Assembly (NCBI GenBank): GCA_013178415.1
Contig: JABLXA010000006.1
Location: 1 to 64,000 of the forward strand
Length of the DNA: 64,000 nt
Direction: 5' to 3'
From: Bacillota bacterium
GTDB taxonomy: Bacteria; Bacillota; SHA-98; Ch115
In this document: piece by piece, positions 1-64,000 of the stretch
Layout: each line of letters opens with the position of its first letter
How positions within the stretch are numbered: position 1 is the stretch's first letter
The notes under the pieces: generated by a model
Databases searched by the model: none
Told to the model about the DNA's origin: nothing
Seen by the model: only the letters and a program-made list of their open reading frames with translations
Translations under genes and position numbers: made by a program

Positions 1-607
1 AGATAGAAAGCCTCAGCCGGTGATATTGCTGCGCTGCCGACCCGCTGATAAGTGATCATTGAGCCCAGGTTCCGCGCAAAGGCGATAATCTCATGAACAG
101 CAAATGCTCTATCTCTGGCCTCATCAAAGTAAAGCTCATACGCCTCGCTGGCTGTCACAGTCCTAACATCCGGATGGGAGGCTATATGCGCCACATACTC
201 GGAAAAGTAGCCAAGCTCAGTTTCCATCTCTTGGCGGGATTTCACTCTTGGAAGAGACCAGCTAGCCCGGTCCGGGTTTTTGCCCCTGCTGAAGTTGACA
301 GCATACCAAAACTCATATCAAACTCCTCGATCCCTTCTTCCCAGCCAAGGTCCTTCAGGTATTCAGCTACCGTGGGGTGGACACTATGTAAATTGGTATG
401 ATAGCCGATTTCATGATTGCGCAGACCAGCGAGAATGTCCCGGCGTCCCCGCCTCTTTAGAGCCCTCAGCTTCTCGCCCACTAACTTGAATGTTCCTCGT
501 ACCTTGTGAGAATCGAGGGCTTCGATGATGCCCTTGAGTGCATCATCGTTCTCTGGCGTGATAAAATCCTCCACATCGAACCAGAATAGGACATATATAT
601 TGGACAC
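1..607 (-). pseudogene. Polysaccharide-deacetylase-like gene, internally deleted and frameshifted; runs off the left edge
   Basis: The N-terminal part begins at a GTG at 607 behind an AGAGGTG ribosome-binding site. It reads as the first strand of a polysaccharide deacetylase (FWFDVEDF, then a GYHTN-type metal-site segment). This frame continues only to a stop at 242. From about position 318 down to 1, a different minus-strand frame is open and reads naturally as the C-terminal part (SWSLPRVKSRQEMETELGY and onward). The switch lies near 305-325, where the conserved middle of the barrel is missing, so I infer an internal deletion that also changed frame. It follows the oxidoreductase gene by 12 bases and was probably co-transcribed with it. 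A sequencing error cannot explain the missing middle. The product is almost certainly non-functional. Confidence 0.62.
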
Positions 608-619
608 AGAACTCACCTC

Positions 620-1669
620 TTATAGGGCTCTCAAGCGTACGAATTCATCCACTTTCACCGGGCTACCACTACGCACAGATTCCTCTATTGCCAGGGTGAT
701 GGCGAGCGTTTGGCATGCGTCAGCGTAATCGCTCTGAATATACGAAGGGTCACCATTGCGTACGGCCGTAACAAACATCTGGTCAGCAGCAAAACCATAG
801 TCTTCATAAGGGTATGTTTCAGTTTTATCAGGAGTGATGATGGTGAGCCCCTGGCCTAATTGGAAACTAAGCGTCAAGTCCTCCGCCAAAATATGTACCC
901 CGGTCGCGGTCTTAGGTGCGACCTTTCCTGAGAAGAGGTTGTTGGCGATGCTGGCCACGATTCCGCTTTCAAAGGTAAGGGTAGCACAGCTTACATCAAA
1001 CACATCATATTCCGGGTTCACCTTATGCAGCACACGACGCGCTCCCGCCCCATATACCATATCAACTTCACCGAGAAGATAACGGAGCTGGTCTACATGA
1101 TGTGTCACCATTTCTACCAGCATACCGCCTGACCTAGATTGATACGGATACCATGGAACAGGTGGCAGGGTCGCCCAGCGCATAACAAGGGCCATGCCGA
1201 TTGTCTTGTTTTGAAGCAATTCCTTAGCCTTCTTCATGGCACTCCAGTATCGCATTTGATAACCAACGGATGTCAGAAGCCCACGTTCCTTTACTGCATC
1301 TCGAATACGGAGCGCTATTGCCATGTCTTTTGCCACCGGCTTTTCTATGTAGAATGGGAGTCCTCTCTCGATCACCTCCCGCTCTATCTCCCCATGGGCG
1401 TAGGGTGGGAGGCAGATATAAACTGCATCTAAATCCTCATTTTGCAACATGGCTCTATAATCCGTATATGCCTTTGCATTGAGTTCCTTAGCACTACCAG
1501 CTTTAAAGTATTCCTCGACGCTCTTTCGCACGGTTTCTCGAGTCTTTTCAATCTGTGCAGGATTAACATCACAGAGCCCGACTATCTCTGCCTCTGGGAT
1601 ACGAACAAGATGGCTCAAATGATAAGCTGCGATACCTCCGGAGCCTATGAATCCTATGCGTATAGACAT
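620..1669 (-). CDS. Gfo/Idh/MocA-family NAD(P)-dependent oxidoreductase
   Basis: The protein is about 349 residues, the usual size for this family of sugar and inositol dehydrogenases. The N-terminal Rossmann fold starts at once with IGFIGSGGIAAYH (GxGxxA type). The EKPVA motif with its catalytic-region lysine follows near residue 120, and the C-terminal alpha/beta domain contains a THHVDQLRYLLGE segment with the conserved histidine. I chose the ATG at 1669 because GGGAGG lies 8 bases upstream; the open frame extends to 1735, but that extension has no family features. Neighbours are a sugar isomerase remnant and a deacetylase remnant, which suggests the survivor of a carbohydrate catabolic operon. 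The substrate cannot be told from sequence. Confidence 0.88.
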   Translation of the reverse strand: MSIRIGFIGSGGIAAYHLSHLVRIPEAEIVGLCDVNPAQIEKTRETVRKSVEEYFKAGSAKELNAKAYTDYRAMLQNEDLDAVYICLPPYAHGEIEREVIERGLPFYIEKPVAKDMAIALRIRDAVKERGLLTSVGYQMRYWSAMKKAKELLQNKTIGMALVMRWATLPPVPWYPYQSRSGGMLVEMVTHHVDQLRYLLGEVDMVYGAGARRVLHKVNPEYDVFDVSCATLTFESGIVASIANNLFSGKVAPKTATGVHILAEDLTLSFQLGQGLTIITPDKTETYPYEDYGFAADQMFVTAVRNGDPSYIQSDYADACQTLAITLAIEESVRSGSPVKVDEFVRLRAL

Positions 1670-1744
1670 GATAATGCCTCCCAGCCTATGAAATATAGCG
1701 ACGTATTGTGCGAAGGTTTCTAAGAGCAGAGCCAATGGGATCTT

Positions 1745-2023
1745 TCAGGGGTGATGTCTCCAGGACAATGTAACCATAAATGTAACCATATAAGAGGAAG
1801 CCGCTCCTCCCCATCCATGCAAGCAAAGGGAACAGGTCTCCATCTTGTTTTGTCTGGACTTCTCAAATATGGCCTGCCGGCTGGCTATATTAGACAGCGG
1901 ACGCTCATGCCATTCCTGCGCTCGGATACCAAGTTCTATCCCGTCAAAACCTAATTCTGCAGCCTTTTCATAAATGGTATCCCAGGGAACCCCCAGCAAT
2001 TCTCCCATAATACCGATTTTCAT
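1745..2023 (-). pseudogene. Sugar-phosphate isomerase/epimerase (TIM barrel), 5' fragment only
   Basis: The frame opens with MKIGIMGELLGVPW, then KAAELGFDGIELGIR, the first beta/alpha units of the xylose-isomerase-like TIM-barrel family (AP_endonuc_2 superfamily). Family members are normally 260-290 residues; this frame stops after about 92. The last 15 residues look unrelated to the fold, so the 3' two thirds are lost. It lies just upstream of the Gfo/Idh/MocA gene, a common pairing in inositol or sugar catabolic operons. I infer a deletion remnant. Confidence 0.6.
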
Positions 2024-2093
2024 TTGTAATACCCCCACATATTGGCTTCTCGAAGCCGTCAAAAATACATCGTCCTATAGGTTACTAGGCGAT

Positions 2094-3895
2094 TCCTAAA
2101 CTCTGGCATTATACTTCCGTTAGACTGCTAGATGGGGTCCATGAATTCAGGATATACCAAGGAATCTCCTTGCCAGAAGCTCCAATATCCGGTTCCCGGT
2201 GGGGCCGTGGTCTTCACTCCCCCAGCTACCACTATGTGACTACCCTCAGCTTCCAATGCCTTCCGCACCCTCCGCTGCAATATCCGGTGTAGCAAAAGCG
2301 CCAAGAGGAGAACATATGCCAGTGCCTCGATCCTACTCTCCTTCTTTAGATAGATCGCATCAAGATATGTCGGGTCCTTCAGGAACTTAAACGACGTCTC
2401 TACACCTATCTGTTCCTTATACTCCCGTAACACATCCGGAGGCTCCATTAGTGAGGCGTTCGTTATCAGCACAAAGCAGTTATTGCGTTCCCTTGCCCGC
2501 TTTACCGCTAATTCACTGAGCGCCCCGATGATCGGCCGAATCCTATAGACCGTTTCCAGTTCCACAACCTCGTCTTTCCTTGGCCGTCCCTTTCTGTCAC
2601 GCTTCTTCGCACGGGTCTCCTCTATGACTTCAGCTGACATCGGGTAGAATTCATTAGCATGCTTGGCCAGAAACTCTTTTGCAGCCGCATTGGCATCCGG
2701 TTTACACGCAAACTCCTTTGCCTGCATCTCTTTGGCTGCTGTGGTCAGATCCTTATGGAGATTCTCAATGCGTCTATCCAGAGCTTTGACCTTTCTCTTG
2801 TCCAACGCTGTTGAGTGGACTACCACAAAGTTGTAAAGGCGCCCATACAATTCCCTTGTGAAAGCTTGAACCTTGTATGATGCCGCCTTCCTGTAAGCCG
2901 CTCCTTCCCTTGCGCTACTCAGTTCCCAACCTCAATCCATTCGTTCTTCTCCCATGCCAGTTCCTTGAGTTCACCTTCAAGAGAAAAGGTAGCAGGAAGT
3001 CTCGATATCATTAGAAGCCTCTGTTCGGCGATCTGATCCAGGTTATCCTTCGTCACCACACTGGAATCGGCTACGTAGACCACCTTATGGAGATCGACCT
3101 TATCTAGGTGGGCAGCCATCGTCTTGATGAAGTTATTGTTCCATGTCTTATCGTCTACGTTCCCGCTTAGGGGCTCTCCGATTACCGGGATGCCATCCTG
3201 GGTTACTCCAAGCCCCACTTTGAACTGGAGGAGATCTGGACGGTGATCTTTGCTATGGCCCCTGAGAAGGCGGATAAAGGGGCTAGAATCCTCCTCTTCC
3301 TCATCATGGCGGTATTCGCCATAGACGGAAATGGAGGTTGTGTCGGCGTGAATCCGGGTCAGCATAATGTCCTCTATTGCAAGAGCGTTTAACATGATGG
3401 TTGAGGTAACCTTCTTGGGGTTAGCTTCAGCAAGCATATCCAAAGCCCGGGCAAGACAGTCATCATTTAAATCTTCATGAGTAACCCCTTTCCCCAGGAG
3501 ATTCTCAGTATCCTGGAACTTAAAGAATCGTTCAACGTTGTAGAGTGGCGTTCTGCCAGCAAGGATGTTTATCACAAGAGCCTTGATTCGTATAGAAGGG
3601 GGCAGCTTGCATTGGGTGTCGTCCCAGTGGAGGACAGAATCAAGGATCTTGCCGATCCCAAGGGTGTCGAATAATGCTGAGATAAGAGGAGCAGGTCCTG
3701 CATGGAATATCTTTAAGGATGAAACCATTGGAAACACCCCCGCCCCCAGTATACACGGAAGCAGGGGAAAGTACAAGTAAATATTTGCCTTATAATCCTA
3801 TAAATGTAACATTATCACTAAAATATCTCTCCCTTATCTATGACCTCAGAAAATGCTCCTTCATACTCCGAAAGGGTGCGAAATGTAAGTTAGGA
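2094..3895 (-). mobile_element. IS1634-like (IS4 superfamily) insertion sequence, ends uncertain
   Basis: This entry marks the probable extent of the element around the broken transposase gene. The only terminal inverted-repeat candidate I see is TCCTAAACT at 2094-2102 facing AGTTAGGA at 3888-3895. It is short, and the right copy falls in integrase-like coding sequence, so these borders are tentative. No convincing target-site duplication was found. The body (2128-3728) is sound; the ends are not. Confidence 0.35.
2128..3728 (-). pseudogene. IS1634-family transposase, split by a one-base frameshift
   Basis: Two adjacent minus-strand frames together make one transposase of about 530 residues. 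The upstream part (3728-2919) has the N-terminal DUF4277-like segment, then a first catalytic aspartate region (HADTTSISVYGEY) and a second (YVADSSVVT). The downstream part (about 2919-2128) has the late region with EQIGVETSFKFLKDP, the glutamate box of IS4-type enzymes. The first frame ends at TGA after GTTGGGAAC; stepping back one base gives ELSSAREG and joins smoothly to the second frame. The context does not match a classic X XXY YYZ slippery site, so I infer a single-base deletion. The start at 3728 (MVSSLKIFH) is chosen by family resemblance. The element is probably inactive unless supplied in trans. Confidence 0.75.
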
Positions 3896-3994
3896 CATAA
3901 GCGGATCGAGATAACCATGAACATATACGCGCATGTGTTGCCAGGGATGCAAGCTGACGCGGCAAAGAAGCTATCGGCGATACTGCATATATGA
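3880..3994 (+). pseudogene. Tyrosine recombinase (phage-type integrase), C-terminal remnant
   Basis: The frame ending at the TGA at 3994 contains LGHKRIEITMNIYAHVLPG, the C-terminal hallmark of phage integrases: LGH box, then the active tyrosine in the IYAHV segment. It is followed by a typical QADAAKKLSAIL tail. Nothing upstream in this frame resembles the rest of an integrase, which is normally 300-400 residues. The fragment begins next to the right side of the IS1634-like element, and a tRNA-His gene lies 170 bases further on. I infer the end of a lost tRNA-associated integrative element. Confidence 0.6.
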
Positions 3995-4165
3995 GGAGAA
4001 GGTCGTCAAAGCATGACGCCCCTGCCAAGGTTACCAAACCGGGAGAGCAATGCCAACTGCGCCCGGACTGCAACCATACTCCCATATTATGTATGTTAGC
4101 TATCCGTTAGCTATTCGCCGTTTCCAGCACCTTATCCCCTTGTGGCGCAAGGAGATTCATAACAT

Positions 4166-4241
4166 TGGGGTGGATGATGGGACTCGAACCCACAGCCCCC
4201 AGAGCCACAGTCTGGTGCTCCGCCATTGAGCTACATCCACC
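4166..4241 (-). tRNA. tRNA-His, anticodon GTG
   Basis: The minus strand folds into a full cloverleaf. The acceptor stem is GTGGATG with CATCCAC, the D stem GCTC/GAGC, the anticodon stem CCAGA/TCTGG with loop CTGTGGC (anticodon GTG), and the T arm contains TTCGAGT. The extra G at position -1 (4241) faces a C discriminator base, the identity mark of tRNA-His. CCA is encoded (4166-4168). No other tRNA is adjacent. An integrase remnant lies 170 bases away, so this gene may have served as an attachment site. Confidence 0.95.
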
Positions 4242-4395
4242 ACAATAGTCATCGATTCGATATGTTACCTGGCGCTAGTCAGCGCCGAAGATCAATATTA
4301 GTTTATCAGGAATGGACGCTTGCGTCAAGATGACGAAATGAGCCAAATGAGCCAATGAGCCAAAAACCATTGCGGGGATAACCACCAACACCGCT

Positions 4396-5217
4396 TTAGC
4401 CAAATGCAACATCGAGCAGCATCATCACTGCAAATCCAATCATACTGCCCATGGTTGCCAGATCAGTGTTGCCCGCGCGCTGAGCTTCGGGGACCAGCTC
4501 TTCAATCACAACGAATATCATAGCCCCGGCGGCAAAAGCTAGAGCGTAGGGCAAGATGGGCTGGAAAACAAGGACTGCCGCAGCTCCAGTTACCCCAGCA
4601 ATAGGTTCAACAACTGCCGAAAGCTGACCATACCAGAAACTCTTCCAACGAGACATGCCTTCTCGACGTAAAGGCAGGGAAACCGCGAGCCCCTCCGGAA
4701 AGTTCTGAATACCGATACCTATAGCGAGGGCGACAGCCGTTCCCAAAGAAGCTCCCGACAGGTTGGCGGCAAGACTTCCGAAGGCCACCCCAACAGCAAG
4801 GCCTTCCGGAATGTTATGTAGCGTTATGGCTAGAATAAGCAACGTGACTCGATGCCAGCCGGTCTTTATTCCTTCTGCCTCTTCTATCGGTAGGCCTTTA
4901 TGAAGGTGGGGCAGGACTTTATCAATGCCCCGCAGGAAGATCCCTCCAAGCAAAAACCCTATAACCGCAGGCGCCCATGCGGGGATGTCCATACCTTCCG
5001 ACATCTCAATTGCCGGCGCGAGTAGCGACCAATAGCTAGCGGCAATCATGACGCCAGCCGCAAAGCCAAGCATGGCGTCGAGCACCTTCCGGCTCATGTT
5101 CCTGGTCGCAAATACACCGGCTGCGCCCAGCGCAGTCATGGCCCAGGTGAAACATGTCGCCAGGAGCGCCTGTATGGCTGGATGGAAACTCTGGAAAATG
5201 TCAACGTTCACCGTCAT
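4396..5217 (-). CDS. ZIP-family divalent metal transporter
   Basis: The 273-residue inner-membrane protein has about eight hydrophobic segments. The ZIP signature is clear in the [13 protein letters not shown] segment near residue 150 and again in [13 protein letters not shown] near residue 195; these helices carry the histidine and glutamate that bind metal in the transport path. Family members (ZupT/GufA group) import zinc, iron or manganese. The length is normal for the GufA-like group. The gene stands alone, with no visible regulator or metal-responsive site, so the metal is not known. Confidence 0.92.
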
Positions 5218-5762
5218 TTCCCTCCTACTTGCATCTCCATCTCACTCGAAATTTATGATACCTATAGAAACTAGATTGATCCCCGTCACTTTGAAAGATG
5301 TTATCGGGGTAGTTCCGGCATAATGTGCGTCATTGACTCCCGCCATATCCATGGCCGCGATTCTTGACTGGTTTTGGTGCCAGCGGAAACAAGGACAAGT
5401 CCGGCATCAATAGTCTTTCCAATAACACCGACTTGACCGGATTCCCATCTATCCTATCGATAAGCTGAGGCCGCATATAAGGAAGCCGTGATTCGCCAGA
5501 TATTAGGACTTCTCTGATTCCAGGACCTGGTCGTAAAGCCTGCGAAAAAGGGCCTTATGTTTTCCTCGACGTCAGCCAGCTTTTTGAAAGCCTCTGCAAA
5601 CCCCGTGTTACGGAAAGCATCGGTCATCGCAAATGACCGAAACATACCAGCATGAGAAGGAGGACCCGCAGAACACAAAACTCCGTATGGAACTGGCCAT
5701 CGTCTATCATGGCAAGGCCACCCTAGGGGACAAGCAGTCAATCGGAAAAGCTGAGCAGCTTT
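5218..5762. other. Intergenic stretch without a convincing gene
   Basis: About 545 bases between the ZIP gene and a small membrane ORF. A minus-strand frame at 5454-5741 and a short plus-strand stretch near 5651-5765 are both open and have protein-like composition, but neither has a ribosome-binding site or a family I recognise. It may be the eroded remains of a gene. No RNA gene or terminator was identified. Confidence 0.4.
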
Positions 5763-6098
5763 TCATCGAACAAACAGATAGGAGAAGGCGAACATTTGGA
5801 TCGTGATTTCCGGGAACCCCACCGCTATATTGAAGCTGAATTTCGTGTAAATGTATCCTTCAATCGACCCGGGCCCGGTTATGACAGCCCCAATCCCCGT
5901 GAGGATCCATAGGGCCAGGAATAACTTGAGCCAGCCATAGGGTCCCTTGGGGATGATTGCTCGAAAATGGTAAAAGGCAAGGCCGAGCAGTGCACCTCGC
6001 AGTATCTGAAATACAACGGCTAACTGGACAATCGGTGAGTCTAACGTCCGCATGATTTCCTTGAGCAACGGATCCGCAGCGAAATACTCGAATTTCAA
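5763..6098 (-). CDS. Small hypothetical membrane protein, possibly a fragment
   Basis: This 111-residue frame has about three hydrophobic segments: near residues 25-45, 55-75 and 90-110. It includes a proline/glycine-rich turn (IPKGPYGW) and ends directly after a hydrophobic helix (FAFSYLFVR). The start would be a TTG at 6098, with GGAG only about 14 bases upstream, so it is weak. The frame is open a little further upstream without a better start. The composition is convincing for a membrane protein, but the sudden end inside hydrophobic sequence suggests truncation. I do not recognise the family. It lies 69 bases downstream of the nuclease gene on the same strand. Confidence 0.4.
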   Translation of the reverse strand: MKFEYFAADPLLKEIMRTLDSPIVQLAVVFQILRGALLGLAFYHFRAIIPKGPYGWLKLFLALWILTGIGAVITGPGSIEGYIYTKFSFNIAVGFPEITIQMFAFSYLFVR

Positions 6099-6166
6099 TC
6101 TTTCGACAGCCGATCGAATTCTCCTGCGCTATGTCGTAATAGTATGTCGCAATAGATTGCGCCGAA

Positions 6167-6844
6167 CTAAGGTTTGCAAACCTTGCAGGGGACATAACCA
6201 GCCTTCAATGCTTCCTTCCTGCTCTTGAAGATTATCAGATTCTTCGGTGAGATCTTCTTTGCCCATACACACCATGGATAGTGGAATTTATCAGACTTGG
6301 ATGAAGCATAATACATTTCTTGGGAGTCGCCGCCATCTTTGTCATCTTTTTCGCCCCAAAGTCCCCTTCCGGCATCCCTGGCCGCGCGTTCGAGCTGCAG
6401 AAACGTCTGGGCATATTTGACATTCGGTGGGATGGTCATCACCTGGGCATAGCCCGCCTCCACAAGCCATGCATTGACGAATGTAGTTCCCACATACACA
6501 TAAGCAAGGATCCGGCCATATTTGTCGTACCGCTCTATGTCAAATTCCAATTTGACCTTCTTACCCTCGACTAGCTTCCTATTGGCCTTGAATGCCTCCT
6601 CGCCCATCCATTCCACAGGTTTCGATGGGTGCTTGGTCTCAGGAGTGTTCACGCCTATATAGCGAACCTTGCCGAGTTTTTCTACCTCAATCGTATCCCC
6701 ATCGATGACACGGAGAACCGGGTATTCACGAAGTCCTTTTGGGACAGGCCAGTTTTCTGATTTAAGACCAGCTAGAGCCGTAGCCCCGATCAAGAGGATG
6801 AGGATAAAGACTGCGAGGTTTATGAATAGCCGTCTTTGGCGCAT
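6167..6844 (-). CDS. Secreted or membrane-anchored thermonuclease (SNase-like) with C-terminal Cys/His metal-binding module
   Basis: The protein is about 225 residues. An N-terminal hydrophobic segment (about residues 6-27) acts as a signal or anchor. The staphylococcal-nuclease domain follows: VIDGDTIEV, then VRYIGVNTPET, which supplies an arginine and a glutamate of the active site, and DKYGRILAYVYV with the second arginine. The last 45 residues (YYASSKSDKFHYPWC ... CKVCKP) resemble the Ada-like zinc-binding tail found on many Firmicute nucleases. Such enzymes cleave DNA and RNA outside the cell membrane. The ATG at 6844 or GTG at 6847 is favoured over the ATG at 6853, because AGGAG sits one base before the latter. 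Confidence 0.88.
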   Translation of the reverse strand: MRQRRLFINLAVFILILLIGATALAGLKSENWPVPKGLREYPVLRVIDGDTIEVEKLGKVRYIGVNTPETKHPSKPVEWMGEEAFKANRKLVEGKKVKLEFDIERYDKYGRILAYVYVGTTFVNAWLVEAGYAQVMTIPPNVKYAQTFLQLERAARDAGRGLWGEKDDKDGGDSQEMYYASSKSDKFHYPWCVWAKKISPKNLIIFKSRKEALKAGYVPCKVCKP

Positions 6845-7202
6845 CACGATCATACTCCTGTCACCTCATCAATACATATACGCTACATGCCCCTCTTTAT
6901 GCGCCAGGGTATGAATACGAATTTGAGATCAGACGACTATGAGTATGAATATTATTAAAATTATACCATATATACATCCTCACGCGATGCGGATGAAAGC
7001 ACAATGGGGATATGGATGGGAGGGCACGGATAAGAGCATAGGTTGCTTCTCCCGACAATAATCGGTATCATATTGATAACAATTACAGTCAGGGTGGATC
7101 CTGCGGGAAAGGAGGGAGCGGCAAGATACTGTCCGATTCTTGCCATGTTTTCGCGCAAAGCTGACGAAACGGTCACCGTCCTAAAAGGAGGAGGAATCCA
7201 AC
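6845..7202. other. Divergent intergenic region
   Basis: About 350 bases separate the minus-strand nuclease from the plus-strand DUF gene. It contains an AT-rich block at 6945-6975 with a TATAAT-like box on the minus strand (near 6959-6964) that may serve the nuclease gene, but I found no good -35 box. No RNA gene or repeat was seen. Confidence 0.3.
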
Positions 7203-7520
7203 TTGGCTACAGCGATAATTCATGGCGGCGTTTGTGGATTTGTGACGAGAGTCAAAGTTGAGACTCACGATATGCAGAATGTGGACATCTCTATTGAAAG
7301 CGATTGCCCGAATATACAAAAGATGGCTGGAGAACTCAAGAGCATAGATGCATTTAAGGAAATCTTCAGTCGGGCCGTCAATACAACCGCATACCAACTT
7401 GCCTCCAAGCATTGCCCACATCCCGGGTGCCCGGTGCCATCGGGCATCCTGAAGGCTGTTGAGGTAGCGGTAGGGCTGGCGCTTCCAAAGGATGCGCAAA
7501 TCTTGGTAAGCAAAGATTGA
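7203..7520 (+). CDS. Small conserved hypothetical protein with Cys residues
   Basis: This 105-residue cytoplasmic protein starts at TTG, with a strong AAAGGAGGAGG site about 7 bases before it. The opening segment (IIHGGVCGFVTRVKVE) and the KHCPHPGCPVPSG motif in the second half are typical of a small protein family of anaerobic Firmicutes and acetogens that I know only as conserved hypothetical (DUF6951-like, from memory). Four cysteines, three in the CPHPGC region, suggest metal or cofactor binding; that is inference. The GGCCGC/GCGGCC hairpin at 7543-7560 follows the stop and may end the transcript. Confidence 0.75.
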   Translation: MATAIIHGGVCGFVTRVKVETHDMQNVDISIESDCPNIQKMAGELKSIDAFKEIFSRAVNTTAYQLASKHCPHPGCPVPSGILKAVEVAVGLALPKDAQILVSKD

Positions 7521-7856
7521 ATACTGCAAACCAGCTTGAGGTGGCCGCTATTATGCGGCCCGGGAAAAACATCACAAATCATCGCTAAGGAAACGCCACC
7601 AGCAGCCCCGAGAAACCCCCATCATCTGGCGCGAAATAACCCCAGCCTTCTATTCGGCGTATAATGCTTTACTGTAGAGAGTACAAGAGCGGCAGATATA
7701 AGAGTATGCTATGGAGGCTCGTCCCTCAAAGGGGTCTCAATTCCACGCGCACAGAGCAATGGGCTCTCCATGCCAAGCGCATAGAGCCCCCTGGCATGCA
7801 ATGGAAAGCGACGCGATCATATATTTGGCTTGCAGATTTGCGGAACCCGGCATCGC
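7521..7856. other. Intergenic region with two inverted repeats
   Basis: Directly after the DUF gene lies GGCCGC-tattat-GCGGCC (7543-7560), a compact hairpin without a clear T run. A second inverted repeat, GGGCTC (7761-7766) with GAGCCC (7784-7789), overlaps an ATGCCA/TGGCAT pair. It lies downstream of the minus-strand toxin gene, where it may act as its terminator. Open frames here are antisense or chance frames. Confidence 0.4.
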
Positions 7857-8225
7857 TCAGATCGATAATAACTCCTTGAGACCGGCCCGGATTTTAGACA
7901 GGCCATCTGGCCCAAGAACCCCTAGGTATTCTTTGACCCGTTTGACATCAATCCCTCGTATTTGGTCGAGAAGCGCAACTGAAGAACATGGAAGACCACC
8001 GTCCCCAGCGGCCAGACACGGATATATTGCGGGATTTTCCTGGACCCAGGGCCCGCCCTGCGTTGTGAGCGGAACCACGATTACAACGGGATACCGCAAG
8101 GTTCCTGATGGAGCCCCGACCAGCACGACCGGCCTTTTCCCTTCCTGTTCATGTCCCTTGGGTGCATGGGTGGGCAAGGTTACCAGAAGAACGGAACCGG
8201 GAACGACTGCCGGGCTATTTGCCAT
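7857..8225 (-). CDS. MazF/PemK-type mRNA-interferase toxin
   Basis: The protein is about 122 residues from the ATG at 8225 (MANSPAVVPGSVLLVTLP), close to the usual 110-120. The MazF fold is visible as an opening G-x-V-x-x-V strand, the GKRPVVLVGAP segment, PVVIVVPLTTQG (normally the site of the catalytic threonine/serine), and a late SVALLDQIRGIDVKRV segment. The family cuts single-stranded RNA. The start codon overlaps the end of the upstream HTH gene by 11 bases, the classic order antitoxin then toxin, so the two are translationally coupled. The partner is not a usual AbrB-type MazE. Confidence 0.85.
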   Translation of the reverse strand: MANSPAVVPGSVLLVTLPTHAPKGHEQEGKRPVVLVGAPSGTLRYPVVIVVPLTTQGGPWVQENPAIYPCLAAGDGGLPCSSVALLDQIRGIDVKRVKEYLGVLGPDGLSKIRAGLKELLSI

Positions 8226-8643
8226 GCTGATCTTCCCCCTCAATTACCAGCCCTTTGCCTGGAACATACCGCACCGGTTTTCCCCTAGGCGGCCCTCCTA
8301 GCCCCCAATCAAATGGCGGGAGTGATTCATCTGAATCTCCTTCAAGCCATCGCCGGTCTTCCCAGCTTATCGGAACCCCAGGCCTCGCACCCCCTGGGGG
8401 CTCGTTATGACCTGTCATAGGCCGATAATCCTGCCAGGCCGTCTCGTTCACAGTAGCTATACCCGGCAGCAGCGAGGTATCGGAGCTGGCGCTACCATAT
8501 TCTCTTCCCGTGCCCGCTGTAATGAAGCTCCTAAGGTCATCCTCTCTTACCCGCCATAGCTTACCTGTCTTTACTCCCCTCAACCTTCCTTCCCTCAGCC
8601 AATCCCGGACTGTCTTCGGGCTTACAACCAGCTTCTTGGCCAC
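8215..8643 (-). CDS. Excisionase-type helix-turn-helix protein, likely antitoxin of the MazF-type toxin
   Basis: The N-terminal 40 residues are a MerR/excisionase winged helix: KKLVVSPKTVRDWLREGRLRGVKTGKLWRV. The middle is low-complexity and proline/glycine-rich. The last 30 residues (GKPVRYVPGKGLVIEGE) form a short basic/acidic tail of the kind that wraps a toxin. The GTG at 8643 is the first standard start in frame, but the frame reads back sensibly to about 8680 (VERLLTPEEVAKK), a typical excisionase N-terminus. The true start may therefore be a CTG at 8673 behind GGTAGGG, or an original start may have been lost to a TAG at 8683-8685. DNA-binding autoregulation is likely. Confidence 0.7.
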   Translation of the reverse strand: MAKKLVVSPKTVRDWLREGRLRGVKTGKLWRVREDDLRSFITAGTGREYGSASSDTSLLPGIATVNETAWQDYRPMTGHNEPPGGARPGVPISWEDRRWLEGDSDESLPPFDWGLGGPPRGKPVRYVPGKGLVIEGEDQHGK

Positions 8644-8947
8644 TTCCTCAGGGGTTAAAAGCCTTTCGACCAGGGCAGATCCCTACCTTTCCATACTTTA
8701 CGATCGCTTCTATTACCATTATGCCGCTACCCTACTTCGCTGTCAACCCCCTTTCCCTCCATATCCGCAGCACGCCCGCGAATTGATCCAGGTTCTTGCC
8801 ATGTTAAGATTTGTTGCTTGTAGATCAAAGAGATCACAGGCCATTTTTCTGAAACAATACTTTAATGTATTTTTTACCATTGTAGAGTATAATTTATCTA
8901 GCAAGTTGAATCAATGAATTTCAAGGCAAAACGAGGAGGTAAAAAGA

Positions 8948-10177
8948 ATGGAAAGGGAGAAACGATTCGGACCCTGGCTTGCCTGGAGAAGGATCTATCG
9001 CTCAAGCGCTTTAGTGACGATGGTTCTTGCAGGTGCCCTGATGTTGATAAGTTTTACTCCTTTCTTCATGGCCGCAGCGGAGGAAACCACCGCGCAATCG
9101 CCATATGGAGATATCGTCACCCTGGACCCCGATAGGACCGTCGACGATGATGCCTTTCTTGCTGGACGGGTAGTTCATGTACGCGGCAATGTGACTGGAG
9201 ACCTGTTTGGAATAGGAGACACCATCGAGACTTCCGGCAAGGTAGGAGGCGATGCTATCCTAATGGGCCGGACTATACGAGTTAGCGGAAGTGCTGATGG
9301 CGATATCCGGGCCTGCGCTCAGTATGTAACAGTAGATGGAAGCTCCAGGGGCAATATGTCAGTCGCAGGGCAAGCAGTCACCATCTCTGGCAATACCAGC
9401 GTAGGCAGGAACGCGCATCTTGCTGGAAATACCGTGGATGTGCTCGGGAATATCGCTGGGAATGCGAGAATTGGCGCGAGTAAAGTAACTATAATGGGCT
9501 CTATCGGGAAGGACTTGTTTGTCGATGCGGACGAGCTCATAATTGGCAGCAGGGCTCATATCGGGGGCAATGTGAACTACAGGGGCCCCAAACCCCCTAC
9601 AGTCGAAAGTGGCGCTACCATAGGCGGGGAAGTCAAACATACGGTCCCGCCGGGGAGAAAGGCGCCAACTCCGGCAGCAAGATTCTTCAGACACCTTCTT
9701 GACCTTATAAAGTTCGTGGTTCTTGGGCTCCTGGTCGCTCTATTTGCTTCGAAAGGCATAAAGGCCTTGATATCCACCGTGCGCCAGCGGGGACTTGTGA
9801 GTTTTGCCGCTGGGGTAGCGTCGACCATCGTGATTCCCCTGGCCCTCATCGTTCTCAGTGCCATCATCATAGGCACTTCAGCCGCATGGGTGCTGGCTGC
9901 GGGCTATTCCGCCGTGTTCATGTTTGCAATTTCCTTCTTCAAAGTCTTTATAGCTTTTCTGGTGGGCGAACCGCTGGCCAGGGCGATATTTCATAAAGAG
10001 GATGTGCCCCTCGTGCATTCAGCCATAATTGGCGGGATTGCCATATACCTGGTCACCCTGGTCCCGTATCTGGGCTTCGTTATTGGAGCCATCGGGATAT
10101 TCCTGGCCCTGGGGGCTTTACTCATATTGCTGAAAGATGCTGCCCTTTCATGGCCATTCGCAAAGAAGGCCGCCTGA
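8948..10177 (+). CDS. Polymer-forming (bactofilin-like) membrane protein
   Basis: The 409-residue protein starts 8 bases after AGGAGGTAAA. Residues 20-45 form a signal or membrane segment. Residues 55-235 are a run of short beta repeats with glycine/asparagine turns (VHVRGNVTGDLFGIGD, ILMGRTIRVSGSADGD and similar), the right-handed beta-helix pattern of bactofilin/polymer-forming cytoskeletal domains. The last 160 residues contain four or five transmembrane helices. Related Firmicute proteins are annotated as polymer-forming or hypothetical membrane proteins; the exact role is unknown. The repeats probably face outside, given the N-terminal signal. A TATAAT box at 8888-8893 may be the -10 element, without a clear -35. 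Confidence 0.8.
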   Translation: MEREKRFGPWLAWRRIYRSSALVTMVLAGALMLISFTPFFMAAAEETTAQSPYGDIVTLDPDRTVDDDAFLAGRVVHVRGNVTGDLFGIGDTIETSGKVGGDAILMGRTIRVSGSADGDIRACAQYVTVDGSSRGNMSVAGQAVTISGNTSVGRNAHLAGNTVDVLGNIAGNARIGASKVTIMGSIGKDLFVDADELIIGSRAHIGGNVNYRGPKPPTVESGATIGGEVKHTVPPGRKAPTPAARFFRHLLDLIKFVVLGLLVALFASKGIKALISTVRQRGLVSFAAGVASTIVIPLALIVLSAIIIGTSAAWVLAAGYSAVFMFAISFFKVFIAFLVGEPLARAIFHKEDVPLVHSAIIGGIAIYLVTLVPYLGFVIGAIGIFLALGALLILLKDAALSWPFAKKAA

Positions 10178-10193
10178 GAATAGAGTATCAATT

Positions 10194-10226
10194 GATCCCC
10201 GGCCATACTCATGAGGGCCGGGGATC
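10194..10226. terminator. Bidirectional hairpin terminator between convergent genes
   Basis: A perfect 11-base inverted repeat, GATCCCCGGCC (10194-10204) and GGCCGGGGATC (10216-10226), with an 11-base loop. It lies between the ends of the polymer-forming membrane protein gene and the thioredoxin reductase gene. There is no long T run on either side. Confidence 0.7.
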
Positions 10227-10231
10227 GATGA

Positions 10232-11272
10232 TCAGTGCGCTATGAGCTTTTCGGCTTCCACTGCCGCAATGGCTCCGTCGCTAACTGCCGTGACTATCTG
10301 CCTCAGTGTCTTCTGGCGAACATCGCCTGCGGCAAATATTCCTCCGATCTGAGTGCGCATTCGTTCGTCTGTGACAATGTATCCCTGCGCGCTGAGTGAC
10401 AAGAACCCCTTCAGAAATTCCGTGTTAGGCCTGGAACCCACATAGATGAAAACACCGTCTGCCAGAAGGTCTCGTTCGCTTCCATCCTTGGTGTTTCGGA
10501 GTCGTACGCCCTCCACCTTGTTCGTCCCCACTATCGTGGTTACCACTGAGTTCCATGCGAACTGGATTTTCGGATTATCGAACGCCCGCTGCTGGAGGAT
10601 CTTCGTCGCCCTCAGGACATCTCTCCTGTGAACTACCATTACCGTTTTGGCAAAACGTGTAAGGAAAATGGCTTCCTCAATGGCAGAATCTCCGCCTCCT
10701 ACTACAACCACCGATTTATCTCGAAAGAACGCCCCATCACATGTGGCGCAATAGGACACCCCGCGGCCCCGTAGCTCTGTCTCACCTGGGACACCGAGAC
10801 GAGCAGGTTCTGTGCCTGTGGCGATTATCACCGTTTTACCACGAATCTCGCCTGAAGTGGAAGCCACCACGAAAGGTCCCATCCATTCAATGGCAGATTC
10901 AGAAGAATCGATCCCTATAGAAGCCCCACTGCTCACATGGGCGCCGCCTGGCCCATCCCCGGCCTGTCCACAAGATTCAGCGCCATGAGAAGCCGACCGT
11001 TCCATCCTTATGCCCTGAACTTCACCAAAAGTCACCTCTGCCCCGAAAGCCTTCGCCTGCTCCTCCATCATTTGCATCAATTCCGGGCCTCCCACCCCAT
11101 CTGGAAAGCCGGGATAGTTTTCAACCCTAAAAGTCGTGGCGGCCTGCCCTCCGGTAGCGCCCCGTTCGAGAAGCACCGTTTTCAAATTAGCTCGTCCACC
11201 ATAAATAGCTGCAGCTAGGCCCGCCGGGCCTCCTCCCACCACTACTAGATCGTAAATATCCTGTGTAGACAT
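10232..11272 (-). CDS. trxB: Thioredoxin reductase (NADPH), with an extra loop
   Basis: This 346-residue flavoprotein reduces thioredoxin with NADPH in the cytoplasm. The FAD-binding GGGPAGLAAAIYGGRA lies at residues 13-28, the redox pair CATC at 175-178, the NADPH-binding GGGDSAIEEA just after it, and the late FAD motif FAAGDVR near 310. The family is normally 305-320 residues. The surplus is a low-complexity insertion at about 91-132 (rich in S, G, A and E) in the first FAD subdomain, just before the conserved VIIATG segment. The insertion keeps frame and the rest of the enzyme is intact, so activity is expected. It stands alone between dacF-like and the polymer-forming protein gene. Confidence 0.93.
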   Translation of the reverse strand: MSTQDIYDLVVVGGGPAGLAAAIYGGRANLKTVLLERGATGGQAATTFRVENYPGFPDGVGGPELMQMMEEQAKAFGAEVTFGEVQGIRMERSASHGAESCGQAGDGPGGAHVSSGASIGIDSSESAIEWMGPFVVASTSGEIRGKTVIIATGTEPARLGVPGETELRGRGVSYCATCDGAFFRDKSVVVVGGGDSAIEEAIFLTRFAKTVMVVHRRDVLRATKILQQRAFDNPKIQFAWNSVVTTIVGTNKVEGVRLRNTKDGSERDLLADGVFIYVGSRPNTEFLKGFLSLSAQGYIVTDERMRTQIGGIFAAGDVRQKTLRQIVTAVSDGAIAAVEAEKLIAH

Positions 11273-11359
11273 ATCGCCCTGCCGCGTATCGTGGCCAGCA
11301 CATTCAATCTGCCATCAGACTCCACAATTCGCGGCGTTCCTCCCTTCAGGTTGATTCTT

Positions 11360-12622
11360 TCATCGATTGCGCCAAGATAATCTTTCCAGCCAGAGGTTCC
11401 ATATCCGGCGACGCCCAACCGACCTCTCTGCTATAAGATCTACCGAAGCAATGGACTGATCGTCAAAGTAGACAACCAGACTTCCCAGCCTTTCACCGGC
11501 CTTGACAGGCGCCTTTACCGGTTCTTCTGCCATAATCTTGAGCTTTATAGCGCCAAGATCCCTTTTTCTTACCACCATCTGTAGGTCCCTCAACGGAACT
11601 ACGGGAACCTCACCCTCTAGGCCGCCCCTTACAGGTATCCTGGTGAGCGGTTGTCCCTTCTTGGCTAAGGTTGCAAGATGAAACTCCTTGAAAGCATAAT
11701 CAAGAAGCCGGGCAGAATCACTCCATCTAGCATCGCTATGCAGTACTACCGAGACATACTGGCAGCCATCTCTGGTTGCTGACGCCACCAAACAGTAACC
11801 AGCAGCCGAAGTAGTTCCCGTTTTTACCCCATCCGCCCCCTCAAAGCTCCACAAAAGGGCGTTGGTATTTGCCAGCTGTCGCTTGATCGCCCCCTCTTTC
11901 CCTTCAGATTCGATCATCGCCTCGCGAGTCCGCACTATCTCGGCAAATTCCGGGTACCTCAGGCCATAGCACGCCATAAGAGCCAGATCAAAGGCACTCG
12001 AATAATGATTTGGATGATGAAGGCCATGCGGATTCATAAAATGCGTATTTCGCGCACCCAGCTGGCGTGCCTTCTGATTCATCATTTCCACGAAAGCTTC
12101 CTGAGATCCGGCGATGTGCTCGGCTATAGCAACGCATCCATCATTTCCGGACCTCAACATCACGCCCTTAAGAAGGTCATAAAGCCGGATCTTCTCCCCC
12201 GGCCGCAGCCAGAGCGATGATCCCTCGATGCCGGCAGCCCTTTTACTTACAGTTACGATGGAATCGAGATCTCCTCTTTCGATGGCCAGCAGCGCGGTCA
12301 TGATCTTGGTTGTGCTGGCCGGAGGTCGCCTTACATGTTCATTCCTCGCATAAAGAACTGTACCGGTATTCCGCTCCACCAAGATAGCTGCGCCTGCCGT
12401 AATATACGGTCCTGACGCATAATCAGGGACATATACCACCTCCTGGTAGTCATCGGCATACCGGTACCGGCTGGATACTGACTGAAATCCCTGGGTATGA
12501 ACGAGAAGAACTATCATGGCAATCGCCATCATGCAAATAATGGCGCCCGTTATTGCTATTCGCCGGCAACTAATGAACATCCTCTCACCGAGGCACCCTC
12601 CGCCATACAAAATCCCCCGCAT
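11360..12622 (-). CDS. D-alanyl-D-alanine carboxypeptidase (penicillin-binding protein 5/DacF-like)
   Basis: This 420-residue class of enzyme trims the terminal D-alanine from peptidoglycan stem peptides. Residues 20-45 form an uncleaved or cleaved signal. The three active-site motifs are present: STTK (103-106), SGN (158-160) and KTG (267-269). The C-terminal 100 residues match the beta-rich PBP5 C-terminal domain and end with a basic amphipathic stretch (RRRIWNLWLERLSWRNR) suited to membrane association. The ATG at 12622 has GAGG 5 bases upstream; an inner ATG at 12580 is possible but has its site too close. In spore-formers, paralogues (DacB, DacF) act in cortex formation; which one this is cannot be said. 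Confidence 0.92.
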   Translation of the reverse strand: MRGILYGGGCLGERMFISCRRIAITGAIICMMAIAMIVLLVHTQGFQSVSSRYRYADDYQEVVYVPDYASGPYITAGAAILVERNTGTVLYARNEHVRRPPASTTKIMTALLAIERGDLDSIVTVSKRAAGIEGSSLWLRPGEKIRLYDLLKGVMLRSGNDGCVAIAEHIAGSQEAFVEMMNQKARQLGARNTHFMNPHGLHHPNHYSSAFDLALMACYGLRYPEFAEIVRTREAMIESEGKEGAIKRQLANTNALLWSFEGADGVKTGTTSAAGYCLVASATRDGCQYVSVVLHSDARWSDSARLLDYAFKEFHLATLAKKGQPLTRIPVRGGLEGEVPVVPLRDLQMVVRKRDLGAIKLKIMAEEPVKAPVKAGERLGSLVVYFDDQSIASVDLIAERSVGRRRIWNLWLERLSWRNR

Positions 12623-12850
12623 GTGCCTCGATGTAATGATATTCCGTATAGATCCTGTGAATGTCTCGTTTTTGACTCTATTCTTCCCGGAAAACCCCCT
12701 CCTCTACCCCATTTTACGAGGTGGCGGTGAATGCCGCACAAAGTGCCACCATGTCCATTCTCATGACAATGCTGCCCTAATGACATGAATGTCTATGTGC
12801 TCGGCCTCCTGATCAAATAATACCCGAATTAATCCCAAAGGATGAAGGCA

Positions 12851-12874
12851 GGAATTCGGATAGCATCGAATTCC
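12851..12874. promoter_or_regulatory. Perfect inverted repeat just upstream of the pilin-like operon
   Basis: GGAATTCG (12851-12858) and CGAATTCC (12867-12874) are separated by 8 bases. The repeat ends about 8 bases before the AAAGGAGGTGA ribosome-binding site of the next gene. It may be a protein operator or a 5' leader hairpin that controls access to the ribosome-binding site. Confidence 0.5.
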
Positions 12875-12897
12875 ATGGTAAAAGGAGGTGAGAAAGG

Positions 12898-13467
12898 ATG
12901 GAGTTTCTAAGGTATCGGCATGGCAAGATCAGGCTTGTCTTCTTCATCGTTTTGACCATAATCCCCCTGTACTTTCTTTTGATGCCTGCGGCTGTCAAGG
13001 CGGGGAATTCAACGGCCACCACATCAGTCATCTGCAATATTGCCAATGCTATCGAGACCGTTTTCCCGACGCAGGTAACTTTTGGCGATCTGACGCCCGC
13101 CACGGACGGATATCATACCACACAGGTCAGGGCAACCGTAAGGAGCAATGCATCATGGAAAATCACGATAAAGTGCGACCAGGCAGGCGGCAAAATGCGC
13201 GAATGGGATGGATCCTCATATGTGACGGATGGACGCAACCTGTCGCAACCATTGTGCTGGAAATTGGCAGATCAGCCTGAAAGCGCGTACAAAGCTCTAT
13301 CTAATGAAGAGGCTATCGTGCTCCCGGAGGCGGGAGCAACAGGAACGGCAGGCCGAATTATTTCGATTGACCTTGGCCAGAAGGCATCCTATGATGACCT
13401 GCGGCTGGCTTCAGCAGGAAGCAGTTATAGGATACTCATATCGTTTACGGCGACGCAGCTTTATTAG
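12898..13467 (+). CDS. Small secreted beta-rich protein, pilin-like
   Basis: This 189-residue protein is preceded by a near-perfect AAAGGAGGTGA site. Residues 1-37 are a signal peptide (basic start, long hydrophobic run, cleavage near VKAGNS). The mature part is beta-rich, with the pattern ICNIANAIETVFPTQVTFGDLTP, an alternating-strand middle with two further cysteines, and a final strand YRILISFTATQLY. The same plan (FGxxxP near the start, a YxxxxxFT strand at the end) is seen in the first 200 residues of the large protein two genes downstream. The plan recalls WxL or SCPU-type surface subunits, but I cannot assign a named family. As first gene of the operon it would supply the most abundant product, as expected for a structural subunit. 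Confidence 0.7.
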   Translation: MEFLRYRHGKIRLVFFIVLTIIPLYFLLMPAAVKAGNSTATTSVICNIANAIETVFPTQVTFGDLTPATDGYHTTQVRATVRSNASWKITIKCDQAGGKMREWDGSSYVTDGRNLSQPLCWKLADQPESAYKALSNEEAIVLPEAGATGTAGRIISIDLGQKASYDDLRLASAGSSYRILISFTATQLY

Positions 13468-13661
13468 GACATATCAGGGATTTGATGCCACTCCTCTATT
13501 GGATGAGACACTGCTCCAGGGGCCAAAGGAATCGGGGCTCCTCCTGGGATCGATGTCGCCGGGAGGGGTTCCCAAATTCCTGACTGACCTATCTTCGGGT
13601 TGGTTATGTAGGAAGGTGATGGATACCTCGAGTTTATTGGGATATGAAGGAGGAGTTGAGT

Positions 13662-14606
13662 TTGAGGAAATTCCTGTACCTAATTCCAATAGTGATATCT
13701 TTCATCATATCAGGAGAATTGGTGGATGCTGCATCAGTGGCAGTAAGTCCGACGAGGATCGAGCAATCGGTGAGAAATGGAGATTTGCTGGCGCCAATAA
13801 CTGTCACAAATACGGGGGAGGAGCCTCTCTTTATCCATGCATACGTTGGACCGGGAGGACATGATGTACATGGTGCTCCGCTTTTCCTGGGCAGCCGCGA
13901 TATAGAGAAAGACAGGGAGGCTGGTGAAACGGGAGCGCGGAATGAATCGTCCGGCCACTATGAGTCCAAATCTGGTATTGAGTTGCTGCAAGATGAATTC
14001 CTCCTCTCACCTGGAGATTCGGCTGAGATACTGGCTAGAGTGGATGTGCCGGATGATATGTGCGGCGGAATCTACCCCATCATTTATCTCGAATGTTCCC
14101 CGCGAGGAACAAGGAAGAAAGCGGAGGTAGCTGCCACGTCACGCATAGCGATCCTGACCATTCTTACTCTTCCTGGAAGAGCGTATGCAAAGATCTTGGC
14201 CAAAGAGTTGAGGATCACACAGCTTGATTCTTCAGATTCCGTAGGGATCGAGCTCATCGTCGAAAATATCGGCAACACCCACTCATATGCGCTGGCATTT
14301 GCCGAGATAATCGGCCCTTCGGGGGAAGTGGCTGGCAGCTTGCCCCTCGACCCGACCCTTGTGCTGCCGGGCCGTTCAAGGGCGCTCAAAGGCATATGGA
14401 AACCTGCGACCCTCATTCCGGGTGAATATCTGGTCAAGGCAAGCATCGCCAACCAGGATCAGTGGAATGGGCCCAATAGCGGAACCCTTGGGTCAAGCAC
14501 TCTGCGAGAACAGGGTCTCTCGTGCATCTCGAGATCATTTACCATTAGAAAGCGATTAGCTATGCAACCAGAAGGGGGAGGAATGGCGCTTTCTTCCCAG
14601 CGATGA
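13662..14606 (+). CDS. Secreted two-Ig-domain chaperone-like protein
   Basis: The protein is about 314 residues. I chose the TTG at 13662 because AAGGAGG lies about 8 bases upstream and the product then begins with a clean signal peptide (MRKFLYLIPIVISF). The mature protein opens with VAVSPTRIEQSVRNGD and ITVTNTGEEPLFIHAYV, the N-terminal strand pattern of PapD-like and WxL-interacting (DUF916-like) domains. A second Ig-like domain (VENIGNTHSYALAFAEI, then PGRSRALKGIW) follows at about 190-290. Unlike Gram-positive WxL-interacting proteins it has no C-terminal membrane anchor, so it is probably soluble and periplasmic or extracellular. Its end overlaps the next start by 4 bases (ATGA), so the two are coupled. 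A chaperone role is inference. Confidence 0.75.
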   Translation: MRKFLYLIPIVISFIISGELVDAASVAVSPTRIEQSVRNGDLLAPITVTNTGEEPLFIHAYVGPGGHDVHGAPLFLGSRDIEKDREAGETGARNESSGHYESKSGIELLQDEFLLSPGDSAEILARVDVPDDMCGGIYPIIYLECSPRGTRKKAEVAATSRIAILTILTLPGRAYAKILAKELRITQLDSSDSVGIELIVENIGNTHSYALAFAEIIGPSGEVAGSLPLDPTLVLPGRSRALKGIWKPATLIPGEYLVKASIANQDQWNGPNSGTLGSSTLREQGLSCISRSFTIRKRLAMQPEGGGMALSSQR

Positions 14607-17600
14607 CCGTGGGAAGGAATCTGCGCCGCAGAACCGTGAGAACGATCTGGGTAATGCTCTTTCTCTGCCTATTACACCATATGCTGGCTTCTCCAATTCC
14701 GGCGCTGGCTGCAGCGGAAGGCAAATCCGTGGGGGGAGACAGGATTGCCTCAAGGGGAGAACTAATTCTGGATGGTAATGTGCCTACCCTTGATTTTGGC
14801 CAGATCAGCCCCCTCACCTCCCCGGCGATATGGACCCGAGCAATTCACCTGGAGGTCCTGGGATCTGGCGAGCCCTGGACGCTCTATGTGCAATCTAGAG
14901 GCGATTTCGCTATACCAGGCAGATCCCAGACCATGCCGGTTTCCCGTTTAAAATGGGCGCGCGCGGTTGAAGGGGTTCCACCCAATTGGTCGCCAGTGAC
15001 AACATCTGCGCAGGAAGTAGCAAGGGGGAGTTCTACCGGTTCGCCTAACAGGACAGAAGTCTGGCTCGACCTCAGGCTTGATGCTGCATGGGACGATCCA
15101 GTTCCAGCACCAGGGGAGAAATATCGCGGAGAATTGCTATTCACGGTCAGCGCCGGGGAACTCAAATCCAATTTCGTTTTTCCGAACCCCTTCTCCCCAG
15201 CCCTGGATCACTATGTCACTATAAGGTATTTCCATACAGGCAGCGTGCCCAACCCCACATATGCTAAATTTACGATTCGCAATTCCGAGGGGCGACTGGT
15301 CTTCCAAAAAGGAGAAACCGTCTACAACGATGCCTGGCAGGACTTTGTCTGGCCAGGCCAGAATATGGTCGGGAAACCTGTCCCTGATGGGACATATAGC
15401 TTTAGCGTGAGTGACCAGAATAACCTAATTCATGCGGCGGGGACGATAATCCTCCAGAATAGTGCGCCTACCGGGGGTACATCGAAAATCCGGGGACGGG
15501 TATCAGATTCCATAAGCGGGGATGGACTCCCTGGAGTCATCATGAAGCTATATACGTCCAGCCATAAGGAAGTGGCAGCGACCAGAACCCAAATGGATGG
15601 CACATTTATCTTCGGTTCTATCCCGCAGGGTCAATATTATATCGAGGCCACTCTACCCGGATATGTCCCGTATACAAGCCCCCTCATCAGTCTAGGGGCA
15701 GGGGAAGATAAACAGTTCAACATTACCCTTTCATCAAACTCGGCCCTTTTCTTAACCGCGGAGGTTCATCCTCAAGATGTGACTCCAGGGGACATGATCA
15801 CGTGCAAGGGAATTGTTGAGAATGTTGGAACCAGGCCCCTGAAGGAAGTCGTTCTGGAAGATCTGTCTGGCTGGCCATTTGAACCCCTGACCCATGTCGA
15901 AGAGCACCCAACCCTAATTCAGCGCATAGGTCGGCTGGAAGTTGGAGAGAAAAAGGCAGTAGAATTCAAGATGACGGTGCATCCCAATGCTGAGCCAGGC
16001 ATATATTTCTGTCATTTGACTGTCAAAGCCGCGGCAGTCAAACCGGGAGGACATGGGCTCAAAATGATCGAACAATCAGCCCGGGCGAAAGTGAAGATAA
16101 GGCCCGGGGTCTTTGATAGATCAGGCATTGTGATGGGCAGGGCCTTCCTTGATTTTGACGGAGATGGGACACTCGATGATGGAGAATCGCCTGCAGCCGG
16201 AATGTCGATCACGACCCAGCTTGGACATCGAGTTAAAACAGGGTCAACAGGTGAATTCACCATTAAGGGCCTAACCCCTGGCATGTACGCCATTAGGCCA
16301 GTTCCCTGCAATGATCTGCAGGCCTTCGATGCCATCGTTGTCGATGTGCCACAAAGCGGTGGAATAGTAATGGCCGAAATCCCTATCCGTAAGACTGGCC
16401 AGGAGCCAGATCAAGTCAACACCTTGATACATGGCCGGAATGGCGAACTCAATCTCGATATCCTAGCGGCTGGAGATTTAATGATAGGGGCAGCTCTTGA
16501 TGCGCCAGGGGGCCCGTCGCCTTCTCCGCTGAAAGGAAGGCTCTCCGGGACCTTGACCATTAAGGGGTCGGCCCCAGATTGGCTGCGCTCAGAGTACGAC
16601 CTGAGATTGACTCTGGATTCCCGGGGGCTTATCCCTGCCAGCGCACAAGACGACGCCGACGCCAACCTCATAGGTTCCCCTCTAGATCTATTCGACGAAG
16701 ATTCATATAGCCTGAGATATGCTGACCCTATGTATTGGGCGCTGAATGTGAAGGCAAATGCGAACACGGATCAGGGCGACCTGATTTTCAAGGCAGGGCA
16801 CATTACACTCGACCAGGCTACACGGAATGGGGCCCACGATCCATCCAGTGCATGGCTTCCTTCGCAGGGAACAACGCCTTTGCCATCCTGTTCGCGACTA
16901 CCTGCCTCAATAGACGGCATTGGCATGGAGTTCAGGTCAAAAGAAGCCCAGGGCAATATGAGCGCGAGGTTCGGCTCCTTTCTGGGAACTCCGCGCACGG
17001 TGAACATCACAGATAGACTTCCGGGAACCGGAGGTCCCGGTCCATACAGGTTGAGGAATATTCCCATAACCGCCGGCTCCGAAAAAATTCATGTTGAGGC
17101 GCGCGACCCTAATAGCATGTCTCTCGCCTATACACTGACTCCACGTTATACCATCGATTATGCCACAGGAAGCGTAACCTTTGATCGTTCCATCGGAAAG
17201 ATGGATAGCGCAGGGAATTTGATGATCATCGTAGCTTCCTATGAGAGCATGGTGGAGCGAGGGAATCCCGCTTTTATGATAGGCGGGGCAAAGTTTGAGT
17301 TGAGTCGGGAAAACCCGGGGGATTCAACGGGCTTTTCAGCGGGATTAGGACTATCTCTTCCTTTATCCCAATGCTATCTTGCGGATACAACCTTTGATAT
17401 GCCGAGCATATTTGACGCATCAGTCAAGTTTAAGCCTTTCGGCAATCTTTCATTGAATGGCGAATTCACGCGGTCGCTGGATAGGCTTTGGTCTGTAGGG
17501 CTCCTGGCAAATCCTTCAAAGGCCCTGGAGATACGCCTGAAATCAGGTATCCAGGAGATCCCGACTCCAACGCCGGATTCTGTAGCTTCGCCATGGGCCC

Positions 17601-18790
17601 TGGATCACATAGAAAATTGTCGTGAGACACGTGAGTATCAACAGTGTGAGATTCTCTACAAACTAGATGAGCAAAGATCCATCTCTTTAAGTTATCGCGG
17701 TGAACAGGACGCCGATACTTCCGGCGGCCTTCATCTCCTGTCGGCGGCCTGTGATTCAGGTTCTTCGCGGATCGGTTTTGAGATGGGGCGAACTGGCGAA
17801 GGAGCTGAGACCTATGCCTTTACCTCCAAGCAAGATATCTCTCGCTTCCCTCTAACCCTAAAGGGAAAACTCAGAAAAGGCCCCGGCAGGAAAGATACAA
17901 GTGGGGATACAGAATACGCGACTCCGAGATATACAACATCACTTGAGATAGGAACTGCAGTCGGCGCAGGGAGATACTTGAGATTTGAACCCCATCTGGA
18001 TCTTGCCTGGCACTCTCCCGGCTCGGAAGATGAATTGGCTTCATCCCTTATATTGGGCGTAGAAACAACCGATGAAGCGCCATTCCATATGAATGGAACC
18101 TACCAAAGAGATCTTGCGGGAGGCAATAGATCTTCCCTCAGTTTGGGATTTGAGACCTTGAGAACTGGAGATGTTAACATCGAAGGCAGACTGCAGCTGT
18201 CGGATGGCGGAAATGGCATCCATCAGGGAATGAAACTCGCCTTCGATTATAGGCCATCATCCGATCCTGGGCTAGTGTCCATTGGCTACGTCTCATTCTC
18301 GAATTCGTCGATAAAAACCACGAACGACGTATCTGAAAATGCACTGATGGAGGGGTCTCTCCTCCTCGCCAGGAAGATCACCGAGGATCTTTCGGCATCC
18401 ATCCGTTTTTCACGAAAGATTGTGGGGGAATACAGGTCTTCAGGAATGCAGGCAAAGGTAAGCAGCAATCTTCTGACAGGGCGCGCACTATTCAAGATCA
18501 ACCCACGATTTCACCTTATGTCAGACTATTCAATAGCGACTCAAGAGGAGACTGGCGTCAACTCACCTGGCTATCGGTTGGAGGCCATCTTCCCACTGGC
18601 TAACGGGTTTCAGCTTTCCGTCGGCTGGGCCTCCATGGCCGCGGGAAAGGCTGCCGGTGACGGGCGCCATCACGGGCATACAAGCTACCCCCACACCGGA
18701 AGCATCACAGGGTGGAGCAGTGGGGGCCCATACATAAGACTAGGGTTTGTTTTCAATAAAGACTGGTTTATCCACCATACAGGACCATAG
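14603..18790 (+). CDS. Very large multidomain surface protein with a C-terminal beta-barrel-like region
   Basis: The 1395-residue protein has a signal peptide (about 1-38). In order: a pilin-like module (about 45-195, LDFGQISPL ... YRGELLFTVS); a FlgD-like Ig unit (about 195-285, NPFSPALDHYVTIRYF ... VPDGTYSFSV); a carboxypeptidase-regulatory-like fold (about 297-378, IRGRVSDSISGDGLPGV); a CARDB-like unit (about 380-500); an SdrD-B-like unit (about 515-600, FLDFDGDGTLDDGES); and about 780 residues of alternating short strands. The middle holds the PYRLRNIPITAGSEKIHVE and YTIDYATGSVTF motifs I associate with large outer-membrane proteins of diderms. The last clear strand ends in FVFNKDWF, six residues before the stop. 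I infer an outer-membrane barrel fed by the two upstream gene products. The fold assignment needs structure prediction. Confidence 0.72.
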   Translation: MTVGRNLRRRTVRTIWVMLFLCLLHHMLASPIPALAAAEGKSVGGDRIASRGELILDGNVPTLDFGQISPLTSPAIWTRAIHLEVLGSGEPWTLYVQSRGDFAIPGRSQTMPVSRLKWARAVEGVPPNWSPVTTSAQEVARGSSTGSPNRTEVWLDLRLDAAWDDPVPAPGEKYRGELLFTVSAGELKSNFVFPNPFSPALDHYVTIRYFHTGSVPNPTYAKFTIRNSEGRLVFQKGETVYNDAWQDFVWPGQNMVGKPVPDGTYSFSVSDQNNLIHAAGTIILQNSAPTGGTSKIRGRVSDSISGDGLPGVIMKLYTSSHKEVAATRTQMDGTFIFGSIPQGQYYIEATLPGYVPYTSPLISLGAGEDKQFNITLSSNSALFLTAEVHPQDVTPGDMITCKGIVENVGTRPLKEVVLEDLSGWPFEPLTHVEEHPTLIQRIGRLEVGEKKAVEFKMTVHPNAEPGIYFCHLTVKAAAVKPGGHGLKMIEQSARAKVKIRPGVFDRSGIVMGRAFLDFDGDGTLDDGESPAAGMSITTQLGHRVKTGSTGEFTIKGLTPGMYAIRPVPCNDLQAFDAIVVDVPQSGGIVMAEIPIRKTGQEPDQVNTLIHGRNGELNLDILAAGDLMIGAALDAPGGPSPSPLKGRLSGTLTIKGSAPDWLRSEYDLRLTLDSRGLIPASAQDDADANLIGSPLDLFDEDSYSLRYADPMYWALNVKANANTDQGDLIFKAGHITLDQATRNGAHDPSSAWLPSQGTTPLPSCSRLPASIDGIGMEFRSKEAQGNMSARFGSFLGTPRTVNITDRLPGTGGPGPYRLRNIPITAGSEKIHVEARDPNSMSLAYTLTPRYTIDYATGSVTFDRSIGKMDSAGNLMIIVASYESMVERGNPAFMIGGAKFELSRENPGDSTGFSAGLGLSLPLSQCYLADTTFDMPSIFDASVKFKPFGNLSLNGEFTRSLDRLWSVGLLANPSKALEIRLKSGIQEIPTPTPDSVASPWALDHIENCRETREYQQCEILYKLDEQRSISLSYRGEQDADTSGGLHLLSAACDSGSSRIGFEMGRTGEGAETYAFTSKQDISRFPLTLKGKLRKGPGRKDTSGDTEYATPRYTTSLEIGTAVGAGRYLRFEPHLDLAWHSPGSEDELASSLILGVETTDEAPFHMNGTYQRDLAGGNRSSLSLGFETLRTGDVNIEGRLQLSDGGNGIHQGMKLAFDYRPSSDPGLVSIGYVSFSNSSIKTTNDVSENALMEGSLLLARKITEDLSASIRFSRKIVGEYRSSGMQAKVSSNLLTGRALFKINPRFHLMSDYSIATQEETGVNSPGYRLEAIFPLANGFQLSVGWASMAAGKAAGDGRHHGHTSYPHTGSITGWSSGGPYIRLGFVFNKDWFIHHTGP

Positions 18791-20146
18791 CTATGGTGTC
18801 ACCCGGTCCCTGTCCCTGGGGAATAGAGAGGCTTCCCTGACATTTGAGAGCCCCAGCAGCCGGGCTGTGAGCCGCTCGAGACCTATGGCAAGGCCTCCGT
18901 GAGGAGGCATGCCATATCTAAAAATCTTAAGATAGTCTGAAAAGTTGTCGGGGTCAAGCCCACGCTCCTTCATACTGTTCACCAGCATGGCATAGTCGTG
19001 GATACGCTGGCCCCCTGTGGTGACCTCAAGTCCTCTGAAAAGGAGGTCAAAGCTTTTGGTGAGGGAAGGGTTCTTGTCGTCAGGCATCGCGTACATTGGA
19101 CGCACAGATCTTGGAAAATGAGTGATAAAGATGAACTCCGATCCAAAATGCTTCTCTGAATATTGGCAAATTAGCCTTTCCCCTTCAGGATCCAAATCAG
19201 ATGAAGCACCCTGCTTATATCCATATTCCTTTTCAATGATCCTAATCGCATCCGCAAGTGGAATCCTCGGGATCTTCGAGACCACTGGAATAGAAGATCC
19301 CAGCAGCTCGAAATCTCTCTTACAGTTATCATTGAATTCTCGCACGAGGGCTTTGAGAAACTCTTCTTCAAGATCCATTATGTCATTTTCGTCGCGAATG
19401 AAGCCCATCTCCAGATCAAGGCTCACATATTCATTGAGATGCCGGGAAGTATTATGCTCTTCTGCCCTGTAAGCATGGCCTGTTTCAAACACTCTTTCAA
19501 AACCTGCCGCGACCCCCATCTGCTTGTAGAATTGAGGGCTCTGAGCAAGATATGCCCTTTTTCCAAAGTAATCAACAGGAAACAGTTGGGAGCCACCTTC
19601 AGCCCCCGCAGCCACGATTTTAGGCGAAAAGATCTCGATGAAACCCTGAGATCTCAAGAATTCGCGAAAGACCCTCACAATCTCTGCCGATACTCTAAAG
19701 ATGGCATGATATGTAGCATGGCGGAGCGACATCACCCGGTTCTGAAGCTGGACATCCAACCCGGCCCGCAGGTTGGTCTTATTTATTTCAAATGGCGGAG
19801 CGTCCAGAGCCCTGTTTATCACGCGAATGCTGTTCAGATAAACCTCGACACTTTGCGGAGCCCGCTCCTCCGCTCTGACCGTCCCGGTCACTGAGACGGC
19901 GCTTTCAAGATTGATCAGATTATCCTCTTCATCTAAGCTATCCGGCCTATTTGACTCTGATGACATGACAACTTTTCCTCTTTCAAAGACACACTGAATC
20001 ATGCCTGACCTGTCTCTGATGATCAGAAAAGTCAAACCTCCGAGATCTCTTATAGCATGCACCCAGCCAGATAGACTTACCACCTGATCTATGTATTTCG
20101 GAACATCCGCAGCAAGGACACGTTGCTTCGTCTCTTTTTCCTCCAT
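18791..20146 (-). CDS. aspS: Aspartyl-tRNA synthetase, archaeal-type (probably Asp/Asn non-discriminating)
   Basis: This 451-residue class II synthetase charges tRNA-Asp in the cytoplasm. The N-terminal OB fold (VVSLSGWVHAIRDLGGLTFLIIRD) binds the anticodon. Motif 2 (AYRAEEHNTSRHLNEY) and motif 3 (GGLAIGLERLTARLLGL) are intact, and the end FPRDRDRVTP is characteristic of the short archaeal-type AspRS rather than the 590-residue bacterial type. Such enzymes in bacteria often also charge tRNA-Asn, with GatCAB completing the reaction. There is a small acidic insertion at about 58-78 within the OB fold. Its stop abuts the stop of the barrel-protein gene with no spacer. No T-box motif was found upstream. 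Confidence 0.93.
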   Translation of the reverse strand: MEEKETKQRVLAADVPKYIDQVVSLSGWVHAIRDLGGLTFLIIRDRSGMIQCVFERGKVVMSSESNRPDSLDEEDNLINLESAVSVTGTVRAEERAPQSVEVYLNSIRVINRALDAPPFEINKTNLRAGLDVQLQNRVMSLRHATYHAIFRVSAEIVRVFREFLRSQGFIEIFSPKIVAAGAEGGSQLFPVDYFGKRAYLAQSPQFYKQMGVAAGFERVFETGHAYRAEEHNTSRHLNEYVSLDLEMGFIRDENDIMDLEEEFLKALVREFNDNCKRDFELLGSSIPVVSKIPRIPLADAIRIIEKEYGYKQGASSDLDPEGERLICQYSEKHFGSEFIFITHFPRSVRPMYAMPDDKNPSLTKSFDLLFRGLEVTTGGQRIHDYAMLVNSMKERGLDPDNFSDYLKIFRYGMPPHGGLAIGLERLTARLLGLSNVREASLFPRDRDRVTP

Positions 20147-20476
20147 CAGCTCGAACCCCCTATAGTAGAGGATTGTACCAGTGAAGGGTCATGATGTCAA
20201 TCGGATTCTTGGGCTGCAGGTTCGTTCGTCCAGTCACTCACTTGCGGCCTGGTGCATGTAACTCTTGTAAGTAAGGCTGGAAAGACTACCAACTTTCTAC
20301 GAATCGCTGATTTCAAATCACCCTCAGGCGCGATATAATTAATGGTTGATGGCCCGATGCCCTCGGCGCGGCGGTATCTGTCTGAGAGAGGGTACCCCTG
20401 CATCCCTCAGGGCAGGGCCGCAGCCGCAGACTGGCATGGCGAATCGTTTTGCTGATATTTTCATAATGAGGGGTTC
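20147..20476. other. Divergent intergenic region between aspS and the SpoIID-like gene
   Basis: About 330 bases that must hold both promoters. I looked for a T-box leader of aspS and saw no antiterminator-like GGTGG-type element. A 68-codon minus-strand frame at 20197-20403 has no ribosome-binding site or family resemblance. No RNA gene is apparent. Confidence 0.35.
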
Positions 20477-20479
20477 GTG

Positions 20480-22606
20480 ATGATGCTAGAATCTATCATT
20501 CGCATGCGCCGTACCTTCCTTATTCTCATCCTTACACTGGCTACCATTGGCCCCACAAATATAAAAATGGACGCTGCTATGTATGGAGACCAGGAGAGTG
20601 CCGCCCTCGTAGGGACAGAAAAGGATGATATCTGGATACGGGTGGCCATAAGCCAAAATCCCAACCATGAACCATCCTTTGAACATGACAGGGTAACAGT
20701 AGTCTGCGGCAGCGATACGATGCTTGACTCCTTGGGTACGGCTCAGACGGCCGAGTATAAGTCCGACAGCCCCCTACCTGAATCTGTTCAACCAGATACC
20801 AATCACCAATATTCAGGCCCTATGCAATTCAAAATCCCTACAGGTGCAAAGCTCCTGATCTCAAGCGGGATCGGCGGGGTTGAAGTCATGGAACAGTCTT
20901 CAAAACCAAATGGCGAGGCACTGGAAAGAACCCTAGGCACCTTCCCGTCTGGTGTCGTGATCTCTCCTATCGATGAACATGCGACGCTCGGCATCGCTAG
21001 CATCAGAAGGCCAAAATCTAGTCCTTTCCCTATTTATAGAGGCAAGTTAGAGGTGAAGCCTTCCACCAGGCCGGGGAAATTGCTCGTCATAAATCTGATA
21101 AGGCTGGAAGACTATCTTCGGGGGGTTGTGCCGAATGAGATGCCCACCGATTTCCCGATTGAAGCCCTGAAAGCGCAGGCGATAGCCTCCAGAAGTTATA
21201 CCGTGGTAGAGCTTAAGAAGCATAGCAGCATCGGCGCCGATCTTTGCGATGGGACACACTGCCATGTATATTATGGCGCTGCGAGCGAAAATCGACGCAC
21301 TGATGAAGCCATCGCAGCGACTCGCGGGTTATTTGTCCTCTACCGGCAAGAGGTCGCCAGGGCTTACTATTCCTCTACAGCTGGAGGATTTACTGAGAAT
21401 AACGAAAATGTTTGGCCAGATCCATCTAATGGGAATTTCCCGGGAAATCCTATACCATATCTAAGGGGAGTGCCTGACGATAGTACAATAAAATACCTCG
21501 ATAAGGAAGAGACATTTCGAGAGTTCCTGCTATCACGGGCAGGACGGTATGATTCAGCATCTCCGTATTTCCGCTGGAAAGAAGAATGGTCAAGAACAGA
21601 GCTTGAATCCATTTTCGCCTCTACATTGCCCAAATATGCCACACGGAAATCTAGCTCTCTGCTGCCTTTGCCTTCATGGTCCTTCACAAATCCCGGGCAG
21701 CCCGATATGCCATCGCAACCTGAACCTCAACCACAGCCAGAATCAGAGTCACAACTGGGGAACCAGTCACAGGTTCAACCACAAGCAGCCCCCATGGCAC
21801 AACAGGCACCGGCGGCGCGACAAGACCTTCCAGCCGGTGATCCTCTAGGTCAGCTCCTGGACATACGCGTATTGAAGCGTGGCATATCAGGAAAGATAAT
21901 TTCTTGCGAGATCAAGGGATCGCGCGGGACTTGGGTCGTGGAAGGCGAACTAAAAATCCGGTCTGTATTCAAACCGGCCTTAGGGTCATCTTCGATGCTC
22001 AAAAGCGCCAATGTCATCTTTGACTTGAAGAGAGACAGCAATGGAGAGCTTATCCGCGTCACTGCGCTTGGCGCAGGATTTGGTCATGGGGTGGGAATGT
22101 CCCAATGGGGAGCCCGCGGGATGGCCGCATATGGCGAAAGCTTCAGGTCGATCCTGGGTCATTATTATCAAGGCACCGCCATTGGCACAATGCCCATTGT
22201 ATTGACCCTATCCTCACCGTCCGGCGCTTCAAGTTCTCAGATCTTCAGCTGGCCCGGGGGAGACGCGAGGCTTGTAATCAGCAGAGTCCCCCATCCCTCT
22301 AAGGGCATATTTCGTTCTGTCGTGGACTTCCTCCTTAAGCTGACATCAGGTGACCCCTTCAAGATCAAATCCTTGACAATATCGTTCAATAATAAAGAGA
22401 GTCTAAAGGTCGATCTCACTTCGCTAAATGAAACGCCGCTCACGATAGATGTCAGCGCCTATCTGCGCCCCGGACTAAACAAAGTAGTCTTCGAGGTCAC
22501 CGGGGATCAGCCGCCGGCCCGGGGAGGCTCTTCTTCTCCCCAGGACGCGGATGCTATTCGGATCTCGATCCAGTCATCTCCTTCCGCGGCTCTTCAATCG
22601 GAATGA
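20480..22606 (+). CDS. SpoIID/LytB-domain protein with a Pro/Gln-rich insertion
   Basis: The family includes SpoIID, the lytic transglycosylase that degrades peptidoglycan during engulfment, and LytB amidase enhancers. The protein is about 708 residues, longer than classic SpoIID (about 340). Residues 12-35 are a signal or anchor. The SpoIID core is clear: YRGKLEV, NLIRLEDYLRGVVPNEMP, EALKAQAIASRSY, then YYSSTAGGFTE. The conserved GHGVGMSQWGARGMA follows after a Pro/Gln/Ser linker at about 410-455. A beta-sandwich-like tail follows. Starts at 20477 (GTG), 20480 and 20483 (ATG) are stacked behind GAGGGG. The 3' end overlaps the convergent PHP gene by 53 bases. It could be a SpoIID paralogue rather than SpoIID itself. 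Confidence 0.88.
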   Translation: MMLESIIRMRRTFLILILTLATIGPTNIKMDAAMYGDQESAALVGTEKDDIWIRVAISQNPNHEPSFEHDRVTVVCGSDTMLDSLGTAQTAEYKSDSPLPESVQPDTNHQYSGPMQFKIPTGAKLLISSGIGGVEVMEQSSKPNGEALERTLGTFPSGVVISPIDEHATLGIASIRRPKSSPFPIYRGKLEVKPSTRPGKLLVINLIRLEDYLRGVVPNEMPTDFPIEALKAQAIASRSYTVVELKKHSSIGADLCDGTHCHVYYGAASENRRTDEAIAATRGLFVLYRQEVARAYYSSTAGGFTENNENVWPDPSNGNFPGNPIPYLRGVPDDSTIKYLDKEETFREFLLSRAGRYDSASPYFRWKEEWSRTELESIFASTLPKYATRKSSSLLPLPSWSFTNPGQPDMPSQPEPQPQPESESQLGNQSQVQPQAAPMAQQAPAARQDLPAGDPLGQLLDIRVLKRGISGKIISCEIKGSRGTWVVEGELKIRSVFKPALGSSSMLKSANVIFDLKRDSNGELIRVTALGAGFGHGVGMSQWGARGMAAYGESFRSILGHYYQGTAIGTMPIVLTLSSPSGASSSQIFSWPGGDARLVISRVPHPSKGIFRSVVDFLLKLTSGDPFKIKSLTISFNNKESLKVDLTSLNETPLTIDVSAYLRPGLNKVVFEVTGDQPPARGGSSSPQDADAIRISIQSSPSAALQSE

Positions 22607-23420
22607 GTCGCATCTTTCGATCCTTAAAAGTCGCGACTTCGGAGAATCCGGCTCTCCGGGCGAGGTCAAGCGCGCGATCCATGCCAAAACCTAGATCATG
22701 GAGACGATGAGAATCAGAGCCAATTGTTATCGTTCTACCACCCAATTGATGATAGAGCTCGATTATCTCTCGGCCCGGGAGAGTCTCGTTCAAGTCTGTC
22801 CTGAGCCCGGAGGTATTAATCTCGAGCGCGGTACCCTTTTCTACCATCCTCCTGAGGATCTCGACAATGATATCGCGGAAATCATCGACCGGGAATGGGG
22901 CATGAGCGCGGAAAGCATAACGTTTGGGCAGATCGAAGTGCGCCAGCGAATCAAAGAGCCCACTCTCTGCGGCCTTGAGCAAGCCATGAAAGTAGATCTC
23001 ACATGTCTTATTTGGACCTATCTGGTCGAAGAGTTCTGGGGAAATCGGAATATCGCCAAGCCAGTGGTAGGAGCCCAGAACAAAATCAAAGCCTTTTCCG
23101 GCCAGGAATTCTAGTATCTCCTCCTCGCCGCCGACAAAATAGTTTACCTCCACCCCCATTCGCAGGCTCAGTCTATCGCCCCACTTTTTCTGACATTCTT
23201 CGAAATCCCTTTTATAATCTTCAAAATTGAAATGCTTGTAAGCTGGATCTCGCGGGTCGAATTCTATATGGTCTGTGAAACAGATCTCTTCTATCCCAGA
23301 AGCTATAGCAGCCTTACAACGTTCATCCATGGACACCCGGCAGTCAGGCGAGTGCAATGTATGGACGTGATAATCACAAAGTGGAATTGGATAGTCGGAT
23401 GAATTCTGAATTTCCGGCAC
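22554..23420 (-). CDS. PHP-domain phosphatase, histidinol-phosphatase (HisJ/HisK) family
   Basis: The 288-residue protein has the four PHP metal-binding motifs: DYHVHTLHS near residue 15, FTDHIEF near 50, the GVEVNY and GSYHW segments in the middle, and GSDSHRLHDLG near 235. The family removes phosphate from histidinol phosphate with a trinuclear metal centre. No other his gene is nearby, so the real substrate may differ. A second member of the family lies at 49067-49909. The length is normal. Its 3' end overlaps the end of the SpoIID-like gene on the other strand. Confidence 0.88.
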   Translation of the reverse strand: MPEIQNSSDYPIPLCDYHVHTLHSPDCRVSMDERCKAAIASGIEEICFTDHIEFDPRDPAYKHFNFEDYKRDFEECQKKWGDRLSLRMGVEVNYFVGGEEEILEFLAGKGFDFVLGSYHWLGDIPISPELFDQIGPNKTCEIYFHGLLKAAESGLFDSLAHFDLPKRYAFRAHAPFPVDDFRDIIVEILRRMVEKGTALEINTSGLRTDLNETLPGREIIELYHQLGGRTITIGSDSHRLHDLGFGMDRALDLARRAGFSEVATFKDRKMRLIPIEEPRKEMTGSRSE

Positions 23421-23541
23421 TATGTCTTTCTCCTCTCTCAGCGAACTGCCAAGGTTAAATATATGCCCTCCTTCTCCTTCTTGTCAACTCCAGCCAGATA
23501 TGCTATGCTACTATGAGTAATCTGGGAAAGAGGATCAATTT

Positions 23542-24141
23542 ATGCAGGATTCGTCATACCAGCAAAAGAGTGAAAATGTAACCCCTTTGATGTTATTCAC
23601 GGCATTTCTGCCGATAGGAGCCTTTACTTTCGGCGGCGGATATGCCATGATCCCCCTCATCAAGAAATCTATTGTTGATAGGTATCATTGGATGGGGGAA
23701 AGAGATTTCATCGACTCTATTGCTATAGCCCAGAGCGCTCCTGGACCAATTGCGATAAACATGGCAGCGCTTACAGGCCGGAGGCTCGCAGGCATCCCCG
23801 GGGCGATTGCGTCAGTGATCGCAGCAGCTCTGCCTTCTTTTATTTCCATCTTGATCATAGCCGCCGTCTTTTTAGGAATCCAGCACAACCCCTTCGTGAG
23901 GGCGGCCATGAAGGGAATGCGACCTGCTATAGTCGCTCTCATGGCAGCCGCGGTGTTTGATGTGGGGAAGGCTGCCATCGCGACGGCAGCAGGAGTTGGT
24001 CTTGCCGCTATCGCCTTTGCAGGTTTGACCCTCCTCCATATGCATCCAATCGTGGTTATAATACTTGCGGCAGCAGCGGGCTTTTTCATGAAGCCTGCAC
24101 GTGATGAGGGGAAAACTCCGGAAAAAGACGACATAGAATAG
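23542..24141 (+). CDS. Chromate transporter (CHR family), first half-protein
   Basis: This 199-residue membrane protein has five or six hydrophobic segments and the CHR motifs FGGGYAMIPLI near residue 30 and AQSAPGPIAIN near 70. Short-chain CHR proteins occur as tandem pairs that work as a heterodimer in inverted orientation. The second half follows after a few bases. The C-terminal tail is hydrophilic (KPARDEGKTPEKDD). The family exports chromate or moves sulfate-like anions; the physiological substrate is not settled. Confidence 0.9.
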   Translation: MQDSSYQQKSENVTPLMLFTAFLPIGAFTFGGGYAMIPLIKKSIVDRYHWMGERDFIDSIAIAQSAPGPIAINMAALTGRRLAGIPGAIASVIAAALPSFISILIIAAVFLGIQHNPFVRAAMKGMRPAIVALMAAAVFDVGKAAIATAAGVGLAAIAFAGLTLLHMHPIVVIILAAAAGFFMKPARDEGKTPEKDDIE

Positions 24142-24155
24142 GGTGATTGACCTCG

Positions 24156-24677
24156 ATGGTATTATTTCAGCTTTTTTTGAGCTTCTTCAAAATTGGCCTC
24201 TTTAGCTTTGGCGGCGGCTATGCAATGATCCCCCTGATACAGAGAGAGATCGTGACATTGCACAAATGGCTCAACATGGAGCAATTTCTCGACATTCTCG
24301 CCATCTCGCAAATCACTCCCGGGCCTATCGCCATCAATTCAGCGACATTTGTTGGATACAAGGTCGGCGGCATATTGGGATCAGTTTTGGCTACTTTTGG
24401 CGTGGTCCTGCCCGCGGTGATTGTGATGCTGATATTAACTTATTTCTTCCTTAAATATAAAAACCTGGAACCAGTTAAGGCGATGTTCCGCGGCATCCGT
24501 CCGGCGGTAGTGTCATTGATACTGGCAGCGACAGTCATGATCGTCCCTTCATCCATATCTGACATAAGCGGAGTAGCAATAGCCATTCTCACCTTCCTTT
24601 TCATCCGGCGTTTCAAACTGGATCCAATACTCGCGCTGGTGATAGCCGCTGTCGCGGGGATTTTGATATATAGATGA
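24156..24677 (+). CDS. Chromate transporter (CHR family), second half-protein
   Basis: The protein is about 173 residues, with the same motifs as its partner (FSFGGGYAMIPLIQREIV near residue 20, ISQITPGPIAIN near 55) and five or six membrane segments. The ATG at 24156 is favoured; an in-frame TTG at 24147 is also possible. The gene starts within 15 bases of the first half, so both come from one transcript. Length and motif order are typical of the second short-chain CHR protein. Confidence 0.9.
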   Translation: MVLFQLFLSFFKIGLFSFGGGYAMIPLIQREIVTLHKWLNMEQFLDILAISQITPGPIAINSATFVGYKVGGILGSVLATFGVVLPAVIVMLILTYFFLKYKNLEPVKAMFRGIRPAVVSLILAATVMIVPSSISDISGVAIAILTFLFIRRFKLDPILALVIAAVAGILIYR

Positions 24678-24886
24678 TTTCATGTCTCTCTTCGTCTCAT
24701 CCCCCCTTCGTTTCATATTCAAATTCAGCGCACGCTGGAGATTAGATGCAAGTTTAGGGTAAATGAGAAGAGATCGGAGTTTGTTGTTCATCTGGAAACT
24801 TGAAAGCTCTCTCCCACCTTTTCGCTAACATAGCCGTCCCGTCTCGTGCAACAATAGTATCAGAACGTAATAAGGGGGTGAGCTAA

Positions 24887-25240
24887 ATGCCGCGTAGAAA
24901 CCGGTCGACCGTAGTGCCACAGGCACGAGGCGCTCTTGACAACCTCAAGTATGAGATTGCTAATGAAATAAATTTCCCCACGAACCTCATACAAGGTGAC
25001 TACTGGGGGAACATTTCTTCAGCCCAGTGTGGAGCCGTCGGCGGACACATGGTGCGAAGGATGATAGAAGCAGCTGAAAGGACTCTGGCTGAGCAAGTCG
25101 CGTCCGGCGTGAGAACCGCATTCAGGGCTACGCTCGGCCAGGCCGGCCAGCCGGGTTATATATCGCCTTCCGGCGTCGCAGGTACAACCCAGCCGGGAGT
25201 AAATCCTCCTGGACAGGTTTCTCCTGGGATGACCCAGTAA
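24887..25240 (+). CDS. Alpha/beta-type small acid-soluble spore protein
   Basis: The 117-residue protein starts 6 bases after GGGGGTGAGC. Family features are the germination-protease-like region LDNLKYEIANEINFP near residues 18-32 and the second conserved block SAQCGAVGGHMVRRMI near 44-60, matching the alpha/beta SASP plan. These proteins coat spore DNA and protect it from UV and heat. The last 45 residues are a Gly/Pro/Gln-rich extension not usual in the 60-75 residue classic forms. CAATAGTA about 20 bases upstream of the ribosome-binding site is close to a sigma-G -10 (CATAnTA), with CATA about 19 bases further up; this is tentative. Confidence 0.9.
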   Translation: MPRRNRSTVVPQARGALDNLKYEIANEINFPTNLIQGDYWGNISSAQCGAVGGHMVRRMIEAAERTLAEQVASGVRTAFRATLGQAGQPGYISPSGVAGTTQPGVNPPGQVSPGMTQ

Positions 25241-25296
25241 GACCACCATTGGGCAAGGCAATATAACCTTCGGTAAGTGATGGGTTAGGACTACTA

Positions 25297-25355
25297 GTGC
25301 GGTCAGGCTCTGCAACTTCCCGCCTTTAATAAATATATAAAAGCCTTGACCGCAC
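25297..25355. terminator. Long inverted repeat downstream of the SASP gene
   Basis: GTGCGGTCAGGC (25297-25308) pairs with GCCTTGACCGCAC (25343-25355), with one bulged base and a 34-base AT-rich loop. AATTTT follows on the plus strand. It lies 57 bases after the SASP stop and may terminate it, or may serve the convergent small gene. The loop is long for a classic terminator. Confidence 0.45.
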
Positions 25356-25426
25356 AATTTTGTATGATGAGCCAAAATGTACTACGCGTCCCATGTTTAA
25401 TGTAGCCGCTCCATGTCTCAGAAATC

Positions 25427-25690
25427 TCAAGACCGTGGACTAGCTTTTTGACTTCTCCTCCGCTCCTTTGCGAGTATCTTCTCCCCTTTTCTCCGTGCCT
25501 CATCCCATGTGCCTTCTGGTGTTATGCCTACTTCCTCAGCCATTTCCTCGAGTTGCCTGACCCTCGCCATTTCTGTCGGATCCGTGACCGACCACGCATG
25601 AATCATCGGGATTTCGATGCCGTCCATTATGTCTACCCTCATAAGGGTAAGATCTCGAGGGCCTTTCTCATCCAGCTTTCTTTTAGGCAT
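25427..25690 (-). CDS. Small charged hypothetical protein
   Basis: The 87-residue product starts at ATG 25690, with AAGGGTGGG about 7 bases upstream. The frame is open back to 25879, but the extension looks less protein-like. The sequence is highly charged, with a short beta-like part (LTLMRVDIMDGIEIPMIHAW) followed by a predicted helix rich in E, R and K (MARVRQLEEMAEEVG) and a basic tail. I do not recognise the family. Its neighbours are the SASP gene (convergent) and the GH4 gene. Confidence 0.5.
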   Translation of the reverse strand: MPKRKLDEKGPRDLTLMRVDIMDGIEIPMIHAWSVTDPTEMARVRQLEEMAEEVGITPEGTWDEARRKGEKILAKERRRSQKASPRS

Positions 25691-25914
25691 GCTATCACCC
25701 ACCCTTACAGAATATTCTTTCCGGTTGCCCATCAATAAAAACAGTCTGATCATCCGAGGAAAAAGAAGCCCCGGCCACCAGCCATGCTGTGATGCACCCA
25801 GCCGGTACGGGGGCTCAAAGAAATGTGAGACTCTTCGAAGTAAAGAGGACCGAGAGAGCTGAGGATTCTTCAACTCCAAATCGCAGGATTTTCAGCCTCA
25901 AACCGGGAGATTCA

Positions 25915-27201
25915 TCAATCCGCAAAGAATTTAGGCAAGAATGCCCTATTGGCCTCCAGCAGCCGCTCCAGAAGTTCCTTTGCAACTCTATAAGAAGGAA
26001 CCAATGGATGTGAAAGGAGGGCTTTGAGAGCCAGATTCCTGTCGCCGGTTACTCCAGCCTCTACCGTCAATTCTTCGTATGCCTTTACTGCCTGAGTCAG
26101 GCCGCGTATCTCGGGCTCCAGCGGTCTTGTGACCAGTGGATGCGCTCCGTCGCCCGAGATCACCGATGGCACTTCTACTACGGCCTCTACCGGCAGGTCC
26201 GGTATGGCGCCAAGGTTCACGGTATTAACAATATGAACCTCATCCTTGCAATTCGCTATTGAGGATATGAGTGAAATGGCAACCTTGGAATAGTTTCTGC
26301 CACCCCGCTTGGATAGCTCGGCGGGAGCCTGCTTTAGATCAGGATCGCTATACAGCTTCATGAGCCAGGGTTCCAGTTTCTTTACGGCCTCTCCCCTTGT
26401 TTCTCCGGCGGCCTTCACCTCAGCAATGGCTCCGGGCGTGTCATAGTAATACCTCAAGTAGCTAGATGGAATCATCCCAAGAAGCTTCAACAAAGATGGA
26501 TCAAAACCATGCCCTTCCGAGCGTTTCCATGCTTCAACGGCCTTGCCGATAGCATCCTGAGTCACATCTTTCCCGGCCACAAAGACCCTTCTCACCCAAC
26601 TTAGGTGATTTAGCCCTACATAGTCCATGGTGACTTCCTCTGCAGTCACGCCAAGCCACCCGGCTATCATTTCTTTCATGTTGAAAGGCACATTGCAGAG
26701 ACCAATGGTCTTCACCCGGCCATATTTCACCAGGGCCTCGGTAATAATCCCGGAAGGGTTGGTGAAATTGATCAGAAATGCGTCCGGCGCGACCTTTCTC
26801 ATGTCCTCGGCAATGAGAAGGGCAACAGGGATGGTCCTGAGCGCATTTGCAAAGCCGCCGGGGCCGGTGGTCTCCTGGCCAAGAAGGCCAAACTCCATGG
26901 GAATCTTCTCGTCGCGAATGCGTGCATCGAGCCCTCCGACCCGAATCTGGCTTATAACAAACTGAGCCCCTTTGATTGCTTCCAAACGACCGTCATAAAG
27001 CTTGACTTGAGTCTTAAGTCCAGCAGCTTCCATCATACGAGAAGCCAGCCCGCCCACAACAGCAAGTTTCCCCTCGTCAATATCCATGAGGGCTAATTCA
27101 TCTATATGGAGCTCATCGCGAAAATCGATCACTCCCTGGATCAACTCAGGGGTATAGGAACTGCCTCCACCGATGATGCATAGCTTAATTGATTTCGTCA
27201 T
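25915..27201 (-). CDS. Glycoside hydrolase family 4 (6-phospho-beta-glucosidase / alpha-glycosidase-like)
   Basis: The 428-residue protein opens with the GH4 NAD-binding LCIIGGGSSYTPELI and has the NFTNPSGIITEA and GLCNVPFNM motifs near residues 145-180. The cysteine of the latter binds the catalytic manganese. GH4 enzymes use an unusual NAD-dependent oxidation-elimination mechanism. The CN motif points to the 6-phospho-beta-glucosidase branch, which acts on phosphorylated disaccharides. No PTS genes are nearby, so the substrate is open. The gene follows the truncated GH42-like gene by one base and is the last gene of the salvage cluster. Length and motifs are complete. Confidence 0.92.
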   Translation of the reverse strand: MTKSIKLCIIGGGSSYTPELIQGVIDFRDELHIDELALMDIDEGKLAVVGGLASRMMEAAGLKTQVKLYDGRLEAIKGAQFVISQIRVGGLDARIRDEKIPMEFGLLGQETTGPGGFANALRTIPVALLIAEDMRKVAPDAFLINFTNPSGIITEALVKYGRVKTIGLCNVPFNMKEMIAGWLGVTAEEVTMDYVGLNHLSWVRRVFVAGKDVTQDAIGKAVEAWKRSEGHGFDPSLLKLLGMIPSSYLRYYYDTPGAIAEVKAAGETRGEAVKKLEPWLMKLYSDPDLKQAPAELSKRGGRNYSKVAISLISSIANCKDEVHIVNTVNLGAIPDLPVEAVVEVPSVISGDGAHPLVTRPLEPEIRGLTQAVKAYEELTVEAGVTGDRNLALKALLSHPLVPSYRVAKELLERLLEANRAFLPKFFAD

Positions 27202-27202
27202 A

Positions 27203-28825
27203 TTACGCCATCCCTTTCCGATTTACAAGCTTGATCACACAAACACTCTCAGGTTCCAACAACTGGCGCAAGATAATTCTTCCATCTCGGGTTTCCACCG
27301 GTACTGGACATTGATTTTTCAGGTCACTCGCCAGATATTCCGCTCCATCAGCTTTAATTTTGAAAATCACATTTGCCAGGTCCTGGCCGTGATTGAAGCC
27401 GAATAGCAGTTTGAATGCTCTTCCCTCCGCATCTATGCCTTCAAGGATCCTTGGTTCAATTATGCATCCTTCGGGCTCGCCTTCTACGCAAACCAAAGGT
27501 TGTACCCCGGCGGATATCGCAATATCAGAAAGAAGCCTTCCCCGATCAACATCTCTGGCCATTTCATACCCATAGCTCAACATTGTGCCAATGAATATGG
27601 CTTTCCCCTTGCCATAGCGGTTCATCACAATCGCCGGCGCCCCGCCAGGGAATTCAGCGATAACCTGGGCTGTATCAGAAATAACCTCCAGCTCCTCCTG
27701 ATAGAAAGCCCCTTTAATCTTATCCCCTGGCTGGAAAGAAGGCAGGGTATCACTCGCTGAAACAATTGTCATTTCTGGGGTATCCATCCTCTCTATGGAC
27801 CGCTCTTTGCAGCCGAAGACTCTATCCAGGCCCATCCCGGGAATTGCCTCCGGCACCATGCCTGTTTCATCATTCCACCCGCACCGCGCTTCAGCCACGA
27901 CAATCCCGCCGGACCTCACGAATTCTGCGACTCTCTCTGCAAATGGGCGGGAAATCATGATGATGAACGGCATATACAGCACCCTATAATCCGCCAGCGC
28001 CCCATCCACGATCTGGTCAACATGCAGAAAATCAATGGTTATCTTCTTTTCAAACATAGCGCGGTTCGCACCGAGAAGAGACCTGCTGGAGACCGGCCTA
28101 GAAAAATCCCCCATACATGTCCAGAGAATATTCGAGGGCACGCTATATAGGATACCTACATCGGATTTCGGAACCCGTCCATTTACGAAAACGTTCTGGT
28201 TTGCGTCAACAATCTTGGACACAGCCCCGGCTGCCCAAGCTCGCTCGGTAGGAACGCCATTTGGTTCAGTGAGGCCAAACCCGCCTGATTCTACGCCGGA
28301 AGTCATGGGATACCAGGCATAATAGCAGAGAGCCTTTGCCCCATGGCTTAGCGCTCCCCAGCCCCAAAGTTCGACATCCTTGGGCCTGATAGCCATAGCG
28401 CGAGTCGAGACATAACCGTGCCCACCCTGGAGTTCCCCTATCCAGCAAGGTTTACCCGCAGCATCACACGCGGATCTTGCGGCACCAAGGTGCGCCGAGC
28501 GAAAAGAAGGGTCTCTTGCCTCAAAATTGGCGGAATGCTTGGGATAAAAAGATGTTCCATATGCATCCACTGTTCTGGCCATTTTCCAATCGTCTGGCTG
28601 CCCTGAGCCCCCGGGAAGCGTAAAAATCGAGGGTATGGCGGAATGACTGGTCAGAATGTGATTCGGGTCAGCTCGCCGCACGACCTCTGCCCGCCAGGCC
28701 AATTCCTCCACGCTGCGACAGGAAGGAATTTCTGCATAACAATCCCCGGCCCGAAATCCCAACAAAGCCAGACCGGGCCTCTGCCTCCCTTCTACGCATG
28801 TACTATTGAGCCCTGCCTCTGGCAT
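27203..28825 (-). pseudogene. GH42-type beta-galactosidase, N-terminally truncated
   Basis: Across 540 residues, the second half of the catalytic barrel and the trimerisation domain of family GH42 can be read. The strand with the nucleophile glutamate is present (WIGELQGGHGYV near residue 130), followed by ALCYYAWYPMTSGVE and a flavodoxin-like glutamine-amidotransferase fold (VDQIVDGALADYRVLYMPF). Full GH42 proteins are 650-700 residues, and the missing first 120-150 residues include the acid/base asparagine-glutamate pair. The frame begins inside the end of the upstream gene (23-base overlap) with sequence that does not resemble the family. I infer a 5' deletion; the product is probably catalytically dead. 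A protein could still be made. Confidence 0.6.
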
Positions 28826-29903
28826 CTATAGCTATCTTGCCGACCACATCCTCACCACTCACCAGATAGGCATAGTCAGCGAGATTCACCACCGGGCATA
28901 CGTGCATAGGAACAACCTCGACTTTTCGCCCTATCTTGAAGACATCCCCATCCCCCTGAATCTTGACTACGCCGTGCTCCTCATAAAGCCGCTCGATCTG
29001 TGAGTGAGGAGATTCCTTAATGATACCGTGGCCGCCGATTCTCGGAATGGGCTCTTTGTCAGAAGACAGCGCCTTGCTTCCCGCGTCCAGCACGGCCCTA
29101 TCATCAGCGGGTCTGCTGATTACTGTTGTGAGAATCGACAAGGCGCATTCCTCGAGCCTTACGAGCCCGAGGCCAACAAGAGAACCATCATTGAATACGT
29201 ACGTGCCAGGCCGGATCTCGGTGACCCCTTTCACCCTCCCTGATATTTTGCATGTCGGGGTCGATCCCACACTGATCTCATTAACGAAAATCCCATGCGC
29301 CTTCATGAGTCTGGCGGTATCAACAAGGAGTCCGCCCTCAAGAGTCCCTATCTGCTGCAAATCGTCAGGAGTCAGAGCCTTTGAGCCGTGGCCTGCGTGG
29401 GTGAAAAGCCCTCTCAGTCTTATTCCTCTAAGATCTGAAATCCTTTCGGCAAGTCGAACCGCTGCATCCCCTGGAGTCACTCCACACCTCCCGAGTCCGG
29501 TGTCAACCTCAATCAAGACATCAACCACGCGCCCATGATCAATGGCCACCTCAGAGATAGCCTTTGCGCCCTCAATGGAATCAACACCCACCGCAATCGT
29601 AGCAAAACGCATGAGGCGCATCAGCCTTTCAAGCTTCTCCCGTCCTACAACAGTATAGGCCACAAAAATGTCGTCAATGCCTGAAGAGATCATCACTTCA
29701 GCTTCCGAAAGCTTGGCTACCGTAATTCCGCCAGCCCCCGCCTTCAGTTGTTCATGCGCTACGAAGGTAGATTTATGGGTCTTTGTATGAGGCCGCAATT
29801 TTATTCCATTAGCCCGCGCAAAGTCGGCCATACCCTTGATGTTTCGTTCCATCTGGTCTATATCAATCAAAACACTAGGCGTATCAAGATCATATTTCTT
29901 CAT
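28803..29903 (-). CDS. D-threonine aldolase / D-serine dehydratase-like PLP enzyme
   Basis: This 366-residue protein is of the alanine-racemase-fold class (DSD1 family). The PLP lysine lies in RPHTKTHKS near residue 40, and the phosphate-binding and barrel strands follow (GLFTHAGHG, VNEISVGSTPT). The C-terminal metal site MHVCPVVN near residue 335 is the His-x-Cys pair seen in D-threonine aldolase and D-serine dehydratase. Such enzymes break down D-beta-hydroxy amino acids with a divalent metal. Next to a D-aminoacylase gene, a role in using D-amino acids, for instance from cell walls, is a reasonable inference. The start ATG is followed by the normal family N-terminus. Confidence 0.9.
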   Translation of the reverse strand: MKKYDLDTPSVLIDIDQMERNIKGMADFARANGIKLRPHTKTHKSTFVAHEQLKAGAGGITVAKLSEAEVMISSGIDDIFVAYTVVGREKLERLMRLMRFATIAVGVDSIEGAKAISEVAIDHGRVVDVLIEVDTGLGRCGVTPGDAAVRLAERISDLRGIRLRGLFTHAGHGSKALTPDDLQQIGTLEGGLLVDTARLMKAHGIFVNEISVGSTPTCKISGRVKGVTEIRPGTYVFNDGSLVGLGLVRLEECALSILTTVISRPADDRAVLDAGSKALSSDKEPIPRIGGHGIIKESPHSQIERLYEEHGVVKIQGDGDVFKIGRKVEVVPMHVCPVVNLADYAYLVSGEDVVGKIAIDARGRAQ

Positions 29904-30020
29904 AAGCCCTGCCCTTTCCGCCTTTTCTGCCCAAGACCCATCTCAAACCCAGGCCCCTCCCAAATCTCGGCACGATCATGGATGCTAATCCCTTTCAAAG
30001 TCAGGCACGACCGTGGATCC

Positions 30021-31700
30021 TCATCCCCTCGGAATCAAACGTGACCTTAGACATTGGCGCTGCGTCGCTTTCTGAGGACCTTCGCGCCTCCTTCTGAGGA
30101 TCCTTCCTGCCCTAGCTCCGGTATGCTCACCATGGCTATAGGTCAAAACCCCGGAGACAAGGACATGGCTGATTCCCTTGGCGAATTGGCGCGGCTCAGC
30201 ATAGCCTGCAGTATCCCTTATCTCATCAGGGTCAAAGATAACAAGGTCTGCCCGCTTTCCGACCGCCACTTCGCCGATCCCATCCAGACCCATTATCGAT
30301 GCCGGAAGCGATGTCATCCTCCTTACAGCTTCCTCCAATGATAAGATCTTTTTCTCCCTGACAAATTGAGATATAACCCTCGGGAAAGTCCCATAAACCC
30401 TGGGATGTGGCTTTCCGGAGGTATAGAGGCTATCGCTGCCGATAGCAGTATAGGGGCTCGCGATGATAGCAGACAGGTCATCCTCGCAAGCCTGATAAAC
30501 GATTACGGTAGTTGCGCTCCCTTCCTCAACTATTATATCCATGAGATAATCCAGAGCAGGCTTCCCGCATTCCGCGGCCAGACTTGCTAGGTCGCGTCCT
30601 TCCATCCATTTTGATCTTGGAGACTCCACGAAGTTGATCACTAAATTCTCCAGCCCCACAGCGCCAAAGACATTATCCCAACCAGGGAGGCCATTCCGTA
30701 TATTCTCCTTTATTCTCTCGCGATCAGCCGGATCCTGCAATCTCTTGCGGAGCGCCTCAAAACCTCCTTCTGCTGCCCATTGTGGCAAAAAGGAAACGAG
30801 CGCCGTATTGCCTGCCACGTATGGATATGCATCGCAGGTAACGCGAAGGCCCGATTCCCTCGCATCGTTCATCATCGCCAAGGTAGTCTTGCTTTTTCCC
30901 CAATTCTTCCTTCCAGATGCTTTATGATGGGATATATGCAAATACGCCCCGGCTTCCCGGGCCACATCGATAGCCTCTTGCACCGATTCTATGACCTTAT
31001 CTGATTCGCTCCTTATGTGAGTAGCATACACCCTGCCCTGTTTGCCGACCTCTCGCGCTAATTCCACCAATTCTGAGAAAGGAGCGTAGCTTCCCGGAGA
31101 ATAAAGAAGCCCGGTGGACAAACCCAGCGCTCCCTGGTCGAGCATCTCATTGAGCGCGTCCTTCATCGCCTGAAGTTCAAGGGGTGAAGGATCCCGGTTT
31201 GTCATGCCCATAGCAGCTGCCCGGAGGCAATTGTGACCTACCAGCGTTCCGATGTTTAGCGAAATCCCCTGTTCTTCAAGGATCCTGAAATAATCTGTAA
31301 TACTCCAGGTTTCCCAGTCAAATCCACAATCACCGAGGATCGGCGCGCTTATCTCCCTAACGAGGCGCTGATTGTTCACCGGAAGCCCGTCAAAATGCCT
31401 TGACCATATCACAGAAAAACCGCAATTACCAACGATCTCCGTGGTGACCCCCTGGGTTATCTTCTCAGCGGCAAGTGGCTCTCTGATCCTCGCCAGATCA
31501 GAATGGGTATGGATATCGATGAAACCCGGGGCCACGCATAGCGAGTCAACTTCAATTACATGCTTCGCCCCTGGAGACATATCTTCGGGCCTTAGTTGGC
31601 CGATATTTACGATAAATCCGTCTTCTATCACAATATCGGCCCGGTAAGGGGGTCTTCCGGTCCCATCTACGATGATCCCGCCCTTTATGATACAATCCAT
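30021..31700 (-). CDS. N-acyl-D-amino-acid deacylase (D-aminoacylase), amidohydrolase superfamily
   Basis: The 559-residue protein begins with the small beta domain (CIIKGGIIVDGTG) and the barrel motif APGFIDIHTHSD, giving the first two metal histidines. TEIVGNCGFS near residue 95 contains the cysteine metal ligand of D-aminoacylases; ATHIRSESD and LHISHHKASG follow near 225-260. The family hydrolyses N-acyl-D-amino acids to the free D-amino acid. The last 35 residues are a basic extension not needed by the fold. The gene lies between the D-threonine-aldolase-like gene and the BadF-type kinase on one transcript. Confidence 0.92.
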   Translation of the reverse strand: MDCIIKGGIIVDGTGRPPYRADIVIEDGFIVNIGQLRPEDMSPGAKHVIEVDSLCVAPGFIDIHTHSDLARIREPLAAEKITQGVTTEIVGNCGFSVIWSRHFDGLPVNNQRLVREISAPILGDCGFDWETWSITDYFRILEEQGISLNIGTLVGHNCLRAAAMGMTNRDPSPLELQAMKDALNEMLDQGALGLSTGLLYSPGSYAPFSELVELAREVGKQGRVYATHIRSESDKVIESVQEAIDVAREAGAYLHISHHKASGRKNWGKSKTTLAMMNDARESGLRVTCDAYPYVAGNTALVSFLPQWAAEGGFEALRKRLQDPADRERIKENIRNGLPGWDNVFGAVGLENLVINFVESPRSKWMEGRDLASLAAECGKPALDYLMDIIVEEGSATTVIVYQACEDDLSAIIASPYTAIGSDSLYTSGKPHPRVYGTFPRVISQFVREKKILSLEEAVRRMTSLPASIMGLDGIGEVAVGKRADLVIFDPDEIRDTAGYAEPRQFAKGISHVLVSGVLTYSHGEHTGARAGRILRRRREGPQKATQRQCLRSRLIPRG

Positions 31701-31719
31701 GATTTCTTATCTGCCTTCC

Positions 31720-32667
31720 TCAATTTTCTATAGCGATGCTGCAAATACCAAGATCCTTTAGACCAATCAGGATGGCTCCAATGACTGGCTCATAAGTAGG
31801 TGGCACAAGGCACGCGGATGGTAACTCTGTTTTCAACCCATCTGACAGAGCAGCTACATAGGAAGGATTGTAATGGAAGACCCCGCCTGCGTAGCTTACC
31901 TTTATGCCGCCTTTCATGTCGAGGGAATTTGCCACCGCCTTGATTCCAAGCACCAGCGCCCTAGAACATTCCTTCATTATATCGCTGGCGACAACGTCGC
32001 CTGACGAGGCGGCCTCAAAAACATACCTGGCGATAGCAGCCACATCCTTTGGAGTGAGCGGTGGATGATAGACGGCTCGGACCAGCTCAGAAGGTGAATT
32101 TACTTTGAAATGGGCAGTAATGAGTTTTGTAAGCAAAGTCGAAGGCCCTCTGCCGTCCGCGGCAAGGGTTACAGCCTGGAGAGCCCGCCGTCCGAGGTCG
32201 TAGCCGCTACCTTCATCCCCCATCAGAGGACCCCAACCACCGGCCTGGGCGGATCTCCCCTCTTGATTCTGCCCGTATATGTTGGATCCGGTTCCCGCTA
32301 TCACAATTATACCCACCATTTCAGGAATCGCCCCGGCAAGGGCAATAGCAGCATCTCCCACGAGGATAACCTTGCCTCCTTGCGCAACCCTGCTGATTTC
32401 ATCGACAAGCAGCTCCTTTTCTGTGACACCTGAGATCCCCGCCATGCCTACGACTATCCGCTCAAGATCAAGGGAATCGATTTGGGCGGCATCTGCCGCC
32501 ATCTTCAGAGCCTCTTTGATTGGCTTTGTAACCTCAGCAATCCCCACCTGAGAGACATTACCTCGGCCACCGTATCCCTCGCCTATGATCTTGCCATCAA
32601 TGTCGCAAATGACACAGCGGGTCTTGGAGCCGCCGCAGTCAAATCCGGCTATATATCTCCTACTCAT
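31720..32667 (-). CDS. BadF/BadG-type ATPase, N-acetylglucosamine/muramic-acid kinase-like
   Basis: This 315-residue ASKHA-fold protein has the phosphate-1 motif GFDCGGSKTRC at the N-terminus, GTGSNIYG and the adenosine-side GGWGPLMGDEGSGYDLGRRA in the middle, and a C-terminal GGVF segment. This is the arrangement of sugar kinases such as GlcNAc kinase and MurNAc/GlcNAc kinase MurK rather than of the benzoyl-CoA reductase activators. A NamZ (exo-muramidase) fragment directly upstream, whose stop overlaps its start by 4 bases, supports an amino-sugar substrate; that remains inference. Confidence 0.88.
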   Translation of the reverse strand: MSRRYIAGFDCGGSKTRCVICDIDGKIIGEGYGGRGNVSQVGIAEVTKPIKEALKMAADAAQIDSLDLERIVVGMAGISGVTEKELLVDEISRVAQGGKVILVGDAAIALAGAIPEMVGIIVIAGTGSNIYGQNQEGRSAQAGGWGPLMGDEGSGYDLGRRALQAVTLAADGRGPSTLLTKLITAHFKVNSPSELVRAVYHPPLTPKDVAAIARYVFEAASSGDVVASDIMKECSRALVLGIKAVANSLDMKGGIKVSYAGGVFHYNPSYVAALSDGLKTELPSACLVPPTYEPVIGAILIGLKDLGICSIAIEN

Positions 32668-32963
32668 AAAGCAGATACTTCCCTCTCATTCTGATCGTAC
32701 CACATGCGGCATTGCCAATTCTTCATCCGAGCTATCTTCAAATCGCATCCAATTCCAAACTCCTCATTGAACATCCCGGCAAGCTCGCCTATCGTGAAGC
32801 CATGCCTCGTGGCGATGGGGTGAAGGCCGACAAACGAGGCAGATCTCGGATCCGATACATTCCCCTCCACCTTGATGCCATTTATGGGATTGGGACGATC
32901 AAGAACGATGAACCCTTTGTCGCATTCAGCAGCATCCTGCGTTGCATGAGCCAGGGCGAACAT
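32664..32963 (-). pseudogene. Fragment of a NamZ-type exo-beta-N-acetylmuramidase (DUF1343)
   Basis: Only 99 residues remain of a family about 380-400 long. The fragment has the strong DUF1343 segments FIVLDRPNPINGIKVEG, SFVGLHPIATRHGFTIGELA and MFNEEFGIGCDLKIARM. Both the N-terminal catalytic part and the C-terminal part are missing. It begins 12 bases after the helicase stop and ends by overlapping the kinase start. NamZ releases MurNAc from the end of glycan strands. A 5' and a 3' deletion are needed to explain the fragment. It keeps an ATG, but the product would lack the catalytic fold. Confidence 0.75.
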
Positions 32964-32975
32964 GAACCGGATAAT

Positions 32976-35567
32976 CTAGAGCAACCTGCGGATCCTGGCT
33001 TCTACGCCAGGTGGGAGGTCCTTTCTCCGCGCCGTCTTCCAACCGTCCTGAAACATCCCGGAAGATTGGTTTTCCGCGACTGCGCCGCTCAGGCTCTGAT
33101 TTGCTTCACCTGGGACCTTGAGATATGCCCACCTCGGTCGCGTCCTCGGTATGTATGGCTCCCTTTCCAGGAGATCGTGCAAGATGATGAGGGCAGCATC
33201 CTTATCAGGTATCCTCCCGCGAGGGCTTGTATCAGGATCATACTGGCTGAATGGAACCTCAGGCGCGCCCACACATGAAGGGCAGCCATTTTCACACGTG
33301 CATTCGGTTATTACATCAAGACAGCTTGATATTATCTCTTCGATCATCGAAAAAGATCTCTCTGAAAATCCGACACCACCAGGGTAACGATCATACACAA
33401 ATAGAGTCGGGAATCCCAGGTTCGAGGCATCTACGGCGGTTCCGATATCTCTTGGGTCGCACATCACAAAGAGAGGAATCACTTCATTAATGACATTCCC
33501 AACCCCTAGGAGCCCCTCCATAGGATCACGGCCCCATTCGCTGACATGCTTTGCCAGCTCGGGCGGAAGCGGCAGCCAGAATCCTGTGGTCTCCATAGTC
33601 TGCGGCGGCAGCGCGATCTTGCCGAAACCCAGGCTATCCCTGCTATAAAACTTGATCTTCTTGAACATATATACCATCGACATGACAGTGAGCTCTCCGA
33701 AAGAGAGGCGCACCTTGCGCCATACCTTGCTTTCCTCTTCTGAATCAACCTGGACCCTGCGCTCTGCCACAGATTGGGTGAAATAGTCGGCGTTAATGGG
33801 CTCAACATAAGCAACCCTTTGATTTATGTCCAGGTCCCGCACAAAATACGTCTCGCCGTCATGCATATAAATGGCCTGAGGGTGAATCTGCTCAAAGGCG
33901 CTCAGCTCGTCCATCGTCCCGATGACCTTGCCACCATCTACCCCAGCGCTGGAGTCAACGATGTTATAGGTATTGTCCGACATATTCCTGAGGCGAACCT
34001 GGTCTGCAGGGTAGCCCGTCTTCTTCCAGTACCATCTATCACCCACGCGGATTACTTCCCGGCGATCCTGCAGAATCTCAAGAATTGGCTGGGTATAATC
34101 GCCAAACAACTCGACATCCTCGGGCCCGATGGGAAGCTCAAAGGCGGCGCACCGGAGATGACGCGCGACCACATATGGATTGTGCGGATCGATAATGGCG
34201 CTTTCCACGGGCTTTCCAAAGAAATAGTCAGGATGATGCATGAGATACTGATCAATGGCCGAGTCATTGGCGATGAGAATAGCCAGGGCCTCCTCGCCGC
34301 TCCGGCCTGCGCGGCCTGCCTGCTGCCATGTGCTGGCGATAGTGCCTGGATATCCTACAATCAGCGCGGCATCCAGTCCTCCTATATCGACTCCTAGCTC
34401 CAGGGCGTTGGTCGATACCACGCCCAGGAGTTCACCGGAAAACAAAGCCTGCTCGATAGCCCTCCGTTCCTCAGGCAAATACCCGCCTCGATAGGGCTTT
34501 ATACAATTCACCAGCGAAGGAGCGATGCGCTGGAGCCTGTCCTGGACATACCGGTAGATCAATTCCGCCACAACTCTTGCTTTTACAAAGCCAATGGCAG
34601 GAGTTCGCTGGCTGATAAGCTCAGCCAGGAGCCTCTCAGCCTCTGCATTGGAACTCTTGCGTTCAGCCTGCCCTTTCCCGACAAAGGGCGGATTCCAAAA
34701 GACGAATTTCTTTGGTCCTTTTGGCGAACCGTCATTGTCAATGACTGTCATCTTCCTGCCGGTGAGCTTTTCGGAAAACTCTCCAGGATTGGCGATCGTG
34801 GCGGAGCAGCATATAAACCTTGGATTTGCCCGGTAGTGTCTCAGGATCCTCGATAATCGCCGCAGCACATTGGCTACATTCGAACCGAACACCCCGCGGT
34901 ACGAATGGATCTCATCTATTACAACGAATTCTAGATTCGCGAAAAAACTGCTCCATGATGGGTGGTGAGGCAAAATGCCTTGATGGAGCATATCGGGGTT
35001 CGTCAGGATCACATTACCCCGCTCGCGGAGCTTTTTCCTCGTAGCCGCGGGTGTATCGCCGTCATAGGCGCCTGCCACGATGGGAAGATCGGGGTCTATG
35101 TCTTTGAACCTTAAGATGCCACGCAACTGATCCTGGGCAAGGGCCTTAGTAGGGAAAACATATAAGGCGCGGGGGCCTGAAGAAGGGGTCGCCCCACTGG
35201 CATCACTCGCCTGGCAGAGCCTTTCAATGACAGGAATATTATAGCAGAGAGTCTTACCGCTTGCAGTAGAGGTAACAATGGTAACATCCTTCCCCGCCCT
35301 TATAGCGTCGATAGCAGAAACCTGATGAGAATATAGGTTCTCTATTCCCATTTCGCTCAGGATCTTCGAGAGGCGCGGGGACAAGGGCTCACTGAGAGTC
35401 CCATAAATCGGTGCCCTTGCAGGAATACTTTCTACATGTATGATTTGGTCCTGGTAATCCGGCCAGGCCTTAACCCTGCCGAGAAATGACTCAACTTTCA
35501 GGATGATTCCCCCAATCAGCCCCTCCGAACTCTCTATCGCTCCAGAATTAAATGGGGCCATTGCCAT
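32976..35567 (-). CDS. DEAD/DEAH-box helicase with C-terminal four-cysteine (DUF1998) domain, MrfA/YprA-like
   Basis: The protein is about 863 residues. The helicase core has motif I STASGKTLC (near residue 105), VIDEIHSYRGVFG (DEVH-type motif II), ICCSATIANP (III) and VSTNALELGVDIGGLDA with QQAGRAGR (V and VI). The C-terminal half has the DUF1998 region and the CTCENGCPSCVG cysteine cluster expected to bind zinc. In Bacillus, MrfA repairs mitomycin adducts with MrfB; no mrfB-like gene is present here. The ATG at 35567 is preferred over the TTG at 35597. The start region overlaps the end of the HepT gene. Confidence 0.92.
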   Translation of the reverse strand: MAMAPFNSGAIESSEGLIGGIILKVESFLGRVKAWPDYQDQIIHVESIPARAPIYGTLSEPLSPRLSKILSEMGIENLYSHQVSAIDAIRAGKDVTIVTSTASGKTLCYNIPVIERLCQASDASGATPSSGPRALYVFPTKALAQDQLRGILRFKDIDPDLPIVAGAYDGDTPAATRKKLRERGNVILTNPDMLHQGILPHHPSWSSFFANLEFVVIDEIHSYRGVFGSNVANVLRRLSRILRHYRANPRFICCSATIANPGEFSEKLTGRKMTVIDNDGSPKGPKKFVFWNPPFVGKGQAERKSSNAEAERLLAELISQRTPAIGFVKARVVAELIYRYVQDRLQRIAPSLVNCIKPYRGGYLPEERRAIEQALFSGELLGVVSTNALELGVDIGGLDAALIVGYPGTIASTWQQAGRAGRSGEEALAILIANDSAIDQYLMHHPDYFFGKPVESAIIDPHNPYVVARHLRCAAFELPIGPEDVELFGDYTQPILEILQDRREVIRVGDRWYWKKTGYPADQVRLRNMSDNTYNIVDSSAGVDGGKVIGTMDELSAFEQIHPQAIYMHDGETYFVRDLDINQRVAYVEPINADYFTQSVAERRVQVDSEEESKVWRKVRLSFGELTVMSMVYMFKKIKFYSRDSLGFGKIALPPQTMETTGFWLPLPPELAKHVSEWGRDPMEGLLGVGNVINEVIPLFVMCDPRDIGTAVDASNLGFPTLFVYDRYPGGVGFSERSFSMIEEIISSCLDVITECTCENGCPSCVGAPEVPFSQYDPDTSPRGRIPDKDAALIILHDLLEREPYIPRTRPRWAYLKVPGEANQSLSGAVAENQSSGMFQDGWKTARRKDLPPGVEARIRRLL

Positions 35568-35997
35568 CTGAATCTGTTCGCTTCCCCAGATACTCAATTA
35601 CGTACTTAGAAAACATTGTAAAATCAGATAACCGAGTCTGAAGGATCTCATAGAGTTCTTCTGGAGTAACTCTACTATAGTCATGAATCAGGCGGTTTCT
35701 GTAACCAGCCATTCCAGCTATCCTCCTAGCGAACTCGTCCGGCAATATACGCGCATCCCTCATCATATCGATAATTGAACGATAATCTGATGGTACGCCA
35801 GCCCCGGATTTAACCACCAGATGGCGGCCAAGATCGAATAGAGCCTCCAGAGCTCTGCGTAGACGATTCTCAGCAATATCAACAGCATCCTCGTTTCTGC
35901 AGAACTCATCGCGACCGAGTCCGGCCAGGAGTTCTAATCTCTTTACGCAATTGCTGATAATGCCCAGTCTTTGATCAATGAGGGCTAAGTTATACAA
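35548..35997 (-). CDS. hepT: HepT-type HEPN ribonuclease toxin (DUF86)
   Basis: The product is about 149 residues if the TTG at 35997 is used; AAAGGGGG lies 7 bases before it, and the start overlaps the mntA stop by 8 bases. An ATG at 36024 in the same frame is the alternative. The all-helical HEPN fold ends with the R-x4-H-x-Y motif (RNRLIHDY near residue 113). The R and H are the ribonuclease residues and the Y is the target of AMPylation by MntA. The pair forms a toxin-antitoxin system that degrades RNA when unleashed. The partner is directly upstream. Confidence 0.88.
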   Translation of the reverse strand: MYNLALIDQRLGIISNCVKRLELLAGLGRDEFCRNEDAVDIAENRLRRALEALFDLGRHLVVKSGAGVPSDYRSIIDMMRDARILPDEFARRIAGMAGYRNRLIHDYSRVTPEELYEILQTRLSDFTMFSKYVIEYLGKRTDSDGNGPI

Positions 35998-36406
35998 AGG
36001 AGGCCCCCTTTCTAAGCCTATCATATAATTCTTGCCTGGCCATCTCCAGGTGATATCTAAAATCCATGTAATCTCTAGAGGTGATACATTCAAAGTCCGT
36101 TAGCTGTTGGTAGTCCGAACAGTAAATAGTCTCTCCGGTGGAAATCACCTCAAAACGCACCGGTAAAGATGCGGAATCAAGAAACACGATGTCAACTTCA
36201 AGGGGGGCGAACAATTCTGCAAGCCTGGGGTAAAGATCCATATATAGATCGACATGGTTTTCCCCAGGTCTTACGAGAAGCGCCAGGTCTACATCACGGG
36301 CCTGCTCCTTCTTTTCCAGGAAAGAACCAAATAAATACGCCCCAATTATCTCTGGGAATTGCCTGAAAATCTTTTCAAGTTGTGAGGCGATATTGGCGTC
36401 AATCAT
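35990..36406 (-). CDS. mntA: MntA-type nucleotidyltransferase antitoxin
   Basis: The 138-residue minimal nucleotidyltransferase has GSF followed by DVD (GS-x9-D-x-D) near residues 27-40 and a third acidic position in VDIVFLD near 72, the metal site of polymerase-beta-fold enzymes. MntA antitoxins add AMP to the tyrosine of the HepT R-x4-H-x-Y motif and so silence it. It lies immediately upstream of hepT with an 8-base overlap, the standard order. The C-terminal helix (DYMDFRYHLEMARQELYDRL) may contact the toxin. Confidence 0.88.
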   Translation of the reverse strand: MIDANIASQLEKIFRQFPEIIGAYLFGSFLEKKEQARDVDLALLVRPGENHVDLYMDLYPRLAELFAPLEVDIVFLDSASLPVRFEVISTGETIYCSDYQQLTDFECITSRDYMDFRYHLEMARQELYDRLRKGASFV

Positions 36407-36412
36407 TGAAAT

Positions 36413-37870
36413 CTAGTCTCCCCCATCAACCGGATGCGCGACAAACACAGGCGTAGAGAAAGTCACTTTACGGCCGAAGAAATTCAAAATGACCTGCGCC
36501 AATATTGCAACATTCTTCGCCCCCTCATCACCCGGGGAAGGCGCAACTTGATGCGCGCATGGAGCCTTCTCATACGCTCCAACTTGGGTCCAGACGGCCT
36601 GCCGGAAATCTCTAGTGTCGGAAAAAGCCGCCCAGAACTGCACCTCATCTACAGCCGTCCCGGGAGAAACATCTACATGCAGTTCCGCGGCGCCATCCGG
36701 CCTGGACGAAAATTGCCAGTTGATGTTGGGGAGGCGAATGAGGCCGCTTACATGTAAATAGAAGGCCCCCATGGTGGTAAGAAGATCATCATAATCACCG
36801 AGCCCATGACCGGCATTCGGCAGGAACAACTGATAAGTAGGCCCTGGCAAGTCCTTCAGGTATACATTGAGGGCATCCACCGGCCAGTAAGAATCGTTGG
36901 TCCCCACAACAATCAGTTTGGGAATGTCCAGCTGGTCGCGGAAAGAATAAGGATCCACGATGGCCATCAGCAACTGTCCTTCCTCGCCCCCGGCCAGGTC
37001 AGTCAAACCCAATCTTGTATAATCATTGATCGAGGCACTGTAGGTCCCAAACTGCTCCAGCTGCAATTTCATCTGTTCCGCAAGGTTGAGATTGTTGTAA
37101 GACATGGGGATGATCCCTTTGACACGCGGATCTACCGCGCCCGTCAGCCATGAGGTCCACCCGCGTTTCGATGCGCCGGTCACAATAAACGAATCAATCT
37201 CCAAGCCCAGATCCTGCTTTGCAAACGCCTGGATGGCATCCATCGCCCGCACTGCGGATTTGACCATCGGCAACAATGCCGGCCATGTAGAATCCCCTGT
37301 CTCCAGAAATTGAACAAAAGTATGGGCGATCAGGGCATCCTCTGTCAGTCCCCCGAAAAGAGGTTGATTCGGAACATTATTCAGGATAGCCACCGGGGCC
37401 TGAATGACATCAGACACAGTCAATGCCAGCGGGATGATTTCATTCTGGCCTGTAGAAAGGTCGTCACTGCCGGTTATATAAACCATGGCCAGGTGAGGAT
37501 TGAGTAAGGTTTTTGGAACGTAAAATCCCACCTGATGCGTCCAGACTATGTCGTGCCAGGACTGGGACGTAAGGGAAAGTAGATAAAACTTGCCTTGAGT
37601 GTCTACAGGGATTTCGTCTATCTTCTGCCAGGCGAAGGTAGGATCCCCATTTTGCAGGTAGTCTTGTAGACTGTTATGTAGCTTTTCTAGATCGACGGCT
37701 GTCGCAGCGGGCTGATCTTGAGAAGAATTGGATCCTTCCGTTCCGGAGATCGCCCCCGTAGTTCCGGCGGCCAGAGCGGGCGCCCCAGTCGAAAATAGCG
37801 GGAACGCGATGGCAATCAGGATCAGAATGAAAATGGGATCCATCAACATCAACCGGCGGCGTTCCAACAT
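36413..37870 (-). CDS. Secreted PhoPQ-activated-type (PqaA-like) alpha/beta hydrolase
   Basis: The protein is about 485 residues. I chose the ATG at 37870 because AAGGGGG lies 9 bases upstream and the product then starts with a good signal peptide (MLERRRLMLMDPIF to about residue 35). The core is an alpha/beta hydrolase: nucleophile serine in VTGASKRGWTSWL near residue 235, an acid in VVGTNDSYWPVDAL and a histidine in LPNAGHGLGDYDD. PqaA-like proteins are known from PhoPQ-regulated enterobacterial genes, but the substrate is not settled. The mature protein is outside the cytoplasm. The gene is monocistronic by appearance, between two toxin-antitoxin pairs. Confidence 0.88.
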   Translation of the reverse strand: MLERRRLMLMDPIFILILIAIAFPLFSTGAPALAAGTTGAISGTEGSNSSQDQPAATAVDLEKLHNSLQDYLQNGDPTFAWQKIDEIPVDTQGKFYLLSLTSQSWHDIVWTHQVGFYVPKTLLNPHLAMVYITGSDDLSTGQNEIIPLALTVSDVIQAPVAILNNVPNQPLFGGLTEDALIAHTFVQFLETGDSTWPALLPMVKSAVRAMDAIQAFAKQDLGLEIDSFIVTGASKRGWTSWLTGAVDPRVKGIIPMSYNNLNLAEQMKLQLEQFGTYSASINDYTRLGLTDLAGGEEGQLLMAIVDPYSFRDQLDIPKLIVVGTNDSYWPVDALNVYLKDLPGPTYQLFLPNAGHGLGDYDDLLTTMGAFYLHVSGLIRLPNINWQFSSRPDGAAELHVDVSPGTAVDEVQFWAAFSDTRDFRQAVWTQVGAYEKAPCAHQVAPSPGDEGAKNVAILAQVILNFFGRKVTFSTPVFVAHPVDGGD

Positions 37871-38081
37871 AGAACCAGTCCCCCTTAGATTGAAAAATTT
37901 ACAGCTCATTTTGATCCCGTGCCGAACATAGCGTCCCTGCGGACCCCAACGTAAAACGACAAAATCCCAATGAAATGATACCACATTTTGCAAGAAAAAC
38001 CAATATCGAAGACTTGACCCATACGCTCAGCTGATGCCGTGAAGCAGGGGGAGATATGGGCGCATAAGTGAATAAACCGGC

Positions 38082-38513
38082 TTATGGCAATATTTTGAAC
38101 CCCATCCCCACCCACGTAAAACGCTTGTCATCTGTGAGGACTTGTTCTATCTGCCGTTCCTGCATCACAATCATGGTGGTAAAATCAGTAAACGAGATCT
38201 GGGGCTTGTCCTTGAACCGCAGGCGTAATTCCCAGGCTTTCGCAAACTGCTCCGGAGAAATCCTCTCAATGACGAGGAAGCCTTGAGCCGCAGCGGATAA
38301 TATTCTCTCAACGAAGCGGAACGCCTCGTCCGGAATCTCGCGCCGGAAAAGGAGTGTGATCAATTCGTCAATAACGTAATCGCTGGTATAGACTAAAGCG
38401 CCCGCCGTCCGGAGAGACTTGTAAAGACTGCTCACCAATTGGTGATGTGGATCCTTTCGATGCCCTAAAACAATCCAACCCCAGGTGTCTATAAATATGG
38501 ATTTGGGAGTCAT
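38082..38513 (-). CDS. PIN-domain ribonuclease (VapC-like toxin)
   Basis: This 143-residue PIN domain has its first acidic residue in SIFIDTWGW near residue 9, the second in YVIDELITLLF, the third in SFTDFTTMIVM and the last in VLTDDKRF. The acidic residues bind metal for RNA cleavage. The start overlaps the upstream HTH gene stop (ATGA, 4 bases). VapC toxins cut specific tRNAs or rRNA; the target here is unknown. The length is normal. Confidence 0.88.
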   Translation of the reverse strand: MTPKSIFIDTWGWIVLGHRKDPHHQLVSSLYKSLRTAGALVYTSDYVIDELITLLFRREIPDEAFRFVERILSAAAQGFLVIERISPEQFAKAWELRLRFKDKPQISFTDFTTMIVMQERQIEQVLTDDKRFTWVGMGFKILP

Positions 38514-38842
38514 GTGGTATCCCCTTCATAAATCTCTTCCTCAATCTTCTCAGCTGTAACAGATTCCCCAGAGAGACATCCTATGACTTCCAACAAGGGG
38601 TCCTCTTGATGTGGTATGCTTCCTTTTTTCCCGGCGGGTTTCGCCACGCAAGTCTGCTTCGTCCCATATAGAGGCCTTGCCTCTTCAATAAAGCCTTGGA
38701 GATCATGAGCCTTTATCCGAGAAACCCCCTCTGCCAGCTTGTAAATAGGTAGCCGTCCCTGTTTGGCCCACCTGTAGATAGTAGGCCGCGCCACGCCCAA
38801 ATAATCTGCCGCTTCCTGTATAGTAAGCCATTCGCGCTCCAT
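38510..38842 (-). CDS. Excisionase-type helix-turn-helix antitoxin
   Basis: The 110-residue protein starts at ATG 38842 behind GAGGAGAGG. The first 60 residues are an excisionase/MerR-like winged HTH (LTIQEAADYLGVARPTIYRW, then GRLPIYKL). The C-terminal half is variable and acidic (ESVTAEKIEEEIYEGDTT), suited to bind and block the PIN toxin that follows with a 4-base overlap. The frame extends to 38938 without support. A direct repeat that looks like its operator lies over the promoter (38905-38938). Confidence 0.82.
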   Translation of the reverse strand: MEREWLTIQEAADYLGVARPTIYRWAKQGRLPIYKLAEGVSRIKAHDLQGFIEEARPLYGTKQTCVAKPAGKKGSIPHQEDPLLEVIGCLSGESVTAEKIEEEIYEGDTT

Positions 38843-38904
38843 GAATATTCCTCTCCTCGCCGTAGGGAAAATGACCCCCTTCTTAGATTTCTTGTCATAT
38901 CTGT

Positions 38905-38938
38905 ACATAGTGTAACATAGTGTCATGCTTATTGTCAA
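38905..38938 (-). promoter_or_regulatory. Promoter with direct-repeat operator for the PIN toxin-antitoxin operon
   Basis: On the minus strand, TTGACA (38933-38938) and TACACT (38909-38914) form -35 and -10 boxes 18 bases apart. The 9-base sequence ACACTATGT occurs twice, at 38915-38923 and 38905-38913, one helical turn apart, across the -10 region. This is the layout of a repressor site, so autoregulation by the HTH antitoxin is inferred. Confidence 0.65.
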
Positions 38939-39175
38939 GACTCAAATCAGAAAGCTACGTGGCCCCATCAAGGTTTCTTCGCAGCACTGTCTGATACTAT
39001 AGCCTGACTGATCAAACCATATGAAGCTCCACCTGGAATGGACCCATGGTTGCCTGCCCAGAGCCTTGGCAGCCTTCTCTAAACCCTATCTATCGATGCA
39101 AGTCGCCCGGCACATCGTCATCAGCCAATTCGTTGTAAATCTCCCATTATTCCCACGTCTACCATGGGCGGTTGC

Positions 39176-39874
39176 TCAGGAAGGTGAGTTCAACCGGTAC
39201 CCTACACCCGGCTCTGTAACTATATACTTTGGTCGCGCTGGATCGGGCTCGATCTTGCGGCGCAGTTGGCCGATGTATACGCGAAGGTAGTGGGTCTCCA
39301 TTTCGTATTCTGGACCCCACACGAGGCGAAGGAGTTGCCTGTGGGTGATGACGCGCCCGGCATAACTGGCAAGCGTCTTGAGGATATCATATTCGATGGG
39401 GGTAAGCTTCACTTCCTGACCTTTCATCGTCACCAAACGCTTAGAAAGATCAATAGTCAAATCTCCAACCGATATTATGGGCTCATCCTCGGGTTTTGCC
39501 ACATGACGCATTGCCACTCGGATTCGCGCTAGAAGCTCCCCCATGCCGAAAGGCTTAGTGATGTAATCATCTGCGCCAGCATCGAGGGCGTTGATTTTAT
39601 CCTCTTCACGCCCGCGTACGGAAAGGATCAAAATAGGGATCTGTGACCATTCTCGCACCCGTTTGATAACCTCAAGACCTTCCATGTCAGGAAGGCCGAG
39701 GTCCAAAACCACCAGGTCCGGATGAGCCGTAGCCGCTCGCGCTATTGCATCCTGCCCACAATTTGCTTCTTCGACTTGGTAGCCATGGGCGGTCAAGGCC
39801 ACGTTCAAGAGCCGACGGATCTGGGCCTCATCGTCTACCACGAGAATTTTTGCACCTTTACCTTTAGATTCCAT
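39176..39874 (-). CDS. kdpE: KdpE response regulator (OmpR family)
   Basis: The 232-residue protein activates kdp transcription when phosphorylated by KdpD. The receiver domain has acidic D14/D15 and the phosphorylated aspartate at about D58 (LVVLDLGLPDMEG), and the KPF lysine follows. The C-terminal winged-helix OmpR domain is complete (VKLTPIEYDILKTLA, ETHYLRVYIGQLRRKIEP). It is the last gene of the kdp cluster, 79 bases after kdpD. Confidence 0.95.
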   Translation of the reverse strand: MESKGKGAKILVVDDEAQIRRLLNVALTAHGYQVEEANCGQDAIARAATAHPDLVVLDLGLPDMEGLEVIKRVREWSQIPILILSVRGREEDKINALDAGADDYITKPFGMGELLARIRVAMRHVAKPEDEPIISVGDLTIDLSKRLVTMKGQEVKLTPIEYDILKTLASYAGRVITHRQLLRLVWGPEYEMETHYLRVYIGQLRRKIEPDPARPKYIVTEPGVGYRLNSPS

Positions 39875-39953
39875 GTTCGCTGACCTTCTTATCTCATTCC
39901 CTTGATTTCTCCCAGGATCGCCCCCGGAGTCTCACCTTCGACCTGAGTCGGTT

Positions 39954-42719
39954 TCATCGGACCGACTGCGTGGTCTTATTCTCCACCTGCACCGGTTCCG
40001 GTGTCTTATCTCCAAGCGGCAGAGTAAATGTGACCTTTGTGCCGCCTCCTTCTCGATTCTCGGCCCATATCCTACCACCATGAGCATGCACGATCCCCTT
40101 GCAGATAGAGAGTCCGAGCCCTGTGCCGCCCCCGTGCCCCGGACGCTTCACCCGGTAGAATTTGTCGAATATCCTCTCCAAATCCTCCTTCGGAATCCCG
40201 ACCCCGCGGTCCAAAATAGCCATTTCTATAGCCTTGTCTTCTTTTCTGACCACAATATCTATGTCTGAACCGGGCGGCGAATACCTCACGGCATTATCCA
40301 AAAGATTCACCAGCGCCTGCTCTATGAGAACAAAGTCTATATAGATTAGCGGAAGATCATGTGGAATATCGAGATTGACAGAGCGACCCTCTAAACGATT
40401 CCCCAGGCGAGCCAGCGCTGCCCCAATGACGTCTTCCACATCGCACCAGTCACGAGCAAGATGGAGCACACCTGTTTCGAGCCTGGCCATATCCAGCAAG
40501 TTTCCTACCAGGCGATTCATATGTTCTGCCTCATCCCGGATGGTTTCAAGGAAGCTCCGGCGGACTTCCTTTGCGTATAGATCACCATCCTCCAGGAGGC
40601 TGGTTACAGCGCCGATGATTGAGGCAAGCGGCGTCCTGAGATCATGAGACACAGAATCAAGGAGCGCCATGCGAAGCTGTTCTGTTGCGGTGAGGATTTC
40701 GGCCTTTTTCGCTTCTTCTGTCAACCTTATACGCTCTATAGCAACAGCTGCAAGCCCTGCGAAGGCCTCCAGCATGCGCCGCTCATCCGGTGACAAATAC
40801 CTCCTGTCATCATTACGCCGTAGTCCGAGAACCCCCACGACTCCCCGGGCGGTATGGAGGGGGACATAGATGGCCGAAGCCTCGGCCAGCGTCTCAGTAC
40901 CACGTCCCGCAATCTCACCATGATGAAAAACCCATGTGGCAGTAGCTCGTTCTTTTTCATCGAACTTGTGGGGCTCAGGCTCTGTCTTGGCTTCAGTCGC
41001 CTGAGATGGAGGTTGAGGGCAAGATACAAGTGAGCGAATGGCAAGTTCGCCATTATCATCTGGAAGTATGACCATGGCATCACCAGTAAAGATGTCGCAA
41101 GCTTCCTTTGCAACAAGATTCACAAGCTGGTCTGCGTCAGACGTCGCTGCAATTTCGCGGCTCAGGCGGTATAGGGCAGCTGTCTTGGCCTCACGAAGCC
41201 GGGCAGCCCGGGCTTCGTAGTGAAGCCGGGATGCAAAAGAGCTTATGATAATAGCAACAATGAGGAATATCAATAATGTAAAGACATGGCGCACGTTCGC
41301 CACCGTAAACGTGAAAATCGGTTGAGTGAAAAAGAAATCGAGGGCAAGGAGGCCAAGCACCGCGGCAAAAATGGCCGATCCAAGCCCAAGGCGAGAAGCG
41401 GCTACAAGAACGGGCAAGAGGTAGATCAAATTAAGATCCACGGTAGTCAGGGCTGGCCGGAATAACAGCGTAAATGCCGTGACAACCGCCACTGCGAGAA
41501 ATGCCTGCACATATAACAGTAGAGGAAGTCCAGGCCACGCTGTTCGAGGGACTCGCCGCCATCTAGTATCATCCTTTTCCGGCTCCCCTGGTATCACGTG
41601 TATGCTGATTCCCCGGCTCAGCCTCATTATCCTGTCCACGAGCGAACCTCGCACCAGGTCCACCAGCATGGGCTTGAGGGGTTTTCCAATTATCATCTGC
41701 GTGACATTTCTGGAGCGGGCAAATTGGGCCAACACCTGCGCCACATCGTTGCCTGTGAGGGTAACGACCTCCGCGCCAAGCTGCTCCGCTAACCGCAGAT
41801 TACGAGCAAGGCGATCGCGTTCACGCTCACTCAAATCTCCACGGCCAGTCTGCTCCACATGCACGGCGATCCAATCTGCCCGCAGCCGGACAGCCATCCG
41901 GTACGCCACACGGATCAGATTGGCTGAAAATGGGCTGGGGCTAACGCATACCAGCACCCTTTCGTCTACCGGCCAAGGCCCCTTGATTTCGTGAGCCTTC
42001 ATGTATCGCTCCAATTGCCGGTCTACCCGTTCAGCCGTATGCCGGAGCGCCAGTTCCCGCAGCGCATTGATATTCCCCGGGCGGAAAAAGTGTCTGAGCG
42101 CCCGTTCCGCCTGCTCAGGCACATATACCTTGCCTTCTTTGAGCCTCTGGATCAGATCCTCAGGAGAAAGGTCGATGAGCCTGATTTCGTCGGCTCGTTC
42201 GAGGACACCGTCCGGGATTGTCTCCTTCACAGTGATGCCGGTGATCTGCGCGATTACATCGTTGAGGCTCTCGAGATGCTGGATGTTCAGAGTGGTGAAT
42301 ACATCTATACCTGCATCCAGGAGTTCCTCCACATCCTGGTAACGCTTTGCATGCCGGGAACCAGGGGCATTGGTGTGCGCCAGTTCATCCACCAACGCCA
42401 GCTGGGGGCGGCGACGCAGAATGGCATCGAGGTCCATCTCCTGGATGACCTTCCCTTTATAAGAAACCTCCCTGGGCGGAATGATCTCAAGCCCCTTGAG
42501 CAGGGCCTCCGTCTCCTGCCGCTTGTGCGTTTCGACCCAACCGACCACCACGTCTACCCCGTCAGCTTCGAGCCGCTCATGGGCAGCTTCCAGCATGGCA
42601 TAGGTTTTCCCCACCCCTGCGGCTGGGCCCAGGAAAACGACCAGTTTTCCCCTGTTTTCGTCTTTTATTCGTTCCAGCAACTGATCTGGATCTGGACGTT
42701 TCTCCTCTTCTGTGGGCAT
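39954..42719 (-). CDS. kdpD: KdpD sensor histidine kinase
   Basis: The protein is about 921 residues from ATG 42719 (GAGGGAG upstream). It begins with the KdpD domain carrying the Walker A GPAAGVGKTYAML and Walker-B-like segments, followed by a universal-stress-protein fold, which is the usual docking site for c-di-AMP or UspC. Four closely spaced membrane helices (about 400-500), a GAF domain, and the kinase core follow. The H box is SHDLRTPLASI, with N and G boxes at the end (LLDNAVRYSP, GGTGLGLSI). It senses potassium and turgor at the membrane. The length is normal. Confidence 0.95.
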   Translation of the reverse strand: MPTEEEKRPDPDQLLERIKDENRGKLVVFLGPAAGVGKTYAMLEAAHERLEADGVDVVVGWVETHKRQETEALLKGLEIIPPREVSYKGKVIQEMDLDAILRRRPQLALVDELAHTNAPGSRHAKRYQDVEELLDAGIDVFTTLNIQHLESLNDVIAQITGITVKETIPDGVLERADEIRLIDLSPEDLIQRLKEGKVYVPEQAERALRHFFRPGNINALRELALRHTAERVDRQLERYMKAHEIKGPWPVDERVLVCVSPSPFSANLIRVAYRMAVRLRADWIAVHVEQTGRGDLSERERDRLARNLRLAEQLGAEVVTLTGNDVAQVLAQFARSRNVTQMIIGKPLKPMLVDLVRGSLVDRIMRLSRGISIHVIPGEPEKDDTRWRRVPRTAWPGLPLLLYVQAFLAVAVVTAFTLLFRPALTTVDLNLIYLLPVLVAASRLGLGSAIFAAVLGLLALDFFFTQPIFTFTVANVRHVFTLLIFLIVAIIISSFASRLHYEARAARLREAKTAALYRLSREIAATSDADQLVNLVAKEACDIFTGDAMVILPDDNGELAIRSLVSCPQPPSQATEAKTEPEPHKFDEKERATATWVFHHGEIAGRGTETLAEASAIYVPLHTARGVVGVLGLRRNDDRRYLSPDERRMLEAFAGLAAVAIERIRLTEEAKKAEILTATEQLRMALLDSVSHDLRTPLASIIGAVTSLLEDGDLYAKEVRRSFLETIRDEAEHMNRLVGNLLDMARLETGVLHLARDWCDVEDVIGAALARLGNRLEGRSVNLDIPHDLPLIYIDFVLIEQALVNLLDNAVRYSPPGSDIDIVVRKEDKAIEMAILDRGVGIPKEDLERIFDKFYRVKRPGHGGGTGLGLSICKGIVHAHGGRIWAENREGGGTKVTFTLPLGDKTPEPVQVENKTTQSVR

Positions 42720-42862
42720 TTCCTCAATCTCCCTCAAATCAAGGCCTTTCCCGATAAGCTATCCGGGCGCTTGGACGTGCCACGAAGGCCTACCCCATCT
42801 TCAAGGTAATTCACTATTTTAGTAGAGTCTGTCACGTCAACAGATGCCTTCAAGAACCCCCT

Positions 42863-43438
42863 TTATTTGATTTCGTCGAGAGCCAGATTCAACTTCAGGA
42901 CATTCACCCTCGGTTCGCCTAGAATCCCAAACTGTCTTCCTTCTATATGCTTCTTGATAAGGGCCCTTACCTCCTCCTCGGACAATCCGCGCGCCTGTGC
43001 CACCCGTGGCGCCTGAATATAAGCCGCGTCTACGCTGATATGGGGATCCAGGCCGCTCGCTGATGAGGTGACCAGATCACTCGGCACAGGCGTATCTTTT
43101 GAGAGGCCATTTTCGCGCCGTACCTTCACGGCAAGGCTGGCAACCTTTTCGATCAGCGCCCTGTTGGTCGGCCCGAGATTTGAACCCGAAGATGCCGCGG
43201 CATCGTAGCCTTCACTGCCTGCAGAGGATGGACGGCCATGGAAATATTTGGAGCCCATAAACCGTTGCCCGATGAGCGCCGAACCGACAATCCGGCCATT
43301 TCTCGTAATCAGACTGCCATTGGCCTGCCCGGGAAAAATCAGCGCACTGACTCCGGTAACGACCAAGGGATATATGATGCCTGTCAAAAAAGTCATCATC
43401 AGTATCATGAGCCCCGCACGCGCGACATATCTCATCAT
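42863..43438 (-). CDS. kdpC: KdpC subunit of the potassium-transporting ATPase
   Basis: The 191-residue protein has one N-terminal membrane helix (about 8-32) and a soluble outside domain with the KdpC motifs GQANGSLI, FHGRPSSAG, SASGLDPHIS and the final FGILGEPRVNVLKLNLAL. It stabilises the KdpFABC complex. The gene lies between kdpB and kdpD in the expected order. Confidence 0.95.
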   Translation of the reverse strand: MMRYVARAGLMILMMTFLTGIIYPLVVTGVSALIFPGQANGSLITRNGRIVGSALIGQRFMGSKYFHGRPSSAGSEGYDAAASSGSNLGPTNRALIEKVASLAVKVRRENGLSKDTPVPSDLVTSSASGLDPHISVDAAYIQAPRVAQARGLSEEEVRALIKKHIEGRQFGILGEPRVNVLKLNLALDEIK

Positions 43439-43539
43439 GTGTATTTCACTTCCCGATGATATTGTAACAATTTATCAGATTCTCCTTCATCTGCTCATCC
43501 CCCATAGACTAATCCCCGATAGCTCTATAGAACGGTCAC

Positions 43540-45609
43540 CTATACTAGCCCCAGAGCCACAATGACCAGGTCGATGATCTTGATACCAACAAACGGCGCA
43601 ACTAATCCGCCCAAGCCATAGATCAGCATGTTGCGCCTCAATATCGCGGAGGCGCCGAGCGCCCGGTATCCAATACCCCTCAGAGCGAGTGGGATGAGCG
43701 CAATTATGATAAGGGCGTTGAATATGATAGCGGAAAGGATAGCGCTTTGTGGCGTAGCCAGGCGCATGATGTTTAGCTTCTCCAGGACTGGGTAAGTATC
43801 CGCAAAAAGGGCAGGTATTATGGCAAAGTACTTGGCCACATCGTTCGCTATGCTGAAAGTTGTAAGCGATCCGCGGGTCATCAGAAGTTGCTTGCCAATC
43901 TCCACTATCTCAATGAGCTTCGTAGGATTGCTATCTAGATCTACCATATTCCCTGCTTCCTTAGCTGCCTGAGTGCCGGTATTCATCGCCACGCCTACAT
44001 CTGCCTGAGCCAGTGCGGGCGCGTCGTTCGTGCCGTCTCCTGTCATAGCTACCATGTGTCCATTTGCCTGATATTCGCGTATAAGCTTGAGTTTCCCCTC
44101 CGGCGTGGCTTCCGCTAAGAAATCATCGACTCCCGCTTCCGCGGCGATTGCAGCAGCGGTGATGGGATTATCGCCTGTTATCATGACGGTCTTGATCCCC
44201 ATGCGCCGCAAGGCGGAAAAGCGCTCCCTGATGCCACCCTTCACGATATCTTTTAGGTGGATCACACCCAGGGCCTTCGCCCCATCAGCCACTATCAGCG
44301 GGGTGCCGCCACTTCGCGCCACTTTCTCGGCAGCTGAACGCACCTCATAAGGCAACCTGCCGCCGCGGGAACTTATAAAAGCCTCTATAGCATCAAGGGC
44401 GCCTTTACGAATCTCCCGGTTTCCTATATTCACCCCACTCATACGGGTCTTTGCCGTAAACGGGACAAATCTCGCACCAGCCCCTGCGAGATCTCGCCCG
44501 CGAAGACCGTAATCCCTCTTTGCCAGCACAACGATGCTGCGCCCCTCAGGGGTTTCGTCCGAAAGAGAAGCCAGTTGTGCCGCGTCTGCAAGGTCGCTTG
44601 CCTTCACGCCAGGTGCCGGGATAAATTCTGTAGCCATGCGGTTACCCAGGGTGATGGTACCTGTTTTGTCGAGGAGCAGGACATCCACATCGCCAGCTGC
44701 CTCAACGGCGCGTCCGGACATGGCCAGCACATTGTGCGCTACCAGGCGGTCCATTCCTGCAATACCGATGGCGCTTAAGAGCCCTCCTATCGTAGTTGGT
44801 ATCAGGCATACAAGAAGCGCGATCAGGACCGGTATTGAAACATATACGCCGGAGTAAATCGCAAATGGCTCAAGAGTCACAACCGCAAGTAGAAAGATTA
44901 TTGTAAGTCCTACCAGGAGAATGGTAAGAGCGATCTCATTGGGTGTCTTCTGGCGTTTTGCGCCTTCGACAAGGCTAATCATATGATCCAAGAAAGTCTC
45001 GCCGGGGTTAGACGTTATCCTCACCTTTATCCAGTCAGAAAGCACCCGCGTACCTCCTGTGACTGCGCTGCGGTCTCCGCCAGATTCGCGAATGACTGGC
45101 GCGGATTCACCAGTTATCGCACTTTCGTCCACAGAAGCAATCCCCTCGATAACTTCGCCATCGCCTGGGATAATGTCCCCTGCTTCCACCAAGACAATGT
45201 CCCCTTTTCTCAGCGATGATGCAGGGACGGTCTCTTTGACGCCATTTCCTGCCCCTGTGATCTTCTTGGCCATAGTATCCGTTCGAGTCTTGCGAAGAGA
45301 CTCGGCCTGCGCCTTTCCACGACCTTCCGCAAGGGCCTCGGCGAAATTGGCGAACAACACGGTAAACCAGAGCCAGGCCGCGATTTGTATATCAAAAGAT
45401 ATGGGAGCAGTCTGGACGGTCATAGCATCCCGGATAGCCAGGATCGTGGTGAGCAGAGCCCCTATCTCCACAACAAACATCACTGGGTTGCGGATCTCAA
45501 CACGCGGATCCAGTTTCCTAAATGAATCCACGATGGCCTGGATCAGAATGGCCCGAGTAATACCGGCCACCTTTCGTGTCTTAGCTTTTGATGCTATATC
45601 CCCAATCAT
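43540..45609 (-). CDS. kdpB: KdpB, P-type ATPase subunit of the potassium pump
   Basis: The protein is about 689 residues from ATG 45609, with GGAGG 8 bases before it (TTG 45624 is also in frame). The phosphorylation site DKTGTIT, the TGES actuator loop (AITGESAP) and the hinge [20 protein letters not shown] are intact. The membrane helices match KdpB. KdpB hydrolyses ATP to drive K+ uptake through KdpA. The length is normal. Confidence 0.96.
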
Positions 45610-45729
45610 GTCATGATCCTCCAATTAGTGTCGATTCCTTATCTTAGAATAAGCCGCCCCGGCCGGCCACGGCCACAGAAGTCGCTCCGGCACCCTTAAG
45701 ACTGATGTCGATTCCATATCTCGGAGATC

Positions 45730-47439
45730 TCAGAATAGCCTGCCAGACAACATCAGGAGATGCTCCACTATCGGCCCCAGTGCAAGGGCTGGGAAGAATG
45801 TAAGCGCGCCCACGATCATCACCACTCCGGCCAGCAGCACCACGAAGAGGATGCCGGTTGTGGGAAAGGTCCCCGGCCCCGGCGGGACGGCCCTTTTCTC
45901 TGCCAGACTTCCGGCAATGGCCAGAACCGGCAGGATCACCCCAAAGCGCCCTATCAGCATAGCAAGGCCAATGAATATGTTATAAAATGGCGTATTGGCA
46001 TTGAGCCCGGCAAGGGCGCTCCCATTATTACCTGCCCCTGATGAGAATGCGTAGAGCATCTCGCTGAGGCCATGAGGCCCGGGATTCAATATGGAAGATG
46101 TCCCGGCGCGAGTCCCGGCCGCCAGCGCGCTCCCTATGAGAATCGTCGCTGCCGGGATAAGCACCGCCAGGACGGCCATCTTCATCTCGCGTGATTCTAT
46201 CTTTTTGCCGAGATATTCAGGCGTGCGGCCGACCATAAGACCCACAATGAAGACTGTTAGGAGCGCAAACATCAGCATCCCGTAGAGTCCGGATCCTACT
46301 CCGCCAAAGACCACTTCTCCCAGCATCATCTGCAGGAGCGGGATGAGCCCGCCCAATGGGGTGAGGCTATCATGCATGGTATTGACGGCGCCACATGATG
46401 CGGCCGTCGTCACAGTGGCAAACAGTGCTGAATTTGCTATGCCAAAGCGTGTCTCCTTACCTTCCATAGCTGACGGCCCGGTTATTCCAAGCGCCCGGAT
46501 GGCCGGATTACCCATAGACTCCGCCCAGTAGACCACACCCAGGCCTGTGACAAAAATTAGAAGCATAGCCCCCAGGACGACCCACCCTTGGCGCGTATCG
46601 CCTGCCATCTTGCCGAAAGTGTAAGTCAAGGCCGCTGGGATAGCAAAGATGGCCAGCATCTCCAAAAAGTTAGAAAGTGGTGTCGGATTTTCAAATGGAT
46701 GGCTTGAATTAGCATTGAAAAAGCCGCCTCCGTTCGTCCCCAGCACCTTGATTGCCTCCTGGGAGGCCACGGGCCCCATCGCAATTGTCTGGCTCCCACC
46801 TTCGACAGTCTGCATAGTAATATAGGGATGAAGGTTCTGAATAGCCCCCTGGGAAACCAGGACAAGCGCGAGGACAAATGAAATAGGAATAAGTACCCAA
46901 AGCACCGAACGCGTAAGGTCTACCCAAAAGTTGCCAATAGATTTTGCTGTGCGCCCCACGATGCCACGTATCAGGGCGATGGCCACGGCGATCCCGGTAG
47001 CAGCAGAGACGAAATTTTGCACTGTCAGCCCCGCCATCTGAGTAAGATAACTCATAGTCTTTTCGCCGCTGTATGCCTGCCAGTTGGTGTTAGTCATGAA
47101 GCTCGCGGCCGTGTTAAATGCGAGATCAGGCGCCACAGGCCCGAAGCGCTGCGGGTTAAGGGGCAAATGCCCTTGGAGCCTTTGCAACAGGTAGAGAACG
47201 AGCATCCCTGCGAAATTGAAGAACAGGACCGCAAGAGCGTAGCCCTTCCAATTCATTTCCTCCTTCTCATCAACCCCCGTGGCGCGATAGATAAGCTTTT
47301 CCACCGGGCGCATGATTCTATCCAAAGATGTGCGCCTTCCGGCAAAAACCCGCTCTATATATGATCCAAGCGGCGCTGTAATGCCGATGAGCACCGCGAG
47401 GAAGAGAATCATTTGAAGGATGTCCCAGGCCACAGACAT
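45730..47439 (-). CDS. kdpA: KdpA, potassium-translocating subunit
   Basis: The 569-residue membrane protein has about ten helices. The selectivity-filter-like stretch [18 protein letters not shown] is intact near residue 230, and [17 protein letters not shown] belongs to the third pore loop. It starts at ATG 47439 behind GCGGAGGAG, just after kdpF. KdpA is related to the Trk/Ktr channel-like proteins and binds K+ with high affinity. Confidence 0.96.
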
Positions 47440-47441
47440 AG

Positions 47442-47531
47442 CTACAACTCCTCCGCTCGCAATAATGCATAGACGAGATATATGAGCAGGAAAAATGCAA
47501 TTAAGCCTCCGATTATGAGCTCAAGGTCCAT
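47442..47531 (-). CDS. kdpF: KdpF, small membrane peptide of the Kdp complex
   Basis: A 29-residue single-helix protein ([21 protein letters not shown]), with AAGGAGAGG upstream of its ATG at 47531. Sequence and position, directly before kdpA, match KdpF, a lipid-like stabiliser. The longer frame to 47738 has no merit. Confidence 0.9.
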
Positions 47532-48104
47532 TTCCGCGTCCTCTCCTTGACACCATTTGAGTAATCCTAGCTTCCCGGGTGGGGATGCAGAGCTCTTGCT
47601 AATACCCGGCCATTTAGCCCTGTGTAACGCCGGAAAGCCAGATGTCATCCCGGCAAGCGGATTTTGCTGCCATAGAGAGTATTCCCATCCATGACAGGCG
47701 CCGATACTGCCTTGAAGACACCAAAAGAACGATATCACGTTTTAAGGTCAAAAGGGTATCAAAAGAGCTTGCGGGGTAATCAAGAATCTGTAAAGAATTA
47801 TACGGGATATAGGCATCCTGACCTACCCTATCCCGAAGCGAGCCGCGTTGGCTATGGTCGCATTGAGGAGGTATGCAATGATCAGATAAATCCGAGGTGT
47901 TTCTCGATCGCGCGGAATATCCAAAACACACAAAGTATCCGAACATCAATGAATACCATCTATTGTCGCCATAAGGAGGTGGGCCATTTTCAAAGTGGTA
48001 GAATTCCCTGTGCCAGGGGCTATTAATGTTGGCCTGCTGGGATCGGAACCCCCCGACTTCATAGCACATAGAAGCGGGGGGCGCAACAACATGCTATCAG
48101 ATCA
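47532..48104. other. Long leader/intergenic region upstream of kdpFABC
   Basis: About 570 bases before kdpF contain no gene I can support. I searched by eye for a c-di-AMP (ydaO) riboswitch, common before kdp in Firmicutes, and did not find its conserved blocks. A TATAAT on the minus strand near 47800 lacks a good -35 box. The 152-codon frame here is composition noise. Confidence 0.4.
48049..48081. terminator. Strong hairpin downstream of the TIM-barrel isomerase gene
   Basis: On the minus strand, CCCCCCGCTTC and GAAGTCGGGGGG pair with one bulged base around a 10-base loop. It lies 24 bases after the stop of the isomerase gene and before the kdp leader. No T run follows, so it may work with Rho or as a block between the two units. 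Confidence 0.6.
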
Positions 48105-48869
48105 CTAATCGAGCCCCATAGCCTTAAGATTCCTCAGGCTGATTCCCAGGCTTTCAAAAGGATCGCGCTCGCATATGTCTTGCTCAACAATATACCACAG
48201 GACTCCGGCTTCTTTGCAGGCCTCCAGGATCGCAGGCCAGTTGAGATTGCCTTCTCCAACCTCAGCCATGATCTGCTTGTTGTTTCGCATGGTCATATCC
48301 TTGAAATGAACAACTGGCATGCGACCTTTCACCTTCTTGATCCAGGCGGAAGGATCTCCACCTCCATACTGGATCCAATAAGTGTCAATCTCCGCCTTGA
48401 AGACCGCAGGGTCGCTTTCCCCGTAGAGAATCTCGAGCCCGGTGCGGCCATTGAATTTCTCCAGTTCAAATGCATGGTTGTGGTATACGAACTCGAGGCC
48501 AGCCTCAGCCAGTTTCCTTGCCACAGCTGATGCGTCCCGGGCGAATCGCGAGAATCCCTCAGCATTGCGGTATTCCGCTGGCATGCTCCCGACACCTACA
48601 TACTTGCAGCCCCAGAGATGATGCTCATCAATGACCGCTTGAGTTTCATCGCGCATCCGCTCGAAGGATATATGCGTAGCACAGATAGTGAGCCCCTCGC
48701 CGTCTACAATATCTTTCAATTCCTTTGGATCAATGGGGCCAAGGGCTGAAAGCTGAACAGCTTCATAGCCCAATGCACGTATCTTCTTCATCGTATCCGC
48801 TATATCCCTGGGGGTCTTGGTGAAATCTCTCACCGTATACAATTGGGCCGCTATCACCGATTTTGACAT
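48105..48869 (-). CDS. Sugar-phosphate isomerase/epimerase (xylose-isomerase-like TIM barrel)
   Basis: The 254-residue protein has the family pattern: AAQLYTVRDF, LGYEAVQLSALGPI, then VYHNHAFELE in the middle. Metal ligands are expected at FKAEIDTYWI and VHFKDM, and the family ends with WYIVEQDICER. It is close to the YcjR/IolE type enzymes in size. The substrate is unknown; no kinase or dehydrogenase gene is adjacent. The gene is intact, unlike the fragment at 1745-2023. Confidence 0.9.
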   Translation of the reverse strand: MSKSVIAAQLYTVRDFTKTPRDIADTMKKIRALGYEAVQLSALGPIDPKELKDIVDGEGLTICATHISFERMRDETQAVIDEHHLWGCKYVGVGSMPAEYRNAEGFSRFARDASAVARKLAEAGLEFVYHNHAFELEKFNGRTGLEILYGESDPAVFKAEIDTYWIQYGGGDPSAWIKKVKGRMPVVHFKDMTMRNNKQIMAEVGEGNLNWPAILEACKEAGVLWYIVEQDICERDPFESLGISLRNLKAMGLD

Positions 48870-49066
48870 CTTCCCGCCTGGCTAATAATGGATCGCGCAA
48901 GCCAGCCTCCCCATAACCAGGCCTTTCACTCCTTTCATAATTTAGATTATTTACCTGAATGGCGTGGCCCGGTAGCTTCCGCCCTGGGTGAGGCTTATCA
49001 GCTCCGGGATCGCTCATATCAAGCCCCCACATTTCTGCATGATACATGAAGGGATAGCCCCCGGAA

Positions 49067-49909
49067 TCAGGCCAGATCTATGAAATATCTTTGTCTTCGC
49101 CGGAATATCGCCAATTTGCTGCATCCGCATTCTCTAGCATATTGAGCCGCCTCATCGATCCGAAACCCTACTTCCTCAGGCCTATGGGCGTCAGATGCCA
49201 GGGTTATTGGAATATCCAGTTCGGCGCACCTCCTTAAAAATCTCTCACCTGGATATATTTCTCCAATTGGCCTCCTCAACCCTGCTGAGCTAACCTCAAC
49301 GGCAACGTCTGATTCCGCTAGTTGCTGAATGCATAACGAAATCGTCTTCTCAACATTGGAAGGATCCCCAACCGGCCTAATGCCAAAGAGTTTCACCAGG
49401 TCGGGATGTGCCATGACGTCGAAAAGATGGCTCTTCGCCGCTCGAGCAAGGATTTCAAAATATCGAATGTATATTTCTTCCGGATCCTGGCCCTGCCAGT
49501 CTTCGGGACGAAAATCAATGGGCCATTCCCCAAGAAAGTGAACCGAGCCAATGATATAATCAAAGGGAAACTGGGATAGAATCTTTCTCGTCTCTTCCTC
49601 TGCGCCTGGAACATAATCGACCTCAAGGGCCAATTTTACCGGCAGACCTTCGGCTTTAGCGTCATCTATCAGCTTCACGTAATCATTCATTGAGCTTTTA
49701 ACCTCACCCAGGAACGCTCTGCGAACATGAGGGAATGGGCTCCTCGCAAGGCCAAGCCGATCCATCACAGGGGCGAACTCAATGAATCGAGTGCAATGTT
49801 CGCTTATCCCCACCTCAGCGATCCCTTTTTGACGGGCGGCCTCAATGAATTTGCCCAGCCATTCGCGTGTCAAAGGTCCTCTTTCCAGATGTATATGATA
49901 ATCTATCAT
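49067..49909 (-). CDS. PHP-domain phosphatase, histidinol-phosphatase (HisJ/HisK) family
   Basis: The protein is about 280 residues. The PHP motifs are DYHIHLERG (first residues), ISEHCTRF, the GSVHFLGEW middle segment and ASDAHRPEEVGF. I chose ATG 49909 since the family starts right at this motif. The frame runs back to 50014, and neither start has a good ribosome-binding site. It is a paralogue of 22554-23420 with the same motif plan. It stands between the isomerase gene and the divergent TPR operon. Confidence 0.86.
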   Translation of the reverse strand: MIDYHIHLERGPLTREWLGKFIEAARQKGIAEVGISEHCTRFIEFAPVMDRLGLARSPFPHVRRAFLGEVKSSMNDYVKLIDDAKAEGLPVKLALEVDYVPGAEEETRKILSQFPFDYIIGSVHFLGEWPIDFRPEDWQGQDPEEIYIRYFEILARAAKSHLFDVMAHPDLVKLFGIRPVGDPSNVEKTISLCIQQLAESDVAVEVSSAGLRRPIGEIYPGERFLRRCAELDIPITLASDAHRPEEVGFRIDEAAQYARECGCSKLAIFRRRQRYFIDLA

Positions 49910-50122
49910 CGAATTTCGCAGCGTCGAAGACCCCGGCCCTCGGGCGGAAGCCCCCTGGCCCTTAGACGGAAGGATGTGACGCCACTCTCTCCTTTTATCA
50001 TTGAAATCCAACAAATATATTCTGCTCAGCCCCTGCCTTTACCTTCATATAAATCATATAAATGACGGCACTGCAAATATCCTTGCCGGTGGTCCAGCAT
50101 TCCAGCGTTCCGGCGCCCTTAC

Positions 50123-50152
50123 TTGTCTAATGCTTCCGGATTCTGCTATAAT
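50123..50152 (+). promoter_or_regulatory. Candidate promoter of the TPR-J-GrpE-DnaK operon
   Basis: TTGTCT (50123-50128) and a perfect TATAAT (50147-50152) are 18 bases apart, 105 bases before the TPR gene start. The leader that follows can form short stems, for example CCACA/TGTGG near 50193-50208. No CIRCE heat-shock repeat is seen. Confidence 0.55.
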
Positions 50153-50257
50153 AACGGTTAAATAGGCTTGAGGCGGGTTCCACCCGTGATCCCACAGATT
50201 GTGTGGTTATGCGGCTTCGGCCGGACGCTACGTTCCCCTGGCTGAATCAGGAAAATA

Positions 50258-52780
50258 ATGCCGGGGCCATACTATATATGGGTGGAAAAGGCAGGTAGTC
50301 AAGAGGGGCAGGAGGAAAGCCTTCATAATCTTATGGTGAAAAGAAAGAGACTCCTTGAGAAGCTGCGAAAGGCAGAAAGGAAATCGCAAGGGTCACAAAC
50401 ACAGGAGATGATCCCCCCGGATAGAAGGGACGAGCGAATCGATTTGGAGCAGATTTCTCACCATATCCGGGCGGGCCAGGAACTATTCTGCGCGGGTCGA
50501 TATAAGCAGGCGATCGCTGAATGGCGGCGGGTCATGGAAGTGGCCGATGAGGATACAAAGGCCGAGATTCGCCTTGCACTTGCTGAGGCCTGTTTCCGTC
50601 TCGGTTTACAGGAACACTCCCTTGGCAACACAGACGCTGCCCTAACATACCTACACCAGGCGGCTGCAGCCGTTCCCGAGAAGGCCGTCTATCATTATCA
50701 CCTGGGGCTCGCCTTCCACAGAATGGCTAACATGAAACGCGCTGAAGAGTGTTTCGAGCGGGCGCTCGCTCTCGAACCCGACAACGTGAGATTTCTCTTT
50801 CAAAAAGGACTGATATACGCCAGGGAAGATGCACGTCGCCTCCGTCAATGGATGAAAGGCCCCGAGGGTGGCATACTGTCTTGCGCTCAAAGATACTTGC
50901 TTGAAGTAGCAACTGGGCTACGCAAGACACAGGAGATCTCCGGCGCCTCTCCGGAGTCGGCGCGCGGGTTGCCCCGGGAGGTAGCGCGCCTTGCCGCTCC
51001 TCCGCCAGTGGTTACGGCTCCTCCATCGAATGTTACGGCCGCCTCATCCACGGTTACGGCCCCCTCCTCGACGGTTACTCTCGCCCCGATGGAAGAGGGA
51101 GACGGCGCAGGGGGAGACAAAGTCGCCGCGAACTACCCATACGAAGCGGCGATCTGCCTTCTAAAAGGTCTGAAGGCCTATGGAGAGGGTGATCTAGATG
51201 GTGCCCTCTTTTCCTTTTTACAGGCCGGAAAGATTGACCCCTTTAATCCTTATGCGCACTTTTACGCTGGATTTGTTCATCTAAACCAGGGTGACTTTAC
51301 GGCAGCAGAGGCTGAGTGCGAGAAAGCAAAGAGACTCAACCTTCGGCATCCGGACATGGGGCAGGGACTTGCGGCGGCGTTCCAGGGGAAATTAGCGAAG
51401 TTGGCAGAAGAGGGGAATGTTGACGCTCTCATCGATCTCCTTGAAAAAGAACCGGGAGTCAATACCTTTCCGGAAAGCCCAGACAGAAAGCGAGGACTCG
51501 CCCTAGCATATTTCGTACGCGGCAATCGCAATGCCAGGTCCAAGGAGTGGGAACGGGCCATCCGTGACTGGGAACGCGCGGCGAAGCTCACCCCCGACGA
51601 GCCCGATGTTTTTCATAATCTCGCCCTGGCGCATGAGGAGATCGAAGATACTGAAGATGCCATTCGTTATTGGCGCAGGACCATTGATTTATGGACGAGC
51701 TTGCTTCAAGGAGAGTCTGGGAAAGTAGCCAGCCGAAGCGAGGAGATCAGGGAATGCCTTTCAGTGGCATACAGGCACCTGGCAAACCTGCTTTCCGATG
51801 AAGGCAGGGTAGAGGAATCCCTGATGGGGCTCGAACTGGCGGTGAAATACAACCCCCACGACCCGAATTTGCGGTTAGAATTGGCTGGCGCGCTTTTTGC
51901 GGCGGATTCGCAATACAAAGCGATGTCAGAGTTGGAGGCGCTTTTGAGGCAAGATGCCACGAATGTCAAGGCCCTCCTCTTGCTCGGGAGAATCTATGAA
52001 GAGCTTGAGCGAAGGGAAGAGGCGGTGAAGACATGGATGCGCGCTCTCGACATAGAGCCTGAAAATCCCGCCATTCGCCGCCTTCTTGTGTCAAAATCCC
52101 TCGTCCAGGCTGCAGAGTGTATAGATAACGGTGATTTTCCCAAGGCAGAGGAATGGCTGAAGTCGGCTATCAGTCTCGGGCCTGAGTATGTCCATGAACT
52201 GGTAGCAGTAGGAATTACCTTTTATCGCCTGGGCGAAAAAGCTGAGAGTAGACGATGGTTCGCTCGAGCTGTGAAATCGGCAGGAGATAATCCCCATGAA
52301 TTCCTCGCCATTGCCGAAGCCTATCTCATGATTGGCCGGATGTCTCTGACGGAACGTTATATCCGTCAGGCTCTGGATGTGGCTCCCTATAATCCGGAGG
52401 TCCTGCTGGATGCGGGAAAGATGTATCTGAAGATGAGGATGGAAGCTAAAGCCACAGGATTGTTCAACGAGGCTCTCGCAAAGGCAGGCCACGAACTATG
52501 GGTTCATAGGGAAATTTTCGAAATATGCTGTGAACATCGTGCTTGTGACCTGGCCATTGAGTACCTGAAAAAGACAATTGAGGCCTTCCCTGATATGCCC
52601 GGCCCTCGACTATCTTGCCTTTCCTGCCTTGTGGAACAGGATAGATTTTCTGAAGCAGCAGATGTAGTCGCTGAGGGGCGAGAGGTGGTAGAGAAATCAA
52701 ATAATAAGGAAGATATAAGGCGATGGCGAAGCCTGGCGAGAGAGGTTGAGCGAGAGATCGAAGGAAGTGTGTACCAGTGA
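50258..52780 (+). CDS. Large tetratricopeptide-repeat protein
   Basis: The 840-residue cytoplasmic protein starts after AGGAAA. It has two TPR blocks: about residues 75-200 (for example YHYHLGLAFHRMANMKRAEECFERALALEP) and about 290-800 with at least eight more repeats. Between them lies a low-complexity linker built from V-T-A-P/S units (about 245-275). TPR proteins serve as docking scaffolds. As the first gene of an operon with J, GrpE and DnaK proteins, this one may select or hold the client; that is inference. It has no signal peptide. The stop overlaps the next start by 4 bases. Confidence 0.88.
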   Translation: MPGPYYIWVEKAGSQEGQEESLHNLMVKRKRLLEKLRKAERKSQGSQTQEMIPPDRRDERIDLEQISHHIRAGQELFCAGRYKQAIAEWRRVMEVADEDTKAEIRLALAEACFRLGLQEHSLGNTDAALTYLHQAAAAVPEKAVYHYHLGLAFHRMANMKRAEECFERALALEPDNVRFLFQKGLIYAREDARRLRQWMKGPEGGILSCAQRYLLEVATGLRKTQEISGASPESARGLPREVARLAAPPPVVTAPPSNVTAASSTVTAPSSTVTLAPMEEGDGAGGDKVAANYPYEAAICLLKGLKAYGEGDLDGALFSFLQAGKIDPFNPYAHFYAGFVHLNQGDFTAAEAECEKAKRLNLRHPDMGQGLAAAFQGKLAKLAEEGNVDALIDLLEKEPGVNTFPESPDRKRGLALAYFVRGNRNARSKEWERAIRDWERAAKLTPDEPDVFHNLALAHEEIEDTEDAIRYWRRTIDLWTSLLQGESGKVASRSEEIRECLSVAYRHLANLLSDEGRVEESLMGLELAVKYNPHDPNLRLELAGALFAADSQYKAMSELEALLRQDATNVKALLLLGRIYEELERREEAVKTWMRALDIEPENPAIRRLLVSKSLVQAAECIDNGDFPKAEEWLKSAISLGPEYVHELVAVGITFYRLGEKAESRRWFARAVKSAGDNPHEFLAIAEAYLMIGRMSLTERYIRQALDVAPYNPEVLLDAGKMYLKMRMEAKATGLFNEALAKAGHELWVHREIFEICCEHRACDLAIEYLKKTIEAFPDMPGPRLSCLSCLVEQDRFSEAADVVAEGREVVEKSNNKEDIRRWRSLAREVEREIEGSVYQ

Positions 52781-53166
52781 GGTCGGAATCGAAATTAAAA
52801 GAAGGTCTTATGGAAAATCCATATGAAGTGCTTGGGATAGAGGGGGACGCCTCAATAGAGGAGATTAAACGGGCTTATCTCAAGCTTATACGGAAATTTG
52901 CCCCAGAGCGCCACCCGGATGAATTCAAGCGAATCCGCGCAGCCTATGAACAACTGAAGGATCAACGAGCCCGCGCTGAGGTAGATGTATTCCGTCTAAA
53001 CCTGGATGAGAAGGCTCTTATCAGATTTTTCGACTATTCTAGAACGGTCCCCAAGCTGGACCCACTTGAGGAAGCAGGGCACGTGATTGCCTGGGTTAGC
53101 GACCTCGACCGAATCGACTTTGAACGGGATTTCACCCGAATGCCATGGGAAAAGCGCGCCGATTGA
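52777..53166 (+). CDS. J-domain-like protein with a degenerate HPD motif
   Basis: The 129-residue ORF starts at GTG 52777 and overlaps the TPR gene by 4 bases; an ATG at 52810 with GAAGG upstream is an equally good start. The J helices are visible: YEVLGIEGDASIEEIKRAYLKLIRKF, then the loop, then EFKRIRAAYEQLKD. Where the loop should read HPD directly after helix II, it reads APE; the HPD string in RHPDEF is four residues later and belongs to the start of the next helix. A J domain without HPD should not stimulate DnaK ATPase in the usual way. The rest (about 70 residues) is unknown. Confidence 0.8.
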   Translation: MRSESKLKEGLMENPYEVLGIEGDASIEEIKRAYLKLIRKFAPERHPDEFKRIRAAYEQLKDQRARAEVDVFRLNLDEKALIRFFDYSRTVPKLDPLEEAGHVIAWVSDLDRIDFERDFTRMPWEKRAD

Positions 53167-53239
53167 GGGCTTCCCGCGCCAGGTTTGGTGCCAAGTTTCG
53201 CGCCAGGTTTCATAAAGAATGGCAGAGGGGGTCGACTAA

Positions 53240-54274
53240 TTGAAGAGACGCTTCGCAGGCTTCTTACCCATGATATGGAGGAATTTCCGAAACCGGTTCA
53301 GGCAGTCGCGCGAAGGCGATCAATGTCTTTCTGGCGAATTACAGGCAATACACGCTGACCTCGAAGGTCTTCGTGACCAGATCAGAGAATTCCACATCGG
53401 GCTGGAAGAGAACGTGAGTCGCCAGGAGGCCGAAGTGGCTCGCCTGGCGAAGTCGCATTTTGAGCTTGCGGCGCTCATCGAAGACCAAAACGAGACTATA
53501 CAAGAGGCCATTGATGAGATGAAGCGCCTGCGACTCCAGTATGAGGACCTGGAGTTGCGTTCACAAGAGATGGCGAAATCGCAGGCCGAAGATGCGGCCA
53601 TGGGGGCGCTCTTGAAAGAGTTCCTCCCCATTCTCGACGGTCTCGAAGAGGCCATACGCCTCGCGGCAGCCGTGCCTCCTGCGGAGTCTCTGGAAGGCTT
53701 TAGGGATTCCTTTATCCAGGGGCTTGAGAGTCTATATTCCAAGGGCCAGCGAGCCCTTGAGGGACTAAGGATCAAACGTATCCGGGCTATTGGACAACCT
53801 TTCGACCCATATTACCACCATGCAATAGAGGTAGTGCCCGTGGGCGATCCCGGCCTTGAAAACGTGGTAATCCGTGAATTCGTTGCCGGGTACACTTACC
53901 TCGGGCGCGTTATAAGATACGCCGAGGTTGGCGTGGGGAAGTTTGAAGAAAGGAGATCCGTGACCAGTGGACAGGATTATCGGGATAGACCTTGGAACGA
54001 CCAATACAGTGGTGGCCACCCTGGAGAAGGGGAGGCCGAGGGTGATTTCGGAGGGCAAGGATCGGCTGATTCCCTCAGTAGTGGGGATATCCCCGGAGGG
54101 GGAGCTCCTCATAGGGACTCCGGCGAAGAACCAATATATCCTTTACCCGGAGAATACCATAAAATCGGTGAAGAGGGTGATGGGCCAGGATATAAAGCTC
54201 CAGATGGCGGGCAAGGAGTATTCTCCCCAGGAGATCTCGGCGATGATCCTGAGGAAGGCAAAGGAAGTCGCTGA
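53240..54274 (+). CDS. GrpE-like nucleotide-exchange factor with a C-terminal run-on over dnaK
   Basis: The start is a TTG behind AGAGGGGG. Residues 30-120 are a long charged coiled coil, and about 125-240 match the GrpE head (FLPILDGLEEAIRLAA, FDPYYHHAIEVVPVGDPG, EFVAGYTYLGRVIRYAEV). The family should end near residue 240. The frame then stays open for about 100 codons, giving a Gly/Asp/Glu-rich tail read in a different frame across the start of dnaK (308-base overlap). The tail may be a chance open frame that is nevertheless translated. GrpE releases ADP from DnaK. The overlap would couple translation of both genes. Confidence 0.82.
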   Translation: MKRRFAGFLPMIWRNFRNRFRQSREGDQCLSGELQAIHADLEGLRDQIREFHIGLEENVSRQEAEVARLAKSHFELAALIEDQNETIQEAIDEMKRLRLQYEDLELRSQEMAKSQAEDAAMGALLKEFLPILDGLEEAIRLAAAVPPAESLEGFRDSFIQGLESLYSKGQRALEGLRIKRIRAIGQPFDPYYHHAIEVVPVGDPGLENVVIREFVAGYTYLGRVIRYAEVGVGKFEERRSVTSGQDYRDRPWNDQYSGGHPGEGEAEGDFGGQGSADSLSSGDIPGGGAPHRDSGEEPIYPLPGEYHKIGEEGDGPGYKAPDGGQGVFSPGDLGDDPEEGKGSR

Positions 54275-55679
54275 GAAAGATGTGGGCGCTCCAATCAACC
54301 GGGCAGTGATTACCGTTCCCGCTTACTTTTCCGATGCTCAGCGGCAGGCGACGAAAGATGCGGGCGAGATCGCCGGCCTGGAGGTGATCCGCATCATCAA
54401 TGAACCAACGGCCGCATCCCTCACCTACGGCCTGGGAAGGAGCGGATCTGAAAAGGTCCTCGTCTATGATTTGGGCGGAGGGACCTTCGACGTCTCCATA
54501 GTCGAGGTGAATGAGGGGGTTATCGAAGTCATAGCCACAGCGGGCAATAACCACCTGGGTGGAGATGATTTCGACGCGAGAATCGTAGACTTCGTGGCTA
54601 AGAAGTTTCAGCAGGAAAATGGCGTAGACCTGCGGGAGGACCGGCGCGCCCTGGCGAGGCTAACCCGGGCAGCCGAAGAGGCGAAGATCGCCCTCTCAGA
54701 TCGACCCTTCGCCCGGATTTCAGAGCCTTTCATCATAGAGAAAAATGGCAGGACGTATAATCTGGAGGAGGAACTTTCCAGGCACGAATTTGAAGATCTC
54801 ATAGAGGATCTTTTGAAGTCCACCATAGATCTGGTCGACCGTGCCTTAAGCGATGCCAATCTCAAGGCGGCCGACATCGACAGGGTCCTCCTCGTAGGCG
54901 GTTCCACGCGCATTCCCGCTGTAGTGGAGCTCCTCCGCTCTCACCTTGGCCAGGTGCCCCATGGGGAAGTTAACCCCGACGAATGTGTGGCGCTCGGGGC
55001 CGCGATAGAGGCGGGACTTGTAGCTGGCAAAGATGTGGATATGGTGCTGGTGGACGTGGCCCCGTATTCGCTTGGAGTCAGGGTATTCGGCGAGCAATTT
55101 GGCCTGGTGCATCCTGACGTAATGAGCGTAGTGATTCCACGGAATACCGCGATCCCAACCTCAAAATCGGAGGTTTACAGCACCATTGTGGATAACCAGG
55201 ATACTGTCAGGATCCAGGTTTACCAGGGAGAGAGTTCCATCGCCTCGAAAAACCTTCTACTGGGCGAGTTCACACTGAGCGGGATACCTCCTATGCCCGC
55301 AGGGAAGCCGCAAATAGTGGTCAACTTCGACTATGATATTAATGGGATCGTTAAGGTCTCTGCCACCGAGAGGTCTACAGGAAAGGAACGGATGATCACC
55401 ATAACTAACCCGAAGGAACGAATGACCGACTTCGAGAAAGAGCGGGCGAGGGAGGCCCTCGAAAAATTGGGAGATAAAGCGGCTCATAAACGCCGCGCGG
55501 TATTGCGAAAGGCACGAAAGCTGGCCAAACGCCTCGATCGGGAGGATGCCGAGCCTATCCTGGGGCTCATCGCCGCTATCGAACGGGCGGAGAAAGAAGG
55601 CTCGGAGGTCGGTGTCGCTACGTTGACAGATGAGTTGGTGGAACTATTATATAAGATAGATAAAGAAGCCATAGGATGA
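53967..55679 (+). CDS. DnaK/Hsp70 chaperone paralogue, short form
   Basis: The protein is 570 residues from GTG 53967 (AAGGAG 11 bases upstream). The Hsp70 signatures are present: IGIDLGTTNT at the start, VYDLGGGTFDVSI near 170 and VLLVGGSTRIPAV near 310. The substrate-binding beta domain follows (about 360-480), and the C-terminal lid is short and strongly basic (KAAHKRRAVLRKARKLAKRL). Canonical DnaK is 600-640 residues. With its own TPR, J and GrpE genes this is likely a specialised second system rather than the housekeeping DnaK; no hrcA or CIRCE element is seen. Confidence 0.93.
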   Translation: MDRIIGIDLGTTNTVVATLEKGRPRVISEGKDRLIPSVVGISPEGELLIGTPAKNQYILYPENTIKSVKRVMGQDIKLQMAGKEYSPQEISAMILRKAKEVAEKDVGAPINRAVITVPAYFSDAQRQATKDAGEIAGLEVIRIINEPTAASLTYGLGRSGSEKVLVYDLGGGTFDVSIVEVNEGVIEVIATAGNNHLGGDDFDARIVDFVAKKFQQENGVDLREDRRALARLTRAAEEAKIALSDRPFARISEPFIIEKNGRTYNLEEELSRHEFEDLIEDLLKSTIDLVDRALSDANLKAADIDRVLLVGGSTRIPAVVELLRSHLGQVPHGEVNPDECVALGAAIEAGLVAGKDVDMVLVDVAPYSLGVRVFGEQFGLVHPDVMSVVIPRNTAIPTSKSEVYSTIVDNQDTVRIQVYQGESSIASKNLLLGEFTLSGIPPMPAGKPQIVVNFDYDINGIVKVSATERSTGKERMITITNPKERMTDFEKERAREALEKLGDKAAHKRRAVLRKARKLAKRLDREDAEPILGLIAAIERAEKEGSEVGVATLTDELVELLYKIDKEAIG

Positions 55680-55706
55680 CCTGGCAAGGGGGAGCGATGA
55701 GAGATC

Positions 55707-56531
55707 GTGCTAATTATTGGAGAGCTTATAAATGCAAGCAGACCCGGGATAGAAGCTGCAATCAGAGAGCGGAACGCGGCCTTTATTCAAGACATAGCCA
55801 AAAGACAGATCCTGGCGGGGGCTGATCTAATCGACATAAACGCGGGCACCCTTGGAGAAGAAGAACCGCAGGCCCTGGCCTGGCTGGCGAACACTATTCA
55901 AGAGGTTGTGGATATCCCTCTTTGCATCGATAGCCCAAATCCTTTGGCCATAGAGGTCGCGCTGAAGGCCTGCCGCAAAAAGGCGATGATCAACTCCATA
56001 ACCGCTGAAAAGGAACGGTATGAGAATATGATCCCCCTTATCAAGGCCTACGGCGCATCTGTCATAGCGCTTTGCATGGATGAAAGTGGTGTCCCTGATA
56101 ATGCTGAGGATAGAGTCGCCATTGCCGAGCGCATGGTCTCTCTCCTTACCCGGGATGGTATCCCGAGAGATGACATCTACCTCGATATCATAATCCGCCC
56201 CATAAGTGTATCAACTGGCGATGGGATAGCAGCCCTTGAGACCGTAAGAGGAATCCGGCAAAGAGTTCCGGGAGCGCACACGATTTGCGGACTCAGCAAT
56301 GTGTCATTTGGCCTCCCAAACCGGAGATTGTTGAATCGGACCTTCCTTTGCATTCTAATGGGAGCTGGTCTAGATAGCGTCATCCTCGATCCTCTTGATA
56401 GGGAGATAATGGCTGCAGCATCCGCGGCTGAGGCCTTGCTTGGCAGGGACGAATTCTGCATGAAATATATATCGGCCTGCAGAAATGCGAAAGTAGACCC
56501 CCATGCTACGGCGGCACCGTCAAAAGGATAA
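55707..56531 (+). CDS. Methyltetrahydrofolate methyltransferase (MetH folate-domain / AcsE-like)
   Basis: This 274-residue pterin-binding TIM barrel starts at GTG with AAGGGGGAG upstream. IIGELINASRPG, ADLIDINAGT, PLCIDSPNP and GLSNVSFGLPNR are the folate-binding motifs shared by AcsE, MtrH-like and the MetH folate domain. Such proteins pass the methyl group of 5-methyl-THF to a corrinoid protein. The next gene carries a homocysteine methyltransferase and a methylene-THF reductase, so a role in methionine formation or methyl supply is likely. No corrinoid-protein gene is in the window. Confidence 0.9.
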   Translation: MLIIGELINASRPGIEAAIRERNAAFIQDIAKRQILAGADLIDINAGTLGEEEPQALAWLANTIQEVVDIPLCIDSPNPLAIEVALKACRKKAMINSITAEKERYENMIPLIKAYGASVIALCMDESGVPDNAEDRVAIAERMVSLLTRDGIPRDDIYLDIIIRPISVSTGDGIAALETVRGIRQRVPGAHTICGLSNVSFGLPNRRLLNRTFLCILMGAGLDSVILDPLDREIMAAASAAEALLGRDEFCMKYISACRNAKVDPHATAAPSKG

Positions 56532-56592
56532 AAACCGTAGGGCGCATTTTCAGAATAAACGATGGCTCATCTTCCCGAAGGAGCTGGTAACC

Positions 56593-58638
56593 TTGACGGG
56601 GCAAACACTAAAAGCGATTCTCGACGAACGGCTTCTCATCGGCGATGGCGCAATGGGCACCTATATCTATTCAAAGGGAGTCTTGCCAGACTCGCCATTC
56701 GAATACGCCAACATCTCAAACCCAGATATCGTGATGCGCGCGCATATGGAATATATCCAATCAGGGGCAGATATCATCGAAACCAACACTTTCGCCGCAA
56801 ACCGGCAAAATCTCGGAAAATACGGCTTACAGAACAAGGTTAGAGATATATGCATTGAAGGGGTCAGGCTGGCTCGCTCTGCCGCTGATTCATGCTCTGC
56901 GGCGTCTCGGATAATCGTGGCAGGTTCAGTAGGGCCAGTTAGAAATGATCCTGGCGCAGTCGATGCCCCCGATGACACCGGGGATGAAGATGCCCTTATA
57001 GTGATTGATGCTTTCAGGGAACAAATATCAGCTCTTCTTGAAGGTGGAGTAGATATCCTCATCTTCGAAACCTTTGAGAAATTGGACGAGCTTGTTCTTG
57101 CACTCGGCATCGCTAAGTCTCTCAGTGATGTCGCCACCATATGCCAGATGGTTTTTCATGAGACTGCGGCGCTCCGGGATGTCCAGCATATTGTCGATGA
57201 GCTCCGCGCCGCCGGGGCGGATGTGGTTGGCGCAAATTGCGGACATGGGCCCCTGGGGATAGTTAAGATCGCTGAAAAACTCGCAGCTACCGGCGGAAGA
57301 TATCTTTCCGCTTTTCCGAATGCTTGTTTCCCTGAAATTGTGGGAGGACGACGCATCTACAGGTCAGCTCCCGAATATTTCGCAGAAAATGCATTACGCT
57401 TAGCCAGGCTCGGTGTAAACATAATCGGCGGGTGCTGTGGCACCACACCCGATTATATCCGACTTGTCCGAAAGAAACTTGAGGGAATCGCTCCGGCGAA
57501 AAGGGAACTAGACCCTGCGAAAAGAGAGTCCGATATTGTAAAAGGAGAACCCAATCTCGCGAAAGAGAAGTTCAATCCCGCGGAGAGAGAACTGAACCTC
57601 GCGAGGGAAGGGGCCAGGCCCGCGCAAGAAAAGTCCAACTTCGCGAAAAAAGAGCTCAATCTCGCAAAAGGGAAGATCAATGTCCCAGCGGCGGTGCGTT
57701 TGAGAATAAATGAGGATTTTCCCGAAACAGCCAGAAATCTCCCCGGTAAGCAGTCTGCCCCACCAACGAGCTTTCTCGATAAATTGGGAAAATCTGTTAT
57801 AGTTACCGTAGAGCTTGACCCGCCCAAATCGCCCTCGGCTGATGAATTCATACGGGCGGCGGAGAGGCTCAGAGATGCTGGCGTTGATGCCATAAATGTC
57901 GCGGAGAATCCACTGGCTATTGTGAGAATGAGTAGCCTCGCGGCGGGATATCTGATCCAGAAAGAGACTGGCTTACCGGCAATAGTTCATCTCACGTGCC
58001 GTGACAGAAACCTCATCGGCCAGAAGTCTCATCTCCTGGGGGCGTCAGCGCTCGGGATAAATTCTATTCTTGCCGTCACCGGCGACCCTGTGCCGCGACA
58101 GAATGGAACCTCAAAAATCACCTCAGTCTACGACACAGGTTCCTATGGTCTCATAGAGCTTATCAAGACAATAGGATCAGATTTCAATATCGGCGTGGCC
58201 TTCAATGCAAATGCAAGAAATCTGGCCTCCGAGGTCACCCGTCTCAGGCGAAAAGTCGCGCTCGGGGCCAATTTCGCGCAGACCCAGCCGATATTCGACC
58301 GGAAAAGGTTATATGAGGTGCATGAAGCGACAAAAGAAATCGATATTCCCATATTCATTGGAATCCTTCCCCTGGTTTCATTGAGAAACGCTGAGTTTCT
58401 TCATAATGAGTTCCCTGGCATTTCCATTCCGCCATCTGTGATGGACAGGCTCCGGAGTGTGCCCAAGAAACGCGCCGTCGACGAAGGCCTCATGATTGCA
58501 CACGATATCATCGAAGAGGCGATTCGCATATTCCCCGGGATCTATATCATCCCCCCATTTAACAGGGTAGATCTGGCAATCGAGTTAGCGGAACAGGCTA
58601 ACGAGATGCACAGCGCTCTTCCTGTGAGGAGCCGCTAA
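56593..58638 (+). CDS. Homocysteine S-methyltransferase / methylene-THF reductase fusion
   Basis: The protein is about 681 residues from TTG 56593, with AAGGAG 9 bases upstream; the longer frame (56503) overlaps the previous gene without support. The N-terminal half is the homocysteine-binding barrel: IGDGAMGTYIY, ETNTFAANRQNL, the zinc cysteines in GANCGHGPLG and in IGGCCGTTPDY. The C-terminal half is MetF-type: VTVELDPPKSP, HLTCRDRN, LAVTGDPVP, and AQTQPIFD near the end. A heptad-repeat linker joins them (57493-57681). The plan matches Bacillus YitJ-type bifunctional enzymes. It forms methyl-THF and can methylate homocysteine. Confidence 0.92.
   Translation: MTGQTLKAILDERLLIGDGAMGTYIYSKGVLPDSPFEYANISNPDIVMRAHMEYIQSGADIIETNTFAANRQNLGKYGLQNKVRDICIEGVRLARSAADSCSAASRIIVAGSVGPVRNDPGAVDAPDDTGDEDALIVIDAFREQISALLEGGVDILIFETFEKLDELVLALGIAKSLSDVATICQMVFHETAALRDVQHIVDELRAAGADVVGANCGHGPLGIVKIAEKLAATGGRYLSAFPNACFPEIVGGRRIYRSAPEYFAENALRLARLGVNIIGGCCGTTPDYIRLVRKKLEGIAPAKRELDPAKRESDIVKGEPNLAKEKFNPAERELNLAREGARPAQEKSNFAKKELNLAKGKINVPAAVRLRINEDFPETARNLPGKQSAPPTSFLDKLGKSVIVTVELDPPKSPSADEFIRAAERLRDAGVDAINVAENPLAIVRMSSLAAGYLIQKETGLPAIVHLTCRDRNLIGQKSHLLGASALGINSILAVTGDPVPRQNGTSKITSVYDTGSYGLIELIKTIGSDFNIGVAFNANARNLASEVTRLRRKVALGANFAQTQPIFDRKRLYEVHEATKEIDIPIFIGILPLVSLRNAEFLHNEFPGISIPPSVMDRLRSVPKKRAVDEGLMIAHDIIEEAIRIFPGIYIIPPFNRVDLAIELAEQANEMHSALPVRSR
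57493..57681 (+). repeat. Nine tandem 21-base repeats encoding a heptad linker
   Basis: Nine in-frame heptads, for example PAKRELD, PAKRESD, LAKEKFN, PAERELN, LAREGAR, FAKKELN and LAKGKIN, join the two enzyme domains of the methyltransferase/reductase fusion. The DNA copies are diverged but keep a 21-base period. A charged helix or coiled coil is the likely structure. Confidence 0.85.
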
Positions 58639-58749
58639 GATGCGAAGGTTCCTTTGAGCAAATACTGGCCAAATTACCGCCACCATTCCATTCAGATGCG
58701 TGGTATATATCAGCATTCTCCTCAGATAGGTACTCCTCCCGGCGGCTTT

Positions 58750-58783
58750 GATCCGAGGCCATATAGCCCGAGGGCCTCGGATC
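58750..58783. terminator. Bidirectional hairpin between convergent genes
   Basis: GATCCGAGGCC (58750-58760) and GGCCTCGGATC (58773-58783) pair perfectly with a 12-base loop. It stands about 110 bases after the methyltransferase/reductase stop and 170 bases from the end of the convergent SPOCS gene. The rest of the 58639-58949 gap holds nothing I can identify. Confidence 0.7.
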
Positions 58784-58949
58784 ACAGAGCGACCTGCAGC
58801 AAGGTCGCGTCCGACGGGACGGTATCACCATCCCCGGCTATGCTGCGTCTGCCGAGAGGAGTATCTATATCCCGGCCAAGTCACGTCCAATGGAAGGAGT
58901 ATCCATTCCTACCGCCACTTCGGACAATGAGCTTCTTACAACTCTAACA

Positions 58950-60509
58950 CTACGGTATCTCCAGAGCATCCCCCACCTCGATCCTATCAGCATCGCTAAT
59001 TCCGTTCAGCTGGACGATAGCTTCTACTGTGACTCCATATTGCCTCGCTATCAACCACAATGTTTCCCCCGGGCGAACAACATGGACACGCCTCGCCACC
59101 GGCGGGACTAATTTCTCCGGCACAGTCTCTGGCTCAGGACGGGCCTTTATTACTGCGGGCACCCGTCTGGTTTCAGTGACCAGGACCCACGTCTTCAATA
59201 CCACTCTAACATCAACTGTGCGTGGATCAATTGCCTCTGCGGTCACTTTCGTCACGTCAACATCCGCTATGGCCGCCATATTTTCCCTGGCGCCCGGCAC
59301 CACCACTGAGGTAAAGAACTCCACCACACTCCGGGTCGCATATACTGGCTGGCCAGGAAGGGAGGCAACATAAAGCACGTTTATCTTGAGGTCTCCCTCC
59401 ACGATCACAAGATTATCCTTCACTAGCACCCGGGTGACAAAGGGCCTGGCGGTAGCCTCGATGATCCTGGATATGCCCGGATTTCCAGCAGGGACAGTCA
59501 CCACAGCCTTGAAGACCGAGCTTTCCTGCCGCTCGGCTACTATCTCTTCGGCCAGAAATTCCCTCGGAATGAGTATTTTCTCCGGCACTGGCTCGATGTG
59601 CGAGATAAATTCAATCTCCCGGCGCACTGTGACCGTGGCGCTGAGAGCTATAAGCACCCGGACTCTGATACGTCTTGGTTCAATAAGGTCTACAGATACA
59701 TGTTCAACTTGCGAGGATACGAATGCGATCATATCAGGATCCACGCCATTCAATTCCACAAAGGCGGTAAATCCGAAATCACCCTCAACAGCATGAACTG
59801 GCTGGCTGGGCAATGTCCCCACATAAAGCACCGAGACGCTTACCATTCCCCTCACAATTACCTTCCCGGGAATCACCTTAGCCTCTGTGACCCTGCTCAC
59901 CGCATCAGCATGTATCACGCTGCTCGCTGGTGGTTTCTCAGGCGGGATGATTATATCCCCCTCCACAATAGTCTGCCCCCGACCAGTAAGGAGCACCTCC
60001 TCCAGGGCAATCCTTCTTTTTGCAATACGGGGCGCTGGAATTATCTCCCGCGGCGTCTCAAGGGCCACCTCTATGATCTCCTCTCGAATGACTATCACAT
60101 GAAACTCCAGAAGCACACTCGCCTCCACAGTCCTTGGATTCACAACTCTATAACTTCCGAACTGGGCCCTGACAGATACCTCCGCGACCATGCCTGGATG
60201 AGCGCCGTCGATGTTCACGAAATGAGTGAAAGGAACTGTAGCTTCAAAGAAATGGACTGGCTGAGTCGCAAGCGCGGCAACATAGAGAATATTGAATGTA
60301 ACGCTTCCTTCGATGATCACCGTGCTGGGGATTATGGTGACCCGGCTGATGACAGGAGTCTCTTCCGCGCTCAAAACAGAAGCGATATCCGGTTTACCTA
60401 CAGGAATCGTAAGAGTTTGAGTTACCACCAGGCTGGACCTTACATCCGCCACAATATACTGGACTTTCACCCGTCTCCTGCGGAAATCCGACACCGTTAC
60501 TGAAGACAC
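58950..60509 (-). CDS. SPOCS (DUF3794) repeat protein with C-terminal LysM domain
   Basis: The protein is about 519 residues. The GTG at 60509 lies 5 bases after GGGGGGAG, better than the TTG at 60533. It has three DUF3794 repeats of about 145 residues, each with the pattern PxGKPDIxxVL, VIIEGxxxxNVLYVA and QPVH, followed by a LysM (VRPGETLWLIARQYGV ... LEIP) at the end. SPOCS-LysM proteins occur only in spore-formers and belong to the spore coat or its assembly. It is the most downstream of three such genes on this strand. Confidence 0.88.
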   Translation of the reverse strand: MSSVTVSDFRRRRVKVQYIVADVRSSLVVTQTLTIPVGKPDIASVLSAEETPVISRVTIIPSTVIIEGSVTFNILYVAALATQPVHFFEATVPFTHFVNIDGAHPGMVAEVSVRAQFGSYRVVNPRTVEASVLLEFHVIVIREEIIEVALETPREIIPAPRIAKRRIALEEVLLTGRGQTIVEGDIIIPPEKPPASSVIHADAVSRVTEAKVIPGKVIVRGMVSVSVLYVGTLPSQPVHAVEGDFGFTAFVELNGVDPDMIAFVSSQVEHVSVDLIEPRRIRVRVLIALSATVTVRREIEFISHIEPVPEKILIPREFLAEEIVAERQESSVFKAVVTVPAGNPGISRIIEATARPFVTRVLVKDNLVIVEGDLKINVLYVASLPGQPVYATRSVVEFFTSVVVPGARENMAAIADVDVTKVTAEAIDPRTVDVRVVLKTWVLVTETRRVPAVIKARPEPETVPEKLVPPVARRVHVVRPGETLWLIARQYGVTVEAIVQLNGISDADRIEVGDALEIP

Positions 60510-60952
60510 CTTATCTCCCCCCTGCTCTTCCAAAAAGCATAAAAGGCTTTCCCTGAAATCCGGCCTGAACGGCAGGACCTGCGCGATAACGGCAGTACCC
60601 GCGCGATATATGATATTCTAGCTACCCCAAAAATGAGCCGCTGCCGTTTTCATCACCATCACCAAATACAATCGTCAACCAGCAAGTTCCTTCGTTCTCT
60701 CCCTGGTTGCTTACATTTGGCATAATAAAGAAGGATGATGGCTACCCAACATTTCTACTCAACCTTTCTTCACTAATGTTGAGACAGCCATCATCCACAT
60801 GAAACTTGGTATCGCAGTTCCAGAGCGGCCTTGGTATCATAGTTCCAGCGCGGCTGACGCTGGAATTAACAACTGCCGGGCCAGTCAGGGCCAACCCAGA
60901 TTCCCCGCGCGGCGGCACGGCGGGAGACATGCTTTTGATACAAGTCTTCGAT
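60510..60952. other. Intergenic region between two SPOCS genes
   Basis: About 440 bases without a supported gene. The main feature is the imperfect inverted repeat at 60733-60796. A 70-codon frame here is unsupported. Promoters for the downstream SPOCS-LysM gene should lie here, but no clear sigma-E or sigma-K box pair was found. Confidence 0.4.
60733..60796. repeat. Long interrupted inverted repeat
   Basis: GGATGATGGCT (60733-60743) pairs with AGCCATCATCC (60786-60796), and CAACATT pairs with AATGTTG inside, leaving a 20-base loop. The structure lies about 155 bases downstream of the SPOCS-only gene and may be its terminator. A small mobile repeat is an alternative. Confidence 0.7.
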
Positions 60953-62362
60953 CTACCAGTCAAGCCACCCCTCTGGGGTAGATACGTCTATGACAACCTT
61001 CATTTGAACCATCTTTGTAACCTTTACAAAAAGGTCGAGAATCATGTCGATGAGGACCTCTCGGGTCCCGCCCTCCGGCAATTCGCCCGGCGGTACTGTC
61101 TGCACATTGACATAGGACACAGTTGGATGCACCTGAACTTCCATACCGGGCGCAGCTCCAGGAATGTCTACGTACTCCATGAAATCTACAGTTACTTCCA
61201 TATGATGCACTGGCTGATCAGGCAAGGCAGCCACATAAATGACCTGGATCCCCACAGTGCCCCGGATGACGACTTTGTTGGGCAGAGCCTCCGCCGTATT
61301 TATAGTCACCCTGGTGTCAAACACTCCAAGGATCTTCTGGATATTCGGTTTTCCGGCCGGGACAGTGACCTGCCGCCGGATGTTGACCTGCCTTGTTGCC
61401 TCATTGACTACTTCGCTTACGCGGACAAGCCTGGTCTCCAGTTTGATCGGGACCCTGTCAGATCTCACATCAACGACTACCTTGAGCTGTTCGATCTGAG
61501 TGACCTTGACAAACAACTTCAAGATCACTTCCTGCAGCAAAGTTGTGGGATCCACCATAGTCGCCTGCGCAAACTCCATGCTGGGGAATATCTCCACCAT
61601 CATGCCGGGCATAGCTCCGGGGACATCCACAAAGCTCAGGAAATTGACCGTCTGGTGCATATGATGCACTGGCTGATCCGGCGTGGCGGCGACATAGATG
61701 ATCTGGGTCGTAAGGGTGCCCTGGATTATCACTCTGTCAGGGATCACTCTGATCTCAGTGATAGAGACCTGCCAGCCTACGATATTCAGGATCTTCTGCA
61801 TCGCAGGTTTGCCTGCGGGCACGCTCAGCGTGTTACGCAGATTCACCTGGGCGTAGTTCTCGCCCATGACATGCTCCACTTTGAGCAATTCCTTTGTCAC
61901 TTTAGCAGGAATGCTCTTGAAAGATACATCTGTTACTACATCGAGCTGGACCAGTTGGGCGACCTTCGCGAAGATCTCGACGATGATCTCGATCTCGATG
62001 GTACGCGGGCCCCTCATCACTGCATTCACGAACTCTACCTTTGTCCGTATAAGGACGTTCATCCCCGGTTCCGCCCCAGGGACATCCACAAACTGCATGA
62101 AAGGTATCTCCTGGTGGGTATGGTGGACTGGCTGATCAGCCAGGGCGGCAACATATATGATCTGTACCGTGGCAGTTCCCTGGACGACAACCTTATTGGG
62201 GATGGCGGTCCCAGTGGCCGCGATGGTGGTATCCACGACACTCAGAATCTTCGCGATGTCCGGTTTCTCGGCAGGAATATCCTGAACTGCCCTCAGAACG
62301 GCCCTAACTCGGTTCTCTCCCACGATCTCGTAAAGTTTAAGCCGTTCAGTCTTAGTTACCAT
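60953..62362 (-). CDS. SPOCS (DUF3794) triple-repeat protein without LysM
   Basis: The protein is about 469 residues from ATG 62362, behind GGGAGGG. Three DUF3794 repeats are evident from GENRVRAVLRAVQDIPAEKPDI, VMGENYAQVNLRNTLSVPAGKP and VVNEATRQVNIRRQVTVPAGKP. Each is followed by a VIIQGT/VVIRGT strand, IYVAALPDQPVHHM and a VDVPGAxPGM segment. It ends right after the third repeat (PEGWLDW) with no LysM. The spacing between like motifs is about 155 codons, which gives about 460-base DNA periodicity. A spore-coat scaffold role is inferred from the family. Confidence 0.88.
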   Translation of the reverse strand: MVTKTERLKLYEIVGENRVRAVLRAVQDIPAEKPDIAKILSVVDTTIAATGTAIPNKVVVQGTATVQIIYVAALADQPVHHTHQEIPFMQFVDVPGAEPGMNVLIRTKVEFVNAVMRGPRTIEIEIIVEIFAKVAQLVQLDVVTDVSFKSIPAKVTKELLKVEHVMGENYAQVNLRNTLSVPAGKPAMQKILNIVGWQVSITEIRVIPDRVIIQGTLTTQIIYVAATPDQPVHHMHQTVNFLSFVDVPGAMPGMMVEIFPSMEFAQATMVDPTTLLQEVILKLFVKVTQIEQLKVVVDVRSDRVPIKLETRLVRVSEVVNEATRQVNIRRQVTVPAGKPNIQKILGVFDTRVTINTAEALPNKVVIRGTVGIQVIYVAALPDQPVHHMEVTVDFMEYVDIPGAAPGMEVQVHPTVSYVNVQTVPPGELPEGGTREVLIDMILDLFVKVTKMVQMKVVIDVSTPEGWLDW

Positions 62363-62443
62363 CCTTTCGTTTCCCTCCCCCTTTGAGGCATACTTCATTA
62401 CAATATATGCAATACGATGTCGACATGGCACGCTAAGCGAAGC

Positions 62444-62461
62444 GGGGGGCCAATGCCCCCC
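62444..62461. terminator. GC-rich hairpin between two SPOCS genes
   Basis: GGGGGGC and GCCCCCC around a 4-base loop, 56 bases after the stop of the upstream SPOCS-LysM gene and 82 bases before the next start. There is no T run, so it may be an attenuator or RNA-stability hairpin. Confidence 0.6.
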
Positions 62462-62516
62462 GTCTCTTACTCTTAAGTTCCATTCAGGACCTATCATCCA
62501 ATCGTATCGATATCCC

Positions 62517-64000
62517 TTATCCCTTCGGCGGGGGACACACAGGGATCTGCAGCACTTGGCCTACCTGGATCATGTTAGGGTCAGCGATATTATTGGCTCT
62601 TACAATAGCTTCAACTGTCGTATTATACTTGCGCGCCAGAGCCCACAGGGTGTCACCTGGCTGCACGGTGACAAATGTCATGGTGGGAGTAGTGCACGGA
62701 GCTTCAGGCGGTGTGACGATCACCACATCTATCGCGATATTCAGCTGTACCGGCTCTGTGACCTTGACAGTAATCGAAACTAGTAGCCTTACCTGAAATG
62801 ACCTGTCCTCTACCACCTCAAATTCCACATGCTCGACTGCCGCCCGAACCTCTGCCGTCATCTCAGGCTCAGCGCCTGGGATCTCCACATATTGTGTAAA
62901 CTTGATCTGGTGGTCCATGTGATGGACCGGCTGATCCCCCTCGACTGTCTGGGCCACATACAGAGTCTGCAGTTTGACTGTCCCCTCCACTATGACCTTT
63001 CCGGCGAGTATACGAATCTCTTCAACCTTTACACTCTCATCCACCCTGATGATCCGCTCAAGGTTTGGCTTTTCCCTAGGCACCTGCAGCGTTTCTTTGA
63101 GCATTGCCTGGGCCGTGTCCTCACCCACCACCTCCTGGACCTTCAGAAGCCGTTTCTCAACATCTACCACGACGGTCTTAGATATGACATCGGTCACGAC
63201 TTCCAGCTGCTTCGTAGCAGTCACCTTGACGGTAAGCTTTATTACCGCGTCAATGCTTACAGTCCTGGCGTCGATGAGATCATAGTCAATCGTCTCCTGC
63301 TCAACATGGACCTGTACATGCATTCCTGAACGAGCGCCAGGGACTTCAACGACATGAGTAAATTTCGCCTGGACCTCCATGAAATGTACTGGCATCCTAT
63401 TGGGATCACCGATGGCTGCCGCATACATGACATTGACATCAACCGCGCCCTCTACTATTACCTGGTCGTCAAGAATCTGAACATCCGTTAACCTTGTGCG
63501 CCCGTTCACCGAGATTATGGATTGAATGTCAGGCTTCTCATCTGGAACGGCAACTCTCTCGGTCACAACCACTTGAGAGGCCGCCTCTCCGACCACGTCC
63601 TCGACCTTGAGGAGTTCCTTGGTAACCTTTAGATCTTCCGGCCCCTTGACATCGGTGACTATTTCGAGCTGCTCCGTCTTCGTGGCTTTCGCAAAGGCCC
63701 GCACCAGGACTTCTACCCTGATCGTATGAGGATCCACGAGTTCATTGGCCACATGCTCCGCCCTGACGTCAATGCTTACGTTCATGCCAGGTTCCACACC
63801 TGGTATCTCGGCTACTAGTTCGTAAGATACCTCCTGCTCAAGTAATTGTACCGGTTGGCTCCCCGCGGCAACAACACCAACATACAGGACTCGGACATCC
63901 ACGGTGCCCTCAATGATCACCTTATCTTTAATGATCTCATACGCCGAGGTCTTCAAAGTCGCATCGACACTTACGACTTTTTCGGCCGTCGGTGCACCAG
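62517..64000 (-). CDS. SPOCS (DUF3794) repeat protein with C-terminal LysM domain, cut by the right edge
   Basis: The frame is open from 64000, so the true start lies outside the window; the last part of one repeat and two further complete repeats are visible. Repeat markers are [18 protein letters not shown] and [18 protein letters not shown], with [10 protein letters not shown] LysM ([16 protein letters not shown] ... GQVLQIP) ends the protein, which closes with CPPPKG. Family and position make it a partner of the next two genes. It is the first gene seen in the cluster. Confidence 0.88.

Follow-up and report, generated by a model that had tools for sequence, protein, structure and literature searches.

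A conserved three-gene cassette resembling WxL clusters, with a barrel-like partner, in a Bacillota genome

The window analyzed here is a stretch of 64,000 nucleotides from a Bacillota genome (GCA_013178415.1, contig JABLXA010000006.1), in which ORF calling identified three co-directional genes encoding products of 189, 320, and 1395 aa, the last length being exactly that given in the original prediction. The genes had been described as tightly packed, which applies to genes 2 and 3, overlapping by 4 nt (ATGA), and not to genes 1 and 2, which are separated by 176 nt. All three products carry the hydrophobic, signal-peptide-like N-terminal stretch that had been reported for them, as judged by eye. 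No attenuator hairpin of the pilin type was found between genes 1 and 2, and the promoter and terminator scans remained at chance level. The features are the following:

12898–13467, plus strand: gene 1, secreted all-beta protein, small-WxL-like or pilin-like subunit (ORF; 29 homologues aligned)
13644–14606, plus strand: gene 2, secreted two-Ig protein, WxLIP-like (DUF916+DUF3324-like), without a membrane helix (ORF; hhalign; helix check)
14603–18790, plus strand: gene 3, secreted multidomain protein with a barrel-like C-terminal part (ORF, domains, homologues)
14735–15190, plus strand: N-terminal domain of gene 3 (residues 45–196), gene-1 homologue, WxL-like, with a W-x-L motif, GEPWTL (hhalign, alignment)
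15191–15472, plus strand: FlgD-type Ig domain (residues 197–290, Pfam core 221–273; PF13860, E 1.6e-5)
15488–15733, plus strand: carboxypeptidase-regulatory-like domain, CarboxypepD_reg (residues 296–377; PF13620, E 1e-18)
15749–16117, plus strand: putative Ig/CARDB-like domain (residues 383–505; homologue alignment)
16127–16417, plus strand: SdrD_B-like domain (residues 509–605; PF17210 in two stretches, the second a putative copy)
16433–18787, plus strand: barrel-like region (residues 611–1395; excess of amphipathic strands, no PDB or Pfam family)
16970–17257, plus strand: most conserved block of the barrel region (residues 790–885; GPY.L...GSE...Y.IDY..G...FD...D..GN in the alignment)
18719–18742, plus strand: conserved last strand, SGGPYIRL, resembling a putative outer-membrane beta-signal (13 homologues aligned)

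The homologue search showed the cassette to be kept across several families at 30–40% identity, so that the arrangement of the three genes is not a product of chance. Very probably, the three secreted products act together. Gene-1/gene-2 pairs without gene 3 were also observed, both in genomes lacking Omp85 and in several families that are Omp85-positive, which argues against gene 3 as an obligatory usher. One gene 3 without the barrel (genome G031, L016, 456 aa) is probably an artefact of a contig end, as the congener G294 has a product of 1294 aa. Direct searches of Pfam, NCBIfam, PHROGs, and PDB sequences returned nothing for genes 1 and 2, and no family fits the combination off the shelf, as the original prediction had remarked.

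In hhalign comparisons, performed against a small panel, gene 2 matched WxLIP (DUF916+DUF3324) at 94% (E 9e-8) over 211 columns, collinearly along both Ig domains. The WxLIP set comprised seven proteins from WxL clusters, two of them Pfam-checked (PF06030+PF11797). The match held when disjoint subsets of gene-2 sequences were used (90% and 93%), while reversed or shuffled decoys gave at most 0.5%; at the level of Pfam, only one gene-2 homologue was touched by WxLIP_PGBD (E 0.13). The prediction of a two-Ig protein devoid of a membrane anchor was borne out, since none of the 28 gene-2 homologues has a C-terminal membrane helix (maximum hydropathy 1.6), in contrast to all six WxLIPs inspected (2.0–3.3). 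The N-terminal domain of gene 3 is homologous to gene 1 (98%, E 2e-14) and matched WxL at 87% (E 4e-6). Its first motif is W-x-L, with a Trp that is invariant across the gene 3 N-domains, and its second, Y-x(3)-[LIV]-x-[FYW]-T, is a degenerate WxL motif in which the Trp is lost and usually replaced by Y or F. The first-motif Trp is also present in 21 of the 29 gene-1 homologues, mostly as W-x-L/I. A direct comparison of gene 1 with WxL gave only a weak match (30%), which did not hold steadily when the WxL set was reduced, and the Pfam WxL model did not match gene 1. WxL/DUF916 systems had originally been set aside for want of a barrel partner, a dismissal that these matches reverse, as that is the very family the cassette resembles.

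The cassette had instead been said to repeat the logic of chaperone-usher systems. Under that explanation, which we consider unlikely, gene 1 would be a pilin that polymerizes by donor-strand exchange, with gene 2 as its chaperone in the periplasm and gene 3 as the outer-membrane pore through which the fiber is built. Gene 1 is indeed small and beta-rich, being all-beta by prediction (AF2 pLDDT 75, pTM 0.67), with a C-terminal Tyr invariant among close relatives, and the description of it as pilin-like agrees with its beta-sandwich model: the top PDB matches in Foldseek were the donor-strand pilins CfaB, PapA, FimA, Caf1, and CsuA/B, although with a best E of only 1.7e-3 and TM of 0.4–0.5, and about 30 of the 50 best matches of the model were donor-strand pilins or archaeal donor-strand fibers. 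The first 17 mature residues are predicted to be disordered (AF2 pLDDT <50), which fits a donor strand, and the order subunit-chaperone-barrel and the diderm host fit as well. Profile comparison, however, speaks against common descent. With annotated E. coli K-12 fimbrial loci as controls, hhalign gave 1% for gene 2 against six fimbrial chaperones (no PF00345 match), <1% for gene 1 against FimA-type pilins, and 0.1% for the barrel region against five ushers (no Pfam usher match). Also contrary to this explanation are the gene-1/gene-2 pairs lacking gene 3, and the N terminus of gene 3, which is a subunit-like domain where ushers have a different one.

The five extra modules originally noticed in gene 3 were all found, namely the gene-1-like, FlgD_ig, CarboxypepD_reg, Ig/CARDB-like, and SdrD_B-like domains, and no match to an SLH domain was obtained in this protein. 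The PDB matches of a folded gene-3 homologue (SdrD, sortase pilins, complement C3) were generic Ig strings and were not used. It is conceivable, but quite improbable in our judgment, that gene 3 is a separate outer-membrane protein (one of the widespread type annotated as SdrD_B and OmpA, acting as a porin, an adhesin, or an assembly factor) and shares an operon by chance with genes 1 and 2, which would form a peptidoglycan-associated complex. The existence of gene-1/gene-2 pairs on their own is compatible with such an independence, as is the recurrence of block 790–885 in a betaproteobacterial OmpA-family protein adjoining an SdrD_B protein (Eleftheria terrae WP_301261128.1; tblastn E 3e-4, 36% over 100 residues). 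Yet gene 3 starts with a gene-1-like domain, the partner domain that gene 1 also has, its reading frame overlaps that of gene 2, and the cassette is retained in many families.

The last 780 residues of gene 3 had been described as barrel-like. Amphipathic beta-strand peaks are indeed in excess over the last ~785 residues (z 4.2 against shuffles, compared with 2.5 for the FimD barrel and about 0 for soluble proteins), and the SGGPYIRL strand, with its GPYIRL core, is conserved and ends 15 residues short of the C terminus, where from its sequence it may act as an outer-membrane beta-signal. AlphaFold did not build a closed barrel: for a full-length homologue of gene 3, with an input of six sequences, it resolved only the N-terminal modules and left the barrel-like part at pLDDT ~30. 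Profile searches of this region and of its conserved block against the PDB gave no meaningful match, the SH2-domain matches of the barrel-region profiles were put down to chance, and Pfam contained no barrel family for the C-terminal part. We infer that the region forms a closed outer-membrane barrel, in which block 790–885 is possibly a plug or an inserted domain.

The host, as was anticipated, has the equipment of a diderm: its genome encodes BamA with a Skp-like neighbor and, apart from the cassette, an OmpM-like protein (L140). With this OmpM tether already in the genome, a tethering role for the cassette is not required. In the sample of 398 genomes, 32 of the 35 with gene 1 were Omp85-positive, compared with 102 overall (p 6e-18), and so were all 20 carrying the gene 3 N-domain. 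That the C-terminal part is instead a soluble beta-rich surface region is quite improbable, for, while AF2 built no barrel, no Pfam or PDB barrel family was found, and a tail of ~11 residues extends beyond the last conserved strand, the strand excess is no lower than that of FimD, the last strand is conserved, and gene-3-type N-domains occur solely in Omp85-positive genomes.

Taken together, we think it somewhat probable that the cassette encodes a WxL-like three-part envelope complex of diderm Bacillota, complemented by strand donation and anchored in the outer membrane through gene 3. Because the large member ends in what resembles an outer-membrane barrel, a link between cell wall and outer membrane is the probable role of the trio. 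In this complex, gene 1 and the N-domain of gene 3 would be the small and large WxL-like members, with homologous beta-sandwich domains, to both of which the soluble WxLIP-like gene 2 would bind; by analogy with the literature prediction that WxLIP inserts a strand completing the WxL sandwich, gene 2 probably lends a beta-strand that completes their fold. BAM would insert the C-terminal part of gene 3 into the outer membrane, and the WxL-like and Ig modules would thereby lie in the periplasm, presumably reaching the peptidoglycan. The complex could then serve as a connector between cell wall and outer membrane, or as a platform at the inner face of the latter.

If true, a WxL-like triad with an outer-membrane partner in diderm Bacillota ties the WxL system to the outer membrane, hints at a role of WxL complexes before or after the loss of this membrane, and lets the relation of strand insertion in WxLIP-WxL to the donor-strand complementation of chaperones and pilins be tested directly. 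In the literature searched, no paper made the connection of WxL with the outer membrane, or that of the two kinds of strand donation. A bolder and rather doubtful extension is that WxL/WxLIP and chaperone-usher systems share a donor-strand logic. The cassette would then be the diderm version, where a soluble WxLIP complements a WxL-like subunit and a dedicated outer-membrane barrel, itself with a subunit-like domain, receives or exports this subunit. As such, it would add a third type to the donor-strand surface assemblies, and might be an ancestor or counterpart of the Gram-positive WxL systems across the diderm-monoderm transition.

Among the known systems, chaperone-usher pili (FimA/FimC/FimD, CsuA/B-CsuC-CsuD) are similar to the cassette in having a subunit, a two-Ig partner, and a barrel-like protein per operon, and their donor-strand pilins are resembled by the gene-1 model. 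None of the three cassette proteins is homologous to them by profile, however; the usher barrel has ~540 residues, compared with ~785 in gene 3 plus its five N-terminal modules, and in the cassette the barrel is dispensable, across genomes, for the gene 1-gene 2 pair. With large outer-membrane proteins annotated as SdrD_B or OmpA-family, such as that of Eleftheria terrae, the likeness is confined to block 790–885, and no gene-1 or gene-2 partner is annotated beside the Eleftheria terrae protein in the region read. The OmpM proteins of diderm Firmicutes (SLH plus barrel) have a layout like that of gene 3, with an N-terminal candidate wall-binding domain, a spacer, and a C-terminal barrel, but they use SLH and a coiled coil where gene 3 has a WxL-like domain, Ig spacers, and dedicated partner genes.

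The known WxL cluster consists of a small WxL protein, a large WxL protein, and a DUF916 protein (PMC9772566; PMC10599100). Among WxLIPs, the structure of EfmWxLIP1 has been solved (9i1y, 9i25). WxL proteins are described as a surface system of Gram-positive bacteria that is almost exclusive to Bacilli and whose function is poorly understood, with >91% of 938 sequences from Firmicutes and 99% of those from Bacilli (PMC9772566). The cassette is like the clusters of Lactobacillales and other Bacilli in its three-part composition, in the domain common to the small and the large protein, and in the first W-x-L/I motif, although the two Trp-x-Leu motifs per domain are not both present; the strand insertion predicted for WxLIP also finds a parallel in gene 1, with its pilin-like fold. 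It differs in that gene 2 lacks the C-terminal membrane helix of WxLIP, and in that the WxL-like domain of the large protein is N-terminal rather than C-terminal. The cassette also occurs mainly in Omp85-positive Bacillota and falls under the Pfam thresholds, and the new element relative to the WxL family is the barrel-like end of its large protein.

The three-gene arrangement described in the original prediction was confirmed by co-directional ORFs in the window:

12898–13467, + strand: gene 1, ORF (small secreted all-beta protein)
13644–14606, + strand: gene 2, ORF (two-Ig, WxLIP-like protein)
14603–18790, + strand: gene 3, ORF of 1395 aa, as had been claimed

All five modules predicted ahead of the C-terminal part of gene 3 are present, three by Pfam (FlgD_ig, CarboxypepD_reg, and SdrD_B) and two by alignment (an N-terminal gene-1-like domain, the N-domain, and an Ig/CARDB-like domain). 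Genes 1 and 2 had no family match in Pfam, NCBIfam, PHROG, or PDB searches. The cassette is followed by an aspartyl/asparaginyl-tRNA synthetase-like gene (18791–20146) and a 709-aa SpoIID-domain protein (20477–22606), both in the same relative position in a related genome (G001, locus L013). Elsewhere, the window encodes a 409-aa membrane protein with bactofilin-like, VSGDV-type repeats and without Pfam match (8948–10177), and a 526-aa PhoPQ_related protein (36413–37993; Pfam E 5e-100) in a member of the spore-forming Bacillota.

We conclude that diderm Bacillota have, in this cassette, a conserved and previously undescribed version of the WxL triad (small WxL, WxLIP, large WxL), probably with an outer-membrane partner. 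Profiles were compared by hhalign after removal of signal peptides, using genuine WxL clusters from two genomes of the phylum (Pfam WxL in 5/6 proteins of the small WxL type; both WxLIPs checked had WxLIP_PGBD and WxLIP_HBD) and E. coli K-12 fimbrial operons as references. Gene 2 matched WxLIP at 94% (E 9e-8, 211 columns, both domains collinear), and two disjoint gene 2 subsets kept the match (90% and 93%). Its first domain matches the gene 3 Ig domain about as well as the first WxLIP domain; the specific part of this match is the collinearity of the two domains. The link of gene 1 to the N-domain of gene 3 is certain (98%, E 2e-14). The N-domain matched WxL over its entire length (87%, E 4e-6), the alignment showing W-x-L in the first motif position and Y-x(3)-hydrophobic-x-aromatic-Thr in the second; the match fell to 62% with small-type and 21% with large-type WxL proteins only, and gene 1 directly against WxL reached 30%. 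Reversed and column-shuffled decoys gave at most 1.4%. From these scores, decoys, and subset behavior, we consider the WxLIP link robust and the WxL link moderate. Among the control genomes, a WxLIP_PGBD (DUF916) match above the Pfam cut-off came from Thermotoga maritima, an organism with an outer sheath.

Homologues of gene 3 occur in the same taxonomic family (40% identity) and order (33%), and also in the same class; at these loci, genes 1, 2, and 3 are arranged as in the window, and their neighbours, a D-Ala-D-Ala carboxypeptidase gene and a thioredoxin-reductase-like gene, are shared as well. Gene 2 directly follows gene 1 in nearly all loci with both on one contig, and family f9 has the order gene 2–gene 3–gene 1. 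Some class members carry a paralogous second cassette (L018:4780–12571; L023:502–7243; L022), composed of a 527–532 aa first gene and relatives of gene 2 (279–302 aa) and gene 3 (1411–1737 aa). In genome G271 (L137:768–6399), the cluster is expanded: several gene-1-like genes (172–205 aa) lie on either side of a single gene-2 relative and the gene for a 719-aa protein.

Pairs of genes 1 and 2 lacking gene 3 were found in families f63 and f73, in class members G011–G013, and in two genomes without Omp85, G036 (complete) and G221 (L136:3816–5841; L083:4758–6821). In the latter two, the gene-2 relatives (461–515 aa) have a C-terminal extension of a different kind, and these pairs may stand midway between WxL clusters and the diderm form. 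Since genes 1 and 2 can form a unit on their own, gene 3 is not an obligatory usher and would instead serve as an optional anchor in the outer membrane.

In residues 611–1395 of gene 3, amphipathic-strand peaks number 42, where shuffled sequences give 24.2 ± 4.3 (z 4.2; FimD barrel, 2.5; soluble proteins, about 0). The last strand, GPYIRL, is beta-signal-like and conserved in distant homologues, and the best-conserved block (residues 790–885) is also present in Eleftheria terrae, in a protein of the OmpA family. AlphaFold2, given six sequences for a gene 3 homologue, built the N-terminal modules but not the barrel-like part. An outer-membrane barrel is therefore likely. The host genome has a BamA gene adjoining one for a Skp-like protein; it also encodes an OmpM-like protein that carries an SLH domain at its N terminus and ends in Phe. 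In 398 evenly drawn genomes of the phylum, Omp85 was present in 102 and a gene-1 match in 35, 32 of them Omp85-positive (Fisher p 6e-18, a value that ignores relatedness); 12 of the 14 gene-1 families were Omp85-positive, throughout or nearly so, as were all 20 genomes with a gene-3-type N-terminal domain.

The AlphaFold2 model of gene 1 (pLDDT 75, pTM 0.67) is all-beta, with about seven to nine strands and 17 disordered N-terminal residues. Its best PDB matches (E from 1.7e-3 up, TM 0.4–0.5) are the CFA/I, P, type 1, Caf1, and Csu pilins and archaeal donor-strand fibres, suggestive of a donor-strand pilin-like fold; fibre formation by the cassette is a less likely alternative. WxLIP is predicted to complete the WxL sandwich by inserting a strand into its gap (PMC10599100, whose text does not mention chaperones), and the modeled fold is consistent with this. 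In the WxL-like cassette, the products would be secreted by Sec, and gene 2 would stabilize both gene 1 and the N-domain of gene 3 by lending a strand. BAM would insert the C-terminal part of gene 3 into the outer membrane, leaving its N-terminal modules periplasmic, and the WxL-like domains may touch peptidoglycan or one another.

Chaperone–pilin complementation follows the same principle as the predicted WxLIP–WxL strand insertion, and the original interpretation is partly supported: the cassette would work partly like a chaperone-usher system, but membership in that family was rejected (gene 2 against fimbrial chaperones, 1%; gene 1 against FimA-type pilins, <1%). Several defining features of WxL clusters are also lacking, and the cassette is therefore classed as WxL-like, not WxL. 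A C-terminal membrane helix is present in 6/6 WxLIPs tested and in 0/28 gene 2 homologues, and the Trp of the second motif is lost in the cassette domain, although one Trp is likewise missing from some of the WxL proteins encoded in clusters. Finally, the large protein of published clusters carries adhesin domains and a C-terminal WxL domain (PMC9772566), whereas that of the cassette has its WxL-like domain at the N terminus, followed by the barrel-like region.
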